Positions 1 through 64,000 of a DNA stretch of 64,000 bases are shown here, piece by piece. The notes beneath the pieces are model-generated. The model ran no database searches. It was not told the DNA's origin and saw only the letters and a list, made by a program, of their open reading frames with translations. Both the position numbers and the translations under genes were made by a program. The stretch lies in assembly GCA_021413845.1 (NCBI GenBank), contig JAIOPP010000115.1:1-64000 (forward strand), in the 5' to 3' direction. This DNA is from Planctomycetia bacterium. GTDB taxonomy: Bacteria > Planctomycetota > Planctomycetia > Pirellulales > PNKZ01. The stretch's first letter is position 1. Each line of letters begins with the position of its first letter.

Positions 1-3000
1 CGCACGAAATACATCGCCGCCGGAGCCCTCGCCGGCTTGCTGCTCCTGGCCGGCATCATCGTGAAAGTGAGAGACAAAGACGGCAACGTCGTCGCGGAAG
101 TGAACGTCCCGAACGGCGCCACGGTCGAGGTCGTCCCGCAAACGAATCCACGGCTGATCGCCGCAACGCCGCTCCCACAGAAAGCGGCGCCTCCCACGTC
201 ACCTTCGTTTATCACCCCGTCGTTCGTGCCGTCGAGCGTTTCGCCCGGCGAGCAGAACTTGCCGGCGGGCAAGTGGGGCTTGCGGTTCGAGCCGGGGCAA
301 TACGTCGAGGCCGGTCCCGCGCCGCACCGCGAGACGACCGTCGTCACGACGGAGCTTTGGCTGACGAATGAGTCCGATCAGACGAACGCGCCGGTGCTTT
401 TCGTCGGCGGACCGAATGGAAACATCAACTACGCCGACTCCAAGTTTTATATGTACACGTTTCACGGAGGGAATCCTGCGGGAATTCCAGCTGTAACGAA
501 CCGACGCATTCACCTCGCCGCGGTGAACGACGGCAAAGGGCGCAGATTTTATTTGAACGGGAAGCTCGCAACTCAATCGGACTTTGCCGGCAACCCGAAT
601 CCCGGAGACCGCAATAAGTCACTGCCGATTCGGATTAGCGATCCCGTTCGTTTCCGCGGCGTGATCGACTCCATGCGCATTTCTTCTTCAGCGAGGTACG
701 ACCAAGACTTCACGCCGGCCGAGAAGTTTACGCCCGACAAAGCGACCTTCGCCTTATATCACTTCGACGAGGGGCAAGGAAATGTGCTCAAGGATTCATC
801 GGGCAACGGCTACCACGGCAAGATCATCGGCGCGACATGGGTCCGCGGCGGAAGTTCGCCGAATCCGACGAAAACAGCGACCGCAACGACCGCTTCGGCG
901 TCTGCCACTCCACCGCCGCCGGGCGACTATGCATTGAATTGCCAAGGAGATGGGCCGCAATTCGTATCGCCGCACGTCGTGGCTCCGACATTGATGGTCG
1001 ACGCTCGCGGACCGCTCACGTTGGAAGCGCGGGTATGGCCGTACGGTCACAATGAGGGAAGAGTCTTGGGTACCGCGGACCTCCGGCTAAGGTTTCGTTC
1101 CGCCCAGTGGAACATTTCCGCCCCCGGCCTCGAATTGACGCGGCCAACTCCGATCGAGTACCGACGCTGGTATCATCTTGCCGCCGTGCGAGCGGAGAAC
1201 GAGCTGCGCTTGTTCGTCGACGGCAAGCTCGTCGCTCGCCAACCGTATTCCACGGCCGACGGCCCTCAAGGGCCGATGACGCGCGAGGCCTTGGAAATCG
1301 GCGGAGGAAGTTCGCAGATGCGGATCGACGAAATCCGCATCTCGAAGTCGGCCCGCTATGTCCAAGACTTCACGCCACAGCCCCGGTTCACCCCCGACGC
1401 CGACACCCTAGCCCTGTTTCACTGCGACGAGGGGGCCGGCACGGTGCTTAAAGACGCCTCGCCCGCCGGGTACGAAGCGAAGCTCGCGGCGGCGACTTGG
1501 ATTCGCAACGACGGCGCGCCGACGACAACGACGACGAGCATGAATATCGCCTCACAGCCCGCCGCGGTGCGCTGGCCGCTCGCCAACACCAAGCCGCAAG
1601 AGATCGCCTGGCTCAAGAGCCTCAACGCGCGGGTTATCTTACGCAACGGCACCTCCGGCGATCGCATCGTGCCGTTCAACGAAGCCACGATTCCGCCCGG
1701 CCTTTGGACGGTCGTCGGCGTCGAACTCCACCGCGACAGCGGATCGAAAATCGATGATAAGGCGCTCGGGCGGATCGCCGGGCTCGTCGATTTGGAGACG
1801 TTTCTTTGCAATTTCCCTCGCGAAGGGACGACGGTTACGAAAGCGGGGCTCGAGCAGTTGAAATCGCTGGTGAACCTGCGCCACTTGCAAGTGGGCCGAC
1901 TCGCTCCACCGGATGCCGATCCGGCGATTTTGGATTCGTTTCCGCAACTAGAGTCGCTCGAACTGGTGAACGAGCCGTTTCAAGGCTGGGAACCGCGCGT
2001 CGCGCGCATGGCGAACCTCTCAGCCTTGTCGCTCTATACTGTGGACGGCGCCAAGCTCGATCAACTCGGCGTGCGGCCCCGACTGATCAGCCTGCGCTTC
2101 GCCGGTTACCAAGACCATCACCCGCAGCGGCTGACCGCGGCGAAACCTTTCATCGCGGCGAACCCCTGGTGTCGGGTCACGTTCGTCGGCCTCGACGGGG
2201 ACCATACGAAGCAATGGGTGATCGAGCCGACCGCTCCGCCCGAAAAGACGAGCGCGGCCGATCCCGCTTTCGAGCAATGGTTGAAGGACACGGCCGCCAA
2301 GCCGGCCGAAGAGCAGATCGCGGCGGTCTCGAAGAAGATGATGGAGCTTAATCCCGGCTTCGACGGTCTGATGAACGGCCCGAGACAAAACTCTGTCCCG
2401 ACGACCGAGAACGGCGAGGTGGTCTCCTTGCGATTGAACGGCCCAAGCATCACGAACATTTCGCCGCTGCGGGCGTTCACGGGGCTCAAGCAATTGAGTT
2501 TCGGCGGGTCCGGCTCACCCGTGGGGAAGCTGACCGATTTGTCTCCGCTTGCGGAAATGCAAGTCACGGATTTGACGTTGCCGGGAATGGCGTTCGAACT
2601 CACCGACCTTTCTACGCTCAAGGGTTTGCGACTTGAGAAGTTGATATGCCGCGGACTGCGGAATCTTGTCGACGTATCGGCGATCGAAGGGATGCCGTTG
2701 AAGCAACTCGATCTTTTGGGAACGGGTATGGTGGATACGACGCCGCTCAAAAATCTGCGACTCGATCTCCTGATCCTCCCCAACGGAAGAACCGACCTCA
2801 CCCCATTCCAAGGGATGCCGCTCACGCGTATCGAGTGCGGCGATGTCGCCGATCTGTCGCCGCTGCGAGGAATGCCTCTGAAGGTCTTCTGGTGTGATGC
2901 CGCACGCATTACCGACTATTCTCCCCTCTATGCATGCAAGGACTTGACCGAGTTGAGGTTCGTCAATGCGAAGATTACGCCGGTCGCGGCCCTGCAAAAG

Positions 3001-3039
3001 GCCCTTCCGAATTGCAAGATCGAATGGATTAAGAGATAA
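1..3039 (+). CDS. LamG/leucine-rich-repeat protein with membrane anchor, 5' truncated
   Basis: The reading frame is open from base 1, so the true start lies upstream of the window; the first in-frame TTG at 37 falls inside a hydrophobic helix and is not a credible start. The visible protein begins with a transmembrane segment (LLLLAGIIV region) and a short beta motif ending NGATVEV. Two LamG/concanavalin-like domains follow, about 75-270 and 300-490 counting from base 37. They end in matching motifs (SARYDQDFTP and SARYVQDFTP, later DEGQGNVLKD and DEGAGTVLKD), which indicates duplication. From about residue 520 to the end there are irregular leucine-rich repeats with recurring GMPL units. In planctomycetes this anchor-plus-repeat layout is often the extracytoplasmic part of a membrane Ser/Thr kinase. 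Kinase identity is inference, because no kinase domain is inside the window. Confidence 0.8.
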   Translation, partial: RTKYIAAGALAGLLLLAGIIVKVRDKDGNVVAEVNVPNGATVEVVPQTNPRLIAATPLPQKAAPPTSPSFITPSFVPSSVSPGEQNLPAGKWGLRFEPGQYVEAGPAPHRETTVVTTELWLTNESDQTNAPVLFVGGPNGNINYADSKFYMYTFHGGNPAGIPAVTNRRIHLAAVNDGKGRRFYLNGKLATQSDFAGNPNPGDRNKSLPIRISDPVRFRGVIDSMRISSSARYDQDFTPAEKFTPDKATFALYHFDEGQGNVLKDSSGNGYHGKIIGATWVRGGSSPNPTKTATATTASASATPPPPGDYALNCQGDGPQFVSPHVVAPTLMVDARGPLTLEARVWPYGHNEGRVLGTADLRLRFRSAQWNISAPGLELTRPTPIEYRRWYHLAAVRAENELRLFVDGKLVARQPYSTADGPQGPMTREALEIGGGSSQMRIDEIRISKSARYVQDFTPQPRFTPDADTLALFHCDEGAGTVLKDASPAGYEAKLAAATWIRNDGAPTTTTTSMNIASQPAAVRWPLANTKPQEIAWLKSLNARVILRNGTSGDRIVPFNEATIPPGLWTVVGVELHRDSGSKIDDKALGRIAGLVDLETFLCNFPREGTTVTKAGLEQLKSLVNLRHLQVGRLAPPDADPAILDSFPQLESLELVNEPFQGWEPRVARMANLSALSLYTVDGAKLDQLGVRPRLISLRFAGYQDHHPQRLTAAKPFIAANPWCRVTFVGLDGDHTKQWVIEPTAPPEKTSAADPAFEQWLKDTAAKPAEEQIAAVSKKMMELNPGFDGLMNGPRQNSVPTTENGEVVSLRLNGPSITNISPLRAFTGLKQLSFGGSGSPVGKLTDLSPLAEMQVTDLTLPGMAFELTDLSTLKGLRLEKLICRGLRNLVDVSAIEGMPLKQLDLLGTGMVDTTPLKNLRLDLLILPNGRTDLTPFQGMPLTRIECGDVADLSPLRGMPLKVFWCDAARITDYSPLYACKDLTELRFVNAKITPVAALQKALPNCKIEWIKR

Positions 3040-3157
3040 AGCCTCCACGCTTCGCGGCTCGACGAGCTTGGATGTTTCGTATCGCGAAGATCGCATGTTT
3101 TGTATTGGTCCCCGCCGTGACGACTTCGCGGCTTCCTGCTAATCGAGTCTCCCTTCG

Positions 3158-4303
3158 ATGAGTGATCCTCTCCGTTCCAGCCGTCGCGATCTGCTTGCCG
3201 CCGCCGGCGCGGCCGCCGTGGCGAGCATGGCCTCCGTAGCGGAAGCGGCCGAGGAAACGACGACGCCTGAGAAGATCTTGCGGATCGGCGTGATCTCGGC
3301 CTCGGCGGGGGGCAAGCCGCAGATGAAGAACGGCCATACCTGGAACTTCGCCCAAGGCTTCCATCCGACGGTCAATATGGACTTCATCCGGAAGCATCTC
3401 TCGCTTGGGCAGTTGGATCTCTACGACAAATACTTCCGCAATCCGAATTTCAACTTTGCTAAGCTTCCGTTCCCCGACACCAAGATCACGCACTACTACG
3501 ACGCCGACCCGAAGTCGGCCGCGATGTTCGCCGAGGGGTTTCCGGGCGTTCAGGTCGCGACGTCGCTCGAGAAGATGGCCGAAGAGGTCGACGCGATCTG
3601 GCTCGGCGATGCCGTCGGCGACGGCTCCGACCATTTCGATCTCGCCGCACCCGGCCTCGCCCGCGGCTTGCCGACCTTCTGCGACAAGCCGATCGGCGGC
3701 ACCGTGGCGCAGACGAAGAAGATTCTCGAATTCGCGCGAAAGCACAAAGCGCCGCTGATGTCGTCGAGCCTTTATCGCCATCAATGGGGAACCGAAGAAG
3801 CGCTGCGCATTCGCGACTCCGGCGAATCCGGACTCCTCGAATACGTCATCGCCTGCACGGCCGGCGATTGGTCGCTGCCGGTATGGCACGTCTTCGGCCA
3901 TCATCCGGTCTGGCTGGCGATGACGCTACGCGGCCCCGGCGTGAAAGCGGTGAACATGGTCGCCCAAGGCACGACGGCCCATGCCTTGATGACCTACGAA
4001 GATCGGAAACCCGCCGAGGTTTGGTTCGGCCGGCCCGACAAGCGGCCGACTTACAGTTTTGCCACCGCGGTATTCGAGAAGCGAACCTACGACTGGAGCC
4101 CGGCGATCAACGAGCACTACTGGCTCGGCCACCATTACCAAATCTTCCGCATGGCCGACATCTTCCGCCGCATGGTCCGTACGCGAATCGAGCCCGTGCC
4201 GCACCAAGAGATCCTCGAAGTCACGGCCGTCCTCTACGCCGCCTCGAAATCGCTAAAGGAAAAGAGCCGCTTGGTGGAACTGGCGGAAGTCATGGAAGTA
4301 TAA
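3158..4303 (+). CDS. Gfo/Idh/MocA-family oxidoreductase, Tat-exported
   Basis: A 381-residue protein opening with a twin-arginine signal (SSRRDLLAAAG, residues 7-17) and a cleavable region ending near AEA. The mature part starts with a Rossmann strand (RIGVISA), but the usual GxGxxG is replaced and about 45 extra residues separate it from the next strand (ITHYYDADP). The family's EKP-type motif appears as CDKPIGGT and is followed by a helix typical of the nucleotide-binding half. The C-terminal half fits the alpha/beta substrate domain. Such exported proteins in planctomycetes are presumed sugar or sugar-derivative oxidoreductases; the substrate cannot be read here. The atypical nucleotide loop leaves open that it binds NAD differently or is not active. 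No strong ribosome-binding site precedes the ATG. It is separated from the next gene by 296 bases with a strong palindrome. Confidence 0.82.
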   Translation: MSDPLRSSRRDLLAAAGAAAVASMASVAEAAEETTTPEKILRIGVISASAGGKPQMKNGHTWNFAQGFHPTVNMDFIRKHLSLGQLDLYDKYFRNPNFNFAKLPFPDTKITHYYDADPKSAAMFAEGFPGVQVATSLEKMAEEVDAIWLGDAVGDGSDHFDLAAPGLARGLPTFCDKPIGGTVAQTKKILEFARKHKAPLMSSSLYRHQWGTEEALRIRDSGESGLLEYVIACTAGDWSLPVWHVFGHHPVWLAMTLRGPGVKAVNMVAQGTTAHALMTYEDRKPAEVWFGRPDKRPTYSFATAVFEKRTYDWSPAINEHYWLGHHYQIFRMADIFRRMVRTRIEPVPHQEILEVTAVLYAASKSLKEKSRLVELAEVMEV

Positions 4304-4599
4304 CGATTTCGAAATGCCGGTGTGCCGGTCGCTATTCTTGTTTCCCCGTCGGCATGCCGACGGGGTAGCCGCGGCACCTGATGAAAACGACGAAACTCGT
4401 ACTCTGCTAGGTACGAATTCGGAATTCGCTGCTAATATGGCGAACGGCCGGTGCTGAACCGGTTCATTTCTCGACTTTGCGAAGAGCGGTTGCCGAGATC
4501 ATTCCATTCCGGAATGCGCGAGCCGATCCGCCGGCGTGCCGCCTCGTTTGTCTTTTGTTGTCGTGCGAGTCGTGGGGATATCTCGGGAGCCCTCGCAAT
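4304..4599. other. Intergenic region without a supported gene
   Basis: About 296 bases between the oxidoreductase and the DUF1549/DUF1553 gene. It holds one perfect palindrome (listed separately) and a GAATTC-G-GAATTC direct repeat near 4415-4430. Short ORFs crossing it have no ribosome-binding site or recognisable protein and run into the signal peptide of the next gene in another frame. Confidence 0.5.
4344..4365. repeat. Perfect 22-base palindrome (hairpin), possible terminator or dispersed element
   Basis: Arms CCCCGTCGG and CCGACGGGG flank a self-complementary CATG, so the whole 22 bases equal their reverse complement. It lies 40 bases after a stop codon, where a terminator would sit. 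It has no T-run, so a standard Rho-independent terminator is not shown. It could be a REP-like unit or a dyad binding site. I saw no second copy in the window. Confidence 0.6.
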
Positions 4600-6585
4600 A
4601 TGCGATCCTTCTTTGCCGTCGCCGTTTCGGTCGCGTTACTGATCGCGACGTCTGCTCTAGCCGCTCCGCCGGTGTCGGCAAAAAAGATTCCTTGGGCATT
4701 CAAGCCTCTTACGGCGAAAGCGCCGCCGACCGTCGCTAATACCACCTGGCCGAGCGACGATCTCGATCGCTTCATTCTCGCCGACCAAGAGTCGGCGGGC
4801 CTAAAGCCGAATGCCGACGCCGACCGCACGACGCTCCTCCGACGACTCACATTCGACCTCACCGGCTTGCCGCCGACGGAACAACAGCTCGTTTCATTCC
4901 TCGGTGATAAGAGTTCGGAGCCCGTTGCCGTGGCGCGCGTCGTCGACGCTCTGCTCGCGTCGCCGCAATTCGGTGAGCGCTGGGCAAGGCACTGGCTTGA
5001 TGTCGTCCGCTATGCCGACAGCGTCGGTCGCACCTATAATCCGCCGTTCACCTATGCGTGGCGTTATCGCGACTACGTCATCGACGCCTTCAATCGCGAC
5101 ACGCCGTACGACCGTTTCATTACCGAGCAACTCGCCGGCGACTTGTTGCCGTATAAAACCGTGGAAGAGCGCCGTCGCAATCTCACGGCGACCGGAATGC
5201 TGGCCCTCGGCTCGCACGATCTACAAGGAGGCGATCAATCGCAGTTCGAAATGGACTGCGTCGACGACCAGATCGATGTGACGAGTCGCGCCATGCTCGG
5301 CCTGACGATCGCTTGTGCTCGCTGCCACGATCACAAATACGATCCTATCTCGACGCGCGATTACTATGCCCTGGCGGGCATTTTCTACAGCTCGCGCATT
5401 CGAGCGGGAGTTTCGTATCGGGGCGCAGGAAACGGCTACGTCGATCACGACAAGCTTATCGTCTTGCCGGTGGCGCAAGGGAGCCGCACGATCACGCCGA
5501 CGCTGGTCCCGGGCGTTCACTCGACGAACGACTTCAATGCGATCTGGAGCACCGGCCGACGCGACATTCGCTACACGACCGATCCGAACCTGTGCGTCGG
5601 CGTGGAAGACGACGAGATCGCCGACTGCGAGATCTGCATCAAAGGAGATCCGCACGATCGGGCACCGGCGCCGCCGCGCGGCGATCTACGCATCCCGAAT
5701 CTCGCGAAGCCCGCGAAGATTCCGTCGAAGAGCAGCGGCCGGTTGGAACTCGCGCGCTGGATCGCAACGCCGACGCATCCGCTCACGGCGCGCGTCGTTA
5801 CGAACCGCGTCTGGCAGCATCTTTTCGGATCTCCGCTCGCGTCGACCCCCGACGACTTCGGCGCCACGAGCGAGGGCCCGACCCATCCGGAGCTTCTCGA
5901 TCACTTAGCCGTTCGGCTCACGAAAAACGGGTGGTCGATCAAGCAGTTGATCCGCGCGATCGTATTGAGCCGCACCTACCGCCTGAGTGCCGATACTGCC
6001 TCGAACGCCGCGGCGAAATCAGATCCCGACAACCGGCTCTATTGGCGGGCGAACCTTCGTCGTCTCGAATTCGAACCGCTGCGCGACGCCATGCTCGCCG
6101 CTTCCGGAAAGCTCTCGCTCGATCCTCCCACGGGCATTCAAGTGGCGGGCATCGGCGGCAAGAGCAACAAGACGTCGGTTGCCGGATTGCTCGACGTCGA
6201 CGACGCGTGCCGCACGATTTATCTGCCGGTCGTGCGTTCCCGTTTGCCCGAATCGTACGGCACGTTCGATTTTCCGGACCCTTGCCAAATCGCCGGCCGG
6301 CGCGATGTGACGACGGTCGCGCCGCAAGCGCTCTTCTTTATGAACGGCAGCCTGGCGACCGATTGCGCGGATCGCACCATCGACCAACTCCTCAACGAAA
6401 CATTGGCCGACGATTCCGCGCGCGTCCGCCTGCTCTATCGCCGACTTCTCGGCCGCAATGCAACTGCCGACGAGGTACGCTCGGCCGGACAGATGCTCAC
6501 TAAGCTGACGTCATCGATTCCCGAGCGTTGGTCTACGTTGGCGCAAGCGCTGATGTGCAGCGCCGAGTTCCGTTACGTCCGTTAA
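4600..6585 (+). CDS. DUF1549/DUF1553 (PSCyt2/PSD1) exported protein
   Basis: The chosen ATG at 4600 gives 661 residues with a clean Sec signal (MRSFFAVAVSVALL..., cleavage near ALAA) and a GGGAG-like site just upstream. The open frame begins earlier, at 4477, but those extra residues do not look like a signal. The N-terminal half matches DUF1549: WPSDDLDRFIL, the LTFDLTGLPPT segment, and a cytochrome-like CARCHDHKYDP motif. The C-terminal half matches DUF1553, with LARWIATPTHPLTARVVTNRVWQHLFG split as SGRLELARWI and NRVWQHLFG. The family is abundant in planctomycetes, is predicted periplasmic and haem-associated, and has no established reaction. Unlike many relatives it lacks a separate N-terminal PSCyt1 domain. 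A DUF1501 gene follows 25 bases downstream; this pairing is usual and suggests joint function. Confidence 0.88.
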   Translation: MRSFFAVAVSVALLIATSALAAPPVSAKKIPWAFKPLTAKAPPTVANTTWPSDDLDRFILADQESAGLKPNADADRTTLLRRLTFDLTGLPPTEQQLVSFLGDKSSEPVAVARVVDALLASPQFGERWARHWLDVVRYADSVGRTYNPPFTYAWRYRDYVIDAFNRDTPYDRFITEQLAGDLLPYKTVEERRRNLTATGMLALGSHDLQGGDQSQFEMDCVDDQIDVTSRAMLGLTIACARCHDHKYDPISTRDYYALAGIFYSSRIRAGVSYRGAGNGYVDHDKLIVLPVAQGSRTITPTLVPGVHSTNDFNAIWSTGRRDIRYTTDPNLCVGVEDDEIADCEICIKGDPHDRAPAPPRGDLRIPNLAKPAKIPSKSSGRLELARWIATPTHPLTARVVTNRVWQHLFGSPLASTPDDFGATSEGPTHPELLDHLAVRLTKNGWSIKQLIRAIVLSRTYRLSADTASNAAAKSDPDNRLYWRANLRRLEFEPLRDAMLAASGKLSLDPPTGIQVAGIGGKSNKTSVAGLLDVDDACRTIYLPVVRSRLPESYGTFDFPDPCQIAGRRDVTTVAPQALFFMNGSLATDCADRTIDQLLNETLADDSARVRLLYRRLLGRNATADEVRSAGQMLTKLTSSIPERWSTLAQALMCSAEFRYVR

Positions 6586-6610
6586 GAAGGTTCGTTAGCT
6601 GCGTCTGCTC

Positions 6611-8014
6611 ATGATTCCGTCTTCTTTCGAGTCGATCGCCATGCCAAGCCATTCTCTCCCGTCGTTCGGTTTTTCGCGCCGGTTGATGCTGCGGAATACA
6701 GCCACCGGATTCGGTTGGCTTGCCGCGAAAGCGCTTCTGGCCGAACCCGTGCAAGCGCAACAGCGGGTCTTTCAATCGCCGCTCGCGCCGAAGGCGCCGA
6801 ACTTCAAAGCCCGCGCCAAGCGTGTGATCTTCATGTTCATGGCCGGCGGGCCGAGCCATCTCGACACGTTCGATTGGAAGCCGCAACTCGCGAAGGCGGG
6901 ACGTGGAGGAAAGAGCCAATATCTCGCGCCGATCTTTCGGTTCAATCCTGCGGGGAAGAGCAAGATCATGATCTCGGAAATCTTTCCGAATCTGGCCGAA
7001 CAGGCCGATCACATGTGCCTCTTGAACGGCATGGCGACCGGCAATCCGGGCCATCAGCAAGCGACCGTCGCGCTGCATACCGGCAGCGAAAATTTCGTAC
7101 GCCCATCGGTCGGTGCGTGGGTCACGTATGGCCTCGGCACGGTCGCGCAAGATTTGCCCGGCTTCGTCACGATCAATCCGATTAACGATCTCGGCGGTGC
7201 TGCGAACTACGGCTCGGCATTTCTTCCCGCGACGTTCCAAGGCACCCGCCTCGGCGGCGGTCGTGGGACGGTGCCGAATATCGCGAATCGTCGACTCAGC
7301 GATGCCGATCAACGAACGCAACTCGACTTCGTGCAGGCGACGAATCGTAAGCTGCTCGATCAAATGCCCGGCAATCCGGAATTGGAAGGGCTGATCGAGT
7401 CGTACGAGTTAGCATACAAGATGCAAACCTCGGTCCCTGAGACCCTCAACCTCGACGACGAGCCCGCGGCGATGCGCACGCTCTACGGTCTCGACGACGG
7501 TGCTTCAAGCAACTTCGGCACGCAATGCCTAATGGCCCGCCGACTTGCGGAAAAAGGGGTCCGCTTCATTCAACTCACGAGCCCCGGTTGGGACCATCAT
7601 AATAACATGCGCGAAAATTTGACGCGCAATGCGCAATCGATCGACAAGCCGATCGCGGGCCTAATCGCCGATCTCAAGCAGCGTGGACTGCTCGACGACA
7701 CGCTCATCGTCTGGGGTGGCGAATTCGGTCGAACCGCACGCGACGACAAAGGAGACGGCGACGGGCGCGGGCACGCCAATCGCGGATTCACGATGTGGAT
7801 GGCCGGCGGCGGAGTCCGCGGCGGCATGCGCTACGGCAAGACCGACGAAATGGGAGAGAATGCCGTCGAAGGAAACATGGACATCCACGACCTCCATGCG
7901 ACGATCTTGTATCTCCTCGGCCTCGACCATGAAGGATTGACCTTCAAATACGCCGGCCGCGACTTCCGCCTCACGGACACGAAAGGGAAAGTCCATACCG
8001 GGATCGTGGCGTGA
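6611..8014 (+). CDS. DUF1501 family protein, Tat signal (partner of DUF1549 gene)
   Basis: A 467-residue protein of the DUF1501 family, which has an alkaline-phosphatase/sulfatase-like fold but no proven substrate. It carries a twin-arginine-type leader (FSRRLMLRNTATGFG), then the hallmark GGPSHLDTFDWKP, a mid-domain GLDDG region, GWDHHNN, and EFGRTARDD near the C-terminus. The ATG at 6641 is an alternative start that would place the arginine pair nearer the N-terminus; neither start has a strong ribosome-binding site. It lies 25 bases after the DUF1549/DUF1553 gene in the same direction, consistent with an operon. The gene ends convergently with another DUF1501 gene, 28 bases away. Confidence 0.88.
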   Translation: MIPSSFESIAMPSHSLPSFGFSRRLMLRNTATGFGWLAAKALLAEPVQAQQRVFQSPLAPKAPNFKARAKRVIFMFMAGGPSHLDTFDWKPQLAKAGRGGKSQYLAPIFRFNPAGKSKIMISEIFPNLAEQADHMCLLNGMATGNPGHQQATVALHTGSENFVRPSVGAWVTYGLGTVAQDLPGFVTINPINDLGGAANYGSAFLPATFQGTRLGGGRGTVPNIANRRLSDADQRTQLDFVQATNRKLLDQMPGNPELEGLIESYELAYKMQTSVPETLNLDDEPAAMRTLYGLDDGASSNFGTQCLMARRLAEKGVRFIQLTSPGWDHHNNMRENLTRNAQSIDKPIAGLIADLKQRGLLDDTLIVWGGEFGRTARDDKGDGDGRGHANRGFTMWMAGGGVRGGMRYGKTDEMGENAVEGNMDIHDLHATILYLLGLDHEGLTFKYAGRDFRLTDTKGKVHTGIVA

Positions 8015-8042
8015 TCCATCTAAGCGACGTCCGAAACCGTTA

Positions 8043-9413
8043 TTAGGTTGCGGTCGTGGCCGTTAACTCTGTAATGGGAGTTCCCTGCGTTAGCGGGAAG
8101 GGGCGGCCTTGGGGATCGGAGTATTCGCGGCGATGGTCGATTCCTAAGTGTCGGTAGATGGTCGCCAAGATATCGTGCGGATCGAGCTTGCGGTCCGTCG
8201 GGTACGCGCCGAACTTGCTCGTCGCTCCGATGATTTGCCCGGTCGGGATTCCCCCTCCGGAAACGAGAATCGACATGGCGCCCGGATAGTGGTCGCGACC
8301 GATGCGGCCGTCCCGTTGCTCGAGTCGCGGTGTCCGGCCGAACTCGCCGGTCACGACCAATAGCACGTCGCGATCGAGACCACGATCGTAAAGGTCGTTG
8401 ATCAGCGTAGCGACGACATGGTCGTAACGCGGAAGGCGCGCGTTCATCGCCGTCAGCATGTCCCAATTGACCGCGTGATCGTCCCAGTCGCTCGCTTTGG
8501 AACCCGGCGCGCTGCCGGGCACGCGCACCGAAACGAAGCCGACACCCGCCTCGACCAAGCGCCGCGCCAACAACGCTTCTCGCCCGAACGAATCGTCGCC
8601 GTAGCGAGCGCGCGTGGCTGGATCTTCCAGCGACAGATCGAAGGCCCGGCGGGTTTTATCGGTCGTCATGATCTCGACCGCTTGGCGATTGAACGTGTCC
8701 ATCGCGTCCATCGAGCCGCTCTGATCGAGCTTGCGCCGCATCTGGTCGAACTCGTTCAACAAACTCATCCGATCGTCGAGACGCGTCTTCTTCACCGTGA
8801 GGCTCGTATCGCGAAACCCGCCGTTGACGATCGGCACGCGATATTGCGCGGGCCAAAAGCCTTGTGCGATTCCCGGGCTGTAGTCGGGGCCGTTCAGGCA
8901 AACGCCGTTGATCGCCACCGCGGTCGGAAGACCCGGCACCCGACCTTCGTTGAATCGATTGACGATGGATCCGATCATCGGATGATGCGATTCGGCGGTG
9001 CCGGCCTTCATGCTGCGATAGCCGCTCAAAAACCGCGTGTGACCCTCGAAGTGGTTGGCTTGGTCGTGGCAGCAAGAGCGGATCAACGAGAAGCGATGGG
9101 CGATCTTCGCTTGCAGCGGCAGATGCTCGCAGATCTGCATCCCCGGCACGCTGGTATCGATCGGTCCATACGGCCCGCGAATCTCTGTCGGAGCGTCGGG
9201 CTTCAGGTCATACGTCTCCAGATGGCTCGGGCCGCCATGCACGAAGAGCAAGATCACGGATGTCGCCCGCTTAGGCTGTTCGGCGGCCGTGGCGCGCAAG
9301 CGAAGCAGATCGGAGAGGACTAATCCGCCGACGCCGAGCATGCCGACGCGCAGCGAGTCGCGTCTGGTAATCACGCGATTGCGACGGAGGGGATCGGACA
9401 CAAGTTCGAGCAT
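8043..9413 (-). CDS. DUF1501 family protein, Tat signal
   Basis: A 456-residue DUF1501 protein starting at an ATG at 9413, with a twin-arginine leader (ITRRDSLRVGMLGVGG). Family hallmarks are in order: GGPSHLETYDLKPDAP, PGMQICEHLPL, a duplicate-type LVEAGVGFVSVR segment, DDHAVNWD, TGEFGRTPR and GRDHYPGAMS. The predicted location is periplasm or cell surface after Tat export. It stands alone on the minus strand, convergent with the preceding DUF1501 gene and divergent from a Gfo/Idh/MocA gene. A promoter candidate lies in the shared intergenic space. The reaction is unknown; the fold suggests a hydrolase of the alkaline phosphatase superfamily. Confidence 0.88.
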   Translation of the reverse strand: MLELVSDPLRRNRVITRRDSLRVGMLGVGGLVLSDLLRLRATAAEQPKRATSVILLFVHGGPSHLETYDLKPDAPTEIRGPYGPIDTSVPGMQICEHLPLQAKIAHRFSLIRSCCHDQANHFEGHTRFLSGYRSMKAGTAESHHPMIGSIVNRFNEGRVPGLPTAVAINGVCLNGPDYSPGIAQGFWPAQYRVPIVNGGFRDTSLTVKKTRLDDRMSLLNEFDQMRRKLDQSGSMDAMDTFNRQAVEIMTTDKTRRAFDLSLEDPATRARYGDDSFGREALLARRLVEAGVGFVSVRVPGSAPGSKASDWDDHAVNWDMLTAMNARLPRYDHVVATLINDLYDRGLDRDVLLVVTGEFGRTPRLEQRDGRIGRDHYPGAMSILVSGGGIPTGQIIGATSKFGAYPTDRKLDPHDILATIYRHLGIDHRREYSDPQGRPFPLTQGTPITELTATTAT

Positions 9414-9466
9414 GGTGTGCTTTTGCTTCCACGGCGGCGGGAGACTTACTCGAAGGCGGGGCTGCT

Positions 9467-9496
9467 ATTCTAATCGACATTCCAAAGTGAGTTCAA
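9467..9496 (-). promoter_or_regulatory. Candidate sigma70-type promoter for the minus-strand DUF1501 gene
   Basis: Reading the minus strand, TTGAAC (9496-9491) and TAGAAT (9472-9467) are separated by 18 bases, about 54 bases before the ATG at 9413. The match is four of six and five of six to consensus. It overlaps the opposing candidate promoter. Confidence 0.35.
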
Positions 9497-9502
9497 TATG
9501 CT
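9474..9502 (+). promoter_or_regulatory. Candidate sigma70-type promoter for the Gfo/Idh/MocA gene
   Basis: TCGACA at 9474-9479 (five of six to TTGACA) and TATGCT at 9497-9502 are separated by 17 bases. The ATG at 9578 lies about 75 bases downstream. This placement argues against the earlier in-frame GTG at 9509, which would be almost at the transcription start. Confidence 0.4.
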
Positions 9503-9577
9503 TTAGTCGTGAGGCGCCGCCGATCCGAATGGGTCGACATGCTCGCCACCGCCCTTAATCTCAGCCGAGGTATTGCT

Positions 9578-10909
9578 ATGTCGAACGCCGATCGTCGTAC
9601 GTTTCTGCTGGAAAGCGCCGCTGCCACCGCAGCCCTTGCGATGACGTCGACTGCTCTCTCGGCCGCCGAAGATGCCAAGTCCGGCGAGTCGAAGCCGAGC
9701 GAGCGTCTCGTCGTCGGGCTGATCGGGCCGGGAGGGATGGGAACATATCACCTCAAGACGTTGCTGGCGAACAAACAGGCCGACGTCGCTTATATCTGCG
9801 AGGTGGACGCTACGCGCGCCGCTGCCGCCGCGAAGCTCGTCGAATCGGCGACCGGGACCGCGCCGAAAGTCGTCGCGGATATGCGGCAAGTGCTCGACGA
9901 CAAGTCGGTCGCCGCGGTCTTCATCGCCACACCCGATCATTGGCATGCACCGGCGACCATCTTGGCTTGCGATGCGGGCAAGCATGTTTACGTCGAGAAG
10001 CCTTGTTGCCACAACATTCGCGAAGGCCGGCTGATGATCGAAGCGGCCCGGAAGAACAAGCGGATCGTGCAGATCGGCACGCAGAGCCGCAGTTCGGCAC
10101 ATGTGATGAAGGCGATGCAACTGCTGAAAGAAGGGGCGATCGGCGAAATCATTTCGGCGAAGGTTTGGAACAGTCAGAAACGGCGCGACATCGGACATCT
10201 GCAACCGAGCGATCCGCCGCCGACCCTCGACTATGACACGTGGACCGGACCGGCGCCGCTGAAAAAGTATCAGGCCAATCTACTCCCCGCCTCATGGCGC
10301 TGGTGGTACGACTTCGGTTGCGGCGACATGGGCAACGACGGCGTTCATAACCTCGACATCGCTTGTTGGGGGCTCGGCGTCGAGACGCATCCGACGACCA
10401 TTGCAGCCATCGGCGGCAAATACTTTTTCGACGATGACCAACAATTTCCCGACACGCAAAACGTTCTGTTCGAGTATGCCGACGAAAAGACGGGCAAGAA
10501 GAAGCAGCTGCTCTTCGAACAGCGCATCTGGTCGCCGTACGGACAGGAAGGCTACGAGAACGGCAACGCGTTCTACGGCACGAAGGGCTGCTTGATCATG
10601 GGACATACTACCGGCTGGCAACTCTTGGGCCCGCGCAACAAGGTGATCGATTCGATGACCGGCAGCCCGGATCTCGCGGCGCACCATCGCAACTTCTTCG
10701 CCTGCATCCGTTCCGGCGAGCCGACGCATGCCCCGGCCGAAGTCGGGCATCTTTCCGCCTCGCTCTGTCATCTCGGGAATATCGCGACCCGGCTGAGCCG
10801 GATGTTGTCGTTCGATCCGGTGACCGAGCGGATCGTGAAGGACGACGAAGCCGACGCTCTGGTACATCGGCAATACCGAGAACACTGGGGAACACCGCGC
10901 GGGGTGTGA
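9578..10909 (+). CDS. Gfo/Idh/MocA-family oxidoreductase, Tat-type leader
   Basis: A 443-residue protein from the ATG at 9578, chosen because CCGAGG precedes it by seven bases and it places a Tat leader (ADRRTFLLESAAAT) at the N-terminus; an in-frame GTG at 9509 would add 23 residues. The nucleotide-binding fold is canonical: VGLIGPGGMG at about 45, the ICEVD strand, FIATPDHWHAP, and the family EKP motif in VYVEKPCCHN. The second half has the WWYDFGCGDMGNDGVHNLDIACWG segment, visible as GDMGNDGVHN. Exported members in planctomycetes are presumed to oxidise or isomerise sugars with a tightly bound NAD(P). The substrate is unknown. It appears monocistronic, with a hairpin after the stop. Confidence 0.9.
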   Translation: MSNADRRTFLLESAAATAALAMTSTALSAAEDAKSGESKPSERLVVGLIGPGGMGTYHLKTLLANKQADVAYICEVDATRAAAAAKLVESATGTAPKVVADMRQVLDDKSVAAVFIATPDHWHAPATILACDAGKHVYVEKPCCHNIREGRLMIEAARKNKRIVQIGTQSRSSAHVMKAMQLLKEGAIGEIISAKVWNSQKRRDIGHLQPSDPPPTLDYDTWTGPAPLKKYQANLLPASWRWWYDFGCGDMGNDGVHNLDIACWGLGVETHPTTIAAIGGKYFFDDDQQFPDTQNVLFEYADEKTGKKKQLLFEQRIWSPYGQEGYENGNAFYGTKGCLIMGHTTGWQLLGPRNKVIDSMTGSPDLAAHHRNFFACIRSGEPTHAPAEVGHLSASLCHLGNIATRLSRMLSFDPVTERIVKDDEADALVHRQYREHWGTPRGV

Positions 10910-10942
10910 GCTAGCGACATCGGGCGATGAGCAGCCTGCATG

Positions 10943-10977
10943 AAACGGGCCTAATGCGGCTCTTTCGGCCGTTTGTA
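10943..10977 (+). terminator. Weak terminator-like hairpin
   Basis: AAACGG(g)CC pairs with GGCCGTTT around a 15-base loop. The stem has one bulged G and ends in TTT, about 33 bases after the stop of the preceding gene. The T-run is short, so the call is tentative. Confidence 0.3.
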
Positions 10978-10998
10978 TACCGCGCCGGCAATCAAGTG

Positions 10999-11018
10999 TA
11001 ACGCCCCGGCGTTATACT
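10999..11018. promoter_or_regulatory. Inverted repeat overlapping a TATACT element
   Basis: TAACGC-CCCG-GCGTTA (10999-11014) is a perfect dyad, and its right arm runs into TATACT at 11013-11018, a good -10 match. No clear -35 is seen. The site lies 55 bases before the ATG at 11074 and could be an operator on the promoter of that gene. Confidence 0.3.
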
Positions 11019-11073
11019 TTTATCGACCATCGCCCACCCGGACTCTTAAGCTGGTTCTTAAGAGAAATAAGCC

Positions 11074-12315
11074 ATGTTGCAGATTCTTTTCGTCGCCCTC
11101 GCCGTTGCCGCGGCACCCGCCCCCGTGTCCGCAACGTCGGACTCTTCCGCTCCGCCGACTCAACAACAGATGGTTCAAACGGTGGAGCGCAGCCTCACGT
11201 TCTTAGATAAAAGCGGCACCGAGTGGTGGACGAAGACCAAATGCGCTTCGTGCCATCACGTGCCGATGAGCATTTGGAGCATGACCGAAGCGAAGAACCG
11301 AGGGTTGGCGGTTAACGTCGAATCGCTCGCACAATTACGCGACTGGGCGGTTCCCTCGTACGATAAACATCCGAAGCTCAAACCGGTCGCTCAAGACGGT
11401 GAAGAGAAAGGCTTGAGCTTGAACACGATCTATCTGATTCAAGCCGTGACGCCGACCGAGAAGCTCGACGATGCAACGACCCAAGCGTTGAAGAAGTTTG
11501 CGCTGCACTTGCTCGATGCTCAAGAGCCCGATGGGTCTTGGATGTCGTCGGCGAAGTTGCCGCCGGTTGGGGATAATACGGAAGTCCGGTCGATGCAGGT
11601 ACTTTTGGCGCTCGCGACGGCCGACGACCGAGGGCTCGTCGACAAGGCTCGCTTCACGGCGGCGCGCGATCGGGCCCTGGTATGGTTGCGCGGTCGTAAG
11701 TTCCTCGAGCAAAACCAATCGTTGAATCTGCAAGTGCTCACGGCAAAGCGTTTCGGTAAGCCGGCCGACCTTGAGCCGCTGGTGAAGCAACTCCTCGCGC
11801 AGCAGGAAGCCGACGGAGGCTGGAGCCAAACGAAGGAAGCACCCAAGAAAGACCTGAAGGAATACGAAGAAGAAAAGCCCGCCGCGAACGCCACCGCAAC
11901 GGCAACGAAACCAGCGACCGAAATCGTGAAGACGCCGAAGGCGCATCTGGAGAAAAGCGACGTTCCCGAGACCGGCGACAAAAAGGGGGACGGCAAGAAG
12001 CCGGCCGGCGGGCCTGTCGAAGCCCAAGTGCGAGGCAGCGACGCCTTAGCGACGGGCCAAACGATCTACGCCCTGATCGTGGCGGGAGTCGACCCGAAAC
12101 AGCCGGCGATTCAACGTGCCCAGGCTTATCTCGTCCGCACGCAGACGAAAGATGGCTCTTGGCTGGTCCCGTTCCGCGCTCAGAAAAACTCCGGCCGAGC
12201 CCTTTCGCACTACGGCACCGGCTGGGCCGCGATCGGTCTGATGCAGACACTCCCGTTGTCCGTGGGTGCGCCGAAGACTGAAGGTTTTTCGGCGAGAACC
12301 GTCGCAGTGGAATAG
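11074..12315 (+). CDS. Exported squalene-cyclase-like repeat protein with CxxCHH motif
   Basis: A 413-residue protein with a Sec signal (MLQILFVALAVAAAPAPVSA). Near residue 52 it has CASCHH, a c-type haem attachment motif. It is followed by repeats resembling the terpenoid cyclase/protein prenyltransferase alpha-alpha toroid: EPDGSWMSS, EADGGWSQ and TKDGSWLVP, each the typical QxxDGSW-like unit. A charged low-complexity linker (about 265-310, rich in Ala, Lys, Thr and Glu) interrupts the repeats. The DXDD motif of squalene-hopene cyclases is not seen, so a true cyclase is unlikely. Related proteins in planctomycetes are usually annotated only as squalene cyclase repeat proteins. The haem motif suggests a redox or binding role in the periplasm (inference). 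A PVC-type cytochrome follows. Confidence 0.72.
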   Translation: MLQILFVALAVAAAPAPVSATSDSSAPPTQQQMVQTVERSLTFLDKSGTEWWTKTKCASCHHVPMSIWSMTEAKNRGLAVNVESLAQLRDWAVPSYDKHPKLKPVAQDGEEKGLSLNTIYLIQAVTPTEKLDDATTQALKKFALHLLDAQEPDGSWMSSAKLPPVGDNTEVRSMQVLLALATADDRGLVDKARFTAARDRALVWLRGRKFLEQNQSLNLQVLTAKRFGKPADLEPLVKQLLAQQEADGGWSQTKEAPKKDLKEYEEEKPAANATATATKPATEIVKTPKAHLEKSDVPETGDKKGDGKKPAGGPVEAQVRGSDALATGQTIYALIVAGVDPKQPAIQRAQAYLVRTQTKDGSWLVPFRAQKNSGRALSHYGTGWAAIGLMQTLPLSVGAPKTEGFSARTVAVE

Positions 12316-12386
12316 CTTTCGCAACGGCGCGCATCCGCTTCGAGCCATCGCCATTTTGCATTTCGGCGTGGGCGAGAAGCCGGTCG

Positions 12387-12414
12387 AAATCGGCATGAAA
12401 ACCGATTTGATTTT
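12387..12414 (+). terminator. Candidate terminator after the cyclase-like gene
   Basis: AAATCGG (12387-12393) and CCGATTT (12402-12408) form a perfect 7-bp stem around an 8-base loop, followed by GATTTT. It lies 72 bases after the stop at 12315. The stem is short and the T-run imperfect. Confidence 0.35.
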
Positions 12415-12540
12415 CCGGGGAGGTTTACCGGTCGGGCTGCGTGGTTAAGATGACGATCCGGAACCGCTGTCGCTTGAGACACCGGTATGCCGTGCTTCCG
12501 TCGTCACACGCTTTTCGCCCCTCCTTAAGTGATCCTCCCC

Positions 12541-15500
12541 ATGTTTCGTCGGCTGCTTGCCTTGTGGATCGTCGCCTGTCCGTCGTGGGTTCTTGCCGTC
12601 GAACCTGAGAAAGCAGCGAGCGCCGCGAAGGCCGCGATCGCGACCTTCAAGCTTCCCAAGGGAGTGAAGGCCGAGCTGTTCGCCGTCGAGCCGCAGGTGG
12701 GCAATCCGGTCGCCATCGCGCTCGACGAGCAAGGGCGATTGTTCGTCGCCGAGGAATACCGCTTCAATCTCGGTACGGAAGAGAATCGCACCCGACCGTT
12801 CTTATTGGAAGACGATTTGCAACTTCAGACGATCGAAGATCGGCTGGCGATGTATCGCAAGTTCGCCGATCGCTTCGAAGGAGGCATGGCTTGGTTCACC
12901 AAACATGCCGATCGGGTGCAACTCGTCGAAGACCGCGACGGCGACGGCCGCGCCGACCATTCCCAAACCTTCGCCGAGTTCCAAGAGCCGCTCGACGGCT
13001 TGGTCGCCGGCGTGCTCCCCTTCGACGGTGACATCTATGTGACTTGCATTCCCAACCTCTGGCGGCTGCGCGACAAAGACGGCGACGGTCGGGCCGAGCA
13101 GCGCGAAGTCGTCCATCGCGGCTTCGGCGTCAACGCGGCATTTCTCGGCCACGACCTACATGGGCTCGCTTGGGGGCCTGATGGTCGGCTCTACTTTTCG
13201 GTCGGCGATCGGGGCTTTCACGTCGAGACGCGCGAGGGAAAAACCTTGCACGGCCCTCGCACCGGTGCGGTGTTTCGCTGCGAGAGCGACGGCAGCCACC
13301 TCGAAGTGGTTCATCGCGGTCTGAGAAACCCGCAGGAGCTCGCGTTCGACGACTTCGGCAACCTCTTCGCGGACGACAACAACTGCGACAAGGGAGACCG
13401 CTCGCGGCTGGTGTATGTCGTCGAAGGGGGTGAGAGCGGTTGGAACATGGCGAACCAAACGCTCGTCGCACCGTATCTCACCGGCCCGTGGCATGCCGAG
13501 AAGACTTGGTCGCTCGCCGATAAACAACAGCCGGCTTGGATCGTGCCGCCGGTCGGACACTTGGGCGCCGGCCCCTCGGGCTTCGCCTACTATCCGGGCG
13601 TCGGCTTGCCGGAGCGCTACCGCGGCCACTTCTTCATGGCCGACTATACGGGCAACGGCGGACTGGAGTCGTTCGCGGTCCAGCCCGACGGCGCAAGCTT
13701 CCGTATGGTCGACGATCATCGATTCATGGAGCCGCTTCGTCCGACCGACGTCGAATTCGGATACGACGGCAAGCTGTACGTCTCGGAATTGCCCAACCTC
13801 GATTGGAACGGCGGCAAACCATCGGGGCGAGTCTATACGGTGTTCGATCCGGCGCTACGCGCGGCGCCGATCGTCGAACAAACAAGACAACTATTCCAAA
13901 GCGGCTTCAAGCAACGCTCAAGCGAAGAGCTGACGGGCCTGCTATCTCACGCCGATCTTCGAGTGCGCCAGCGTGCGCAATTCGCCCTGGCTGCGCGGGG
14001 CGACGAAGCGACGAAGATATTTCAGCGTCACGCATCGTCGAAAGACCCGCTCTCGCGGCTGCATGCGATTTGGGGCTTGTGGCAACAAGCGCGCAAGACA
14101 CCCGAGGTTGCGAAGCACTTGCCGCCGCTCCTCGACGATGCCGATCCGGAAGTGCGCGCCCAAGTCGTACGCGTGTTAGGAGATGTCCGTTATCAACCTA
14201 CTGCCGCGAAGCTTGTTGCGCTGCTGGCCGACTCAGCTCCACGGGTTCGCTTCTTCGCAGCGATCGGGCTGGGGCGACTCGAACATCGCGCCGCGGTCGG
14301 GCCGCTCACGGCCATGCTGCGAGCGAATGATAACCGAGACCTGTACCTGCGTCATGCGGGTGTGATGGGCCTCGTCGGCTGCACCGACACCGATGGAATT
14401 CTTACGGCGGCCCGCGATCCGAGCCCGGCGGTTCGCATGGCGGCGTTGCTCGCGATGCGCCGACGAAGCGATGCGCGCGTGGCGATGTTTCTCGACGACG
14501 CCGAGATGCCACTCGTGATGGAATCGGCACGAGCCATCAACGACTTATCGCTCGACCAAGCGACTCCGGCTCTTGCGAAGGCCCTCCCGCGCGGCGCGGC
14601 GAGTGCCGAATACGAACCACTCATGCGCCGCGCGATCAATGCCCATTTTCGCCTCGGCACGACGGAGAATGCGCAAGCGATCGTCAAAGTCGTAAGCGAC
14701 GAGCGAGCGACTCCGCTGATGCGCGCCGAGGCCTTAGCGGCGCTCGGCGATTGGACGACGCCCGGCCCGCGCGATCGGGTCACAGGTTTCTGGCGACCTC
14801 TCCCACCGCGCGAGCCGAGCATCGTCCGAGGTGTGCTTGCCGAGTCGGTAGCGTTGCTTCTCGCTCGAACATCGGGAGACCTGCAAGCGGCAGCGATCAA
14901 GCTCATCGTGCGACAGGAGATTAAAACCGACGACGATTCCTTTTTCGCGATGGTGAACGATCCCGCACGCCCCGTGAATACCCGAATCGAAGCATTGCGG
15001 CTGCTTGCCGCACGGCGTCATGCGAAGCTGCCACAAGCGATCGAAACGGCGCTGGCCGCCGAGAGCCCGAGATTGCGTGCCGAGGGGCGCGATGTATTAG
15101 CGACGATCGAACCAGAAAGCGCCGTGAAGAAACTAAACACACTGTTGAACGACGCGTCTGCTACGGTGATCGAGCGTCAACGAGCTTTCACCACTTTGGG
15201 CGCGTTCAAAGCGTCGGTAGCTGAACCACTGTTGATTGCTTGGGCCGAGAAGCTTGCAGAAGGCAAAGTCTCTGCGGATCTGCAACTCGACGTGTCGGAA
15301 GCACTCGCACCGCATACGCAGCCGGCGATCGTCGCGGCCTTGGCAAAGTTCAAAAAAACGATGCCCGAGAAGTTTCCGAAGTTCGGTATGTCGCTCGTCG
15401 GCGGCGATGCCGAACGGGGGCGTGCGATCTTCACCGGCAACGCGACCGCACAGTGTATCCGCTGTCATAAGATTCGCGGTGAAGGAGGAACGGCGGGGCC

Positions 15501-15816
15501 CGACTTGACGCAAGTCGCCACGCGTAATACGCGGCTCGAACTGCTGCACTCGATGCTCGACCCGAATGCGAAGATCGCGCTCGGCTTTGCTACGGTAACG
15601 TTGGTACGCGGCGATGGAACGTTGGTCGCCGGCGTCGTAAAACACGAGGATGCCAAGTCGGTGACGATCGAGACCCCGACGGGAGAGAAGGTTACGGTTC
15701 CGACCGCGGAAATCGAAGATCGCACGAGCCCGACCTCGGCGATGCCGAGCGTCGAACGGGCTCTTACGCCGAACGAGGTGCGCGATCTGATGGAGTTTCT
15801 CTCGACGCTACGTTAA
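12541..15816 (+). CDS. PVC-type haem-binding dehydrogenase with HEAT repeats and cytochrome c domain
   Basis: A 1091-residue exported protein. The ATG at 12541 gives a typical signal (MFRRLLALWIVACPSWVLAV); a GTG at 12529 would add four residues. Residues about 30-430 form the planctomycete/verrucomicrobial membrane-bound dehydrogenase beta-propeller, recognisable by DRDGDGRADHSQTF, DKDGDGRAEQREV and RNPQELAFDDFGNLF. Residues about 450-930 are HEAT-like repeats (DPEVRAQVVRVLGD, SPRLRAEGRDVLA). A single cytochrome c domain follows, with C972-I-R-C975-H976, GPDLTQV, and the C-terminal LDPNAKI...VTLVRGDGTLVAG region. Family members are proposed sugar or alcohol dehydrogenases passing electrons to their own haem; that function is inferred. 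No ribosome-binding site is clear. A PHP-domain gene follows 51 bases downstream. Confidence 0.88.
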   Translation: MFRRLLALWIVACPSWVLAVEPEKAASAAKAAIATFKLPKGVKAELFAVEPQVGNPVAIALDEQGRLFVAEEYRFNLGTEENRTRPFLLEDDLQLQTIEDRLAMYRKFADRFEGGMAWFTKHADRVQLVEDRDGDGRADHSQTFAEFQEPLDGLVAGVLPFDGDIYVTCIPNLWRLRDKDGDGRAEQREVVHRGFGVNAAFLGHDLHGLAWGPDGRLYFSVGDRGFHVETREGKTLHGPRTGAVFRCESDGSHLEVVHRGLRNPQELAFDDFGNLFADDNNCDKGDRSRLVYVVEGGESGWNMANQTLVAPYLTGPWHAEKTWSLADKQQPAWIVPPVGHLGAGPSGFAYYPGVGLPERYRGHFFMADYTGNGGLESFAVQPDGASFRMVDDHRFMEPLRPTDVEFGYDGKLYVSELPNLDWNGGKPSGRVYTVFDPALRAAPIVEQTRQLFQSGFKQRSSEELTGLLSHADLRVRQRAQFALAARGDEATKIFQRHASSKDPLSRLHAIWGLWQQARKTPEVAKHLPPLLDDADPEVRAQVVRVLGDVRYQPTAAKLVALLADSAPRVRFFAAIGLGRLEHRAAVGPLTAMLRANDNRDLYLRHAGVMGLVGCTDTDGILTAARDPSPAVRMAALLAMRRRSDARVAMFLDDAEMPLVMESARAINDLSLDQATPALAKALPRGAASAEYEPLMRRAINAHFRLGTTENAQAIVKVVSDERATPLMRAEALAALGDWTTPGPRDRVTGFWRPLPPREPSIVRGVLAESVALLLARTSGDLQAAAIKLIVRQEIKTDDDSFFAMVNDPARPVNTRIEALRLLAARRHAKLPQAIETALAAESPRLRAEGRDVLATIEPESAVKKLNTLLNDASATVIERQRAFTTLGAFKASVAEPLLIAWAEKLAEGKVSADLQLDVSEALAPHTQPAIVAALAKFKKTMPEKFPKFGMSLVGGDAERGRAIFTGNATAQCIRCHKIRGEGGTAGPDLTQVATRNTRLELLHSMLDPNAKIALGFATVTLVRGDGTLVAGVVKHEDAKSVTIETPTGEKVTVPTAEIEDRTSPTSAMPSVERALTPNEVRDLMEFLSTLR

Positions 15817-15867
15817 TAAAATACGCCCCGCCGCACCGACGCGGCGCAACTAAGGAAATGCAGAGTC

Positions 15868-17277
15868 ATGAAACGACTTTTTCCCATCGTGTTGCTCCTG
15901 CTTCTCGTGCATTCGACCGCGGCCCACGACCCGTCACGCAAAGCGGCGGATAAGCAACGCGGCGGAGTTGTCCGAGTCGAGCCAGATGAACATGACGAAC
16001 ACGACCCAGTCGCCGCGAATTCGCCGGCGCGGTGGTGGAAGGGAAACCTGCATACTCATACGCTGTGGAGCGACGGCGACGACTTTCCGGAGATGGTCGC
16101 CGAATGGTATCGGACCCAAGGCTATCATTTTCTCGGGCTCTCGGACCATAACATCCTTGCACAAGGGCAGCGTTGGAAGGCACGCGACTCGATCCTCAAG
16201 CGCGGAGGACCGACCGTTGTCGAGAAGTATCTCGCTCGGTACGGTTCTTCTTGGGTCGAAACACGCGGCTCCGGTGATGCGACCGAAGTTCGTCTGAAGC
16301 CGCTCGATGAATTTCGTGCGCTGGTCGAGGAGCGAGGGAAGTTTCTGATGATTCCCTCGGAGGAGATCAGTGACAAAGTCGATGGTGCGCCGTTGCACAT
16401 CAACGCCACGAACATTCTCGAAGCGGTGCAACCGCTCGGAGGCGCTACCGTCACGGAAGCGATCACGAATAATCTTCGCAACCTGCATGACCAAGCCGAA
16501 CGCTCGGGCCGCGAAATACTAGCGCATTTGAATCATCCGAATTTCGGCTATGCCGTCACGGCGGAAGATTTGGCGCATGCCGTGCTCGAACGGCATTTCG
16601 AGGTCTATAACGGTCATCCCGGCGTGCATCAACTCGGCGACGATCATCACCCGAGCGTCGATCGGATTTGGGACATCTGCAATACGATTCGCCTCGTCGA
16701 CCTTAAGGCCGCGCCGTTGTTCGGCATGGCGACGGACGACAGCCACAGCTATCACGGCAAACCGGAAGCATCGCATCCGGGGCGAGGCTGGGTGATGGTC
16801 CGTTCGACACACCTCACACCCGAATACATCGTGCGTGCGATTAAGGCCGGCGATTTTTACGCCTCGAGCGGCGTCGTACTGACCGAGGCGCGCTACGATG
16901 CCGAACATAAATCGCTGGAATTGGAGATCGAGCCGCACGGCGACGCCGTATTCACGACGCAATTCATCGGCACGCTTCGCGGCGTCGATGTCGTAGGCAG
17001 GCCGATTGCCGCGCCCCCTCCGGAAGCGAACTCGAAGGAAAAGAAGCCGACCCGTCGTTCGCACAAATACTCCGATGAAATCGGCAAGGTGCTCGCCACG
17101 GCTACGGGGCCGAAAGCGCGCTATGTGTTCACCGGCCAAGAGCTTTATGTGCGTGCCGTGGTCACTTCGAGCCAAGCGGCCGATGATCCGTCGTTCGAAG
17201 GACAACGGAAGCAAGCGTGGACGCAGCCCGTCGGCTGGGAAATCCCTAAGACGAAGGCGGTAACCGAGCCGAAGTAG
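15868..17277 (+). CDS. Exported PHP-domain putative phosphoesterase/metal-dependent hydrolase
   Basis: A 469-residue protein with a Sec signal (MKRLFPIVLLLLLVHSTAAH) and AAGGA upstream. The PHP metal-binding signature is clear: H62-T-H64 in GNLHTHTLWSDG, D93-H94 in GLSDHNI, E and H residues in MIPSEEIS and LAHLNHPNFGY, and a late ATDDSHSYHG. PHP proteins hydrolyse phosphate esters with a polynuclear metal centre; the exported forms are uncharacterised. Residues from about 375 contain a lysine-rich linker (SKEKKPTRRSHKYS) before a short beta-rich end. It follows the PVC cytochrome gene by 51 bases in the same direction and may be cotranscribed. It ends convergently with a histidine kinase gene. 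Confidence 0.82.
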   Translation: MKRLFPIVLLLLLVHSTAAHDPSRKAADKQRGGVVRVEPDEHDEHDPVAANSPARWWKGNLHTHTLWSDGDDFPEMVAEWYRTQGYHFLGLSDHNILAQGQRWKARDSILKRGGPTVVEKYLARYGSSWVETRGSGDATEVRLKPLDEFRALVEERGKFLMIPSEEISDKVDGAPLHINATNILEAVQPLGGATVTEAITNNLRNLHDQAERSGREILAHLNHPNFGYAVTAEDLAHAVLERHFEVYNGHPGVHQLGDDHHPSVDRIWDICNTIRLVDLKAAPLFGMATDDSHSYHGKPEASHPGRGWVMVRSTHLTPEYIVRAIKAGDFYASSGVVLTEARYDAEHKSLELEIEPHGDAVFTTQFIGTLRGVDVVGRPIAAPPPEANSKEKKPTRRSHKYSDEIGKVLATATGPKARYVFTGQELYVRAVVTSSQAADDPSFEGQRKQAWTQPVGWEIPKTKAVTEPK

Positions 17278-17326
17278 TGATGAAGTCGAAGTCGCGTGAA
17301 TGAACCGTTACTGTGCTCCGGCGAAT

Positions 17327-19069
17327 TTAATCGGAGTTCGAGGGGAGCGGTATTCTTACCGAGATTCGGGTGCCTGCGTCTTGCTCGCTCTCGATGATAC
17401 ATTCGCCTCCGAGGAGGCGCACACGTTCCGTCATGCCAAGCAATCCGAAGCCCTTGTTGCGCGACTTCGCCACGTCGAACCCGCAGCCGAAGTCTCGAAC
17501 TTCGAGGGTCAGGTTTCCGTCTGCCTGTTTCATTTCGATTCTGATAACGTCGGTGTCGCTATGCTTCTTGGCGTTGTTCAAGGCTTCTTGTACGACGCGA
17601 TAAACGGTCGTTTGAATCGTCTCGGGTAAGCGGCCGATCTCGGTATCGCATTTCGCAGTCACGTGGATTCCAGAATTCTCGAACTGGCCGATCAAGTCTT
17701 CGATCGCAGCCGCGAGACCCGAGTCGTCGAGCACGGCGGGTCGTATCCCTCGAATAGCGCGCCGCCCGTCTTCGACGCCGCGCCGCAGATTATCGATCAC
17801 GGCTTGGATCGTCGGTGCAGCGGGACCGTCGGAAAGCAGAGCTTGGCGGCTTTCCAGCAACATCAGCGAACCGACGGCGTACTGAATCAATCCATCGTGA
17901 AATTCACGGCAAAGAAACTGCTTCTCATCCTCTTGGACTTCGATAAGATTCCGCAGCAGGTTTTGTTTGGCGATAAGCGCTTCGTGGGCCTTCTTCAAAT
18001 CGGTAACGTCCGTCGAGATGCCTCCGAGCGCGATCATTTTTCCGGCTTCGTCGCGCACCGGGAATTTGATCGATCGATAGGTGTGCAACCCATCGGGATG
18101 CGGCGCGTCTTCCTCGAAGTCGAGCGGAGCTTGCGCTCGCCAAATCGCCGCGTCGGAATCCACAAACCTGCGAGCGACTTCCTCAGGGAAAATGTCGGCG
18201 TCCTGTTTCCCGATGAGGCTTTCGTCTCCTTTTTGAAAAAGATTACGATGCATTTGGTTCACGATCAGATAGCGCCCCTCCGGATCCTTGAGATAAATGA
18301 CCGCCGTCGTGTTGTCGAGGATTCCGGTAAGCTGCGCTTCTCTGGTTCGTAAATTATCTTCCGCGTTTTTTCGGTCGGTGATGTCGACGCACACGCCGAT
18401 CACCTGATTCGGCTTTCCCGACGCATCGCAAAATACGCGCCCGACCGCTTCGATCCAATGAATGCTGTCGTCGGGCCACACGACTCGGTACGTCGTCCGT
18501 TCCGGCGCATCGTTTTTTATTGCTCGCCCGATCGCTTCTCGCACGATTGGCCTATCTTCCGGATGGATGTTCCGATCCGAGTCTTCGATTCGCGTCTCGG
18601 TAAGCTCCGGAGGACGTCCATGAATCTTGGCCTGAGTTTCCGAGGAGCGAACTCGATTCGTCGTCAGATCCCAAGACCAATAGCCCATGCGTCCCGCTTC
18701 CAGAGCCAAGAGAAGCCGGGCTTCGATATCGGTCGCCTTGTCGCGTGCGCGACGTTCCAGTTCGGTGATCAGAACAAGGATGAGCGCTAATACGAAATAG
18801 AGGGCGATGAGGACATAGAAGGCCGTCGTAAATCGAGTCGACAACGTATACTGCTGATAGGTGACGAAGCACAAGCCGCTGAGCAGAGCGAGTACGCCGG
18901 GGCCACGGCCTCCGAAGCGCGACGCCACGATCACGGCCACCAAAAAGTACGAAGAGGTAACTCGGTTTCCGATCCATAGTCCGGTGCCGTACCACGCGAG
19001 TCCGGCGACGACGCAACAGGAGATCGCGATGCCGTATCCCCGCAGCGATCTTCTCTGGCTTTGATTCAT
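17327..19069 (-). CDS. Membrane sensor histidine kinase (HisKA_3 type) with two PAS domains
   Basis: A 580-residue protein. Residues 13-104 contain about four hydrophobic segments, resembling a DUF4118/MASE-like sensor. PAS domain 1 covers about 117-238 and ends VCVDITDRKNAE; PAS domain 2 covers about 245-360 and ends GISTDVTDLKKA. The dimerisation/phosphoacceptor box is of the NarX/DesK type, with H391 in CREFHDGLIQ. The ATPase domain has the N box (VVQEALNNAKKHS, about 492-504), G1 (DFGCGFD) and G2 (GFGLLGM). Kinases of this type partner with LuxR/NarL-family response regulators, but none is encoded in the window. It is transcribed divergently from the respiratory operon, so redox- or respiration-linked control of that operon is a reasonable guess, not shown. 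Confidence 0.92.
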   Translation of the reverse strand: MNQSQRRSLRGYGIAISCCVVAGLAWYGTGLWIGNRVTSSYFLVAVIVASRFGGRGPGVLALLSGLCFVTYQQYTLSTRFTTAFYVLIALYFVLALILVLITELERRARDKATDIEARLLLALEAGRMGYWSWDLTTNRVRSSETQAKIHGRPPELTETRIEDSDRNIHPEDRPIVREAIGRAIKNDAPERTTYRVVWPDDSIHWIEAVGRVFCDASGKPNQVIGVCVDITDRKNAEDNLRTREAQLTGILDNTTAVIYLKDPEGRYLIVNQMHRNLFQKGDESLIGKQDADIFPEEVARRFVDSDAAIWRAQAPLDFEEDAPHPDGLHTYRSIKFPVRDEAGKMIALGGISTDVTDLKKAHEALIAKQNLLRNLIEVQEDEKQFLCREFHDGLIQYAVGSLMLLESRQALLSDGPAAPTIQAVIDNLRRGVEDGRRAIRGIRPAVLDDSGLAAAIEDLIGQFENSGIHVTAKCDTEIGRLPETIQTTVYRVVQEALNNAKKHSDTDVIRIEMKQADGNLTLEVRDFGCGFDVAKSRNKGFGLLGMTERVRLLGGECIIESEQDAGTRISVRIPLPSNSD

Positions 19070-19439
19070 CGAGCGGTTACCTAGATATCGGCGAAAAGCG
19101 GGACGGCTTACTCGAATTGCGTGGGGATAAGCCGCACGACCAGCACGACTTTATAAAGCGAACGGCCGGATTATTCCATGCTCGCGAGGAGCATCTACTT
19201 CATCCCCCAAACGACTGCATAGCCGAGCGGCGGCCGGCCGACGTTTGTGACACCAGTCGAGGTAAAGGCGCATAGCGACTGTCGTGTCAAATGAACTTTC
19301 TCGGATTTCGTCCGCACCGAGCGCCATGAATTCGTCGGTCACCTCACTGCCTATCGTGCGCTCGCTGGCGACGGAGCGACGAAACGATATACTACCGGAC
19401 GCTTCGATTGCGATGCCGCGAAATGAGGGAGCGTTAAAC
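19070..19439. other. Divergent intergenic region, histidine kinase / respiratory operon
   Basis: These 370 bases separate the kinase start (19069) from the subunit II start. On the plus strand TATACT at 19388-19393, with a poor CTGGCG -35 17 bases upstream, is a candidate promoter 46 bases before the GTG at 19440. On the minus strand TATAAA (19155-19150) could serve the kinase. In-frame ATGs at 19284 and 19413 upstream of subunit II have no ribosome-binding site and encode no recognisable sequence. No RNA gene or repeat is evident. Confidence 0.4.
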
Positions 19440-20462
19440 GTGGATGCCGTCGGTCCATGGATGCTTCTGGCAGACGATTGCACGACGGAGAATCTCTCGA
19501 TCTTCGATCCGGTGTCGCCTCATGCGCGGGCGATTGCGAACCTGTCGAACCTGGTGTTCGCCGTCACGGGATTGATCTTCATCGTCGTCTGCGGAATTCT
19601 GCTCTATTCGCTTTGGCGATTTCGTAGTCGGCCCGACGACCCGAGCACGGAGCCGGCTCAGGTTTATGGAAGCCAACCGATCGAAGTCGCGTGGACCGTC
19701 GCTCCGGCGCTCATCGTGTTCTTTCTGGTGCTCATCACGACGCGCACATTGTGGGACGTGAATGCCGATCCGCCGCTGCCGCACCCCAACGACGGCGCAT
19801 TATTCGTTACGGTCGTCGGCCGGCAATGGTGGTGGGAATATCGCTACGAAACTTACGATGGTCGGCCGCTCGGCTTCGTCACAGCCAATGAACTGCACAT
19901 ACCGGCAAGCGAACCGGGAACGGAACGACCGGTCTATCTGAAGTTGGAATCAGCCGACGTCTGCCATAGCTTTTGGGTGCCGCGGCTGGCGGGAAAAGTC
20001 GACCTGATCCCCGGCCGCACGAACAGACTGACGCTCGTTGCCGAAGAGCAGGGGACCTACCTCGGTCAGTGCGCCGAGTACTGCGGAACGCAACACGCCA
20101 ACATGTTGATCCGCGTCGTCGCCCAGAACCCGGCCGACTTCGATTCTTGGCTGGCGAATCAAAGTCTGCCGGCGCGCGAAGATCCGGCGATGAGCGAAGG
20201 CAAACAGGCGTTTCTCGCACAATCGTGCATCAATTGTCATCGCGTGCGAGGCACGCCGGCACAAGGGGGCTACGCACCGGATCTGACTCATCTAATGAGT
20301 CGACAGACGTTGGCTTCGGGCCAGATTAAGAATACGCCGGAAGACTTAAACCATTGGGTACGCGACCCGCAGCAGATCAAGCCCGGCAGCCTGATGCCGG
20401 CGTTCGGCTTGCCGACTCGCGACCACGACCTAATCGTTCGCTATTTGAATTCGTTGCATTAA
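19440..20462 (+). CDS. coxB: Cytochrome c oxidase subunit II fused to cytochrome c (caa3 type)
   Basis: The GTG at 19440 is chosen because GAGGGAG (19425-19431) sits eight bases upstream; in-frame ATGs at 19284 and 19413 lack such a site, and ATG 19461 is an alternative. The protein has 340 residues. Two transmembrane helices (about 36-58 and 84-104) precede the cupredoxin domain. The WWWEYRYE motif and all CuA ligands are present: H176, C211, E213, C215, H219 and M222. A C-terminal cytochrome c domain carries C263-I-N-C266-H267 with M319 as likely axial ligand. This makes a caa3-type oxidase that receives electrons through its own haem c. First gene of the respiratory operon; subunit I follows after 55 bases. 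Confidence 0.95.
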   Translation: MDAVGPWMLLADDCTTENLSIFDPVSPHARAIANLSNLVFAVTGLIFIVVCGILLYSLWRFRSRPDDPSTEPAQVYGSQPIEVAWTVAPALIVFFLVLITTRTLWDVNADPPLPHPNDGALFVTVVGRQWWWEYRYETYDGRPLGFVTANELHIPASEPGTERPVYLKLESADVCHSFWVPRLAGKVDLIPGRTNRLTLVAEEQGTYLGQCAEYCGTQHANMLIRVVAQNPADFDSWLANQSLPAREDPAMSEGKQAFLAQSCINCHRVRGTPAQGGYAPDLTHLMSRQTLASGQIKNTPEDLNHWVRDPQQIKPGSLMPAFGLPTRDHDLIVRYLNSLH

Positions 20463-20517
20463 TAGTCGCGGCAGTAAAGCTCACCTTCCGTCTTCTCGAA
20501 TATCGTAGTCGTCGATC

Positions 20518-22191
20518 ATGTCTCTCGCCGATCCATCTCGCTCGCTCGAACAGTCGCGGTTGCCGGTGGGCACGGCAACTAGGCCGACAGCGACGACGGT
20601 ATTGCATGAATGGATCACGACGGTCGATCACAAGCGCGTCGGGATCATGTATGTGCTGCTGAGCCTGGTGTTCCTCGTGATCGGCGGCATTGAAGCGCTG
20701 TTGATGCGTTGGCAACTGCTCGCTCCGCGTAGCGATTTCCTCGGGCCGGACACATTCAATCAATTGTTCACGATGCACGGCACCACGATGGTCTACTTCG
20801 TGGGAATGCCGATTCTGATCGGAATCGGCAACTATCTGGTACCGCTGATGATCGGAGCGCGCGACATGGCGTTCCCTCGCCTGAACGCCTTCGGCTTTTG
20901 GATTACGTTGTTCGGCGGCTTGCTTGTGTACTCCAGCTATGCCACGGGAGGCGCTCCGGCGATCGGCTGGTTCGCTTACGCCCCGCTGACGGAACGAACC
21001 TTCGCGCGCAGCGCGGCGACCGACTTTTGGGCGCTGGGATTGATCGTCAGCGGCATCGGGTCGCTGACCGCGGCGATCAACTTCATCGCCACGATTCTCG
21101 CGCTCCGCGCGCCCGGCATGACGATGCGGAAGATTCCGTTCTTCGTTTGGACGATGCTTTGGACGTCGTTTCAGATCTTAATCGCAGTGCCGCCGCTGAC
21201 CGCCGCACTTTCGATGATCATGCTCGATCGCCAGTTGGGGGCGCACTTCTTCGATGTCCAAAACGGCGGCTCCGCATATCTGTGGCAGCATTTGTTTTGG
21301 TTCTTCGGCCATCCCGAAGTCTACATTCTGATCTTGCCGGTGTTCGGCATGGTTTCGGAAATCATTCCCGTCTTCTCGCGCAAGGTGCTGTTCGGCTACG
21401 AGTTCATGGCCGCGGCCACGTTGGCGATCGCGTTCATCAGCCTCGGAGTGTGGTCGCATCACATGTTTTGCGTCGGGATGAATCGTACGCTCGATCTCTA
21501 CTTCGCCGCGGCCAGTTTGCTGGTCTCGATTCCCACCGGCATCAAGTTCTTCAACTGGCTTGCGACGATGTTCGGCGGCCGCATTCGTTTTCAATCGCCG
21601 ATGTTGTTCGTCTGCGGTTTCCTGTCGCTGTTTCTCATCGGCGGGTTGACCGGCATCATGCTCGCCGTCGCACCGTTCGACTTCCAACTCTCCGACAGCT
21701 ACTTCGTCGTCGGCCACTTTCATTGGGTGCTCATCGGCGGCACCCTCTTCGGCACTTTCGCCGGCATCTTTTATTGGTATCCGAAAGTGACCGGACGGAT
21801 GCTTTCCGAGCGGTTGGCGAAGTGGCAATTCTGGTTCCTTTTCTTCGGTTTTATTTTGACGTTCGGCCCGATGCATGTGGCCGGCTTCCTCGGCATGCCG
21901 CGGCGCATTTACACCTACGACGCCGATCGTGGCTGGACGATTTGGAACCAACTAACGACGCTCGGCGCGCTCGTCCAAGTGCCGAGCTACGCGATCTTCG
22001 TCTACAACGTCGTCGCTTCTCTATGGAACGGGAAACCAGCCGGCGACGATCCCTGGAACGCCTGGACTTTGGAATGGGCGACGACGTCCCCTCCGCCGTC
22101 TTACAACTTCGAGGAAATTCCAACCGTCTATAGCCGGCGTCCTTTGTGGGACATAAAACATCCCGACGATCCCGATTGGTTGTACGAATGA
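20518..22191 (+). CDS. ctaD: Cytochrome c oxidase subunit I
   Basis: A 557-residue haem-copper oxidase catalytic subunit with about twelve hydrophobic helices. All cofactor ligands are visible: H87 and H402 for low-spin haem a, H400 for the high-spin haem, and H265, H314 and H315 for CuB. Y269, which crosslinks to the CuB histidine, is in GHPEVYI. The E in that motif (E267) places it in the A1 group of proton-pumping oxidases. It reduces oxygen to water at the binuclear centre in the cytoplasmic membrane. The N-terminal 25 residues are extra and polar. No ribosome-binding site is obvious before the ATG. The stop overlaps the start of subunit III (ATGA), indicating translational coupling. Confidence 0.97.
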   Translation: MSLADPSRSLEQSRLPVGTATRPTATTVLHEWITTVDHKRVGIMYVLLSLVFLVIGGIEALLMRWQLLAPRSDFLGPDTFNQLFTMHGTTMVYFVGMPILIGIGNYLVPLMIGARDMAFPRLNAFGFWITLFGGLLVYSSYATGGAPAIGWFAYAPLTERTFARSAATDFWALGLIVSGIGSLTAAINFIATILALRAPGMTMRKIPFFVWTMLWTSFQILIAVPPLTAALSMIMLDRQLGAHFFDVQNGGSAYLWQHLFWFFGHPEVYILILPVFGMVSEIIPVFSRKVLFGYEFMAAATLAIAFISLGVWSHHMFCVGMNRTLDLYFAAASLLVSIPTGIKFFNWLATMFGGRIRFQSPMLFVCGFLSLFLIGGLTGIMLAVAPFDFQLSDSYFVVGHFHWVLIGGTLFGTFAGIFYWYPKVTGRMLSERLAKWQFWFLFFGFILTFGPMHVAGFLGMPRRIYTYDADRGWTIWNQLTTLGALVQVPSYAIFVYNVVASLWNGKPAGDDPWNAWTLEWATTSPPPSYNFEEIPTVYSRRPLWDIKHPDDPDWLYE

Positions 22192-22817
22192 GCGCAGCGC
22201 CGCCGAATATCGCCGTGTTTCCCACTCCGCCGTCGATTACGTCGGAGCCGAATCTGAACGGCCCGCAATGGGGTATGGTCGCGTTTCTAGTTTCGGAATT
22301 CGCGTTCTTCAGCACGCTCTTGGTCGCGTACGTCACGTTCATGGGGCAAGACACCCACGGCCCGACGCCGGCCGAAGCGTTGTCGCTGCCGCTGGTTGTC
22401 GGCAACACTTTATGCCTGTTGTTGAGCAGCGTCGTGATTCATCACGCCGAGAAAGCGCTCGACTCCGGAAGCCAAACGAAGTTCCGACTTTGGTGGCTGG
22501 CGACGATCATCCTCGGCGGCGTGTTCCTCGCAGGGACCGCTTACGAATGGCACGACCTGATCGTCCACAAGCGATTGACGATTAGCCGTAATCTCTTCGG
22601 CACCTCCTTCTTCACGCTCGTCGGCTTCCACGCTCTGCACGTCTCCATGGGTGTGATCGCGATGCTGATCGTGTTTGGCTTGGCGATGCGCGGCGAAGTC
22701 GCCGGCCCAAGGCATACCGGCGTTCAGCTGATCGCTTGGTATTGGCATTTCGTCGATGTGGTGTGGGTCGCGGTGTTTCTGCTCGTCTACGTGATCGGCA
22801 GGAGCACCGGCGCATGA
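22188..22817 (+). CDS. ctaE: Cytochrome c oxidase subunit III
   Basis: A 209-residue membrane protein starting at an ATG that overlaps the subunit I stop by four bases. The length and five predicted helices fit the short bacterial subunit III. Recognisable segments are FLVSEFAFFSTLLVAY, TLCLLLSSVVIHHAEKA, the TAYEWHDLI region and the final GVQLIAWYWHFVDVVWVAVF, split here as YWHFVDVVW and FLLVYVIG. It stabilises the catalytic subunit and contributes to oxygen and proton access. A longer frame from 22146 would read into the subunit I coding region and is rejected. The next gene again overlaps by ATGA. Confidence 0.95.
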   Translation: MSAAPPNIAVFPTPPSITSEPNLNGPQWGMVAFLVSEFAFFSTLLVAYVTFMGQDTHGPTPAEALSLPLVVGNTLCLLLSSVVIHHAEKALDSGSQTKFRLWWLATIILGGVFLAGTAYEWHDLIVHKRLTISRNLFGTSFFTLVGFHALHVSMGVIAMLIVFGLAMRGEVAGPRHTGVQLIAWYWHFVDVVWVAVFLLVYVIGRSTGA

Positions 22818-24115
22818 CTCTCGAACCTCCCGCCGCTCAGGAATCCGCCGGAGTCGACATGCCTGCGCCGACCGCGGCACCGCTGGTGTTGTCGTTGGGG
22901 ATCGTCCTCATGGCGGCCGGCGTGGCGACGAACATGGCGTTTCTATTAACGGGCGGCGTGTTGTTCGTCGTCGGTCTGGGCCGGTGGATCTCGCAGCTCT
23001 TGCCCCATCGCGGACACTGCCGCGAGGCGCTCGTCGAGCCGGCGCTCCGACCACGACCGGTGGTCGTCGAGCCGGGAGCCGTCGAACGGATGCGGCGCGG
23101 AATGCCGGGCTATCGGCTCCGGTTGCCGGAAAAAGTCCATCCGCTGTCGGCAGGCGTCAAAGGGGGAATCGTCGGCGGCTTGGTCATGCCGTTGCCGGCT
23201 TTGGTATACGGTGTTCTGAGCGGTCGCGGTATCTGGTATCCGATCAATCTTCTCTCGGGCATGCTGCTGCCGAACGTCGGTGATCTGAGCGTGGCCGAGC
23301 TTGAGCGATTCAGCCCGTCGCTCTTGCTGATCGGCGTCGTCATCCATGCGACGATCTCGTTGATGCTCGGCTTGATCTATGGCGTGTTGATGCCGATGCT
23401 CCCGCACCTGGCAAGGCCCATCGCTTGGGGCGCATTGCTCATGCCTTTGCTCTGGACGGCGGTAAGCTATAGCGTTTTAGGCGTCGTCAACCGGACGATT
23501 CGCGGATACATCGAATGGCCGTGGTTCGTATTATCGCAATTGATCTTCGGCGTCACGGCGGCGATCGTCTTCATGAGAATGTCGCACCGTAATCGTTACA
23601 TGGCCGGCTTCCTCGGCGGACTCATCGGCGGCGCAATAATGCCGATCCCCGCTGTGCTGTGGAGCTTGCTCATGAAACACGGCATTTGGTATCCGGTGAA
23701 TCTCCTGGCGGCGATGGGTTATCCGAACCCCGGCGAATTGTCGATCGAACAGTTGGAAAGCTTTCATCCCACCTGGCTGGCTTTCGGCGTCGCCGTACAT
23801 CTCGCGTTGACGATCTCCTTCGGTTTGGCGTTCGCGTTGGTGTTGCCGCGAATGCCGTCCATTCCCGGGCCGATTGCTTGGGGCGGACTACTCATGCCGC
23901 TCTTATGGACCGCCTCCAGCTACGGTTTGATGGGGGTCGTGAATCCCGTGTTGCAGCAGCGTGTCGATTGGGCGTGGTTCGTGGTATCGCAATTCGTATT
24001 CGGCGTCGTCGCGGCGATCGTCGTGGTCCGGAGCGAAGAGGTTCACATTCCGCCGGCAGGACGAGGTGCCGAGCGGACCGATTACATCGCTAGTGATCCC
24101 GAGGCGCAAGCGTGA
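22814..24115 (+). CDS. Internally duplicated integral membrane protein of unknown function in the oxidase operon
   Basis: The ATG at 22814 overlaps the subunit III stop by four bases; the frame opens earlier, at 22736, inside subunit III. The protein has 433 residues. Residues about 20-62 hold two hydrophobic helices, in the place where small oxidase subunit IV-like proteins often sit. A soluble proline/arginine-rich stretch follows (65-108). Then come two homologous membrane halves, about 116-256 and 267-407, aligned at a constant 151-residue offset: GIWYPINLL/GIWYPVNLL, IAWGALLMPLLWTAVSY/IAWGGLLMPLLWTASSY, GVVN/GVVN, WFVLSQLIFGV/WFVVSQFVFGV. H178 and H329 fall at matching positions. I do not recognise a characterised family. 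Position between oxidase and reductase genes suggests a supercomplex or assembly role (inference). Confidence 0.85.
   Translation: MTLEPPAAQESAGVDMPAPTAAPLVLSLGIVLMAAGVATNMAFLLTGGVLFVVGLGRWISQLLPHRGHCREALVEPALRPRPVVVEPGAVERMRRGMPGYRLRLPEKVHPLSAGVKGGIVGGLVMPLPALVYGVLSGRGIWYPINLLSGMLLPNVGDLSVAELERFSPSLLLIGVVIHATISLMLGLIYGVLMPMLPHLARPIAWGALLMPLLWTAVSYSVLGVVNRTIRGYIEWPWFVLSQLIFGVTAAIVFMRMSHRNRYMAGFLGGLIGGAIMPIPAVLWSLLMKHGIWYPVNLLAAMGYPNPGELSIEQLESFHPTWLAFGVAVHLALTISFGLAFALVLPRMPSIPGPIAWGGLLMPLLWTASSYGLMGVVNPVLQQRVDWAWFVVSQFVFGVVAAIVVVRSEEVHIPPAGRGAERTDYIASDPEAQA
23159..24034 (+). repeat. Tandem duplication inside the membrane-protein gene
   Basis: Two units of about 140 codons (23159-23581 and 23612-24034) encode homologous membrane segments at a constant spacing of 151 codons (453 bases), with no insertion or deletion between aligned motifs. 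The similarity is much clearer in protein than in DNA, so the duplication is old. Confidence 0.85.
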
Positions 24116-24891
24116 CCGCTTCCCACGAACGACGATCGCGATGGTTCGCCAAGGCACCACTAGCGTGTGCGCTTGCGGCTCTACTTTCGCTAGCGCTCGC
24201 AGGCTGTGAATTTCCAGGCCAACCCGATCCGGCCGATCGACCGATTCCGGAAGATCAACAACTCGATTTCGGCTTACTCTTTCAGCGTAACTGCGCGGGC
24301 TGCCACGGCGCCGAAGGCAAACTGGGGCCGGCACCGCCGCTGAACGACGAGCTCTTCCTCACGATCATCCCCGACGCCGATTTACTTTCCTTAATTCGTA
24401 GCGGCCACAAGGGGACGCCGATGCCTGCGTTCGCACAAGCCAACGGCGGCCCCCTTACCGAAGCTCAGGTGTCGGCACTCGCGACCGGCTTGAAGCAACG
24501 GTGGAAGCCTGCATCCCCCACCTCCGCAATGCCGACGACAAGCGTGCTACCTCCATATCGCTCGCCTCTTGCCGAAGCCGGAATAACCAAGAAAGGCGAT
24601 CCGGTGCGCGGGGCGCAACTTTTTGCGAAGGCCTGCGCCGAATGTCATGGAGCAGACGGAAAAGACGTCGATCTTACGATTCACGATCCCGATTTTCTCA
24701 CGCTCCTCAGCGATCAAGTTCTACGGCGCATCGTCATCACCGGCCGTTCCGATCTCGGGATGCCAAGCTATGCAGGCACCGAGGGTCGATCGGACGACTT
24801 CCAACCTTTGACATCGACGGACATTGACGATGTCGTGGCGCTGCTCGCCGCATGGCGGCGCGGCCCTCTCAGCAAGAGCGAGCTCAAGTAA
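24112..24891 (+). CDS. Dihaem cytochrome c lipoprotein
   Basis: The GTG start at 24112 overlaps the previous stop by four bases (GTGA). The 259-residue protein has an N-terminal signal ending in the lipobox LALAG-C32, so it should be lipid-anchored facing the periplasm. Two class I cytochrome c domains follow: C61-A-G-C64-H65 with M104 (TPMPAF) as likely axial ligand, and C175-A-E-C178-H179 with M217 (LGMPSY). It probably shuttles electrons between the cytochrome b-c complex and the caa3 oxidase encoded on either side (inference from position). A proline/threonine linker (about 133-152) separates the domains. Confidence 0.93.
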   Translation: MTASHERRSRWFAKAPLACALAALLSLALAGCEFPGQPDPADRPIPEDQQLDFGLLFQRNCAGCHGAEGKLGPAPPLNDELFLTIIPDADLLSLIRSGHKGTPMPAFAQANGGPLTEAQVSALATGLKQRWKPASPTSAMPTTSVLPPYRSPLAEAGITKKGDPVRGAQLFAKACAECHGADGKDVDLTIHDPDFLTLLSDQVLRRIVITGRSDLGMPSYAGTEGRSDDFQPLTSTDIDDVVALLAAWRRGPLSKSELK

Positions 24892-24893
24892 GC

Positions 24894-25478
24894 ATGACGG
24901 ACTACAAGATGGTACAACTCACATCCGCTCTGCCGCCGGTGCCGCCGTGCATCGCATCGATTCCGCCGTCTGCTCCGCGCCGCTCCTTCCTGCGCTGGAT
25001 CACCGGCCTTTGCGGCACCGTGGCAAGCGCGGTCTTAGGGCTACCGCTGGTCGGCTACTTTCTCGCGCGACGAAAACGAGAAGTCGCCTGGGTCAGCCTA
25101 GGCTCGATCGAAGACTTCCCGGTGAACGAAACGCGCATGATTATGTTCGATAGCCCGTTGCGGCAGCCGTGGGACGGCATGACGGCGCACACCGGTGTTT
25201 ATGTCCGCTACGAAGGTCGCGACGAACAGTCCGTCGACCGGTTCTTGGTGTTGGCCGTGAATTGCGCGCATCTCGGTTGCCCGGTATCGTGGTTTCCGCA
25301 ATCGGGCCTGTTCATGTGTCCGTGTCATGGCGGCGTTTACCATGCGAACGGAGAACGTGCGTCGGGCCCTCCGCCGCGCGGAATGTTTCACTGTGTCTGG
25401 CGCATTCAAGACGGTCGACTCCAGGTTCAAGCCCCGCACTACCCAACGTTGCAAGACACGCTCGACGGCACGGTCTAA
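24894..25478 (+). CDS. Rieske [2Fe-2S] protein of quinol:cytochrome c reductase
   Basis: The ATG at 24894 is two bases after the preceding stop; an earlier in-frame ATG at 24852 lies inside the dihaem cytochrome gene. The protein has 194 residues. A twin-arginine-like anchor (PRRSFLRWITGLCGT, 28-42) leads a single transmembrane helix. The cluster-binding motifs are complete: C124-A-H126-L-G-C129 and C142-P-C144-H145-G. By analogy the ligands are C124, H126, C142 and H145, and C129-C144 form the disulfide. It extracts an electron from quinol and passes it to a c-type haem. The tail (ASGPPPRGMFHC) fits the proline loop. Cytochrome b follows after 62 bases. Confidence 0.95.
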   Translation: MTDYKMVQLTSALPPVPPCIASIPPSAPRRSFLRWITGLCGTVASAVLGLPLVGYFLARRKREVAWVSLGSIEDFPVNETRMIMFDSPLRQPWDGMTAHTGVYVRYEGRDEQSVDRFLVLAVNCAHLGCPVSWFPQSGLFMCPCHGGVYHANGERASGPPPRGMFHCVWRIQDGRLQVQAPHYPTLQDTLDGTV

Positions 25479-25540
25479 GAGAGGGAAGGCCCAGGCAGCA
25501 GAGGGCCGAACGAAAGCGTTATCGCGAGGAAGAAGCATCG

Positions 25541-27037
25541 ATGGTCGGAATGCTCAAAACGATCGGCAACTGGCTCGACGCGCGTGTCGGATTTCGCGAG
25601 ACGTTCTGGCCGATGCTGCGGCATCCGGTTCCGCGCTCGCTCGAAGGTCCGATGGGCTGGTGGTATGTCTTCGGCAGCGCGTCGATGACGCTGCTGCTGA
25701 TTCAAATCGTCACCGGCATCGGCTTGGCCTTGGTCTATGTCCCCGCGGCGGACCAAGCTTACGAAAGCTTGTTGTTCCTCGACTACCGGCAGCCGCTCGG
25801 CTGGTTTTTGCGGGCCCTGCACTACTACGCGGGCTCCGGCATGGTGGTCATGTTGCTCATCCATATGACGCAAGTATTCCTCCACGGTGCGTATAAGTAC
25901 CCGCGCGAATTGACATGGACCGTCGGGGTCGTGCTGTTGCTTTGCACGCTCGGCATGTTTTTTACCGGCCAGATTCTCCGCTGGGATCCGGACGCTTACT
26001 GGGGCCTAGCGGTTGCCGGCTCGATGGCGGGCCGCGTGCCGATCATCGGCCCGGAAATAGTGCATGGGTTGTTGGGGGGCGACGTGATCGGGGGAGATTC
26101 GTTGAGCCGGTTTTTCGCGCTGCATGTGTTCGTGATCCCGGCGGCATTGTTCGCGTTCTTGGCGTTGCATTTGTGGCTGGTGCTGAAGTGCGGCATCAGC
26201 GCGCCGCCGGTGCCTGGCATCATAGTCGACCCAAAAACATATGACGCGGAATATGAGAAGGAGTTGAAGACGGGCGTTCCGTTCTTCGGCGATGCGCTGC
26301 TGAAAGACATACTGTTCTCTTCGCTGACCGTGATCGCGGTGGTGGCACTCGCCGCGATTCTCGGCCCTAAGGGACCGAGCGGCCCGCCCGACCCGACGCT
26401 CGGCGGCGTGAACCCGCGCCCAGAGTGGCCGTTCTTGTGGCTCTTCGGCTTGCTTTCTCTAAGTCCGCCTAGCGCAGAGACGTTTATCATTCTCGCCTTT
26501 CCGGTGCTCGTCATCGCGGCTTTGTTTTTAGTGCCGGTCGTCAGCAACCGCGGAGAGCGAGCACCAAGTCGGCGACCGATCGCGGTGCTGATCGTGATCG
26601 TAACGTACACGGCTTTGGGCGCGCTCACTTATGAAGGGATCACGTCTCCCTGGTCGCCGAAGATGACGGCTTGGAGCGGCGATCCGATTCCCGAACGGAT
26701 CGTGTTGCAAAGCACGCCGCGACGATTGCTGGGAGCGGTCGTGTTTCAGAATAAGAACTGCCGCAACTGCCATGCGCTCGACGGCCTCGGCGGCACGCGC
26801 GGACCTGATCTATCGACCATCGGCACGCGCTTGACACGCGATCAACTTATCGATCAGGTCAGCAACGGCACGCCCGGCGGCGGCAACATGCCGGCTTACG
26901 GGGGCCGAATCAACCCGGCCGAGATGGCGCTGCTGGTCGACTTCATGGTCGGCCTGCGGTCTCCGAATCAACCACCGGCGGAAGCATACGGCTTATCGCC
27001 GACGGTAGAAACGAAGGAGGCCGCGAAGAAACCATGA
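25541..27037 (+). CDS. Cytochrome b with C-terminal cytochrome c domain
   Basis: The ATG at 25541 has GAGGA ten bases upstream; the frame opens at 25169 within the Rieske gene. The product has 498 residues. The N-terminal four-helix part carries the bis-haem ligands H94-x13-H108 and H195-x14-H210. The x14 spacing in the second pair is that of b6-type cytochromes. The C-terminal helices include PRPEWPFLW (293-300), where the usual Qo-site PEWY has become PEWP. No cysteine is found near residue 40 for a covalent extra haem. After about residue 385 a monohaem cytochrome c domain follows: C407-R-N-C410-H411 with M450 as likely axial ligand. It therefore replaces a separate cytochrome c1. Its stop overlaps the next ATG. 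Confidence 0.93.
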   Translation: MVGMLKTIGNWLDARVGFRETFWPMLRHPVPRSLEGPMGWWYVFGSASMTLLLIQIVTGIGLALVYVPAADQAYESLLFLDYRQPLGWFLRALHYYAGSGMVVMLLIHMTQVFLHGAYKYPRELTWTVGVVLLLCTLGMFFTGQILRWDPDAYWGLAVAGSMAGRVPIIGPEIVHGLLGGDVIGGDSLSRFFALHVFVIPAALFAFLALHLWLVLKCGISAPPVPGIIVDPKTYDAEYEKELKTGVPFFGDALLKDILFSSLTVIAVVALAAILGPKGPSGPPDPTLGGVNPRPEWPFLWLFGLLSLSPPSAETFIILAFPVLVIAALFLVPVVSNRGERAPSRRPIAVLIVIVTYTALGALTYEGITSPWSPKMTAWSGDPIPERIVLQSTPRRLLGAVVFQNKNCRNCHALDGLGGTRGPDLSTIGTRLTRDQLIDQVSNGTPGGGNMPAYGGRINPAEMALLVDFMVGLRSPNQPPAEAYGLSPTVETKEAAKKP

Positions 27038-29325
27038 GCCCGACGCTCGATGCTTTTCTTCGTTCATGGCCGTGGAATCCGTGGCTCGCGGCCGCGATGT
27101 TGCTGAATGCCGGGCTCTATCTTCGCGGTTGGCGCGTGCTGCGCCGTCGCGATCCGCGCCGCTGGACTTTCGGACGGCTCACAGCCTTCTTCGGCGGGCT
27201 TGCGGCGATCTACCTCGCGCTCGCTTCGCCGGTCGAACCGTTTGCGGCGCTGTTGTTGCAAGTTCACATGGTGCAGCACCTGCTGCTGATGATGGTGGCT
27301 CCGCCGCTCCTTTGGCTCGGTGCGCCGTTGCTGCCCATCGTGCGCGGTCTGCCGGAGCCTGTGCGCACGTACTGGGCGGCGCCGTTGCTGCGTCACCGGG
27401 GGTTGCGACGCTTGTTCTCGAAGTTGGTTTCGCCGTGGATCGCCGGGCCGGCGTACGTTGCGACAACTTGGTTCTGGCACTTTCCACGTAGCTACGAGTT
27501 GGCTTTAAGTCGCGATGATTGGCATTTCGCCGAGCACGTTTGCTTCATCTTGAGTGCGCTGTTTTTTTGGTATCCGATCGTGCGACCTTATCCCAGTCGG
27601 CCGCGCTGGTCGACTTGGCTGCTGCTGCCGTATCTGCTCTTGGCCGATATTCAAAATACGGTGCTTGCGGCATGGCTCACTTTTTCCGACAAGGTGCTCT
27701 ATCCCTACTACGAGCAAGTGCCGCGTATCGCCGGCATCTCGGCGCTCGAAGATCAAGCAACGGCCGGGGTGCTCATGTGGGTGCCGGGCTCCGTCGCTTT
27801 TCTGTTGCCGTTGTTCTGGATCGGACTACGGCTGCTCTTTCCGACATCGCCCGCATCAAAATCGCGACTGCAACTTCCGATTCTCCACGTGCCGCCGGCA
27901 ACGCCGCTGGATCTGCTGCGCATACCATTTCTAGGTTCGTTATTGCGTCGACGAGCGACGCGCCGCGCCGCGCAAGCGGCATTAGCTTTTTTAGCGATCA
28001 CGGTTATCTACGAGGGGCTCTACGGTCCGCAAATCGGGCCGATGAACTTGGCCGGCGTGTTGCCGTGGATTCATTGGCGCGGCGTTTTGATTCTCGGTTT
28101 GCTCATCGTCGGCAACGTATTTTGTTTCGCGTGTCCTTTCACGTTGCCACGAGCGCTGGCTCGGCGACTACTGCCGAACGGTCGAACCTGGCCGCGCTAC
28201 TTGCGCAGTAAATGGCTTGCCGTCGGGCTCACTCTGTTGTTCTTATGGAGCTACGAGGCATTCGCCTTATGGGACAGCCCCTGGCTCACGGCCTGGATCG
28301 CGCTTGCCTACTTCGTCGGAGCGTTCGTCATCGACTCCTGGTTTCGAGGAGCGCCGTTTTGCAAGTACGTTTGCCCGATCGGTCAGTTCAACTTCGTGCA
28401 ATCGCTCGTCTCGCCGCTCGAAGTAACTGTTCGTGAGCCGTCGCTGTGCCATTCTTGCCGCACGCACGACTGCATTCGGGGCAACGATGCCGCCGGGGGT
28501 TGCGAGTTGCACTTGTTTCAGCCACGAAAGATCGGAAATCTCGATTGCACGTTCTGCCTCGACTGCGTGCGCGCTTGCCCCCACGAGAATGTCGGGATCT
28601 TAGCCACCGTTCCAGGCCGAACGCTCTGGAGCGATCCGCTTCGTTCGGGCATCGGCCGACTTAGCCATCGGCCCGACCTTGCAACCCTCGTGCTGGTGCT
28701 CGTGTTCGGCGCGTTCGCCAATGCCGGGGGAATGGTGGCGCCGGTGGTCGAATGGCAAGACCGGTTGCGCGACTCTCTCCGCGGCGTTTCGCAATTGCTT
28801 GCGACGAGCGTTTACTATCTGGTGGCACTCATCGCCATACCGTCAGGGCTCGTCGTCGGTGCGGCTATGCTAAGCCGCACGCTGAGTCGATCGAAGGAAA
28901 GTATCCCGACCCTCATCGTTCGCTATTCGTATGCGTTTGTTCCGATCGGGTTCGGGATGTGGCTGGCACACTATAGTTTTCACTTCTTCACCAGCTACGA
29001 CACGATCATTCCCACGACGCAGCGTTTCGCCGCAGGCATCGGCTGGTTCAACTTCGGCGAACCTCAGTGGCAATACTCTTGCTGCCGGCCGGCCGTGGCG
29101 TGGATTCCGCAACTGGAAACGCTCATGCTCGATTGCGGCTGGCTGCTTTCGCTTTACACAGGCCTGCGCATCACCGAGGCTCATGCGACTGATAACAACC
29201 GCGCCACGCAAACCATCAAGGCATTCGCGCCTTGGGCGCTGCTGATCTCGCTATTATTCTTGGTAGGTGTGTGGATTATCTTTCAGCCGATGCAGATGCG
29301 CGGCACGCTTCCGGCCGGCGGCTAG
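27034..29325 (+). CDS. Fusion of caa3-type CtaG assembly factor and NapH/CcoG-like polyferredoxin
   Basis: A 763-residue multi-helix protein; its ATG overlaps the cytochrome b stop by four bases. Residues 1-270 match the caa3-oxidase assembly factor CtaG (HMVQHLLLMMVAPPLLWLGAP at about 78-98, WFWHFP, DIQNTVLAAWL). Residues about 300-530 match membrane polyferredoxins: CFACP (C364, C367), CKYVCPIGQ (C443, C447), then a cluster set C472, C475, C480, C490 and a full 4Fe-4S set C505, C508, C511, C515 followed by PHENV. Four to five further helices end the protein, including CC at 683-684 and a histidine pair region near 646-650. CtaG helps build the copper centre; polyferredoxins of this type handle electrons or copper. 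Joining both suggests a reductive metallation factor (inference). Confidence 0.85.
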   Translation: MSPTLDAFLRSWPWNPWLAAAMLLNAGLYLRGWRVLRRRDPRRWTFGRLTAFFGGLAAIYLALASPVEPFAALLLQVHMVQHLLLMMVAPPLLWLGAPLLPIVRGLPEPVRTYWAAPLLRHRGLRRLFSKLVSPWIAGPAYVATTWFWHFPRSYELALSRDDWHFAEHVCFILSALFFWYPIVRPYPSRPRWSTWLLLPYLLLADIQNTVLAAWLTFSDKVLYPYYEQVPRIAGISALEDQATAGVLMWVPGSVAFLLPLFWIGLRLLFPTSPASKSRLQLPILHVPPATPLDLLRIPFLGSLLRRRATRRAAQAALAFLAITVIYEGLYGPQIGPMNLAGVLPWIHWRGVLILGLLIVGNVFCFACPFTLPRALARRLLPNGRTWPRYLRSKWLAVGLTLLFLWSYEAFALWDSPWLTAWIALAYFVGAFVIDSWFRGAPFCKYVCPIGQFNFVQSLVSPLEVTVREPSLCHSCRTHDCIRGNDAAGGCELHLFQPRKIGNLDCTFCLDCVRACPHENVGILATVPGRTLWSDPLRSGIGRLSHRPDLATLVLVLVFGAFANAGGMVAPVVEWQDRLRDSLRGVSQLLATSVYYLVALIAIPSGLVVGAAMLSRTLSRSKESIPTLIVRYSYAFVPIGFGMWLAHYSFHFFTSYDTIIPTTQRFAAGIGWFNFGEPQWQYSCCRPAVAWIPQLETLMLDCGWLLSLYTGLRITEAHATDNNRATQTIKAFAPWALLISLLFLVGVWIIFQPMQMRGTLPAGG

Positions 29326-29354
29326 GCGTCTTCAAATTAGATTCGTTCGATACC

Positions 29355-29903
29355 ATGCACTCGCCGGCTTCTATTTCGATTTTGGTTTGCATCTTGTTCG
29401 GCCCGCTATGCGGCATCTTGCAGGCCGATGGTGGGACGCTCCGGCTCGTCGAGCAACAAGGGAAATACCGAGTCTCGATCTTCACGTCGCCGAATCCGTT
29501 GCGAGCCGGACCTGTCGACATCAGCCTGTTCGTGCAAGAGGCCGACACCGCGCAACCCGTGCCGGAGGCACAAGCGACGGTCATCGTGACACCGAGCGAC
29601 GGCGTCGGCCCCTCCTCGCAAAGCCCGGCCACGACGGAAGCCGCGACGAATAAGCTTTTGCGAGCCGCGTTGTTCGACCTTCCGACGGCAAATAAATGGG
29701 ATGTCGAAATTCAATGTGAAGTCGACCGCGAACGGATCGTCGGGCGTTTCACGATGGAAACCGTGGAACCGCTGCCGGCGTGGCTTAGCGTTTGGCCTTG
29801 GTTCTGTTGGCCGCTCGTCGCGATTTTTCTTTTCGGCTTGCACCGGCTATTCGTCGCTCGCAAGCCGGCGGGTCGAGATCGAACGCCGCATCGTGTAAGT
29901 TAA
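29355..29903 (+). CDS. Small membrane-anchored periplasmic protein, FixH/YtkA-like (tentative)
   Basis: The ATG at 29355 gives 182 residues with a Sec signal (SISILVCILFGPLCGILQ). A beta-rich domain follows (YRVSIFTSPNPLRAGPVDISLFV), resembling the FixH/YtkA immunoglobulin-like fold by pattern only. A C-terminal helix (SVWPWFCWPLVAIFLFGLHRLF) anchors it in the membrane. An earlier start at 29232 lies inside the preceding gene. It follows the CtaG fusion by 29 bases and is the last gene of the respiratory block. FixH-like proteins assist copper or oxidase assembly, which would fit, but similarity is weak and no metal-binding motif is visible. Confidence 0.62.
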   Translation: MHSPASISILVCILFGPLCGILQADGGTLRLVEQQGKYRVSIFTSPNPLRAGPVDISLFVQEADTAQPVPEAQATVIVTPSDGVGPSSQSPATTEAATNKLLRAALFDLPTANKWDVEIQCEVDRERIVGRFTMETVEPLPAWLSVWPWFCWPLVAIFLFGLHRLFVARKPAGRDRTPHRVS

Positions 29904-29969
29904 CGGCGAACAAGAAACCTCTCCTGCTGTATGCCTGCAGGAATTTATACCGATAAGCGAGTTGATGCT

Positions 29970-30740
29970 ATGGATCGAAAAGTTGCGATCGTCACCGGCG
30001 CGGGCTCCGGAATCGGCCGTGCCGCGGCGCTGGCATTGTTTCGCGAAGGTTATTGCGTGGCCCTCGCCGGACGCCGGGCCGAAGCGCTGGCGGGAAGCAT
30101 CGCACTGGCCGCAACGTCGACCACGACGGCGAAAGACATCGAACGCCTCTTGGCGATTCCGACCGACGTTACCGAACCCACCGAAGTTCGAACATTGTTC
30201 GAGCAAACGGTCGCGCGTTTCGGTCGCGTCGATCTGCTGTTTAACAACGCGGGGACCGGTGCTCCCCCGATACCGCTCGATGAGTTGACGATCGAGCAAT
30301 GGCGGCGCGTCGTCGACGTCAACCTTACGGGCCCGTTCCTTTGTACTCGCGAGGCGTTTCGCGTGATGAAGGCGCAATCGCCATGCGGCGGGCGGATCAT
30401 CAACAACGGTTCGATCTCGGCCCATACTCCGCGTCCTAACTCCGCGCCTTACACCGCGACCAAGCACGCGATCACGGGCCTCACCAAATCGACGGCGCTC
30501 GACGGCCGAAAGTGGAACATCGCGTGCGGCCAGATCGACATCGGCAACGCCGCTACGGAAATGACCGCTCGCATGAGCGGCGGAGTGTTGCAAGCCGATG
30601 GCCGCACCGCTCCGGAGCCGACGATGAACGTCGACAACGTGGCCCGTTCGATCGTTTACATGGCCGGCCTTCCGCTCGACGCGAATGCGTTGTTCCTTAC
30701 GGTCATGGCTACGCAAATGCCGTTTGTCGGCCGCGGATAA
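29970..30740 (+). CDS. Short-chain dehydrogenase/reductase (SDR)
   Basis: The ATG at 29970 places the first beta strand right at the N-terminus ([14 protein letters not shown]); an in-frame ATG at 29931 would add 13 residues. The 256-residue protein has all classical SDR elements: TGAGSGIG for NAD(P), NNAG at about 92, the catalytic serine in NNGSIS, and Y-T-A-T-K in the active site. It is cytoplasmic, with no signal. The specific alcohol or sugar substrate cannot be told. It precedes the copper amine oxidase gene by 67 bases in the same direction, so it might process the aldehyde or a related product (inference only). Confidence 0.9.
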
Positions 30741-30807
30741 CTCGAACTCTCCACGGTTCTCTGCTTGCTAACAAGACGCAGTCGGCATCTCCAAAGGAAA
30801 TCGTCGA

Positions 30808-32862
30808 ATGAACCACGAACCGGATCGCGATCGCTCGCTCGATGGCATTCTTTCTCGCCGGACTTTCTTTCGCGGTTCCTTGCTAGCCGCCGGAGCGTTA
30901 GCGCTCACGGAGTTGAACGAAGATTCTACGCATGCCGCCGACGAAGCGATAAAGCCTACGAACACGAAGCCGAGCAATCCGCATCCGCTCGACCCGTTGT
31001 CGCCGACGGAGATCGGGCGAGCGGTGGAGATCGTACGTGCGAGTTATCCCACACCGAAAGACTTGCGATTCGTCACCGTGACGTTGCGCGAGCCCAGCAA
31101 GCAAATCGTCAGGGAGCACGGTCCAAAAAAGGCGATTCCAAGAGAAGCCTTCTTGATCTTGCTCGATACTTCCATCGGGAAAGCGATGGAAGCGATCGTC
31201 GACTTGCGACAAGAGAAGCTCGTGTCGTTCGACAAGCTACCCCATGCCGTGCAACCGCCGATCATGGCCGATGAGTTCGCCGAGTGCGAGGAGGCCGTGA
31301 AACGCTCGCCCGAGTTTCTCGCGGCTCTCAAGAAACGAGGCATCGACGATGTGAAACTCGTGATGGTCGATCCTTGGTCTGCCGGAATCTACGGCACCGA
31401 ATTGCCCGAAGACGCAGGCAAGCGTTTATCTCGCGCTCTCTGTTGGGTTCGTTCGGAAGTGAACGACAACGGATATGCTCGGCCGCTGGACGGTGTGATT
31501 GCGGTGGTCGATCTCAACAAGATGGAAGTCTTGCGAATTGAAGATTACGGCGTCGTGCCGCTGCCGCCCGAAAGCGGCAACTGGGCGCGCGAATATCTTC
31601 GCGACGTGCGACAAGATCTTAAACCGCTGGAGATCACGCAGCCGCAGGGGCCGAGCTTTACGGTCGACGGTTACGAAGTCGCTTGGCAGAAGTGGAAGTT
31701 CCGGATCGGCTTCACGCCGCGCGAAGGACTGGTGCTCCACACGCTGAGCTACGCCGACGGCGATCGCGAACGAGCGATCTTGGCTCGCGCGAGCGTTTGC
31801 GAAATGGTCGTCCCTTACGGAGATCCCGCCGAACGCCACTTTCGCAAAAACGCTTTCGATATCGGTGAGTACGGTATCGGCACGATGGCGAATTCGCTCC
31901 AACTCGGCTGCGATTGCTTAGGCTCGATGCGCTACTTCGACGCACATATGACCGACAGTCGCGGGCAGCCGCTCACGATCAAAAACGCGATCTGCCTGCA
32001 TGAGGAAGATTCCGGATTGCTATGGAAGCACACCGACTGGCGCACCGGTTCGAGCGAAACTCGCCGCTCGCGACGGCTCTCAGCGTCGTTCATCGCCACG
32101 GTCGGCAACTATGAATACGGCTTCTTTTGGTATCTCTATCAAGACGGCTCGCTTCAATGCGAAGTGAAGCTGACGGGAATCATGAACACCACGGCGCTGA
32201 AGCCCGGCGAGCAGCCGGAGTACGGCGTCGAGATCGCCCCGCAACTCAATGCCCCCTTTCACCAGCATGTGTTTGCCGCACGACTCGACATGAGCATCGA
32301 CGGCGCGGAGAACTCGGTATACGAAGTGAACGCGGTTCGCATTCCGCGCGGGTCGGACAACCCGCACGGCAACGCATTTCGCGCCGAAGAAACGCTGCTG
32401 AAAACCGAGCAACAAGCGAAGCGGATGGTCAACGGAGCGGCCGGCCGCTTCTGGCGAATCGTCAATCCCGGCAAGAAGAATCGCCTAGGGCGTTCGGTCG
32501 GCTATCGCTTGGTGACGGGCGAGAATTGCCCGATCTTGGTACAGCCCGATGCCGCCGTGATGAAACGGGCGGGCTTTCTCGCCAGCAATCTGTGGGTCAC
32601 TCCCTATCGAACGGAAGAACGTTATCCTTCTGGCGAGTATCCCAATCAAAATCCCGGCGGCGACGGGCTCCCGAAATGGACCGCGAACGATCGGCAGATC
32701 GAAAACACCGACCTCGTCGTGTGGTACGTGTTCGGGCACAACCACGTTCCTCGTCCCGAAGATTGGCCCGTCATGCCGGTCTCGACGATCGGCTTCATGC
32801 TCAAGCCCGATGGATTCTTCGAGCGCAATCCGGCCATGGACGTTCCTTCTCCGACGAAGTAA
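30808..32862 (+). CDS. Copper-containing primary amine oxidase, Tat-exported
   Basis: A 684-residue protein with AAAGGA nine bases before the ATG. A twin-arginine leader (LSRRTFFRGSLLAAGALAL, about 16-34) indicates export in folded form. The copper amine oxidase catalytic domain is clear: the topaquinone precursor Tyr435 in GNYEYG, the catalytic base D351 in AFDIGEYG, and copper ligands H485 and H487 (FHQHVFAARLD) with H646 in GHNHVPRPEDWP. The enzyme would oxidise a primary amine to aldehyde, ammonia and hydrogen peroxide. N2/N3-type domains precede it (about 65-270). The length is normal for bacterial members. A beta-lactamase-like gene follows in the same frame. Confidence 0.94.
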   Translation: MNHEPDRDRSLDGILSRRTFFRGSLLAAGALALTELNEDSTHAADEAIKPTNTKPSNPHPLDPLSPTEIGRAVEIVRASYPTPKDLRFVTVTLREPSKQIVREHGPKKAIPREAFLILLDTSIGKAMEAIVDLRQEKLVSFDKLPHAVQPPIMADEFAECEEAVKRSPEFLAALKKRGIDDVKLVMVDPWSAGIYGTELPEDAGKRLSRALCWVRSEVNDNGYARPLDGVIAVVDLNKMEVLRIEDYGVVPLPPESGNWAREYLRDVRQDLKPLEITQPQGPSFTVDGYEVAWQKWKFRIGFTPREGLVLHTLSYADGDRERAILARASVCEMVVPYGDPAERHFRKNAFDIGEYGIGTMANSLQLGCDCLGSMRYFDAHMTDSRGQPLTIKNAICLHEEDSGLLWKHTDWRTGSSETRRSRRLSASFIATVGNYEYGFFWYLYQDGSLQCEVKLTGIMNTTALKPGEQPEYGVEIAPQLNAPFHQHVFAARLDMSIDGAENSVYEVNAVRIPRGSDNPHGNAFRAEETLLKTEQQAKRMVNGAAGRFWRIVNPGKKNRLGRSVGYRLVTGENCPILVQPDAAVMKRAGFLASNLWVTPYRTEERYPSGEYPNQNPGGDGLPKWTANDRQIENTDLVVWYVFGHNHVPRPEDWPVMPVSTIGFMLKPDGFFERNPAMDVPSPTK

Positions 32863-32925
32863 TCGGATTGCGTTCTGGCATCGTTTGAAATCACCGAGCC
32901 CTCGTTCTCGTATCGGAGCCTCATC

Positions 32926-33858
32926 ATCGCTACCAACTTCGTTTCTCGCCGAGATGTGATCGGTCTCGGTGCGCTGACCGCCTGCGGATTTGCGGCAAGC
33001 GAGCTGCCGGCCGACGACACGGCCGTTCCAAAGCCGGGATTGGAAAAAGAGTTGGCTCAGTTGGAAGAGACCTGGGCCGGAAGCTTTTCGATCGAAGCGC
33101 AGCGTCTCGACGCGCCGGGCCATTTCGCACTCCGACCGAACACGATTCTGCCGACCGCCAGCACCTGCAAGCTGTTCGTGCTTTGCGAACTGTTTCGGCA
33201 AGCGGAAGCCGGCATCGTCGACCTAAATGCCCCCCTCACATGGAAACCGGAGCATCATCGCACCGGCGACGGGGTGTTGCGGGCGATGATTCCCGGTCAG
33301 GAGTTATCGGCTCACAACATGGCGATCCTGATGACGGTCTTGAGCGACAACATCGCAACGGCCGTGCTGGTCGACCTGCTCGGTCCGGACAATATCGGCC
33401 GGAGCATGAAGACTTGGAAGCTGGACGACAGCGATTTCTTCGAGGGGCTTCCGGCCGGCTCTCGCGCCGCGCAGATGAAACAGCCCGTTAGCACGGCACA
33501 CGATCTCTGTTCGCTCATCACGCGGATTTATCGAAAAGACATTTTGACTGCGAAGTCGTGCGAAGAGATTATTCGCATCTTGCGCGCTCAGCGTTGCAAC
33601 GACATGCTCGCGAGATACATTCCCGTCGGCGAAGACTGGGGCAACGCCCCGACCTGGATTGCGAACAAAACCGGTTACGGCGAGTGCCGCGTGGAAGTCG
33701 GCATCGTGAAGAGCGCCGTACTGACGATGTCGCTCAGCGTGTTTTTTAAGCCGCACAAGTCGCCACCGCACCGGCTGAAAAGCATGTCCGATTATCCACC
33801 CGTCCTGGCCGTGGCGCATGCCTGCCAAGCGGTGTACGAACACTTTGCAACTGCGTAG
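32926..33858 (+). CDS. Class A beta-lactamase-like serine hydrolase; start uncertain (possibly ATC)
   Basis: The first standard start in frame is the GTG at 32956, but the codons just before it read NFVSRRDV, completing a Tat leader (SRRDVIGLGALTA). No ATG, GTG or TTG lies between the preceding stop (32860-32862) and that GTG. GGAG at 32915-32918 is seven bases before an ATC at 32926, which I use as a provisional start. Counting from the GTG, the serine hydrolase motifs are S69-T-C-K72, S130-D-N132 and K238-T-G240, spaced as in class A beta-lactamases. A glutamate at 163 lies near the expected general-base position, but the ExxLN pattern is absent. It may hydrolyse a beta-lactam, another amide or an ester. 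It ends convergently, five bases from a DUF1501 gene. Confidence 0.75.
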   Translation: MATNFVSRRDVIGLGALTACGFAASELPADDTAVPKPGLEKELAQLEETWAGSFSIEAQRLDAPGHFALRPNTILPTASTCKLFVLCELFRQAEAGIVDLNAPLTWKPEHHRTGDGVLRAMIPGQELSAHNMAILMTVLSDNIATAVLVDLLGPDNIGRSMKTWKLDDSDFFEGLPAGSRAAQMKQPVSTAHDLCSLITRIYRKDILTAKSCEEIIRILRAQRCNDMLARYIPVGEDWGNAPTWIANKTGYGECRVEVGIVKSAVLTMSLSVFFKPHKSPPHRLKSMSDYPPVLAVAHACQAVYEHFATA

Positions 33859-33862
33859 GCGG

Positions 33863-35278
33863 CTATGCCATGAGCGGCTGAATCGGCTCGCCGGATTGCA
33901 CGACGGCGGCGACGTCGCTCGGCAAGTTTCTGTCGAGTCGCAGTTGTCCCAAGTCGAACATCGTATGCATGATCGTCGACAGGAGATGCGACGGGGTATA
34001 CGGCTCCGTGGCAGGGCGGGAAGCGTTCGAGTCGGAGCGGCCGACCACTTTTCCCATGTTCAATCCGCCACCGTAGACCAGCAGAGGCGTGAGTTCGCCG
34101 TAGTGGTCTCGTCCGCCGTTGGTGTTGATGCGTGGCGTGCGCCCCATCTCGCCTGTGACGACAAGCAGCACTTTGTCTTGCAATCCGCGAGCTTCGCAAT
34201 CTTCGATGAACGCGGCCACGGCATGATCGACTTGGGGGCCGAGCCAGTTCATGCCGTTCAGTCCCTTAGGGCTGTTGCCGTTGCTGTGCATGTCCCAACC
34301 GCAATCGGAGACCGTGACGAAGCCGCAACCGGATTCGACGAGTCGCCGAGCGAGCAGCATTTGCCGGCCGAGCAAATTCGTCGAGCGTTGCATATCGCCC
34401 CAGCGGCGCACGTCTTCGTTGCGAAAGCAATGGCTCGTGTCGTAACGAGCAAGCGACTTCGGATCTTCGTTCGCCAAATCGAACGCCTTGGCGACTCCGC
34501 CTGTGATGACGTCGTACGCCTGTTGCTGCAATCGATCGAAGCCGTCGATGCGGCCGCTCACGTCCATCCGTCGCTTGAGCACGTCTAAGCCGGTGAGTAA
34601 CGCGCGACGATCGGAGAAACGATCGGCGGAAATCGCCAACTGCATGTCTTGCTGCAAGGGCCCGCCGCCGCTCGGGCTGAAGGCCTGATAGTTCGCTCCC
34701 AAAGAGCCCGGCTGCGTGAGGCCCGGGAGGTGCCCGGTCTCGAAGTTGCGTCCGATCTTGAAGTCGGGCGGAGCGACGGCTTCGGGCAGAACGAGCGTAT
34801 GGGTCGGCGCGCCGGTATAAGGATGGTTCGTGCCGACGACGCGCGAGTAGAGTGCGCCGAGCGCGGCCTTGGTCGAATTGCCGGCCGTCGTGACGGAATC
34901 GTATTCGTGTCCGCCGTTCTTCGATTGAAACGTCCGTACGACGGAAAACTTCTTCGCCAATCGCGCGAGTTGCGGAAAGGTGCCGCCGAAGGTGATACCC
35001 GGATGGGCCGTATCGACTTCACCCATGATGCTGCGAAATTCCGCCGGAGCGGTCATCTTCGGGTCGAACAGTTCGATATGCGAAGGTCCGCCCCCTAAGA
35101 ACAGCAGCACGACCGAGCGGCCGGTCGCGTAAGGCTTAAGCACGTCGGCCGCCCAAGCATCGCGCCCTGCAAGGCCGGGCATCGCCGCTCCGAACAAACT
35201 CATCGCCCCTACGCGTAGAAAATCACGGCGATGTACGCCGCCGCCCGGCGATCGATACGGCTCGGAGATCGATAACAT
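33863..35278 (-). CDS. DUF1501 family protein, Tat signal
   Basis: A 471-residue DUF1501 protein with a Tat leader (VHRRDFLRVGAMSLFG). Hallmarks in order: GGGPSHIELFDPKMTAP, HPGITFGGTFPQLA, a repeated RLVESGCGFVTVSDCGWDMH segment (seen as GWDMHSN), TGEMGRTPRIN and GRDHYGELTP. Compared with the other copies it lacks the extra loop before the last motif. Exported, function unproven. It is convergent with the beta-lactamase-like gene and shares no clear operon; an aldo/keto reductase on the same strand lies 177 bases upstream. Confidence 0.88.
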   Translation of the reverse strand: MLSISEPYRSPGGGVHRRDFLRVGAMSLFGAAMPGLAGRDAWAADVLKPYATGRSVVLLFLGGGPSHIELFDPKMTAPAEFRSIMGEVDTAHPGITFGGTFPQLARLAKKFSVVRTFQSKNGGHEYDSVTTAGNSTKAALGALYSRVVGTNHPYTGAPTHTLVLPEAVAPPDFKIGRNFETGHLPGLTQPGSLGANYQAFSPSGGGPLQQDMQLAISADRFSDRRALLTGLDVLKRRMDVSGRIDGFDRLQQQAYDVITGGVAKAFDLANEDPKSLARYDTSHCFRNEDVRRWGDMQRSTNLLGRQMLLARRLVESGCGFVTVSDCGWDMHSNGNSPKGLNGMNWLGPQVDHAVAAFIEDCEARGLQDKVLLVVTGEMGRTPRINTNGGRDHYGELTPLLVYGGGLNMGKVVGRSDSNASRPATEPYTPSHLLSTIMHTMFDLGQLRLDRNLPSDVAAVVQSGEPIQPLMA

Positions 35279-35455
35279 GGCGAGTATTCCGAAGAGGGAG
35301 GCATTCAGGCGGGAGTCGAGCGGGGAACTGTATCATCATCTAATCCACCCCTTCGTAGCAATCGTATTTTCCGGCTCCGCGTCTCGACCCTTCGCCGCAG
35401 GCCTGTCAAAGCCGATTTATTCGGAATGCTGGGCGACAAGTCGAGCTCGGTCGAT

Positions 35456-36286
35456 TCATGAAACGCCGGCCGAGAGCTGGGCAAACTCCTCGTCGGAAAG
35501 AGAGACGCTTGCAGCCGCGAGGTTCTCCTCCAGGTGCGCGATCGAAGTCGTGCCGGGAATGACGATGATATTGGGTGCCCGTCGTAGCAACCAAGCCAGT
35601 GCGCCGCGTGTGCCGGCGAGCGGGGCTTGCGGGGCGAAGGGCTTGGCGGCAAGCGGACCCCAGGGGAGATAGGCGATCTCGTGCCGAGCGCAATAGTCGA
35701 CGACCGGATCGTCGGCCCGCTCGACCAAGTTGTAACGATTCTGCACCGACACGATCGGCACGATGCCGCGTGCTTCCTCGATCTGCGCCAGTGAGACGTT
35801 CGACAGCCCGACGTGTCGCAGCTTCCCTTCGCGACGCAAATCCGCCAACGTACCGACGCTCTCTGCGAACGGGACCTGCGGATCAGGGCGATGCAACTGA
35901 TAAAGATCGATCCGTTCGATGCGTAGCAACTTCAAGCTTTCTTCGCAGCGACGACGAAGAACCTCCGGCCGACCATCGGCGAAGACCTTGTCGGGCGCCG
36001 TCTTCTCGACGCCCCCTTTCGTTGCGATCACGACGTCGGCTGCGTAAGGAGCGAGCGCTTCACCGATCAACTCCTCATTGCACGACGGACCATAGGCATG
36101 CGCCGTGTCGATGAAGTTGATTCCGAGTTCGATGGCCCGACGCAGGAGCCTTTTGCCGGCTTCCCAATCGGGATACCGACCGAAATTTCCCGGCTGCGCG
36201 CATAACCGCATGGCACCGTAGCCGAACCGATGGACGCGTAAGTCGCCATCGAGAAGAAACGTCGTATTCATCAGCCGAGATTTCAT
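35456..36286 (-). CDS. Aldo/keto reductase
   Basis: A 276-residue protein from the ATG at 36286; ATG 36271 (five codons in) is equally possible, and the open frame to 36376 adds residues not typical of the family. It has the (beta/alpha)8 aldo/keto reductase signatures: DTAHAYGPS with the catalytic Asp and Tyr, the Lys in VVIATKGG, and the His in LYQLHRPDP. The C-terminal IVIPGTTSIAHLEEN segment is the NADPH-binding part. It is cytoplasmic and would reduce an aldehyde or ketone with NADPH; substrate unknown. On the minus strand between a DUF1501 gene and an outer-membrane protein gene, with about 120 bases on the upstream side. Confidence 0.9.
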   Translation of the reverse strand: MKSRLMNTTFLLDGDLRVHRFGYGAMRLCAQPGNFGRYPDWEAGKRLLRRAIELGINFIDTAHAYGPSCNEELIGEALAPYAADVVIATKGGVEKTAPDKVFADGRPEVLRRRCEESLKLLRIERIDLYQLHRPDPQVPFAESVGTLADLRREGKLRHVGLSNVSLAQIEEARGIVPIVSVQNRYNLVERADDPVVDYCARHEIAYLPWGPLAAKPFAPQAPLAGTRGALAWLLRRAPNIIVIPGTTSIAHLEENLAAASVSLSDEEFAQLSAGVS

Positions 36287-36408
36287 GAAGGGACGAAGCG
36301 CAAAATCGATCCCGATTCCGCAAGCACGCCATTGTAGCGATGCGCAGCGGCTCTTTCCGCCTCTCACATCGCACATTCAGGAACTACGCCTGCGCTTCGC
36401 TCCAGGCA

Positions 36409-37485
36409 CTAGAACCGGAGGCAAAGATCGACATACAGTCTCGATTGCAGAAGGTCGCGGCGGTCGGTCAGGGGGTATTCCCAGCAGACCCCCGTTTCAT
36501 TCATCCGGCCGAAGCGATAGCGCATGCCGAGCGAGCCGGTAACGACATCGTGGCCAGCCACGCCGGAGGCGCCGAGGTTGATGAGGTCTTGTCCCTCGAA
36601 GTTCACCGGCACTGTATTGCCCGCGTCGAACCAGTGGAACCAGTTCACACCACTGAGAACATAGACGCGTTCGGTGAGCTTCACGTCCCATTGGTTCGAC
36701 CAATACCACATCGAAGAACGAGCTTCGGTATCGGTCGGGAGGCGAAGTCCGGAGCCGGTAACCCAATGTGCGACACCGTCGAATAGCGATTGGCCGGCAC
36801 TCGAAAACAGATGGAACTCTCCGTCTCCGCGGCCTTGGAAGACGCGATGCGCACCGGTATCCAGCTCGAACGTGCCGCCGACGCTTACGATCGTTTGCGA
36901 TGCGGGATTGCGAAATAAGTTGTATTTCAAACCGGCGGCCACATCGGCGAAGCCTTCCGTACCGGGCACTGTCGGGTTGCCGGGATTGAGCCAAAGGTAG
37001 CCGTCTTTCGTGGCGATGATCGACAACCGTTGTGTCAACGCAACGCGAATCTGCGCGGCGAGGAATTGCGCCGTCCCACCTTGAAAAACCGGATTGGCAT
37101 GCGGAATCCATTGATTCGCAAAATGGAATCGGAGTTCGGTGAGCGTGCGGGGATCTTCGAAGAACAGCGGGTTGCTCGCCGGCGAGATGAAGTCGGAAAA
37201 GGCACGATCGCTCGAAGCGAAAATACCGAGAAGCTTGCCGTTGTTGCCGACGAGCGCGGCATCGACGATGCGAGCCCCCTCGGATAGCTCGATCGGCTTC
37301 TCGTTTCCGCTCGTCAAGTCGACCAACTTGCCGGCGCTCGAGCTCGTACCCGATGAAGGATTCGTAAAGGGATCGGTGCGCAATTCGTCGAAGGGCGATC
37401 CGGCGGCGAACGAAGCCGTCGTTGTGAGAACGGCCGCGCAGATCGCGAGACTGAAACGTACGACGCGAAGTGATGCACTCGACAC
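36409..37485 (-). CDS. Putative outer-membrane beta-barrel protein
   Basis: The start is a GTG at 37485 preceded by a strong GGGAGGT ribosome-binding site, giving 358 residues. A Sec signal (RFSLAICAAVLTTTASFAAG) is followed by alternating polar/hydrophobic strands, including FRNPASQTIVSVGGTFEL and VYVLSGVNWFHWFD. The last residues are LYVDLCLRF, so the chain ends in phenylalanine, the usual signal for insertion of outer-membrane barrels. No enzymatic motif is visible. A role as a porin or transport/structural barrel is inference from this architecture. It stands alone, divergent from a DUF1501 gene. Confidence 0.7.
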   Translation of the reverse strand: MSSASLRVVRFSLAICAAVLTTTASFAAGSPFDELRTDPFTNPSSGTSSSAGKLVDLTSGNEKPIELSEGARIVDAALVGNNGKLLGIFASSDRAFSDFISPASNPLFFEDPRTLTELRFHFANQWIPHANPVFQGGTAQFLAAQIRVALTQRLSIIATKDGYLWLNPGNPTVPGTEGFADVAAGLKYNLFRNPASQTIVSVGGTFELDTGAHRVFQGRGDGEFHLFSSAGQSLFDGVAHWVTGSGLRLPTDTEARSSMWYWSNQWDVKLTERVYVLSGVNWFHWFDAGNTVPVNFEGQDLINLGASGVAGHDVVTGSLGMRYRFGRMNETGVCWEYPLTDRRDLLQSRLYVDLCLRF

Positions 37486-37921
37486 TAGCCACCTCCCTGT
37501 GAACAGATCATGCCGCCGACGGCAATCGGACGCGGCGACTTTTCGAGAACGGATCCATCGCCGATGCGAGGTTTCTTCGTCGAGCCGCGAAATGCGCTAC
37601 ATCGAAAGGAGCGTGACTTCGGGCGATTGCCAAATTCGCAGATTTGCTAGTTCTCAGTCTGCATAAAGAGCTGTCCTGCGCGATAGAATCCGCGGAACCG
37701 GGCAGCGACCTTCGCATTTGCGAAGATGCGATACCGCAGGGCCGAATGGCTCGCAGAACGGCGCGGCAGACATCGCCGAAGCAATATCCGAATTAGAAAA
37801 GCGTTCCTTGTGCATTCATTTCTATTGATCCATTCCTCCCCGCCGATTAAACTCAATGGGTGATACTGCCCGCCCCCGCCTGCGTGTCGAACCGCGCCAC
37901 CTCCGCACGGACTACTACACG
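37486..37921. other. Divergent intergenic region, barrel protein / DUF1501
   Basis: These 436 bases separate two divergent starts. The only clear elements are the GGGAGGT ribosome-binding site of the minus-strand gene (37491-37497, read on the minus strand) and a candidate plus-strand promoter (listed separately). ORFs crossing it are short, without ribosome-binding sites or protein-like composition. No RNA or repeat is evident. Confidence 0.45.
37825..37853 (+). promoter_or_regulatory. Candidate sigma70-type promoter for the DUF1501 gene
   Basis: TTGATC (37825-37830) and TAAACT (37848-37853) are separated by 17 bases, 68 bases upstream of the ATG at 37922. Each hexamer matches consensus at four positions. 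Confidence 0.35.
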
Positions 37922-39358
37922 ATGATTCCCGCCGCACGCCCTTCTTCTCACGTCGACCGACGTTCGTTTCTCGTCGCTTCGACGGCCGGCTTTGCAGGCC
38001 TACGCTTCGGCACGCCACGCTTGGCCGCAGCCGCGAAGACAGCCGACGCCGCTCGACGCCGAGCCCCGAAAGCCAAGAGCACGATCCTCTTCTTTCTCTG
38101 CGGCGGCTCTTCGCACATCGACATGTGGGATCTCAAGCCCGAGGCTCCGGTCGAGTATCGCGGGCCGTTCAACCCGATCGCCACGAGTGCTCCAGGCTTG
38201 ATGATCGGCGAGCATCTGCCGCTGACGGCGCAACAAGGTAAGCACCTCGCGATCATCCGTTCGCTGCGCTGTTCGGTGAACACGAACGACCACCACGCCG
38301 GCTACTATCACAACCTCACCGGCCACGCTGCCGACGCGAGCTTCCTTTCGCTCGGCAATAATCGCACACCGATGCCCGACGATTGGCCGTATATCGGCAC
38401 GGTCGTCGGCTCGCGCCGTCCGACCGGCCAAGGCCTGCCGAACTGCATCGCTCTGCCGCACATGCCGAGCCGCGCTCCCTACACACGGCCGGGCCAGTTC
38501 GCCGCGCGGCTCGGCGTCGAACACGATCCGCTGTATGTCTACGGCAGTTTGGAAAAGCCGCTGGAGTTTCAAGCCCCCGCGCTGGTGTTGCAAGGAGACG
38601 TCGACGGCAGCCGCCTGGCATCACGGCAGCAGTTGCTTTCGTCGCTCGACAAGGCCCGACGCGAACTCGACGCCACGGCCGATAAGCGTCAGTGGTCGCA
38701 GTTGCAAGAGCGCGCACTGTCGCTCCTCGGGGGAACGCAAACCACGGCCGCGTTCAATGTCTCAGGCGAGTCTGAAGCGCTGCGCGAGCGTTATGGCCAG
38801 ACGGTCAACGGCATGAGCTTGCTCACGGCCCGGCGATTGGTCGAGGCCGGAGTACCGTTCGTCACCGTCTTTTGGATGGAAGACGAGAAGAAGCTCCACA
38901 AGAAATGCAAAAGCGCCGGAAGCTGGGACACGCACGGAAATAACTTCAACTGCCTGAAAGACGACTTGCTGCCGGAATTCGATCGAGGCTTCTCCGCGCT
39001 AGTAGAAGACTTGCACCAGCGCGGCCTGCTGGACGACACGCTCCTGATGGTCACGAGCGAGATGGGACGCACGCCGAAGATCGGCGACCGGCGCTCCGGC
39101 GGCGTCGCCGGTGCAGGACGCGATCACTGGACGCATTGCCAGAGCATCGTCATGGCCGGCGGAGGCATTCAAGGAGGCCAAGCCTACGGTACGACCGATC
39201 GCCGGGCCGAGTTTCCGGCAGAGAAACCGGTCACGCCGGCGCATATTGCCAAGACCGTGTACCACGCCATGGGCATCGACGATCTCGAAGGACGCGACAA
39301 AGATGGCCGTATCTTCAACCTGCTCGCCGAAGGGGATCCGATCTTAGACTTGTTCTAA
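37922..39358 (+). CDS. DUF1501 family protein, Tat signal
   Basis: The ATG at 37922 gives 478 residues and puts the Tat leader (VDRRSFLVASTAGFAG) near the N-terminus; the frame opens at 37856, but those residues precede the predicted promoter-to-start leader. DUF1501 hallmarks are GGSSHIDMWDLKPEAP, PGLMIGEHLP, SWDTHGNNF, TSEMGRTPKIG and GRDHWTHCQS. Histidine-rich HHAGYYHN sits in the mid-domain. The enzyme is unassigned; the fold suggests a phosphatase/sulfatase-like active site. A Tat-exported transglutaminase-like gene follows 61 bases downstream in the same direction. Confidence 0.88.
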   Translation: MIPAARPSSHVDRRSFLVASTAGFAGLRFGTPRLAAAAKTADAARRRAPKAKSTILFFLCGGSSHIDMWDLKPEAPVEYRGPFNPIATSAPGLMIGEHLPLTAQQGKHLAIIRSLRCSVNTNDHHAGYYHNLTGHAADASFLSLGNNRTPMPDDWPYIGTVVGSRRPTGQGLPNCIALPHMPSRAPYTRPGQFAARLGVEHDPLYVYGSLEKPLEFQAPALVLQGDVDGSRLASRQQLLSSLDKARRELDATADKRQWSQLQERALSLLGGTQTTAAFNVSGESEALRERYGQTVNGMSLLTARRLVEAGVPFVTVFWMEDEKKLHKKCKSAGSWDTHGNNFNCLKDDLLPEFDRGFSALVEDLHQRGLLDDTLLMVTSEMGRTPKIGDRRSGGVAGAGRDHWTHCQSIVMAGGGIQGGQAYGTTDRRAEFPAEKPVTPAHIAKTVYHAMGIDDLEGRDKDGRIFNLLAEGDPILDLF

Positions 39359-39419
39359 GCGGCGCCGATTCAAAAAGGTATTGAGCCATAAAGATCGACC
39401 TTCGTTGAGGAGCCATGCC

Positions 39420-40631
39420 GTGCGACGCCGAGAGTTTTTGCAGTCGGCCGCGGCGGGGCTTTATTGCGGCGGTTCACTGTCGGCAACAGATCCGTCGACG
39501 GCGGAAAAGCAGACCGAGAACCATCTCGTAAATGAATGGTCTCCGGAGCCGCCGACGTTTAGCGTGATCCCTGTCGTCGGCGACGGCCGTTGGATCTGGA
39601 ACAAGCCTCCCGAGAACGAAACCGGCTATTTAGAGCCGCGCCGTTTTCGATTGCAAGTCGGCATCGAACTAACGGGGCGCGGCGACGCCGAAGGAATCAC
39701 CGCGACGACGCCGGTGCCGATCGGCGTTCCCGAGCAGGAGATCGTCTCCGAAAGTATTAAGGTCGTCGGTTCGGAAGCGACGCTCGAATCGATTGCCCCG
39801 CTGGCGCGGCAGTTGAAGATGTTCGCGCCGCAACTGAGCCGCGGGCAAACGGCATCGGCTGTCGCTGAGTTCGAGTTGCGATTGCAGAAGCAGTATTTCG
39901 GTTACTCACGTGAGAAATTCCCCGCCGCGCAAACGGTTCCGCCCGAGGTGCGCTCGGCGTTCCTCGGCGATAGCCCGGGCATTCAGACCCGATCGCCGAA
40001 CGTGCTTGCGCTGGTGAAAGAACTCACCGAAGAAGGTGCAAGCGGCACCAAGGCAAGCGCCGCAGAGCATCCTTGGCGACAAGCCGAACTTTTCGCCGCC
40101 TGGGTTCGTGAAAACATCAAGCCGAAGCTCGGCGCGTATACGAGTGTGACGAAAGCGATCGAAAATCGCTTCGGCGACTGCGAAGAGATGGCCGGAGTGT
40201 TCGTTGCGCTGTGTCGCGCCGTCGGCATTCCGGCCCGGCTCGTCTGGATACCGAACCATGTTTGGAGCGAGTTCTATCTCGCGGACGATGCAGGAACGGG
40301 GCATTGGATTCCCGTCCACACGGCTTGTTACCACTGGTTCGGCTGGACCGGCGTGCATGAGCTCGTGTTGCAAAAGGGAGACCGTCTCCGCGTGCCGGGG
40401 AAGGGAACTCTCGTGCGGCTTCAGCAAGACCGCCTGCAATGGATCGGCACGAAGCCCGACGCTAAGTACTGGGCCGAGTTGACCCCGCTGGCCGATGCCG
40501 ATGCGAAAGCAACGAGCGCGGACGCGAACACCGACACGTCCGACGCCGGGCCTGGCGCGCGCCGCAAGGGCCCGACCGGCGAATGGCTTCCGATCGGCAA
40601 GCATCCGCTCGATAAATCTTTGCGAAGATAA
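39420..40631 (+). CDS. Transglutaminase-like domain protein, Tat-exported
   Basis: The GTG at 39420 is chosen: GAGGAG (39407-39412) lies seven bases upstream and the protein then begins with a perfect Tat leader (MRRREFLQSAAAG). An upstream TTG at 39381 in the same frame has no usable ribosome-binding site. The product has 403 residues. The transglutaminase core is at about 225-300: the cysteine in RFGDCEEMAGVF, the histidine in NHVWSEFY, and the HWIPVHT segment where the third member usually lies. N-terminal residues (about 45-200) are a beta-rich domain of unknown type. Bacterial transglutaminase-like proteins are generally peptidases or peptide-crosslinking enzymes. A strong terminator follows. 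Confidence 0.82.
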   Translation: MRRREFLQSAAAGLYCGGSLSATDPSTAEKQTENHLVNEWSPEPPTFSVIPVVGDGRWIWNKPPENETGYLEPRRFRLQVGIELTGRGDAEGITATTPVPIGVPEQEIVSESIKVVGSEATLESIAPLARQLKMFAPQLSRGQTASAVAEFELRLQKQYFGYSREKFPAAQTVPPEVRSAFLGDSPGIQTRSPNVLALVKELTEEGASGTKASAAEHPWRQAELFAAWVRENIKPKLGAYTSVTKAIENRFGDCEEMAGVFVALCRAVGIPARLVWIPNHVWSEFYLADDAGTGHWIPVHTACYHWFGWTGVHELVLQKGDRLRVPGKGTLVRLQQDRLQWIGTKPDAKYWAELTPLADADAKATSADANTDTSDAGPGARRKGPTGEWLPIGKHPLDKSLRR

Positions 40632-40721
40632 CGTCTGCCCGCCGAGTCGAACATCCGCAAGTTCCGCGGTATCGTCGACAGTTTATTAAAGCTCCTCTAA
40701 TCTCGAATCGACCGACGAAGC

Positions 40722-40756
40722 GAGTCGCGGGGAGCGCATACCCCGCGGCTCTTTTT
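40722..40756 (+). terminator. Rho-independent terminator
   Basis: GAGTCGCGGGG (40722-40732) pairs with CCCCGCGGCTC (40741-40751) in an 11-bp stem with one G-T pair and an 8-base loop, followed directly by TTTTT. It lies 90 bases after the transglutaminase gene stop and 30 bases before the ATG of the S9 peptidase gene, so it could also act as a leader attenuator for that gene. Confidence 0.85.
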
Positions 40757-40786
40757 ATACCTTCACTTTCTTCAAGGACCGCGCCG

Positions 40787-42871
40787 ATGCTCGTTCATCG
40801 TTGGTTGCTCGTAACACTGTTGAGCGTAACATCGGTGACAGCGACGTTTGCCGAAGAGAAGCGACCGCTCGCGATCGAAGACCTTTATCGTTACGACGCC
40901 GCGACCGATCCGGCCCTCGCCCCGGATCGGCAGCGTGTGGCCTATACGCGCGACTGGGCTGAGCCCGGAATGAAAATCCGCCGACAAGCGATCTGGACTG
41001 CCGCCGGCTCGAGCGAACACAAACGTCCGCTCGAAGTCGGCGAACCCGACGGTCGCAAGCCGGTCTGGTCGCCCGATGGCCGGTGGCTCGCGTTTCTTTC
41101 GACGCGTCCCTTTCCCGACGGGTCGCCGGCTTTCTCGCCGGTCCCTCCCTATTCCGACGTCGCCACCGATATCTGGCTCATGCCGGCCAACGGGGATAAA
41201 GCGATTCCACTCGCTGGGAAGGGCAAACCGTATGGGCGAGTCTTCAGCGACGGTTTCTACGGCCGCGTCGCCTTCTCGCCGGATAGTAAGCGCCTCGTAT
41301 TCGTGGCCGACGATGGTCGCGATACGCGCACTCCTGAAGAGCATGCGGCCGGCATTACCGTCGTCCGCGAAGATCAAGGGGAGGGCTACACCGGCTACGG
41401 TACGGCACGCATCTGGGTCGCCGAACTCGCGGAAACGCCGACCGCGGTCGCCGCGACGAATGTGAAATGCTTGACGACTGACGACGCTTGGTACGGCGAT
41501 CCGCAGTGGTCGCCCGATGGTACGTTCCTCGTCGCCCATGCCAATCGCTCGACCGATCGAGAATCGGTTCGCTTCAGCATCAACAAAAATTACGACATCT
41601 GGCGCATCGAGGTCGCGAGCGGATCCGTTACGCCTCTTACGACCGGCCCCGGCCCTGAAGTTTCTCCGCGTTTAAGCAGCGATGGTCGGCGGCTGTTGTG
41701 CTTGTCCGTCCCGCGAAAAGGGCCGCATGCCGACGTCTATAACTTGCTCGTCGTCGATCTCGCGCCGAGCGGCGTCAGCAGTCGCGTGTTGTTCGATCAT
41801 CACGGGCCGGAAGCGGAGAAGCCGCCCCATTCGTCGCCGACGTTTCCGCTCCCTGCCGAGCCATGGCTCGACGACGAGCGCATCATCTACGACACAGTCG
41901 CCGGCGTGAAGTCGCTGCGGCAGATGGTCGCGTTGAAAGACGGCGCGCGGATCGATTCCGAAAACGAAACCGAGCCGACGCAACTCGCCGATCTACGCCA
42001 GGCGCGCGAGCGGCTTATTCCACCCAGCCACGCCTACCTGCAAGATCGTGAGTTAGGCGAAAGTAAAATCATCGCTTGGAAAAGCACGGACGGCACGGCC
42101 ATCGACGGCATCCTGACGTTGCCTCCCGCGAGCGTAGTGAAACCGCCGTATAAGCTGCTCGTCTATCCGCATGGCGGCCCGCACGGTCGTGCAGCGGAAG
42201 GCTTCAACTTCACGGCCGAGCTCTTCGCGGCTCACGGCTACGCTGTTTTTCAGCCCAACTTTCGCGGCTCGACCGGATACGGTCGCAAGTTTCTCGATGC
42301 CGATCGCTTCGACTTCGGCGGCGGCGATATGCAAGACATTCTTACAGGCATCGACGAGCTCGTCCGCCGCAAGATCGTCGATCCGCAGCGGCAATTCGTA
42401 TACGGCATCAGCTACGGGGGCTTCATGACGAACTGGCTCGTAGGCCATACGACGCAGTTCCGCGCCGCAGCGACTCAGAACTCGGTCACCGATCTCAACA
42501 TGATGTGGGGGCTGAGCGATCTACCAAGTTGGACCGAATGGGAAATGGGAGGCTTGCCTTGGGACGTCTCCGCCAAGATGCGCGCGCATAGCCCGCTCAC
42601 TTATGCGGCCCAAGTGCGCACACCGACGCTGGTGCTGCATGCCGATCATGATCGCCGCTGCCCGCTCGCGATGGGCCGGATGTGGTATCAAGCCCTGAAA
42701 AAAGCCGGCGTCGAAACCGAGATGGTCATCTATCACGACGAACGGCATGGGCTCTATCAATTGCCGCATCAAGCAGACGTTTACCGTCGGGCGTTGGCTT
42801 GGTTCGCGAAGTACGATGCCGCGGAGAAACCCTTGACGCCGAGACCCGCGAAATCGGCGTCGGCCCGTTGA
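40787..42871 (+). CDS. S9 family prolyl-oligopeptidase-type peptidase
   Basis: A 694-residue exported protein with AAGGA eight bases before the ATG and a Sec signal (RWLLVTLLSVTSVTATFA). The N-terminal part (about 30-430) is a WD/TolB-like beta-propeller, with repeats such as PVWSPDGRWLAFLST, VAFSPDSKRLVFVAD and PQWSPDGTFL. The catalytic alpha/beta-hydrolase domain follows (about 430-694): the nucleophile serine in YGISYGGFMTNW, the acid in VLHADHDRRCP, and the histidine in HDERHGLY. Family S9C enzymes cleave short peptides or acylated amino acids. Location is likely periplasmic. Expression must initiate downstream of the terminator or read through it. Confidence 0.92.
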   Translation: MLVHRWLLVTLLSVTSVTATFAEEKRPLAIEDLYRYDAATDPALAPDRQRVAYTRDWAEPGMKIRRQAIWTAAGSSEHKRPLEVGEPDGRKPVWSPDGRWLAFLSTRPFPDGSPAFSPVPPYSDVATDIWLMPANGDKAIPLAGKGKPYGRVFSDGFYGRVAFSPDSKRLVFVADDGRDTRTPEEHAAGITVVREDQGEGYTGYGTARIWVAELAETPTAVAATNVKCLTTDDAWYGDPQWSPDGTFLVAHANRSTDRESVRFSINKNYDIWRIEVASGSVTPLTTGPGPEVSPRLSSDGRRLLCLSVPRKGPHADVYNLLVVDLAPSGVSSRVLFDHHGPEAEKPPHSSPTFPLPAEPWLDDERIIYDTVAGVKSLRQMVALKDGARIDSENETEPTQLADLRQARERLIPPSHAYLQDRELGESKIIAWKSTDGTAIDGILTLPPASVVKPPYKLLVYPHGGPHGRAAEGFNFTAELFAAHGYAVFQPNFRGSTGYGRKFLDADRFDFGGGDMQDILTGIDELVRRKIVDPQRQFVYGISYGGFMTNWLVGHTTQFRAAATQNSVTDLNMMWGLSDLPSWTEWEMGGLPWDVSAKMRAHSPLTYAAQVRTPTLVLHADHDRRCPLAMGRMWYQALKKAGVETEMVIYHDERHGLYQLPHQADVYRRALAWFAKYDAAEKPLTPRPAKSASAR

Positions 42872-42981
42872 GCATTTCCCTCTTGCACAGGGCCCCGCAG
42901 TTCATCGATAATAGCCGATGCGTTGCGAACAGGATCGTGGCCGGGTAGTCCGTGATTCGCGATCTTATCGGGAGAGGGGCC

Positions 42982-45177
42982 ATGTTTTCATTCGAGGACG
43001 GCAAGCGAACTGGCGGAAGACCTGAAGCCGATGGCACTCACGGCGTCGGTGGAATCTCGCGCCGCGAATGGCTCCGCATCGGCAGCCTCGGCGCCGCCGG
43101 CCTCACGTTGCCCCAACTCCTCGCCGCAGACGCCCAAGCCGCAGATCCTCTTAAGGTAGCAGCCCCGAAGCTCACGCAAGGTCTCGGCGGAGGGACGTTC
43201 GGTCGGGCCAAGAGCGTCATCTTTCTCTGGCTTCAAGGGGGGCCACCGCAGCACGAAACATTCGACCCTAAGCCGGACGCTCCGCTCGAGATTCGGGGCC
43301 CGTTCCAACCGATCTCGACGAACGTGCCGGGCATCCGATTCTGCGAGTTGCTACCGCGCACGGCGCGCATTGCCGATAAGCTCGCGATCGTCCGCTCGCT
43401 TCATACGAACGACAACAATCACGACGTCAGCGGCTATTGGGTGCTTACAGGCAATCCGTATGGTCCCGGCAGCGCGCGACAAATCAAGCCGACCGATTGG
43501 CCTTACTTCGGCTCGATCGTGAAGATGCTTCGCCCCAGCGAAAAGCTTCCTGCGCTCACCAGCGTTTGGGTGCCCGACATGATGCGGCTCAACGAAGGAG
43601 TGACGCCGGCCGGACAAACTGCCGGCTTTCTCGGCGGGCGCTGGGAGCCCGAGCGGTTTACGGGCGATCCTTCGGCGGCGAGCTACAGCGTCGAAGGTTT
43701 GTCTCTCCCGAACGACATCACGCAATTGCGCGTCGATCGCCGACGCGATCTCGTGCGCCAGTTCGATCGGCAGTTTGCCGAAATCGAACGGAGCGGCGCA
43801 GTCGACTCCTGGAACAAGCTCTCGCAGCAGGCATACGATCTCGTTACCTCCGGCCGCGCTCGGGCCGCCTTCAACCTTGCGACGGAAACCGATGCCGTGC
43901 GCGATCGCTACGGCCGGCACTCTTGGGGGCAAACGGTGTTGCTCGCGCGGCGGCTGGTCGAGGCCGGCGTGCGGCTCGTGCATGTGAATTGGCCGCGCGA
44001 AGTCGGCGATAGCGCGGTCGACAATCCCATGTGGGACACGCATTCGAAGAACGCCGATCGGTTGCAAGATTGCCTCTGCCCACAATTCGACGTCGGCTTT
44101 ACGGCCCTGATCGACGACTTGGAAACGCGCGGCCTGCTGGATGAAACGCTCGTCGTGGCAATCGGCGAGTTCGGCCGGACCCCGAAGATCAATAAGAGCG
44201 GCGGACGCGACCACTGGGGGAACGTGTTCAGTTTCGCAATGGCCGGCGCAGGCATTCGCGGCGGGCAAGTGTTCGGCGCAACCGATAAGAACGGCGCGCA
44301 CCCGACGGTCGATCCGATTCGCCCACACGACCTGACGGCGACGATCTTCCATCTACTGGGAGTCGATCCTGCCGGCATGTTCCACGACTTGAACGATCGC
44401 CCGCATCCGATCACCAAGGGCTCACCGTTGTCGCGGCTCATCGGCAACGGCTGTGTAACCGCTGCGCGTTGCGAAGCCGGCGGCGACCCGGCGTTCGTGC
44501 CGCCGTTCGATACGAGGCTCTTGTTCGATACCGATTTCCGCAGCGGTACGCCCCTTTTACCGGCCTCGAAGGAATCGCGCGACAAGGGCTGGCGCGCGAA
44601 GCCGATTCGCGACGCAAGCGACCCGGCGATGTTCGCGGTCGACCGTGCCGAAGGTTCGGCACCCCATTTGCGTATCGGTTTCACGGCTTGCGGCGATGCC
44701 GCAGAGTTGCCGTTCGCGACCGGTGCGAAGGCGGTCGTCGCGCAGGAAATACGCAACGCGCGGGCCGGGCATTTCACTTTCAAAGTGAAGGCCTCCGGCG
44801 GCGGCAAGTCGGCAGAGTTCTTCACTCAAGCGTTCAATGCGAATTTCGCCTGTCGTCTGGTGCTGTTTCGTTACAAGACGATGGCGAAAGATCCGACCGA
44901 CATCGATGAACTCGGAAGCGAGACGTTCGTTCCGGTATTCGACGAGAAGGGAAAGCCGCAGGAGTTTTCGATCACGAAGTTTCTCGGTTCGACGCAACCG
45001 AATGTGAACTTCTCGATCGGCAACGGCCTCGGGGTCGCCATCATCGTCGAACGATCTTCAGCCGGCCCTCTGGTGGTCGCTCCCGGGGACGGCAACTCGC
45101 GCGATGCGTATCTGCGGATTGACTCCGTCTCGTTGGAATTCAATCCGCGCCGCCGCGACGACATGGTGACGACGTAG
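42982..45177 (+). CDS. DUF1501 family protein with long C-terminal extension
   Basis: The ATG at 42982 is preceded by GGAGAGG; a GTG at 42952 would add ten residues. The 731-residue protein is unusually long for DUF1501. The first part (to about 486) is a normal member: ISRREWLRIGSLGAAG Tat leader, GGPPQHETFDPKPDAP, WDTHSKNADRLQ, IGEFGRTPKIN and GRDHWGNVFS. Residues about 487-731 are a separate, probably beta-rich domain (LLFDTDFRSG, HLRIGFTACGDAAEL, HFTFKVKASG) that I cannot assign; it might bind carbohydrate. A gene order of S9 peptidase then this protein is not a recognised pair. Confidence 0.85.
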   Translation: MFSFEDGKRTGGRPEADGTHGVGGISRREWLRIGSLGAAGLTLPQLLAADAQAADPLKVAAPKLTQGLGGGTFGRAKSVIFLWLQGGPPQHETFDPKPDAPLEIRGPFQPISTNVPGIRFCELLPRTARIADKLAIVRSLHTNDNNHDVSGYWVLTGNPYGPGSARQIKPTDWPYFGSIVKMLRPSEKLPALTSVWVPDMMRLNEGVTPAGQTAGFLGGRWEPERFTGDPSAASYSVEGLSLPNDITQLRVDRRRDLVRQFDRQFAEIERSGAVDSWNKLSQQAYDLVTSGRARAAFNLATETDAVRDRYGRHSWGQTVLLARRLVEAGVRLVHVNWPREVGDSAVDNPMWDTHSKNADRLQDCLCPQFDVGFTALIDDLETRGLLDETLVVAIGEFGRTPKINKSGGRDHWGNVFSFAMAGAGIRGGQVFGATDKNGAHPTVDPIRPHDLTATIFHLLGVDPAGMFHDLNDRPHPITKGSPLSRLIGNGCVTAARCEAGGDPAFVPPFDTRLLFDTDFRSGTPLLPASKESRDKGWRAKPIRDASDPAMFAVDRAEGSAPHLRIGFTACGDAAELPFATGAKAVVAQEIRNARAGHFTFKVKASGGGKSAEFFTQAFNANFACRLVLFRYKTMAKDPTDIDELGSETFVPVFDEKGKPQEFSITKFLGSTQPNVNFSIGNGLGVAIIVERSSAGPLVVAPGDGNSRDAYLRIDSVSLEFNPRRRDDMVTT

Positions 45178-45292
45178 CCGAGGGGTGGCGTCGCAATTTA
45201 TTTTCGGCAGTGCATCTAAGCGGATTGCACTTCGGCACGCCATCGCTTCCACTACGCACTTCGCGAAACTCCACAACTTAGGCGAGACTGCC

Positions 45293-47296
45293 ATGCCAGG
45301 CCGGATGAAACGGATCGTTCCTGCGCTTTGCGTTTGGATTGTATTGCATGTCTGCCTCGCTTCCGCGGCCGAAGATTTGAATTGTCTCAGCGACAGCGAA
45401 CGGACGGCTAGCAAACTCTATGCGCGGCTTCAATCGCAGGCGTTGACCATGCTCGATGGTCGCACCGCCGTGTTCGAAGGCTTGAAGTCGCCCGAGAACA
45501 TTCGGGAATACCAGGCGAAGCTACGAACGTTTTTCACGAAGCAACTCGGCGGCTTTCCCGAGCGAACGCCGCTCAACGCTCGAACCGTTCGGACGTTGAA
45601 AGCGAAGGGCTATCGAGTCGAAAACGTGTTGTATGAGAGTCGGCCGCACCACACCGTTGCGGCGAATTTCTATTTACCGGATGGACCGGGACCGTTTCCC
45701 GCCGTGCTGGTTTCCAGCGGACACAGCCGAACCGGCAAGACCGCCGACTACAATCAGCGCTTCGGCATCGCCATGGCCTTAAACGGAATGGCCGCGATTT
45801 GCTTCGATCCGATCGGGCAGGGGGAGCGCTCACAAATTCTCAATGAAAACGGCGCACCGCAATTCCCGGGGACCGTTACGGAACACTTCCTCGTCGGTGT
45901 CGGCTCGATTCTTGTCGGCCGCAACACGGCCTCGTATCGCGCATGGGACGCGATGCGCACGATCGATTACCTCGAGACTCGCCCGGAAATCGATCCGAAG
46001 CGCATCGGCATGACGGGCTGCTCCGGCGGAGGCACGATGACGAGCTATGTCATGGCGCTCGACGACCGGATCGCTTGCGCCGCGCCGGCTTGTTATCTCT
46101 CGACGATGCGCAAACTGATCGAAACGATCGGTCCGCAAGACGCCGAGCAAAACATCTTCGGGCAAATCTCGTTCGGCTTGGATCAGCCCGACTATGTGTT
46201 GATGCGCGCCCCGAGGCCGACGTTGATCAGCTCGACGACCGGAGACTTCTTCGATATTCGCGGTTCGTGGGACAACTACCGTCAAGCGAAGCGAATCTAC
46301 GGACGATTGGGGTTTCCCGAGCGGGTCGACTTGGTCGAGATCGAAGGAGTACACGGAGTTCAACCGCAGAATTTGGCGACGATCGTCTACTGGATGCGGC
46401 GCTGGTTGCTCGACAAAGACGATGTGGTGCCCGCTGCGACATTTACGACGCATCCGGAGAACGATTTGCTCTGCACGGAACATGGTCAAGTGTTGCGATT
46501 ACCGGGTGAGCGCTCGGTGTTCGATTTGAATGCGGAATATGAAAGCGAACTTGCGGTTCGTCGGCAAGCCCAATGGAAGGCCGGCTCCTTAGAAGCGATG
46601 CGCGGGAAGGTGCGCGAGGTCGCCGCCGTGCGACCGCTCGACCAGATCACACCGCCGACGATGAAAGACATCGGACGCGTACAGCGTGAGAAGTATCATA
46701 TCGACAAGCTCGTCTTGAATGTTCCGACCGGCGCGGTATTGTCGGGCCTTACTTTTCATCCGAAGATACCGAAAGACGATGCCTATTTGTATCTCCACGA
46801 CTCAGGTAAGTCGGGCGATTCCGAAGCCGGCGGCGCAATCGAACAACTGGTCGAGAAGGGATACGCCGTCGTCTCGATCGATCTGAGCGGGCAAGGGGAG
46901 ACCGCGTCCGGCAAACGTGAGCCTTTGCTTGGAGACTGGAAAAACTTCTACCTCGCTTATCTCATGGGACGTTCGCTTACGAGCGTGCGCACGGAAGACG
47001 CAATCGCCGCGGCGCATTTCGTAGCGTACTACCAGAAAGAAAAAACGTCGCCGCGCCGCGTGCATGTCATCGGCGTCGGACATGCCGGAATCGCGGCATT
47101 GCATGCCGCGGCGTTGCAACCGGAGTTGTTCGCATCGGTGACGTTGAGAAATTCGCCGCACGATTGGTCGAGTACGGTTAAGCAATCGGCACCACTCGGA
47201 ATTCTCGAAGGCTCCATTCACGGAGTGTTGCAGCTTTACGATCTTCCCGACTTGGTGCGGCTGATCGGCGAAGATAAAGTGCGTATCGAAAAGTAG
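45293..47296 (+). CDS. Exported double alpha/beta-hydrolase (acetyl-xylan-esterase-like first half)
   Basis: The ATG at 45293 has AGGCGAG upstream and yields 667 residues; ATG 45305 is an alternative closer to the Sec signal (MKRIVPALCVWIVLHVCLASA). The first hydrolase domain (about 60-390) resembles acetyl xylan esterase/AXE1-type enzymes: VLVSSGHSRTG, the nucleophile serine in MTGCSGGGTMT, and the histidine in EGVHGVQ. A second, degenerate domain (about 440-667) has DLSGQGETASG but GVGHAG at the nucleophile elbow, so the serine is replaced by histidine. It is likely a structural or substrate-binding half. The probable role is de-esterification of polysaccharides outside the cytoplasm (inference). 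Confidence 0.82.
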   Translation: MPGRMKRIVPALCVWIVLHVCLASAAEDLNCLSDSERTASKLYARLQSQALTMLDGRTAVFEGLKSPENIREYQAKLRTFFTKQLGGFPERTPLNARTVRTLKAKGYRVENVLYESRPHHTVAANFYLPDGPGPFPAVLVSSGHSRTGKTADYNQRFGIAMALNGMAAICFDPIGQGERSQILNENGAPQFPGTVTEHFLVGVGSILVGRNTASYRAWDAMRTIDYLETRPEIDPKRIGMTGCSGGGTMTSYVMALDDRIACAAPACYLSTMRKLIETIGPQDAEQNIFGQISFGLDQPDYVLMRAPRPTLISSTTGDFFDIRGSWDNYRQAKRIYGRLGFPERVDLVEIEGVHGVQPQNLATIVYWMRRWLLDKDDVVPAATFTTHPENDLLCTEHGQVLRLPGERSVFDLNAEYESELAVRRQAQWKAGSLEAMRGKVREVAAVRPLDQITPPTMKDIGRVQREKYHIDKLVLNVPTGAVLSGLTFHPKIPKDDAYLYLHDSGKSGDSEAGGAIEQLVEKGYAVVSIDLSGQGETASGKREPLLGDWKNFYLAYLMGRSLTSVRTEDAIAAAHFVAYYQKEKTSPRRVHVIGVGHAGIAALHAAALQPELFASVTLRNSPHDWSSTVKQSAPLGILEGSIHGVLQLYDLPDLVRLIGEDKVRIEK

Positions 47297-47343
47297 GCGA
47301 TACGCACTCAAGCCCGGCATCCCACATTTAACCGAAGAATGCG

Positions 47344-48363
47344 ATGCGAGACCCATCCGCGATGTCGACTCTGTCGGTTACGATCGACCATATCCGCGCA
47401 GCCGCCGAGGTGATAGCCAAGCATATCTCTCCGCCGCCGCTGATTAGGTCTTATGCGTTGCAGAAAGAGCTCGGGTTGTCCGCCGAGCGACGAATTTGGT
47501 TGAAGGATTATGGTTGGACGCCGGTCGGGTCGTTTAAGCTGCTCGGCGCGCTGAACTGGATGGATCGCAACTTGGCCCGTATCGGCGATCGCCCCGTTGC
47601 GGCGCATTCTTCCGGCAACTTCGCGGCGGGAATCTCTTACGCCGGCATGCGTTACGGCAAGCGGACGATCATCGTGATGCCCGACACGGCGCCACGGACA
47701 AAGTTCGAGTTGACCCGCTCGTTCGGTGCGGAGGTTCGGACCTACGACATCGCTCGCGATCACGAAACCGGCGAACGCGACCGACTCACGCGCGAGATCG
47801 CCGAACAAGAAGGGGCGGTGCAAGCCTCGCCTTACGACGATCCGGATGTCATCGCGGGGAACGGAGTCGGTGGGTTGGAAGTCGTCGAAGAGTTGCGCCG
47901 ACAAGACCGAAACATCGCGCAGTTTCTCTGCCAAGTGAGCGGCGGCGGGCTTATGGCGGGGCATGCCCTCGCGATCGCCGATGGTTTTCCCGAGGCCGAG
48001 ATCATCGGTGTCGAGCCGAGCGGCGCCGACGACTTCGCGCAATCGTTCGCCGCGAAGAAGAGAGTTCGAGTCGAACGCCCGAAAAGCATCTGTGACGGGC
48101 TGTTGTCGTACGATGTCGGCGAACACAATTGGCCGATTCTCGAACGGCATGTAACTACGGCGGTTGCCGTGAACGACGACGTTACGCGACAAGCGATGCG
48201 ATGGCTCTACCATAATCACGGCATTCGCACCGAGCCGTCGGGAGCCATCACGACCGCCGCGCTCTTGAGCGGAGCCGCCAAGGCGCGCGGCGATGGGGAT
48301 ACCGTGATCGTGGTGAGCGGGCGCAATGCCGATGAGACCTCCTTTCGAAACTGGATCCAATGA
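47344..48363 (+). CDS. PLP-dependent threonine/serine dehydratase-like enzyme
   Basis: A 339-residue fold-type II PLP enzyme, starting at ATG 47344 (ATG 47362 is possible). The Schiff-base lysine lies in VGSFKLLGAL, the phosphate/substrate loop in SSGNFAAGISYAG, and the glycine loop in VSGGGLMAGHA. This is the pattern of serine/threonine dehydratases, serine racemase and hydroxyaspartate dehydratases; which substrate is used cannot be read. It is cytoplasmic. Its stop overlaps the ATG of the next gene by four bases (ATGA), so it is cotranslated with an M81/MlrC-type metallopeptidase, suggesting a shared catabolic route for a peptide or amino-acid derivative (inference). Confidence 0.86.
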   Translation: MRDPSAMSTLSVTIDHIRAAAEVIAKHISPPPLIRSYALQKELGLSAERRIWLKDYGWTPVGSFKLLGALNWMDRNLARIGDRPVAAHSSGNFAAGISYAGMRYGKRTIIVMPDTAPRTKFELTRSFGAEVRTYDIARDHETGERDRLTREIAEQEGAVQASPYDDPDVIAGNGVGGLEVVEELRRQDRNIAQFLCQVSGGGLMAGHALAIADGFPEAEIIGVEPSGADDFAQSFAAKKRVRVERPKSICDGLLSYDVGEHNWPILERHVTTAVAVNDDVTRQAMRWLYHNHGIRTEPSGAITTAALLSGAAKARGDGDTVIVVSGRNADETSFRNWIQ

Positions 48364-49835
48364 CGAATACCAAGCTACGCATCGCCTTGGCCGAGATTGC
48401 GCAAGAAACCGATTCGTTCAGCCCAATGCTCGCCGACTTAAGCGACTTCGAGGCTTACGGGCTTTACTACGGCAAGGAAGTTCTCGAACGGATGCGCGGC
48501 GTCGGGCCGTTAGGTGGATTTCTCGATGTAGCCGAGAATGAAGAGCGCGATGTCGAAGTGCTGCCGATCATGCGGGCCTGGGGGAGCGCCGGCGGAACGA
48601 TCACCGCCGCGACGCTCGACCAGCTCGTCGAACGATTCATCGCCGGATTAAAACAGTCGCTGCCGGTCGACGCCGTGTTTTTATCGTTGCACGGTGCGGC
48701 GGCGTCGGAGAGCGAGGATGATGTCGAAGGTTATGTGCTGCGAGGGGCTCGCGAGGTGGTCGGCAAGGACATTCCGATCGTCGTCGCGTTCGATCACCAC
48801 GCGAACGTTACGCAGCTGATGGTCGAGTGCGCGAGTTTGCTTGTCGGCCATGAAACGCAACCGCACGATCCGCCGGCTACCGGACGCAAGGCGGCGCGGC
48901 TTCTGTTTCGGATGCTGCGCGGCGAAATTCACCCGACCAGGGCGTGGCGGAAGATTCCGATGATCACGCCGCAGGATCAGTTCCTTACCGCGGTCGACCC
49001 GATGAAAGAGTGGTTCGATCACGCGCGGCGACTTGAAGCGCAGCCCGGCGTATTGGATGTGTCGCCGTACCCGATGCAGCCGTGGCTCGACGTGGCCGAA
49101 GGGGGCTGGGCCGTTGTGGTGCATACCGACGGAGACATGGACCTGGCCGAATCGCTCGCTGCGGAAATGGGAGAGCTTGCCTGGAACTTGCGCGAGAGAT
49201 TTTGGGCTTCGGAGCGCGTCGCGCCGGCCGAAGCGGTGCGGCTTGCATCTGCCGCAGAGGCCGGGCTGGTGATCCTGTCCGACACCGGCGACTCGGTATA
49301 CGGCGGCGCTCCCGGCGACAACACTTGCCTCCTAAGTGCTCTGCTCGCGCAACCGCTTTCGGCTCCGGCCTTCGTGCCGATGGTCGACGCTGCCGCGGTA
49401 AAGGCTGCGAGCGCGGCCGGCGTCGGCGCGCGGATCACGATCGAGCTCGGGGGCAAGCTCGACCGTGAGTTTTGCAAGCCGGTCACGGTCGATGCCGAAG
49501 TGGCTGCCGTATCCGCGGGCTTCGTCGTCGATCTTTACGACCGAGGCGTATGCGATCTTAAGCAGACGGCGCTGCTCAGGATCGGCAACGTGTATGTTGC
49601 GCTGCTCGATCATCGCAGCTTCGCCGTCAACCATCCGGTGCTTTATACACACCTAGGGCTCGACATGTCCGACGCGAAGATGGTCGTCGTGAAGACGGCA
49701 AGCAACTTCCAGTTCTTCGGCCGGTGGCGCAAAGAACTGATTCGGGTCGACACGCCGGGAACCACGCAATCGGACCTGACGGCCTTCCGCTGGAAGCGAT
49801 TGCCGCGCCCGATCTATCCGCTTGATCCGCTCTAG
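48360..49835 (+). CDS. M81 family metallopeptidase (MlrC/microcystinase C-like)
   Basis: A 491-residue cytoplasmic protein whose ATG overlaps the preceding stop. It aligns by pattern over its length with the MlrC family: IALAEIAQETDSFSP at the start, FLSLHGAAASES, the metal-binding FDHHANVT and GHETQPHDP, and the C-terminal MlrC_C-like half with DTGDSVYGGAPGDN. The founding member hydrolyses linearised microcystin peptides, but most family members have unknown substrates and should be named only as M81 metallopeptidases. It converges with a DUF1501 gene 14 bases away. Confidence 0.9.
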   Translation: MTNTKLRIALAEIAQETDSFSPMLADLSDFEAYGLYYGKEVLERMRGVGPLGGFLDVAENEERDVEVLPIMRAWGSAGGTITAATLDQLVERFIAGLKQSLPVDAVFLSLHGAAASESEDDVEGYVLRGAREVVGKDIPIVVAFDHHANVTQLMVECASLLVGHETQPHDPPATGRKAARLLFRMLRGEIHPTRAWRKIPMITPQDQFLTAVDPMKEWFDHARRLEAQPGVLDVSPYPMQPWLDVAEGGWAVVVHTDGDMDLAESLAAEMGELAWNLRERFWASERVAPAEAVRLASAAEAGLVILSDTGDSVYGGAPGDNTCLLSALLAQPLSAPAFVPMVDAAAVKAASAAGVGARITIELGGKLDREFCKPVTVDAEVAAVSAGFVVDLYDRGVCDLKQTALLRIGNVYVALLDHRSFAVNHPVLYTHLGLDMSDAKMVVVKTASNFQFFGRWRKELIRVDTPGTTQSDLTAFRWKRLPRPIYPLDPL

Positions 49836-49849
49836 AATCCGCTGCCGTA

Positions 49850-51139
49850 TTAGATCAATTCCGAAATCGGCTCGCGGTTCTCGACGATATATTGCGGCCG
49901 GCCCGCCGGGTCCATCAATTGCGTCGTGTCGACGTTGATTCCGAGCTGCCGATATACCGTGGCGTAGACTTGCTGAAATTGAATCGGTCGTTCCGCGGGC
50001 TTCGCACCTAGTCGATCGGTCGATCCGATAAACTGCCCCGTCCGCAAGCCGCCTCCGGCAACGAAGACGAAGGAGGCAGCCGGCCAGTGGTCGCGACCGG
50101 CACCGCCGTTGATTCGAGGCGTGCGTCCAAACTCGCCGCTCATCATGATGATCGTGTCGTCGAGCATGCCCCGTTCTTCGAGATCGCGAATCAGTGCGGT
50201 GAGTCCGAGACCGAGCATCGGGAGCTGGCGTTTAAGCGTGGTGAAGTTGGCGGAGTGGGTATCCCAACCGCCCCAGGTGAAGCTGACGACCCGAACACCG
50301 GCCTCGACGAGCCGACGGGCGACGAGAATCTTCTCGTTCATCTGGCGTGTCATGTCGTCTTTGCCGTAGCGTTCGCGCGACGAAACCGGCTCGCGATTCG
50401 ATTCCAAGGCGTCGGAGAAGATGGGAGACGTGACGACATCGATCGCGTCTTGCGTGAAACGATCCATCGCCTTCATAGCGCCGCTCGCGTCGGCCTCGCG
50501 ACGGAAGCGATCGAGCGATCCGAGCAGCGCACTACGATCGTTCAAGCGCGATTCCGGCATCGATAACTTCAGCGTTTGTCGGGCCGCGGTGCCGGGGTTG
50601 AAGTCTCGCAACGATTGGCCGAGGAATCCCGGCGAGGTATGTCCCGTAAGCGAAACGGCAGCGACGGGGCAATCGCCGACACGACCGAGCAGTTTCGACG
50701 CGACGGCACCGATGCCCGGACGACCGCCGAAGCTTGCCAAGCTGCTCGCCGGCCAGCCTGTATCGGATTGGTTATTGGTATGCTCGTTCGAAGCATCGCT
50801 GATCGACCGCACGACCGCGAACCGGTCGGCTACGCGTGCGAGATCGCCGAAGTGTTCGCAGATATCGAAGCCCGGCACGACGGTCTGAATCGGCCGAAAC
50901 TCTCCACGCACTTCTGCGGGCGCATCGGGCTTGAGGTCGAACATATCCAGATGCGACGGCCCGCCCGGCAAGGCGATATTGATGATGGACTTGGCCCGTG
51001 GTTTCGCGCCGGGAACGGAATCGGCACGCAGTAAATCGGCCAAGGTCAAACTTCCGGCTGCCCACGCACCGGCACTAAGAAAATCGCGCCGTGAAACACC
51101 GTTGCAAAACCGACTGCCGTTACCATTGAACGTAAGCAT
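49850..51139 (-). CDS. DUF1501 family protein, Tat signal
   Basis: The ATG at 51139 is preceded by AGGAGT on the minus strand and starts a 429-residue protein with a Tat leader (GVSRRDFLSAGAWAAG); the frame opens at 51199, but its extra 20 residues are weakly supported. Family motifs: GGPSHLDMFDLKPDAP, PGFDICEHFGDLA, a TWGGWDTHSANFT segment (GGWDTHSAN), SGEFGRTPRIN and GRDHWPAASF. It is transcribed alone, divergent from a sulfatase gene, which belongs to the same alkaline phosphatase superfamily fold. Substrate unknown. Confidence 0.88.
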   Translation of the reverse strand: MLTFNGNGSRFCNGVSRRDFLSAGAWAAGSLTLADLLRADSVPGAKPRAKSIINIALPGGPSHLDMFDLKPDAPAEVRGEFRPIQTVVPGFDICEHFGDLARVADRFAVVRSISDASNEHTNNQSDTGWPASSLASFGGRPGIGAVASKLLGRVGDCPVAAVSLTGHTSPGFLGQSLRDFNPGTAARQTLKLSMPESRLNDRSALLGSLDRFRREADASGAMKAMDRFTQDAIDVVTSPIFSDALESNREPVSSRERYGKDDMTRQMNEKILVARRLVEAGVRVVSFTWGGWDTHSANFTTLKRQLPMLGLGLTALIRDLEERGMLDDTIIMMSGEFGRTPRINGGAGRDHWPAASFVFVAGGGLRTGQFIGSTDRLGAKPAERPIQFQQVYATVYRQLGINVDTTQLMDPAGRPQYIVENREPISELI

Positions 51140-51224
51140 GGCGATACTCCTAGGAAGGCGAAGCAGGGCGGGGGCTGAAAGCAGGCGGGAGGCGGACAAA
51201 ACTGCGGGTTAACGCTCGCCTTCC

Positions 51225-51254
51225 ATTAGATCGGAAGTCGCCGATGGATTGCAA
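51225..51254 (-). promoter_or_regulatory. Candidate promoter for the minus-strand DUF1501 gene
   Basis: On the minus strand TTGCAA (51254-51249) and TCTAAT (51230-51225) are separated by 18 bases, 85 bases before the ATG at 51139. The match is moderate. On the other strand, TATAAC at 51366-51371, 20 bases before the sulfatase ATG, is a possible -10 without a good -35. Confidence 0.3.
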
Positions 51255-51391
51255 GAGGATTTAAGACAGATTTCCGCAAGGTGCGGTCCGACGTTGCGAT
51301 TCACAGGAGGCGATCTGAGACGGTTGTCGTGCTAACCGATGCCGACTACGTTGACCAACCGCCCCTATAACTTGCCGCTTGGAGACCGCAG

Positions 51392-53350
51392 ATGCCTCAT
51401 TCGCCGTCTTTCCACTCTCCGTTTGGGCGGCTCCTATTCCTTGTGCTCTTGGCCGGTTGCACGGCTGTTTCCTCGTCGCTCCCAGCCGTCGAGCGGCCGA
51501 ACATCCTTTGGTTGACGTGCGAAGACATGAGCCCCGATCTCGGGTGCTACGGCGATGCGTATGCGCGCTCGCCGAACATCGATCGCTTCGCGACCGAAGG
51601 AGTTCGCTTCACGCATTGCTTCTCACATGCCGGAGTCTGCGCGCCGAGCCGCTCGGGCATCATCACGGGAATGTATCCGTGCTCGATCGGATCGCACAAC
51701 ATGCGCTCGAAGACCGTGCTGCCGCCGAACGTGAAGTGCTTTCCGGAGTATCTCCGCGAGGCCGGCTACTACTGCACGAATAACTCGAAGACCGATTACA
51801 ACTTTCCGACACCGGAGACCGCTTGGGACGCATCGAGCAAAGATGCATATTGGCGCAATCGAGGTAAAGGCCAACCGTTCTTCGCGGTCTTCAATTTCCT
51901 CGTGACCCATGAAAGCCAGATTCGCACGCCGGAAAACGACTATGAGAAAAACACGGCACGCCTCACCGCGAAGCAGCGACACGACCCTGCGCTCGCGAAG
52001 TTGCCGCCGTATTATCCCGACACGCCGGCCGTACGCCGCGACTGGGCTCGCTACCACGACAACATCACGGCGATGGATTACGAATTTGCCGAACGCCTCA
52101 AAGAGCTCGAAGCAGCAGGCCTCGCCGAGAACACGATCGTGTTTTTCTATAGCGACCACGGCCGCGGACTGCCGCGAGGAAAACGCTGGCTCTACGATTC
52201 CGGAACGCATGTCCCGCTCATCGTGCGTTGGCCGGAGAAGCTCCGGCACTTAGCGACGAAGTCCGAAATGCCGAAGCCGGCTACCGTCTGCGACGATCTC
52301 GTAGCCTTCGTCGACTTGGCTCCGACCGTGCTGTCGATTGCCGGCATCGAAATTCCTGCACACATGCAAGGTCAAGCGTTTCTCGGCACCGCTCAAGCCT
52401 CGAAGCCTCGCGAATACGTCTACGGGGCGCGTGATCGGATGGATGAGCGTGTCGACCTGATCCGCTCCGTGCGCGATCGACGATTCAAGTACCTCCGCAA
52501 CTACCAATGGTGGAAGCCTTATGCGCAAAACATCGGCTACATGAACGAGATGCCGACGATGCAAGAATGGCGTAGGCTCGCTACGGAAGGAAAGCTCACC
52601 GGCGCACAGACGCTCTTCATGTCGCCGGAAAAGCCTCGCGAAGAACTCTACGACTGTGCGGCCGATCCGTATGAAATCAATAATCTCGCCAAAGATCCTA
52701 CGCATCAGGAAACGCTCGCTCGCTTGCGCAGCGCCCACGAACGCTGGATCGACGAAATCCACGATCTCGGATTTCTCCCTGAGACTTCTCTGCTCACGTT
52801 TCAGCGGCAAGGCTTGCGCTGGCGCGAGAACTCCGAGATGCATAACGCCGCGCAACGCATTCATGCGCTTTGGAAAATTCAATTCGACCCTGAGTGGGCC
52901 CGCAAACACGACCCCAGCTCGATCATTCACGATCTGTTGGTCGTGCGCGCGGCTCGCGATCATGGTCCCGGACTTACGGCGCTGCGTATTCGTTCGGCCG
53001 AGTTTCTCGGTGGGCCTTGGAAAGAGTTGCCCAACGCCGGCGACATGCTGCTGCACGGGATTCGAGCGTCGGAACTTTCAGTAAGGATCGCCGCGGCTCA
53101 ATCGCTTGTTGAAGTGCGCCGCACGGCCGATGGGACCATCGATGCCTCGACGCTCGCCCTGGTGCGCCCGATCTACGTCGAAGGACTTCGGAGCGACAAC
53201 CCGGCCGTGCGCCATGCCGCCGTCTTGGCGGTCGATGCTGTCGGTGCGCAAGCCGTGGAATTCCTGACCGAGGTCAGCGCGATGCTCAAGATCGATCAAG
53301 ACTACGCGGCCCGCGTCGGCGAATACATCGTCGCGACGCGAAAGGAGTAG
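51392..53350 (+). CDS. Type I sulfatase, probable lipoprotein
   Basis: A 652-residue protein with GGAG seven bases before the ATG. The signal ends in a lipobox-like LLAG-C23, suggesting lipid anchoring, although a Sec cleavage further on is possible. The sulfatase core is clear: RPNILWLTCEDMSPDLGCYG at the start of the mature part (split as NILWLTCED and PDLGCYG), the formylglycine motif C83-A-P-S-R87, and the metal-binding SDHGRGL. FGly formation at C83 requires an activating enzyme that is not in the window. The C-terminal 100 residues have HEAT-like helices (NPAVRHAAVLAVDAVG). Targets are presumably sulfated polysaccharides, typical of marine planctomycetes. Confidence 0.92.
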   Translation: MPHSPSFHSPFGRLLFLVLLAGCTAVSSSLPAVERPNILWLTCEDMSPDLGCYGDAYARSPNIDRFATEGVRFTHCFSHAGVCAPSRSGIITGMYPCSIGSHNMRSKTVLPPNVKCFPEYLREAGYYCTNNSKTDYNFPTPETAWDASSKDAYWRNRGKGQPFFAVFNFLVTHESQIRTPENDYEKNTARLTAKQRHDPALAKLPPYYPDTPAVRRDWARYHDNITAMDYEFAERLKELEAAGLAENTIVFFYSDHGRGLPRGKRWLYDSGTHVPLIVRWPEKLRHLATKSEMPKPATVCDDLVAFVDLAPTVLSIAGIEIPAHMQGQAFLGTAQASKPREYVYGARDRMDERVDLIRSVRDRRFKYLRNYQWWKPYAQNIGYMNEMPTMQEWRRLATEGKLTGAQTLFMSPEKPREELYDCAADPYEINNLAKDPTHQETLARLRSAHERWIDEIHDLGFLPETSLLTFQRQGLRWRENSEMHNAAQRIHALWKIQFDPEWARKHDPSSIIHDLLVVRAARDHGPGLTALRIRSAEFLGGPWKELPNAGDMLLHGIRASELSVRIAAAQSLVEVRRTADGTIDASTLALVRPIYVEGLRSDNPAVRHAAVLAVDAVGAQAVEFLTEVSAMLKIDQDYAARVGEYIVATRKE

Positions 53351-53514
53351 CCTAGCGATTGCCGTAAGAAGTTCGATGCCGGTACCGACGGCATAACCGG
53401 GACAATCGGATCCGTTTGTTTATTTTTGCAAATCTCATGTGGTAAGCCGCGACGTAGGGTTGCTCGCGTCGAATCATTGCCGCGGGCTCTCAAGTCGCTT
53501 GCAGGAATAAGTCC

Positions 53515-54168
53515 ATGTCTCAGGTCGCCGTCGCATCGCGCGTTGAACCTCGTTATGAAATCGATGGCGAACTCGCCGTAACGCTCATTATCGAGCCCGA
53601 CGACTATCGCTCCGCGCCGATCGAGGTGGAAGCGACGCTCATCAATCTATCGGCAAGCGGTGCGAAGCTAGCCGTGCCGACGGCGCTCGAGCAAGACAAG
53701 ACGGTGCGCATCAAGCTCGTCGTCGATCGACTCGGTCTAAGCTTTTATTTGTCGGCGCGTGTTTGCTGGGCGGCACCGGAAGGGGAAAGTTCCAGCATCG
53801 TCGGCTGTCAGCTTTCGCCGAATATCCCGGAAGGAATTCTGCAGCACATCGCCCAAGGAGGCCGGCTCAACCGTCGCGATCAAGATCGTCGCGCGACGTC
53901 GATGCAGGTGGGAATCGCTCGCGGCGGCATCCGACTTTGGTCGCGTGAAAAAGCGGTGATTCGAAACTATGCCGCCGGCGGCGTCTGCTTGGAAATGACG
54001 AAGTCGGCTCAGCTCGCCGAAGTGCTCCGTCTTCGCTTTGCGATGGATGAACTCGAAGGGGTCGACGTCGTCGTCCGTTGGGTCATCCAACAGGAAGACC
54101 GGTTTCTCATGGGCTGCGAATACCAAAACGCAACCAGCTTCGCTCGCCTGCAAGCGGTCTTCAATTAA
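53515..54168 (+). CDS. Tandem PilZ-domain protein, putative c-di-GMP receptor
   Basis: A 217-residue cytoplasmic protein with AGGAA seven bases before its ATG. The first half has both parts of the PilZ c-di-GMP signature: RxxxR as RVEPR (residues 9-13) and (D/N)xSxxG as NLSASG (about 44-49). The second half repeats the layout from about residue 117, with arginines in RRDQDRR, but the second motif is NYAAGG, where the serine is replaced. So the first domain can probably bind c-di-GMP and the second is degenerate. Role would be to convey c-di-GMP levels to an unknown partner. It sits alone, convergent with a glycosidase-like gene. Confidence 0.8.
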   Translation: MSQVAVASRVEPRYEIDGELAVTLIIEPDDYRSAPIEVEATLINLSASGAKLAVPTALEQDKTVRIKLVVDRLGLSFYLSARVCWAAPEGESSSIVGCQLSPNIPEGILQHIAQGGRLNRRDQDRRATSMQVGIARGGIRLWSREKAVIRNYAAGGVCLEMTKSAQLAEVLRLRFAMDELEGVDVVVRWVIQQEDRFLMGCEYQNATSFARLQAVFN

Positions 54169-54177
54169 CGGCTGCGT

Positions 54178-56094
54178 TTAATTCGCCGCCGACAACCGAA
54201 GCACGCAATACACGAGATACTCCGGCACTTTGATTTCGAGAACGTCGCCGCTGCGCTTCGTCTCTACGACGCGCGGCTCGCTCCATTCCGGCGAGTGCGC
54301 CGTCACTTTGCCGATCTGCGTATCCGGCGGAACGACGAACCGCAACGTCGCCGGCTTCGCAGCGATCGGCTTCTCGTCCATCGCTCCTTGACCGGTCTTG
54401 TTCTTTACCAAGTCGGGCTCGGTACGGTCGTAGTTGACGAGATGCAACGTCAACTCGCCGCCTGCTCCCGTCTTGCCGAACGAACGATTCGCCGACAGCC
54501 GCACCGTCCAGGGTGCATCGAGCTGCGTTCGCTTCTGCGGCAGCACTGCCGACAACTTGGCGGCATCGATTTTCGTCGGATCGATTACCGCCGAGTACCC
54601 GTTCAAAGCCGCGGCCGGAAGATCGTCGGTTCGCACGTCGAATAAAACGTGATCGTCGAGCAACTGCGCGCCGATCTGCTTGAACTTCTCGACCGCCGCG
54701 ACATCACCCGCGTGGACATGCGTGCGAGGATATAGCAGCGCCACCTCGGCATGCGAGCCGCTGCCGCGAAAGACGTCGTCGAGCTCGCGAATGAAGTTGT
54801 AATAGCGCACGATCACCTCGCGCGCCTCCGGTTCCGTAAAGCGAGTGTAAAAGCCCATCGGTGCGCCACCGTTTGCGGCAAGCTCCGCGATCGTGACGCG
54901 AATCCGCGTATGCTCGTACTTGCCGAGCGTATAAGGTTTGTCTTGGAGAGCAGCCCGGATGTAACGGGCTTGCAGCGTTCCTTCGCCGAGGAAATGGGCT
55001 TTCAAATCGCTGTAGCAAGCGGCACCACCGGTGCTATACCAGGTGTAGTCTTCGTTGCGACCCCAAAGATCGCCCGGCAGCAAACAGCGCTCATCGCCGT
55101 TGATTTGCGAAAAGTTTCCGAGATGGTTCCACTGCGCAGCCATTAGATCGTATTTGAGCGATCGCCCGTGCTCGATGAACACTTCGTCGAACGCGCGCTT
55201 GTTGCCGATCTGCGAGAACGCGAGCATCTCACGCCGGAGCGGCGTCGACTCTTCGGGCTTATGCCAACTCACGATCTCCTCGAACTTATGCCCCTTCAGA
55301 TCGGCGATAGCGAACTTCTCACGCAATTGGTCGGCGTTGTAGCGCTCGGTAAGATGTTGCTTGAAGCCGGCGACGCAATGCCGACAGTGACAATCGTGGC
55401 GATAGAAATAGTTGGCGACGAAGCCGTCGACCCCTTGCTTGATGCCGTAGCGTACCCACGCCTTGAGCACGGCCCGCCAGTCGGGATTGTTCAAGCAAGC
55501 CCAATACTCTTTCATGCCGCCTATGGAGTAGCTGTTGTTTGCGATGAGCTTTCCGTCTTTATCGACTTCGAGCATCGAGAGCAGATCGGTCGTCGGCTTA
55601 GGACCGAGTTCCTTTTCGTCCCACAGGTCACGATAGAACTTGAAGAAGCCACGCGGTCCTTCCGGACCATCGGGATCGCCGACGAGGAACTTCACGTTCA
55701 TGTGGCCGATTACTTTGACGTTCTTTGCGTGCAACTCCTTATTCTTCTCGGCGAACCAGGCACCGCATTCCTTCAAACCCTGCACCGGGAGATGGGCCGG
55801 ATAGCCGTTGTATTGCGGTGTGTGCGCGAGCGACCAGAAGTGTGCGCCGTAGAAACCAAATTGCGCCAGATCCGGCTTGGCATCCGCGATAAACGGCATG
55901 TAGCGAGGGTCGGCATACTCGGCCCAATGCCCGACCATCCGCGTGAATTCGTGCCGTGGCGCGGGCTTGCGCGGTGCAGGAGCCGTATTCGTTGCGGTCG
56001 CCACGGCCGGTTCGGCAGAGATGGCCGATTGCGATGCCTGCGCGGCGAGCACGAGCACACAGGCCCAAACGAGAACTTTTAGCGGCGATTTCAT
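54178..56094 (-). CDS. Exported TIM-barrel glycosidase-like protein of unknown function
   Basis: The ATG at 56094 has GGAG about eight bases upstream and starts a Sec signal (LKVLVWACVLVLAAQASQS); the frame to 56334 would add unlikely sequence. The product has 638 residues. Features are a GH-like barrel (VKVIGHMNVKFLVGD, GIKQGVDGFVANYFYR), a compact cysteine/histidine cluster H233-D-C235-H236-C237-R-H239-C240 of the kind seen in some putative beta-galactosidase-like proteins, and a beta-rich C-terminus ending LRLSAAN. No confident catalytic pair is visible. A carbohydrate-degrading role is inference. Its promoter candidate lies in the divergent region. Confidence 0.65.
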   Translation of the reverse strand: MKSPLKVLVWACVLVLAAQASQSAISAEPAVATATNTAPAPRKPAPRHEFTRMVGHWAEYADPRYMPFIADAKPDLAQFGFYGAHFWSLAHTPQYNGYPAHLPVQGLKECGAWFAEKNKELHAKNVKVIGHMNVKFLVGDPDGPEGPRGFFKFYRDLWDEKELGPKPTTDLLSMLEVDKDGKLIANNSYSIGGMKEYWACLNNPDWRAVLKAWVRYGIKQGVDGFVANYFYRHDCHCRHCVAGFKQHLTERYNADQLREKFAIADLKGHKFEEIVSWHKPEESTPLRREMLAFSQIGNKRAFDEVFIEHGRSLKYDLMAAQWNHLGNFSQINGDERCLLPGDLWGRNEDYTWYSTGGAACYSDLKAHFLGEGTLQARYIRAALQDKPYTLGKYEHTRIRVTIAELAANGGAPMGFYTRFTEPEAREVIVRYYNFIRELDDVFRGSGSHAEVALLYPRTHVHAGDVAAVEKFKQIGAQLLDDHVLFDVRTDDLPAAALNGYSAVIDPTKIDAAKLSAVLPQKRTQLDAPWTVRLSANRSFGKTGAGGELTLHLVNYDRTEPDLVKNKTGQGAMDEKPIAAKPATLRFVVPPDTQIGKVTAHSPEWSEPRVVETKRSGDVLEIKVPEYLVYCVLRLSAAN

Positions 56095-56199
56095 GGGCGG
56101 GGCTCCGATGTCAAATGGAGGAGCAAGCGGGCAGACAAGAGGGGCGAGCGACGGCGTGCTACGAGCGTCGATCGTACCGCAAGCCGGTCGACGATGCGC

Positions 56200-56227
56200 A
56201 TTATATATAGTTCGAAATACCGACGAA
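56200..56227 (-). promoter_or_regulatory. Candidate promoter for the glycosidase-like gene
   Basis: On the minus strand a perfect TATAAT (56205-56200) follows a poor TTCGTC (56227-56222) at 16 bases. It would give a leader of about 100 bases before the ATG at 56094. Confidence 0.4.
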
Positions 56228-56243
56228 CTGCACGCTCCGGTGT

Positions 56244-56272
56244 TTGGCTGTTTTGCCGATTTCGAGTATGAT
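56244..56272 (+). promoter_or_regulatory. Candidate promoter for the DUF1549/DUF1501 cluster
   Basis: TTGGCT (56244-56249, four of six) and TATGAT (56267-56272, five of six) are separated by 17 bases. Transcription from here would make a leader of about 140 bases carrying a small hairpin. Confidence 0.45.
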
Positions 56273-56420
56273 AAAAGCCCACGAACCAAGGCTCCTTCGC
56301 GAGCCTCCCGCCCAGGAATCCGCCCACTTGCCATCCCTTTTTCATACCTGCGCGCACAGCCAATCAGGCTGCGTCGCGCGTAGCCGACGCCCCGTGGCTT
56401 CCGTTAGGTGCTCCAAGTCA

Positions 56421-58835
56421 ATGCTTGGTTTGTCGATCTTGTTCTTTTCGGCGGTCGTATTTCCCAACGTCACCGCGGCCGCTTCGCCAAACGTGCCATC
56501 GCACGTCCCCTCGTTCGCACAAGAGATCGTGCCGACTTTCTACAAGCTCGGCTGCAACGCCGGCGAGTGCCATGGCTCGTTTTCCGGCAAAGGAAACTTC
56601 CGCCTTTCGCTGTTCGCGGCCGACGCCGAGGCCGACCACTTATCGATCCACGACGCTTTCGACCGACGCATCGATCGCCAATCTCCGGCCGATAGCTTGC
56701 TGCTGAAAAAACCAACCATGGGCATGCCGCACGGCGGCGGCCTCCGGCTTCGCAAGGATAGCCCTGAGTACGCATTGTTGCTTAAGTGGATCGAAGCCGG
56801 TGCGAAGACCGATCACACGACCGCGCCGCGCGTCACGGCGGTCGAAGTCGATCCGCCCGTCCTCGAAGTTGCCGTCGGGACGAAGAGCGCGCCGCTACGC
56901 GTCACGGCCCGCTTCAGCGACGGCACCCGGCGTGACGTTTCCTCGTTTGCACGATTTGAATCGCTCGACGCCAGCCTTGCCGAAACCGACGGCGCCGTGA
57001 TCTCGACGCGCCGCCCCGGCGACACGCACATCCTCGCACACTACGCCGGTCAGATCGGCTACGCAAACGTCCTCGCTCCGGTAGCCGAGAAGCCGACGAA
57101 GTTCCCTGCGGAAACTCTGACGGACTCCGTCGATCGACTGATCGTCGATAAGTTACGTCGGCTCCATGTCGTGCCGGCCGATCTTTGTTCCGACAACGAT
57201 TTCCTGCGTCGCGTTTATCTCGACGTCGTCGGTCGCTTGCCGTCTCCCGACGAGGTGCGCCGTTTTACGTCCGACAAGTCGCCGAACAAGCGGAGCGCGG
57301 AGATCGATCGTCTGCTCGTCGATCCGCTGCATGCCGCCGTTTGGGCGAACAAGATGTGCGATGCGATGGGTGCCGACAATCGCACGATGTACGACCAGTC
57401 GGTGTATCGCATCTACGACTGGATGCGAAATCGCTTCGAACGCAACATCGGCTGGGACCAGATCGTTCGCGGCGCGTTGACCGGTTCGATCGCCGATGAC
57501 CGCACGCTCGCGCAACTCGAAAAAGAACACGAGCGCATCAAGCTGGCACGCGAAGCACAAGCCGCTGCGAATGCCGAGGCCAAAAAGACCGGGAAGAAAG
57601 TCGAGCCGACGGTCGTGCATCTCACCGACAAGCCGTGGCGGTCGGAAATGGCGCTGCGCAACACGCTCGAAGACTTTTCGTACAACTTAAAGTTTCGCGT
57701 GCAGGCAGGCCCGCGCAAGGGACAAATGGACGCGCGGCCTCTGTCGCAGCATGTCGCGACGGCGTTTCTCGGCGTTCGGCTCGAATGCGCCGAGTGCCAC
57801 AAGCATCCGCACGACCGTTGGTCGCAACAAGATTTCTTCAGCTTTACTGCGGCGTTCTCCTATTTGAAGCGCGGCGTCTCGCCCGAGATGACGGCGAAGA
57901 AGCTGACGTTTATCAACGGCGTCTTCGTAACCGATGTGCCGGAAGAAACCTTTCTCGATCCCAAGACCGGCGAGCCTTTGCCGCCGCGTGCTTTGGGTGG
58001 ACCCGTGATTCAGACTAAAGCCGGCGTCGATCCACGGCTTGAGATCTGGAAGTGGATGGTCGCTCCGGAGAATCCGTATTTCGCTCGCGCGATGGTCAAC
58101 CGCGTGTGGGCTCATTACTTCGGCCGTGGTTTGATCGAACCGGTCGATGCCTTGTCCGAAGCGAATCCGCCGTCGCATCCGGAAGTGATGGATGCACTCG
58201 TCGCAGACTTCCGCAACAGCGGCTACGACCTGCGCCGCCTCCATCGTCGCATCTTGAACACACGTAGTTATCAGCGCGATTGGATGACGAACGCTTCGAA
58301 TGCCGATGAAGAGCGCAACTACTCGCATCGCGTGCTGCGCCGCATGCCGGCCGAATTCGTACTCGATGCTCTCGCCGACGTCACCGGCACTCCGATCAAG
58401 CTCGACATCACGATCTACGGCGGTCCCGGCGACGACCGAACCGTCGAACGCGCGATCGATATGCCGCTCAGTCGTCCGCGCGGCGACGACAGCTATGTGC
58501 TGAAGATCTTCGACAAACCGCTTCGCACGCAAAGCTGCGATTGCGAACGCTCCAGCGGCCCGAACCTGAGCCAAGCGTTGTTTCTTTACAACGACACGGC
58601 CCTGACGAAGAAGATCGCCGACCCGGCTGGTCGCCTCGCGAAGCTACTCAAAGCAACTCCCGACGACGACCGCCTGCTCGACGAGCTTTACTTGCTGACA
58701 CTCGCTCGTCTGCCGAACGACGCCGAACGAACTCGTTCGCGCGAGCATTTGAAGTCGGCTTCGAGTCGCACGCTCGGTTTCGAAGACTTGTTCTGGTCGC
58801 TCCTCAATCGGCGTGAGTTCTTGATCATTCACTAA
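56421..58835 (+). CDS. DUF1549/DUF1553 protein with N-terminal CX4CH haem motif and Big-like domain
   Basis: The ATG at 56421 gives 804 residues with a Sec signal (MLGLSILFFSAVVFPNVTAA). The first domain has C45-N-A-G-E-C50-H51, a cytochrome-like motif with four rather than two residues between cysteines, typical of this planctomycete group. A bacterial Ig-like domain follows (VTARFSDGTRRDVSSFARF, about 155-230, split as RVTARFSDGTRRDV). DUF1549 carries CAECHKHPHDRWSQQDFFSF, a second haem-like motif, and DUF1553 ends with SCDCERSSGPNLSQAL. Probably periplasmic and involved in redox-linked polymer breakdown (inference). First gene of a four-gene cluster; a DUF1501 gene follows after 45 bases. 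Confidence 0.88.
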   Translation: MLGLSILFFSAVVFPNVTAAASPNVPSHVPSFAQEIVPTFYKLGCNAGECHGSFSGKGNFRLSLFAADAEADHLSIHDAFDRRIDRQSPADSLLLKKPTMGMPHGGGLRLRKDSPEYALLLKWIEAGAKTDHTTAPRVTAVEVDPPVLEVAVGTKSAPLRVTARFSDGTRRDVSSFARFESLDASLAETDGAVISTRRPGDTHILAHYAGQIGYANVLAPVAEKPTKFPAETLTDSVDRLIVDKLRRLHVVPADLCSDNDFLRRVYLDVVGRLPSPDEVRRFTSDKSPNKRSAEIDRLLVDPLHAAVWANKMCDAMGADNRTMYDQSVYRIYDWMRNRFERNIGWDQIVRGALTGSIADDRTLAQLEKEHERIKLAREAQAAANAEAKKTGKKVEPTVVHLTDKPWRSEMALRNTLEDFSYNLKFRVQAGPRKGQMDARPLSQHVATAFLGVRLECAECHKHPHDRWSQQDFFSFTAAFSYLKRGVSPEMTAKKLTFINGVFVTDVPEETFLDPKTGEPLPPRALGGPVIQTKAGVDPRLEIWKWMVAPENPYFARAMVNRVWAHYFGRGLIEPVDALSEANPPSHPEVMDALVADFRNSGYDLRRLHRRILNTRSYQRDWMTNASNADEERNYSHRVLRRMPAEFVLDALADVTGTPIKLDITIYGGPGDDRTVERAIDMPLSRPRGDDSYVLKIFDKPLRTQSCDCERSSGPNLSQALFLYNDTALTKKIADPAGRLAKLLKATPDDDRLLDELYLLTLARLPNDAERTRSREHLKSASSRTLGFEDLFWSLLNRREFLIIH

Positions 58836-58880
58836 TAGCGCCTCGGTTGGTTCCGTTTTTCGCACGCTAGGTTTCTCGTT

Positions 58881-60197
58881 ATGAACGTCTCCCACGGTTG
58901 CCGCGGCTTTACCCGTCGCGACATGTTGCAATTCGGCGGACTCGGCCTCTCCGCCCTCACGCTGCCGGCAATCTTGCGTAATGAGGCGCTGTTGCGAGCC
59001 GAGCAAGTCGCCAAGGCAAGCAAAGCGAAGAACGTCATCTTCATTTGGCAACAAGGGGGTCCGCCGCATCAAGACACTTGGGACATGAAGCCCGACGCAC
59101 CGGCTGAAATTCGCGGCGAGTTCAAGCAGATCGCCACCGACTTGCCCGGCTATCATGTTTGCGAGCTGATGCCCGAGCTATCCAAGCGCATTCATAAGCT
59201 GACCGTTCTGCGCGGCGTCAACCATCACATTCCCGATCACAATCCGGCGAGCATGTTCATGCTCGGCTCCGGCAACGCCCCGAGCACGGCCCACAAGTAC
59301 CCGACGTGGTCGGCCGTGGTGAAGCGTGAGATGCCGGAAATCACCGGCCTGCCGACTTCCGTTGCCATTCCGGTCGAGCCGAGCGAAGGGCCGGGGGCCG
59401 GCTTCCTCGGGTCCGCTTGGCAATCGTTCGCGATCCAGGCCGACCCGAGCGATAAGGAATTCAAAGCCCGCTCGATGTCGCTCCCGCCGGGCATCGACCG
59501 CGATCGTTTCGAAGTTCGCCGCAAATTGTTGATCGACACCGAGAAGTCTTTCGATCGCATGACGCAACGGCCCGATTTGCTGCGCGGCTACGACAAGTTC
59601 TACGAAGACGCGCATCAGATCATCCTCTCGCCGCGCACGAGTGCCGCGTTCCGCATGGACGAAGAATCGGAAAAACGACGCGACCGCTTCGGCCGCAACA
59701 AGCTGGGACAACGCCTCCTTCTCGCGCGCCGCTTGGTGCAAGCCGGCGTCCGCTTCGTCACGATCAACGAACCGGTCGGCTGGGACACGCACGCCGACAA
59801 CTTCAAAAAGCTGCGCACGAACTTGCCTGTCGTCGATACGGCGGTCAGCGCGCTCGTCGACGATCTCGCGGAACACGGCATGCTCGACGATACGCTGGTG
59901 ATGATGTTCGGCGAGTTCGGACGGACGCCGAAGATCAACGCTCAGTCCGGCCGCGACCATTGGGCCAAGGCGATGAGCATCATTCTCGCCGGCGGCGGCG
60001 TGCCTGGTGGGCTCGTCTACGGCAAGACCGACCGGGAAGGGGCTCTCGTCACCGACGCCAGCCATTCTCCGGCCGACTTCGCCTGCACCATCTACACGCT
60101 GCTCGGCATCGACCCGCACAAGAAGTACGTCTCGTCGGGCCAACCGGTAAGCCTCGTCAACGGCGGCAGCCCAATCACGGCGATCTGCGGAGCGTAA
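58881..60197 (+). CDS. DUF1501 family protein, Tat signal
   Basis: A 438-residue DUF1501 protein with a Tat leader (FTRRDMLQFGGLGLSA). Motifs are well conserved: QQGGPPHQDTWDMKPDAP, PGYHVCELMPELS, GWDTHADNFKK, FGEFGRTPKIN and GRDHWAKAMS. It follows the DUF1549/DUF1553 gene closely and is followed after four bases by a PPC-domain gene, so it belongs to the same transcription unit. Function presumably coupled to its DUF1549 partner. Confidence 0.9.
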   Translation: MNVSHGCRGFTRRDMLQFGGLGLSALTLPAILRNEALLRAEQVAKASKAKNVIFIWQQGGPPHQDTWDMKPDAPAEIRGEFKQIATDLPGYHVCELMPELSKRIHKLTVLRGVNHHIPDHNPASMFMLGSGNAPSTAHKYPTWSAVVKREMPEITGLPTSVAIPVEPSEGPGAGFLGSAWQSFAIQADPSDKEFKARSMSLPPGIDRDRFEVRRKLLIDTEKSFDRMTQRPDLLRGYDKFYEDAHQIILSPRTSAAFRMDEESEKRRDRFGRNKLGQRLLLARRLVQAGVRFVTINEPVGWDTHADNFKKLRTNLPVVDTAVSALVDDLAEHGMLDDTLVMMFGEFGRTPKINAQSGRDHWAKAMSIILAGGGVPGGLVYGKTDREGALVTDASHSPADFACTIYTLLGIDPHKKYVSSGQPVSLVNGGSPITAICGA

Positions 60198-60201
60198 AGC
60201 G

Positions 60202-62688
60202 ATGATGCGCGGCGTCGGCATCTTCTGCGCCTGGGCGACTTTCGCGTTCGCGAACTTGCAGCCCGTTCGCGCCGAGTTGCCCACCGCGGTGCTGAACGTC
60301 GTATACCCTGCAGGCATCCAAGCCGGCACATCGACCTCCGTCGCGATCGAAGGCATCGCTCTCGAAGGAGTCACCGATCTTCGCTCGACCGCGCCGGGCT
60401 TCGTCGCCGTGAAAGACGTCGACGCGAAGCCCCCCGGCAATAAATTTACCATTACCGTCCCTGCTACGACGCCGCCGGGCATCTACGATCTTCGCGCCGT
60501 CACGCAACACGGTCTCAGCTCGCCGCGCTCGTTCTTGGTGAGTCGGCTCGTCGAACGACTCGAAGGAGAAGCCAACGACACGGCCGAAACGCCGAACGGC
60601 GCTTCTCAGAACATAATTCCCTTGAATTCGGTCGTCAGCGGCAAGATCGAAAAAGCCGGTGATGTCGATTGGTATCGCTTCAACGCAAAAGCCGGCGATC
60701 GGGTCGTCGTCGAATGTTGGGCCGAGCGAATCGATTCACAGCTTCGGCCGGTGATCGAAATCTACGATGCCCGAGGGACGCGACTTCAAGTCAATCGAGG
60801 CCTCAACGGCGGAGATGCCCTCGTCGACATGCGCATCCCCGCCGATGGTCTTTACGATGTCCGTCTGTACGACCTGGTCTTCTCGGGCGGCAACACCCAT
60901 TTTTACCGGCTCGATTTCGATACCGAGCCGCGGCCCGAGTTCGCCCTCCCATGCGTCATGCGTCGCGGCGAAACGAAGCACGTTACGGTGTTAGGCCGGA
61001 ATTTATCTTCTCCCTCGAAGTCGGCCGTTACGGCTTCGTCAACATCGCTCTCGACCACGATGCCGACGGCTCTCGACACGGTCGCAGTGAGTATCGTCGC
61101 CCCGTCCGAGCCGGACTCGTTCGTCGCGCTGCAGCAAATGCCGGCGCAGTTCGCCGTCGACTCGTTCGCCTACCATCATCCCGCCGGCCACGCCCCGCTC
61201 GCGATCGGTTGGACTGATGTCCCGGTCGTCGAAAACCTCGCCGGCCATGACAAGAAAAACCTCGCGCTCGATCTCGCAGCTCCCTGCGAAGTGAGCGCTC
61301 AGCTGGCCGCTGCCGTCGGTCGCCACTGGTATGCCGTGACGGCGAAGCGCGGCGAAGTGTTCTGGTTCGAGGCCTTCGGCCGCAGGATCGGCTCGCCGCT
61401 CGATCTTGATCTGACGATCTTCGCACCTGACGGCGAGCATGAAATCGCAAGCTTTCACGACGAACTTACCGATCTCGGCGGCTATCGCTTTTCGACGTCG
61501 CACGTCGATCCGGTCGGACGCTTCGTCGCTCCGGCCGATGGTCGCTATTTGATCTTAATTCGCAATCTCATCGGCGGCTCGTTCGACGATCCTCGACGTA
61601 TCTATCGGCTCGGTGTGCGTCGTGAAGAGCCCGACTTCGCGTTGGCCGTCGTCTCGCACAGAATCGACCAACCCGCCGGTTGCAACATCATGCGCGGCGG
61701 ACGAGAGTGGCTCGAAGTGGTCGCGCTCCGTCGTCGCGGCGCGACCGGGCCGATTCGTGTCTCCGTCGATGGATTGCCGCCGGGCGTCGAGTGTGCCGAA
61801 GCCTGGATCGGGCCTCAACAAGATCGAGCGCCGCTCGTCTTCACCGCCTCGAGCGAGAGTCCGACATTCGCCGGCGCGATCCAAGTCGTCGGACATTACG
61901 AACAAGACGGAGTCTCGATCGTGCGGCCTGCTCGCGCCGGAACGATGATCGCGCCGAATCGACCGCTACCGTCGGGCCGTCTCGCGCAAGAGATTCCGCT
62001 CACCGTGGCCGGCGATATCCCGTTCACGCTCGTCGCGGCTCCCAAGTCCGTCGCGATCGATCAAGAGGGAGTGCTCGACGTTAATATCTCGCTCGAATCG
62101 CGCGGCGAACGCCCGACCGCTCCCGTTCGACTCACGGCTGTCGGCTTGCCGCAAGGGGTCTTCGCGGAGCCGATCGTCCTTGCGTCGGAGAACGCTCAAG
62201 GTTGGATGAGCTTCGTGTTCCCCGCTTCCGTACCGACCGGCAAATACACATTCGCGATCTCGGCCGAAGTCGAAGCGGCGATCGCGTTGAATCCGAAAGC
62301 CAAGCCGACGAAATCGACCCTCACGCTCGTCAGCAATCCGATCACGGTCTTGGTGAAGCCGGCCCGCGTCGTACTCTCGCTCGATCCTTCATCGCCGACG
62401 AAAATCGGTCGGGGCAAGATCGTGCAGTTGAAGTTCACGGCGAAGCGCGTCAACGGCTTTATCGGCAAGGTTCACGTCGATCTCGACGCCCCCGGCGGAG
62501 TTACGGGCGTGCGAGGGCGCGGCGTTACGCTCATCGGCCAACAAGAGACCGGGTCGTTGCAAGTGATCGCTACGGATAACGCCCCGCTCGGAAAACAGTC
62601 GCTCTTACGCCTCGATGGCCTGGGCACGCTCGAAGATCAACCGATCTATCGCGCCGGCAAGCCGATCGAATTGGAGATCGTCGAATGA
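60202..62688 (+). CDS. Exported PPC-domain (pre-peptidase C-terminal) repeat protein
   Basis: The ATG at 60202 has GGAG nine bases upstream inside the preceding gene, giving 828 residues with a Sec signal (GIFCAWATFAFANLQPVRA). The clearest segment is a PPC-type beta-sandwich (about 125-245): EANDTAETPNGASQNI, GDVDWYRFNAKAGDRVVVE and YDVRLYDLVFSGGNTHFYRL, seen here as DVDWYRFNAKAGD and GLYDVRLYDLV. A second such sandwich follows at about 350-475 (GRHWYAVTAKRGEVFWFE), then Ig-like beta domains to the end. No catalytic motif is visible; such proteins bind polymers or partners at the cell surface. Its stop overlaps the next ATG, linking it with DUF1549 genes. Confidence 0.82.
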   Translation: MMRGVGIFCAWATFAFANLQPVRAELPTAVLNVVYPAGIQAGTSTSVAIEGIALEGVTDLRSTAPGFVAVKDVDAKPPGNKFTITVPATTPPGIYDLRAVTQHGLSSPRSFLVSRLVERLEGEANDTAETPNGASQNIIPLNSVVSGKIEKAGDVDWYRFNAKAGDRVVVECWAERIDSQLRPVIEIYDARGTRLQVNRGLNGGDALVDMRIPADGLYDVRLYDLVFSGGNTHFYRLDFDTEPRPEFALPCVMRRGETKHVTVLGRNLSSPSKSAVTASSTSLSTTMPTALDTVAVSIVAPSEPDSFVALQQMPAQFAVDSFAYHHPAGHAPLAIGWTDVPVVENLAGHDKKNLALDLAAPCEVSAQLAAAVGRHWYAVTAKRGEVFWFEAFGRRIGSPLDLDLTIFAPDGEHEIASFHDELTDLGGYRFSTSHVDPVGRFVAPADGRYLILIRNLIGGSFDDPRRIYRLGVRREEPDFALAVVSHRIDQPAGCNIMRGGREWLEVVALRRRGATGPIRVSVDGLPPGVECAEAWIGPQQDRAPLVFTASSESPTFAGAIQVVGHYEQDGVSIVRPARAGTMIAPNRPLPSGRLAQEIPLTVAGDIPFTLVAAPKSVAIDQEGVLDVNISLESRGERPTAPVRLTAVGLPQGVFAEPIVLASENAQGWMSFVFPASVPTGKYTFAISAEVEAAIALNPKAKPTKSTLTLVSNPITVLVKPARVVLSLDPSSPTKIGRGKIVQLKFTAKRVNGFIGKVHVDLDAPGGVTGVRGRGVTLIGQQETGSLQVIATDNAPLGKQSLLRLDGLGTLEDQPIYRAGKPIELEIVE

Positions 62689-64000
62689 TCTTCCGAATCG
62701 ATCGCTTATGGAATCTACGTTTCTACTGCTCGTTCGTTGCCATACTTGCGTCGAGTACTTGTTCGCAAGCCGACTCGCATGTCAGCGTCTCGTTCAACAC
62801 GGATGTCGTGCCGCTCTTGACGAAGCTGGGTTGCAACGGCGGCGGCTGCCACGGCAAGGCGACCGGCCAAAACGGCTTCAAGCTTTCGCTGCTCGGGTTC
62901 GAGCCCGACTTAGACTACGATGCGATCGTGCGTGAAGCGCGCGGCCGGCGTTGGTTTCCGGGAAGTGCGAGTCGTTCGCTGCTCTTGCTGAAAGCGACCG
63001 GCATCTCCCCGCATGGGGGCGGCGTGCGATTGAATCAAGATTCGGAAGATTATCGCACGTTGCTCACCTGGCTGGAGCAAGGTGCCCAGCCGAGTCGTTC
63101 CCACGAACCGACGCTCGAACGCATTTCGGTCTCACCGACGACCCACGTCTTCGATGCGAAGCGCGAACCGCAACCGCTCCGCGTTACGGCCGCCTTCTCC
63201 GACGGCTCGACGCGCGATGTGACGAGTCGAGCGGTGTATCAATCGAACGAACCGGAACTGGCCGAGGTAAGTGAAGCCGGCGTCGTGCAAACGAGCAAGC
63301 GGGGCGGCTCGTTCGCGGTGATGGTGCGATTCTGCGAACAAATCGCGGTTTTTCACGGAACCGTTCCGCTCACGGAATCCACCGCCGAGACTTCCGCGCA
63401 GCTCGCCGCCTGGGATCGCAACGTCGCCCGTTCGTTCGTCGATCGTCATCTGGCGGCGCAATGGAAGCGGCTCGGCATCGTTCCGTCCGAGCCGGCCGAC
63501 GATCGCGAATTCATCCGACGCGTTTCGATCGACATCTGCGGCACGCTGCCGACGCCGGCCGAACTCGCCGAGTACGTCTCCGATGCGCGCAGCGATAAAC
63601 GCGCGAGGCTCGTCGATCGACTATTGGAGCGACCTCAATATGCGAGCAACTTCGCGTTGAAGTGGGCCGATATCCTTCGCAATCGAGGAGCCGGCTACAG
63701 CACGCGTTATCAGCGTTTGGGCACCACGCTCTTCTCGGGCTGGATTCGCGATAGCTTCGCCGCGAACGTCCCCTACGACCGATTCGTCGCCTCGATCGTC
63801 ACCGCTTCGGGAAGCCAAGAAGCGAATCCGCCGGCCATTTGGTATCGCACCGTGCGGACCAACTCCGATTATGTCGAATCGGTAGCGCAAGCGTTTCTCG
63901 GCATCCGAATTCAATGTGCGCAGTGCCATCATCATCCGGCCGAGCGTTGGAGCCAGGCCGATTACTACCAACTCGCGGCGGTGTTCGCTCGCGTCGGTCG
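62685..64000 (+). CDS. DUF1549 family protein, 3' truncated by window end
   Basis: The ATG at 62685 overlaps the preceding stop by four bases (ATGA) and the frame stays open to base 64000, giving at least 438 residues. The N-terminus contains a short hydrophobic signal segment (FYCSFVAILASSTCS). C50-N-G-G-G-C55-H56 is the CX4CH motif, followed by NGFKLSLLGFEPD. A Big-like domain (TAAFSDGSTRDVTSRAVYQS) matches that of the first gene in the cluster. DUF1549 starts at about 255 (FIRRVSIDICGTLPTP) and contains CAQCHHHPAERWSQADYY just before the edge. A DUF1553 domain is expected beyond the window. It is a paralogue of the gene at 56421. Confidence 0.88.
   Translation, partial: MIFRIDRLWNLRFYCSFVAILASSTCSQADSHVSVSFNTDVVPLLTKLGCNGGGCHGKATGQNGFKLSLLGFEPDLDYDAIVREARGRRWFPGSASRSLLLLKATGISPHGGGVRLNQDSEDYRTLLTWLEQGAQPSRSHEPTLERISVSPTTHVFDAKREPQPLRVTAAFSDGSTRDVTSRAVYQSNEPELAEVSEAGVVQTSKRGGSFAVMVRFCEQIAVFHGTVPLTESTAETSAQLAAWDRNVARSFVDRHLAAQWKRLGIVPSEPADDREFIRRVSIDICGTLPTPAELAEYVSDARSDKRARLVDRLLERPQYASNFALKWADILRNRGAGYSTRYQRLGTTLFSGWIRDSFAANVPYDRFVASIVTASGSQEANPPAIWYRTVRTNSDYVESVAQAFLGIRIQCAQCHHHPAERWSQADYYQLAAVFARVG

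Follow-up and report, generated by a model that had tools for sequence, protein, structure and literature searches.

A CtaG-polyferredoxin fusion protein encoded at the end of a bc1-caa3 oxidase operon: a candidate copper reductase and insertion factor

Introduction

CcoG is a demonstrated cupric reductase, and its loss lowers cbb3 oxidase (reviewed in PMC7558416). A localized cupric reductase may be required to load oxidases; B. subtilis has no CcoG homologue, Firmicutes likewise lack one, and work on B. subtilis published in 2026 considers a Cu(II) reduction step whose agent is not identified (PMC13344008). The assembly factor CtaG is found naturally fused to CopD in the CtiP protein of C. 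glutamicum (PMC9145763; PMC13344008).

The gene described here lies in a 64,000-nucleotide stretch of a Planctomycetia bacterium contig (the window, to which all coordinates refer) and encodes a CtaG module followed by a NapH/CcoG-like polyferredoxin and a C-terminal His/Met membrane module (27034..29325, + strand). Like CtiP, it joins CtaG to a membrane part with a putative role in copper handling; in CtiP, however, CtaG is C-terminal and is joined to a copper-import domain, CopD, rather than to a polyferredoxin. The earlier note on this DNA had allowed that the fusion might turn out to be common and already described. Within Planctomycetota it does occur fairly often, but a literature search found no description of a CtaG-polyferredoxin fusion.

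Results

The fused gene

The reading frame is open throughout. Its ATG shares the sequence ATGA with the stop codon of the cytochrome b gene before it, and an AGGAGG-like sequence lies upstream. The product has 763 residues and 16 predicted transmembrane helices, its N-terminus facing out. The same fusion occurs as a single open frame, with identical Fe-S cysteines, at 48 loci drawn from many assemblies; some of these are complete genomes, that of Lacipirellula limnantheis among them. The CtaG-to-polyferredoxin linker is long (55-143 residues across these loci), variable and modelled with low confidence, and it is crossed in one frame at all 48; the joining of both parts in one chain is thus borne out, and the frameshift near residues 280-300 envisaged as a refutation is absent. 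Two further loci are broken in assembly, L057 by runs of N and L058 by frame breaks. Conservation was read from an alignment of 47 rows. A Foldseek search of the whole fusion against the PDB gave no match at E<=0.001, and PDB sequence searches with the single protein or with the alignment returned only chance ferredoxin pieces.

The CtaG module

Residues 28-266 (27115..27831, + strand) match Pfam Caa3_CtaG (PF09678) with E 2.5e-57 and 194 bits against a cut-off of 27.7, over model positions 2-233 of 237, in agreement with the earlier assignment of residues 1-270 as CtaG-like. The strict B. subtilis equivalog, TIGR02737, scores 42.6 bits, below its NCBIfam cut-off of 279. H78, M79, H82, H149, H164, H168, D240 and M248 are invariant in the 47 rows and predicted to lie on the periplasmic side; the Asp and the five His are kept in all fused rows, and the topology places them outside. 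The module thus resembles PF09678 proteins, including B. subtilis CtaG, in its family match, its invariant outer-face Asp and His and its encoding with an oxidase, but only the fusion carries some 500 extra residues. The gene position differs as well: the fusion gene follows cytochrome b, whereas standalone planctomycete CtaG genes are placed between COX3 and Rieske.

The polyferredoxin module

The second module (residues 298-546; 27925..28671, + strand) contains four interface cysteines (C364, C367, C443 and C447) and eight ferredoxin cysteines, forming two predicted [4Fe-4S] sets, C472/475/480/490 and C505/508/511/515 (28447..28578, + strand). All 12 are invariant in the 47 aligned rows. The positions previously given for 443/447 and for both ferredoxin sets proved exact in the sequence. 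An earlier CxxCP motif, C364xxC367P, at the cytoplasmic face of the membrane (28123..28134, + strand), had been overlooked.

The description of this half as NapH/CcoG-like stands in part. The best curated match, over residues 352-519, is NCBIfam NapH/MauN (TIGR02163), with E 1.6e-7 and 31 bits, far below the cut-off of 213. The module shares with NapH/MauN the twin CxxCP/CxxxCP-type motifs and two 4Fe-4S sets; C443xxxC447P and eight further cysteines are present, but C364xxC367P is one residue shorter than CxxxCP, the protein is fused, and its operon is without NapG or NapA.

The likeness to CcoG/FixG/RdxA (TIGR02745) extends to a membrane CxxCP...CxxxCP core, the only part that can be aligned with CcoG (hhalign E 1e-6), to two cytoplasmic ferredoxin-type cysteine sets and to a tie with a heme-copper oxidase. 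The module is not CcoG itself: TIGR02745 matches nothing in the organism's own genome and scores at best 24 bits on fusion relatives against a cut-off of 317, the curated match is NapH/MauN, and the C-terminal Ig-like domain of CcoG, also missing in YccM-type homologues, is absent. Here an Ig-like protein is the product of a separate downstream gene. The fusion further departs from CcoG in its C-terminal His/Met membrane module and in belonging to a caa3-type operon.

The C-terminal module and topology

Residues 547-763 (28672..29322, + strand) form a third module, not remarked on before, which Pfam and the AF2 model indicate to be a helical membrane domain and not Ig-like. M567, H646, H650 and M753, on the predicted periplasmic side, are invariant in the 47 rows and kept in 50/50 rows of alignment A1, which includes four unfused forms; M755 is present in 46 of the 47. 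With helices taken from the AF2 model (pLDDT 90.5), K and R make up 38 of 248 loop residues on the inside and 11 of 137 on the outside. In this predicted topology the candidate copper ligands of the CtaG and C-terminal modules are turned towards the periplasm and the ferredoxin cysteines towards the cytoplasm.

A periplasmic loop carries Cys683-Cys684 (29080..29085, + strand) in 39/47 rows. This cysteine pair is lost in four Verrucomicrobiota, a single clade with two near-identical pairs, in which the protein encoded downstream has gained a PPCCSM motif. Fusion and partner alike lack a CC motif at L051, L053, L055, L056 and L059, and the alternation of the motif between the two proteins is taken as a lead only. 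The pair is also absent from the unfused forms inspected.

The downstream partner gene

The adjoining gene (29355..29903, + strand), found beside the fusion in 44/47 loci, encodes an N-terminal hydrophobic segment, an Ig-like domain and a C-terminal transmembrane helix. Its predicted fold (AF2 score 92.3) is nearest CrdA (Foldseek E 3e-5) and FetP/FtrA-P19 (FetP, E 2e-4), with no conserved ligands and with 6-10 percent identity to P19 structures. It may share a membrane-anchored Ig-like fold with YtkA/CtaK, CrdA and FetP/FtrA-P19, but differs in having no Pfam match, PF13115 (YtkA) included, and no invariant His, Met or Cys in the family. A PF13115-like protein is picked up, at E 0.001, only with an iterated profile.

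The operon

The fusion gene is the last of a conserved bc1-caa3 oxidase operon on the + strand. The likely client is encoded by COX2 with a C-terminal cytochrome c domain (caa3 type; 19284..20462) and by COX1, the CuB subunit (20518..22191). COX3 (22146..22817) is followed by a membrane protein of no known family, conserved with the operon (22736..24115), a diheme cytochrome c (24112..24891), a Rieske protein (24852..25478) and cytochrome b with a C-terminal cytochrome c domain (25541..27037), which the fusion gene overlaps by 4 bp. COX1, COX2, COX3 and bc complex genes accompany the fusion at all 17-18 loci examined for them. The expectation that the fusion sits in the operon of its likely client is therefore upheld.

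Distribution and unfused forms

Carriers of the fusion belong to several bacterial groups, chiefly Planctomycetota and Verrucomicrobiota. The polyferredoxin and C-terminal unit is also found unfused, beside PF13115 YtkA genes, and elsewhere fused to YHS or to a COX2-CuA-like domain. One genome (G072) has CtaG in its cox operon and the module at another place (L084 and L073, respectively), and the unfused module occurs too in a genome without any CtaG. Distant relatives of the polyferredoxin part sit in Nap-like or molybdo-enzyme clusters. Neither CcoG nor Cox11 was found in the organism's own genome. Counted over related genomes within the order, CcoG is present in 0/26 of those with the fusion and in 12/18 of those with standalone CtaG.

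Discussion

Alongside the computed features (fusion, conservation, predicted topology, operon and copper-type partners), we infer that the protein binds copper, that electrons run towards this copper and reduce Cu(II), and that one module hands it to the other. In the reading we prefer, a single chain would both reduce Cu(II) and insert Cu(I), as an assembly factor dedicated to the caa3 oxidase encoded in the same operon, a proposal that we consider evenly balanced between right and wrong. Electrons from a donor would enter the two cytoplasmic [4Fe-4S] clusters and travel by way of the four cysteines at the membrane interface to the periplasm-side His/Met site of the C-terminal module (M567, H646, H650, M753, M755), where they would reduce bound Cu(II) with the help of the CC loop or of the Ig-like partner. 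The CtaG module would then take up the Cu(I) at its periplasmic His/Met/Asp site and place it in CuB, perhaps in CuA too. The link to copper is strengthened by the CrdA/P19-like, YtkA, YHS and CuA-like partners. The proposal is also favoured by the conservation of the intact fusion and of M567, H646, H650 and M753, by the sidedness of the ligands, by the oxidase operon, by the alignable CcoG core and by the absence of CcoG and Cox11 from the genome. Counting against it are the lack of invariant His, Met or Cys in the partner family, the restriction of the CcoG contrast to related genomes, and the standalone CtaG of relatives, which works unfused, so that reduction in cis can generally be dispensed with. 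A single electron hop probably does not span the distance from the cytoplasmic clusters to the periplasmic copper site; an additional cofactor (a heme or a third cluster) or a deeper membrane site would be needed.

An unlikely alternative is that the module is a NapH-type, quinol-oxidising carrier whose electrons reduce a periplasmic disulphide or the cysteines of Sco or CuA, priming the apo-oxidase instead of reducing copper. That the curated match is NapH (quinol oxidation) and not CcoG speaks against a reductase-insertase and for such a carrier; the Nap-like or molybdo-enzyme surroundings of distant relatives likewise tell against the former. The carrier is further favoured by the two NapH-like CxxCP/CxxxCP motifs, the proximity of distant unfused relatives to NapG/NapH-like genes and an SCO1 gene, and conserved residues that could serve quinone (E408, R349 and R756). 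Yet the NapH match falls far under its cut-off, the module's partners are of copper-protein types, and the conserved outer-face set consists of His and Met, with no thiol pair; the unfused forms inspected lack the CC pair.

Rather improbably, the two halves might perform separate assembly jobs, CtaG inserting CuB and the polyferredoxin serving an unrelated maturation step, fused merely for dosage or co-localisation. The parts do exist apart in other planctomycetes, even within one genome, and the linker is long, variable and of low model confidence. However, the fusion seems to have arisen once, long ago, and to have been retained through Planctomycetota and Verrucomicrobiota, and the soft ligands of both parts share one membrane face.

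Metal uptake of the FtrABCD/FetMP kind, with a P19-fold protein and a polyferredoxin importing iron or copper, is improbable to a greater degree. FtrD is a polyferredoxin, and the partner's predicted fold resembles FetP/FtrA-P19. PMC11966278 contains no statement that FtrD is a polyferredoxin. The cluster has no recognisable Ftr1-type permease, the partner shares only 6-10 percent identity with P19 structures, and the constant neighbours are CtaG and oxidase genes.

Membrane clusters of low potential could sense oxygen, and the Fe-S module might then be a redox or oxygen sensor gating copper insertion by CtaG; we hold this to be very improbable, as a regulatory domain is absent, the unfused module is found in a genome without CtaG, and the conserved periplasmic ligands would be left unexplained. 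That a lost frameshift artificially joined two genes is as good as refuted, because 48 loci from many assemblies carry one open frame and the only breaks come from runs of N or from frame errors in assembly.

Returning to the reductase-insertase proposal, a wider and more doubtful possibility is that copper-linked membrane polyferredoxins with a C-terminal periplasmic His2/Met site are a widespread undescribed class that supplies copper with electrons from across the membrane. When fused to CtaG, such a protein would replace CcoG as the cupric reductase of caa3 oxidases in Planctomycetota and Verrucomicrobiota; one protein would then carry out both reduction and insertion of copper in the periplasm, bypassing the cytoplasm.

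The fusion bears on how the caa3-type CtaG works and on whether copper delivery to heme-copper oxidases calls for a reductase of its own beyond the CcoG/cbb3 route. Joining CtaG to a CcoG/NapH-like electron carrier links copper delivery with reduction and points to residues for mutation; with these residues named and the fusion present in cultured organisms such as L. limnantheis, the question is testable.

A CtaG-polyferredoxin fusion in a caa3 oxidase operon

The gene at window 27034-29325 (+) is a single open frame of 763 codons whose ATG overlaps the cytochrome b stop as ATGA, with an AGGAGG-like sequence upstream. Caa3_CtaG matches residues 28-266 (E 2.5e-57), and the NapH/MauN model hits residues 352-519 at E 1.6e-7, which falls under that model's own cut-off. 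An earlier note, made from the sequence alone, had proposed such a fusion, which a missed frameshift near residues 280-300 could have mimicked. When species genomes and the order were scanned, 48 loci proved to encode the same fusion in one frame (43-68 percent identity to the window protein). These single-frame loci, with their invariant cysteines and ligand candidates, rule out a frameshift or join artefact: the fusion is real. The Fe-S cysteines listed in that note (443/447, 472/475/480/490 and 505/508/511/515) are indeed present; it had missed C364/C367 and everything beyond residue 530.

Across 47 aligned proteins there is no variation at the twelve cysteines of the Fe-S sets and interface, at H78, M79, H82, H149, H164, H168, D240 and M248 in the CtaG part, or at M567, H646, H650 and M753 in the C-terminal part. 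Of the 47, 46 keep M755 and 39 keep C683-C684; the linker joining the two halves is 55 to 143 residues long. Most hosts are Planctomycetota, from many families; there are also Verrucomicrobiota and single MAGs labelled Acidobacteriota and Deltaproteobacteria. A record titled Klebsiella pneumoniae (L051, CAMBZJ010000014.1) has the complete planctomycete-type operon, fusion included; it is most likely a mislabelled MAG or metagenome bin.

The fusion is the eighth gene of a run encoding COX2 (with cytochrome c), COX1, COX3, an unknown membrane protein, a diheme cytochrome c, Rieske, cytochrome b (with cytochrome c), the fusion and an Ig-like protein. Since COX2 bears a cytochrome c, the oxidase is of the caa3 type. 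This order is kept wherever the loci are long enough (17-18 loci per cox/bc gene); cytochrome b lies immediately 5' of the fusion in 38/44 loci and the Ig-like gene immediately 3' in 44/47. The membrane protein at 22736-24115, matched by no Pfam or NCBIfam model, is present in all 18 loci covering that part of the operon; in the window it has 459 aa and an internal repeat, shared with close relatives, most others having about 240-280 aa. In three genomes of the window's genus (G012, G043, G071) there is no CtaG of any kind, fused or standalone, and the operon is patchily distributed even inside this genus.

CtaG fused to CopD is already known in C. glutamicum (PMC9145763, PMC13344008), and a planctomycete Sco-CtaM fusion has been mentioned (PMC13344008). 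No description of a CtaG-polyferredoxin fusion was found in the literature searched, which excluded subscription papers and preprints; an uncommented entry may exist in domain-architecture databases.

Predicted structure and the Ig-like partner

An AlphaFold2 model of the fusion from 50 rows has a mean pLDDT of 90.5, low values being confined to linker 274-286 and the last residues. Going by its helices, the chain starts on the outer side and crosses the membrane 16 times; the predicted inner loops have 38 K/R among 248 residues, the outer loops 11 among 137. The CtaG ligand candidates and the C-terminal His, Met and Cys-Cys residues are all predicted to be periplasmic, and the ferredoxin cysteines cytoplasmic. 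Structure comparison found no PDB relative at E <= 0.001; caa3_CtaG was without any structure as of 2021 (PMC8239418).

In the model of the Ig-like protein (29355..29903, +; AF2 92.3), a hydrophobic segment at the N-terminus precedes an eight-stranded domain, and the chain ends in a TM helix. Its closest solved fold is the copper-resistance protein CrdA of H. pylori (E 3e-5), followed by a DUF4426 protein of unknown function and the copper-binding periplasmic proteins FetP/FtrA-P19 (from 2e-4). Because it has no Pfam match and its relatives share no invariant metal ligand, it is a candidate copper binder at most. In four Verrucomicrobiota (L042, L044, L045, L047) the Cys-Cys pair is gone from the fusion loop and PPCCSM appears in the Ig-like partner; as the four form one clade, this apparent swap is a lead rather than proof.

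The module without CtaG

CtaG is not always joined to the polyferredoxin and C-terminal module. One set of loci has the module as a gene of its own, with a PF13115 YtkA gene on one side and a gene related to that of the Ig-like protein on the other. A small His-rich membrane protein lacking a Pfam match (L027:21-755, L061:3436-4200, L062:303-1049, L071, L072, L074) is encoded upstream of YtkA and the unfused module and is possibly an additional copper-handling part. In a more distant set (L031, L066-L070) the module bears one or two N-terminal YHS domains, and some of these genes share a cluster with others for NapG/NapH-like proteins and Ig-like proteins of the AHH...GLPH type; at L064 a SCO1 gene lies two genes downstream. 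At L075 the module is preceded by a domain best matching solved COX2 CuA domains (E 0.003); this distant relative (L075:4823-6844, -) has a CxxxCGxxH motif there, but its C-terminal module is without the His/Met residues. M567, H646, H650, M753 and R756 are invariant in 50/50 rows of an alignment that includes three YtkA-type and one YHS-type unfused forms.

Origin of the fusion and distribution of CcoG

One branch of the CtaG tree separates fused from standalone forms (SH-aLRT 96) and one or two changes suffice for the fused forms in the Fe-S tree, so that the fusion likely arose once. Other genomes of the order have a similar operon with a standalone CtaG between COX3 and Rieske; one of them (G072) carries an unfused module elsewhere.

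In bacteria, CcoG is the protein demonstrated to reduce Cu(II) for cbb3 oxidase (review PMC7558416). In a set of 147 genomes from the order it occurs in 0/26 fusion genomes, some of them partial assemblies, versus 12/18 standalone-CtaG genomes (Fisher p 9e-7, ignoring kinship); against all other genomes p is 0.014, again ignoring kinship. In the window's own genome neither CcoG nor Cox11 was found, the sole CtaG is the fusion, and a Sco adjoins, with a DUF420/CtaM-like gene, a second A-type oxidase. That oxidase, with CtaA, CtaB, Sco and DUF420, spans two contig ends. A cbb3 oxidase lies on another contig, with a copper-ATPase-like gene and no CcoG. The contigs concerned are C12/C20 and C132 (L093-L095).

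Proposed mechanism

Computation shows the fusion, its conservation, predicted sidedness, operon and copper-type partners. The strongest rival to a copper role holds that the module is a NapH-like, quinol-driven thiol or general reductant. The chief argument for copper is that the module's partners come repeatedly from copper biology, each link being moderate by itself. In a copper role, electrons would pass from a cytoplasmic donor to the Fe-S clusters. The weak step is the span from these cytoplasmic clusters to a periplasmic copper site, which would call for a relay: C364/C367/C443/C447 might hold a third cluster, or the conserved histidines a heme. Cu(II) would be reduced at the outer His/Met site of the C-terminal module, and the resulting Cu(I) would be handed to the CtaG part and on to CuB.
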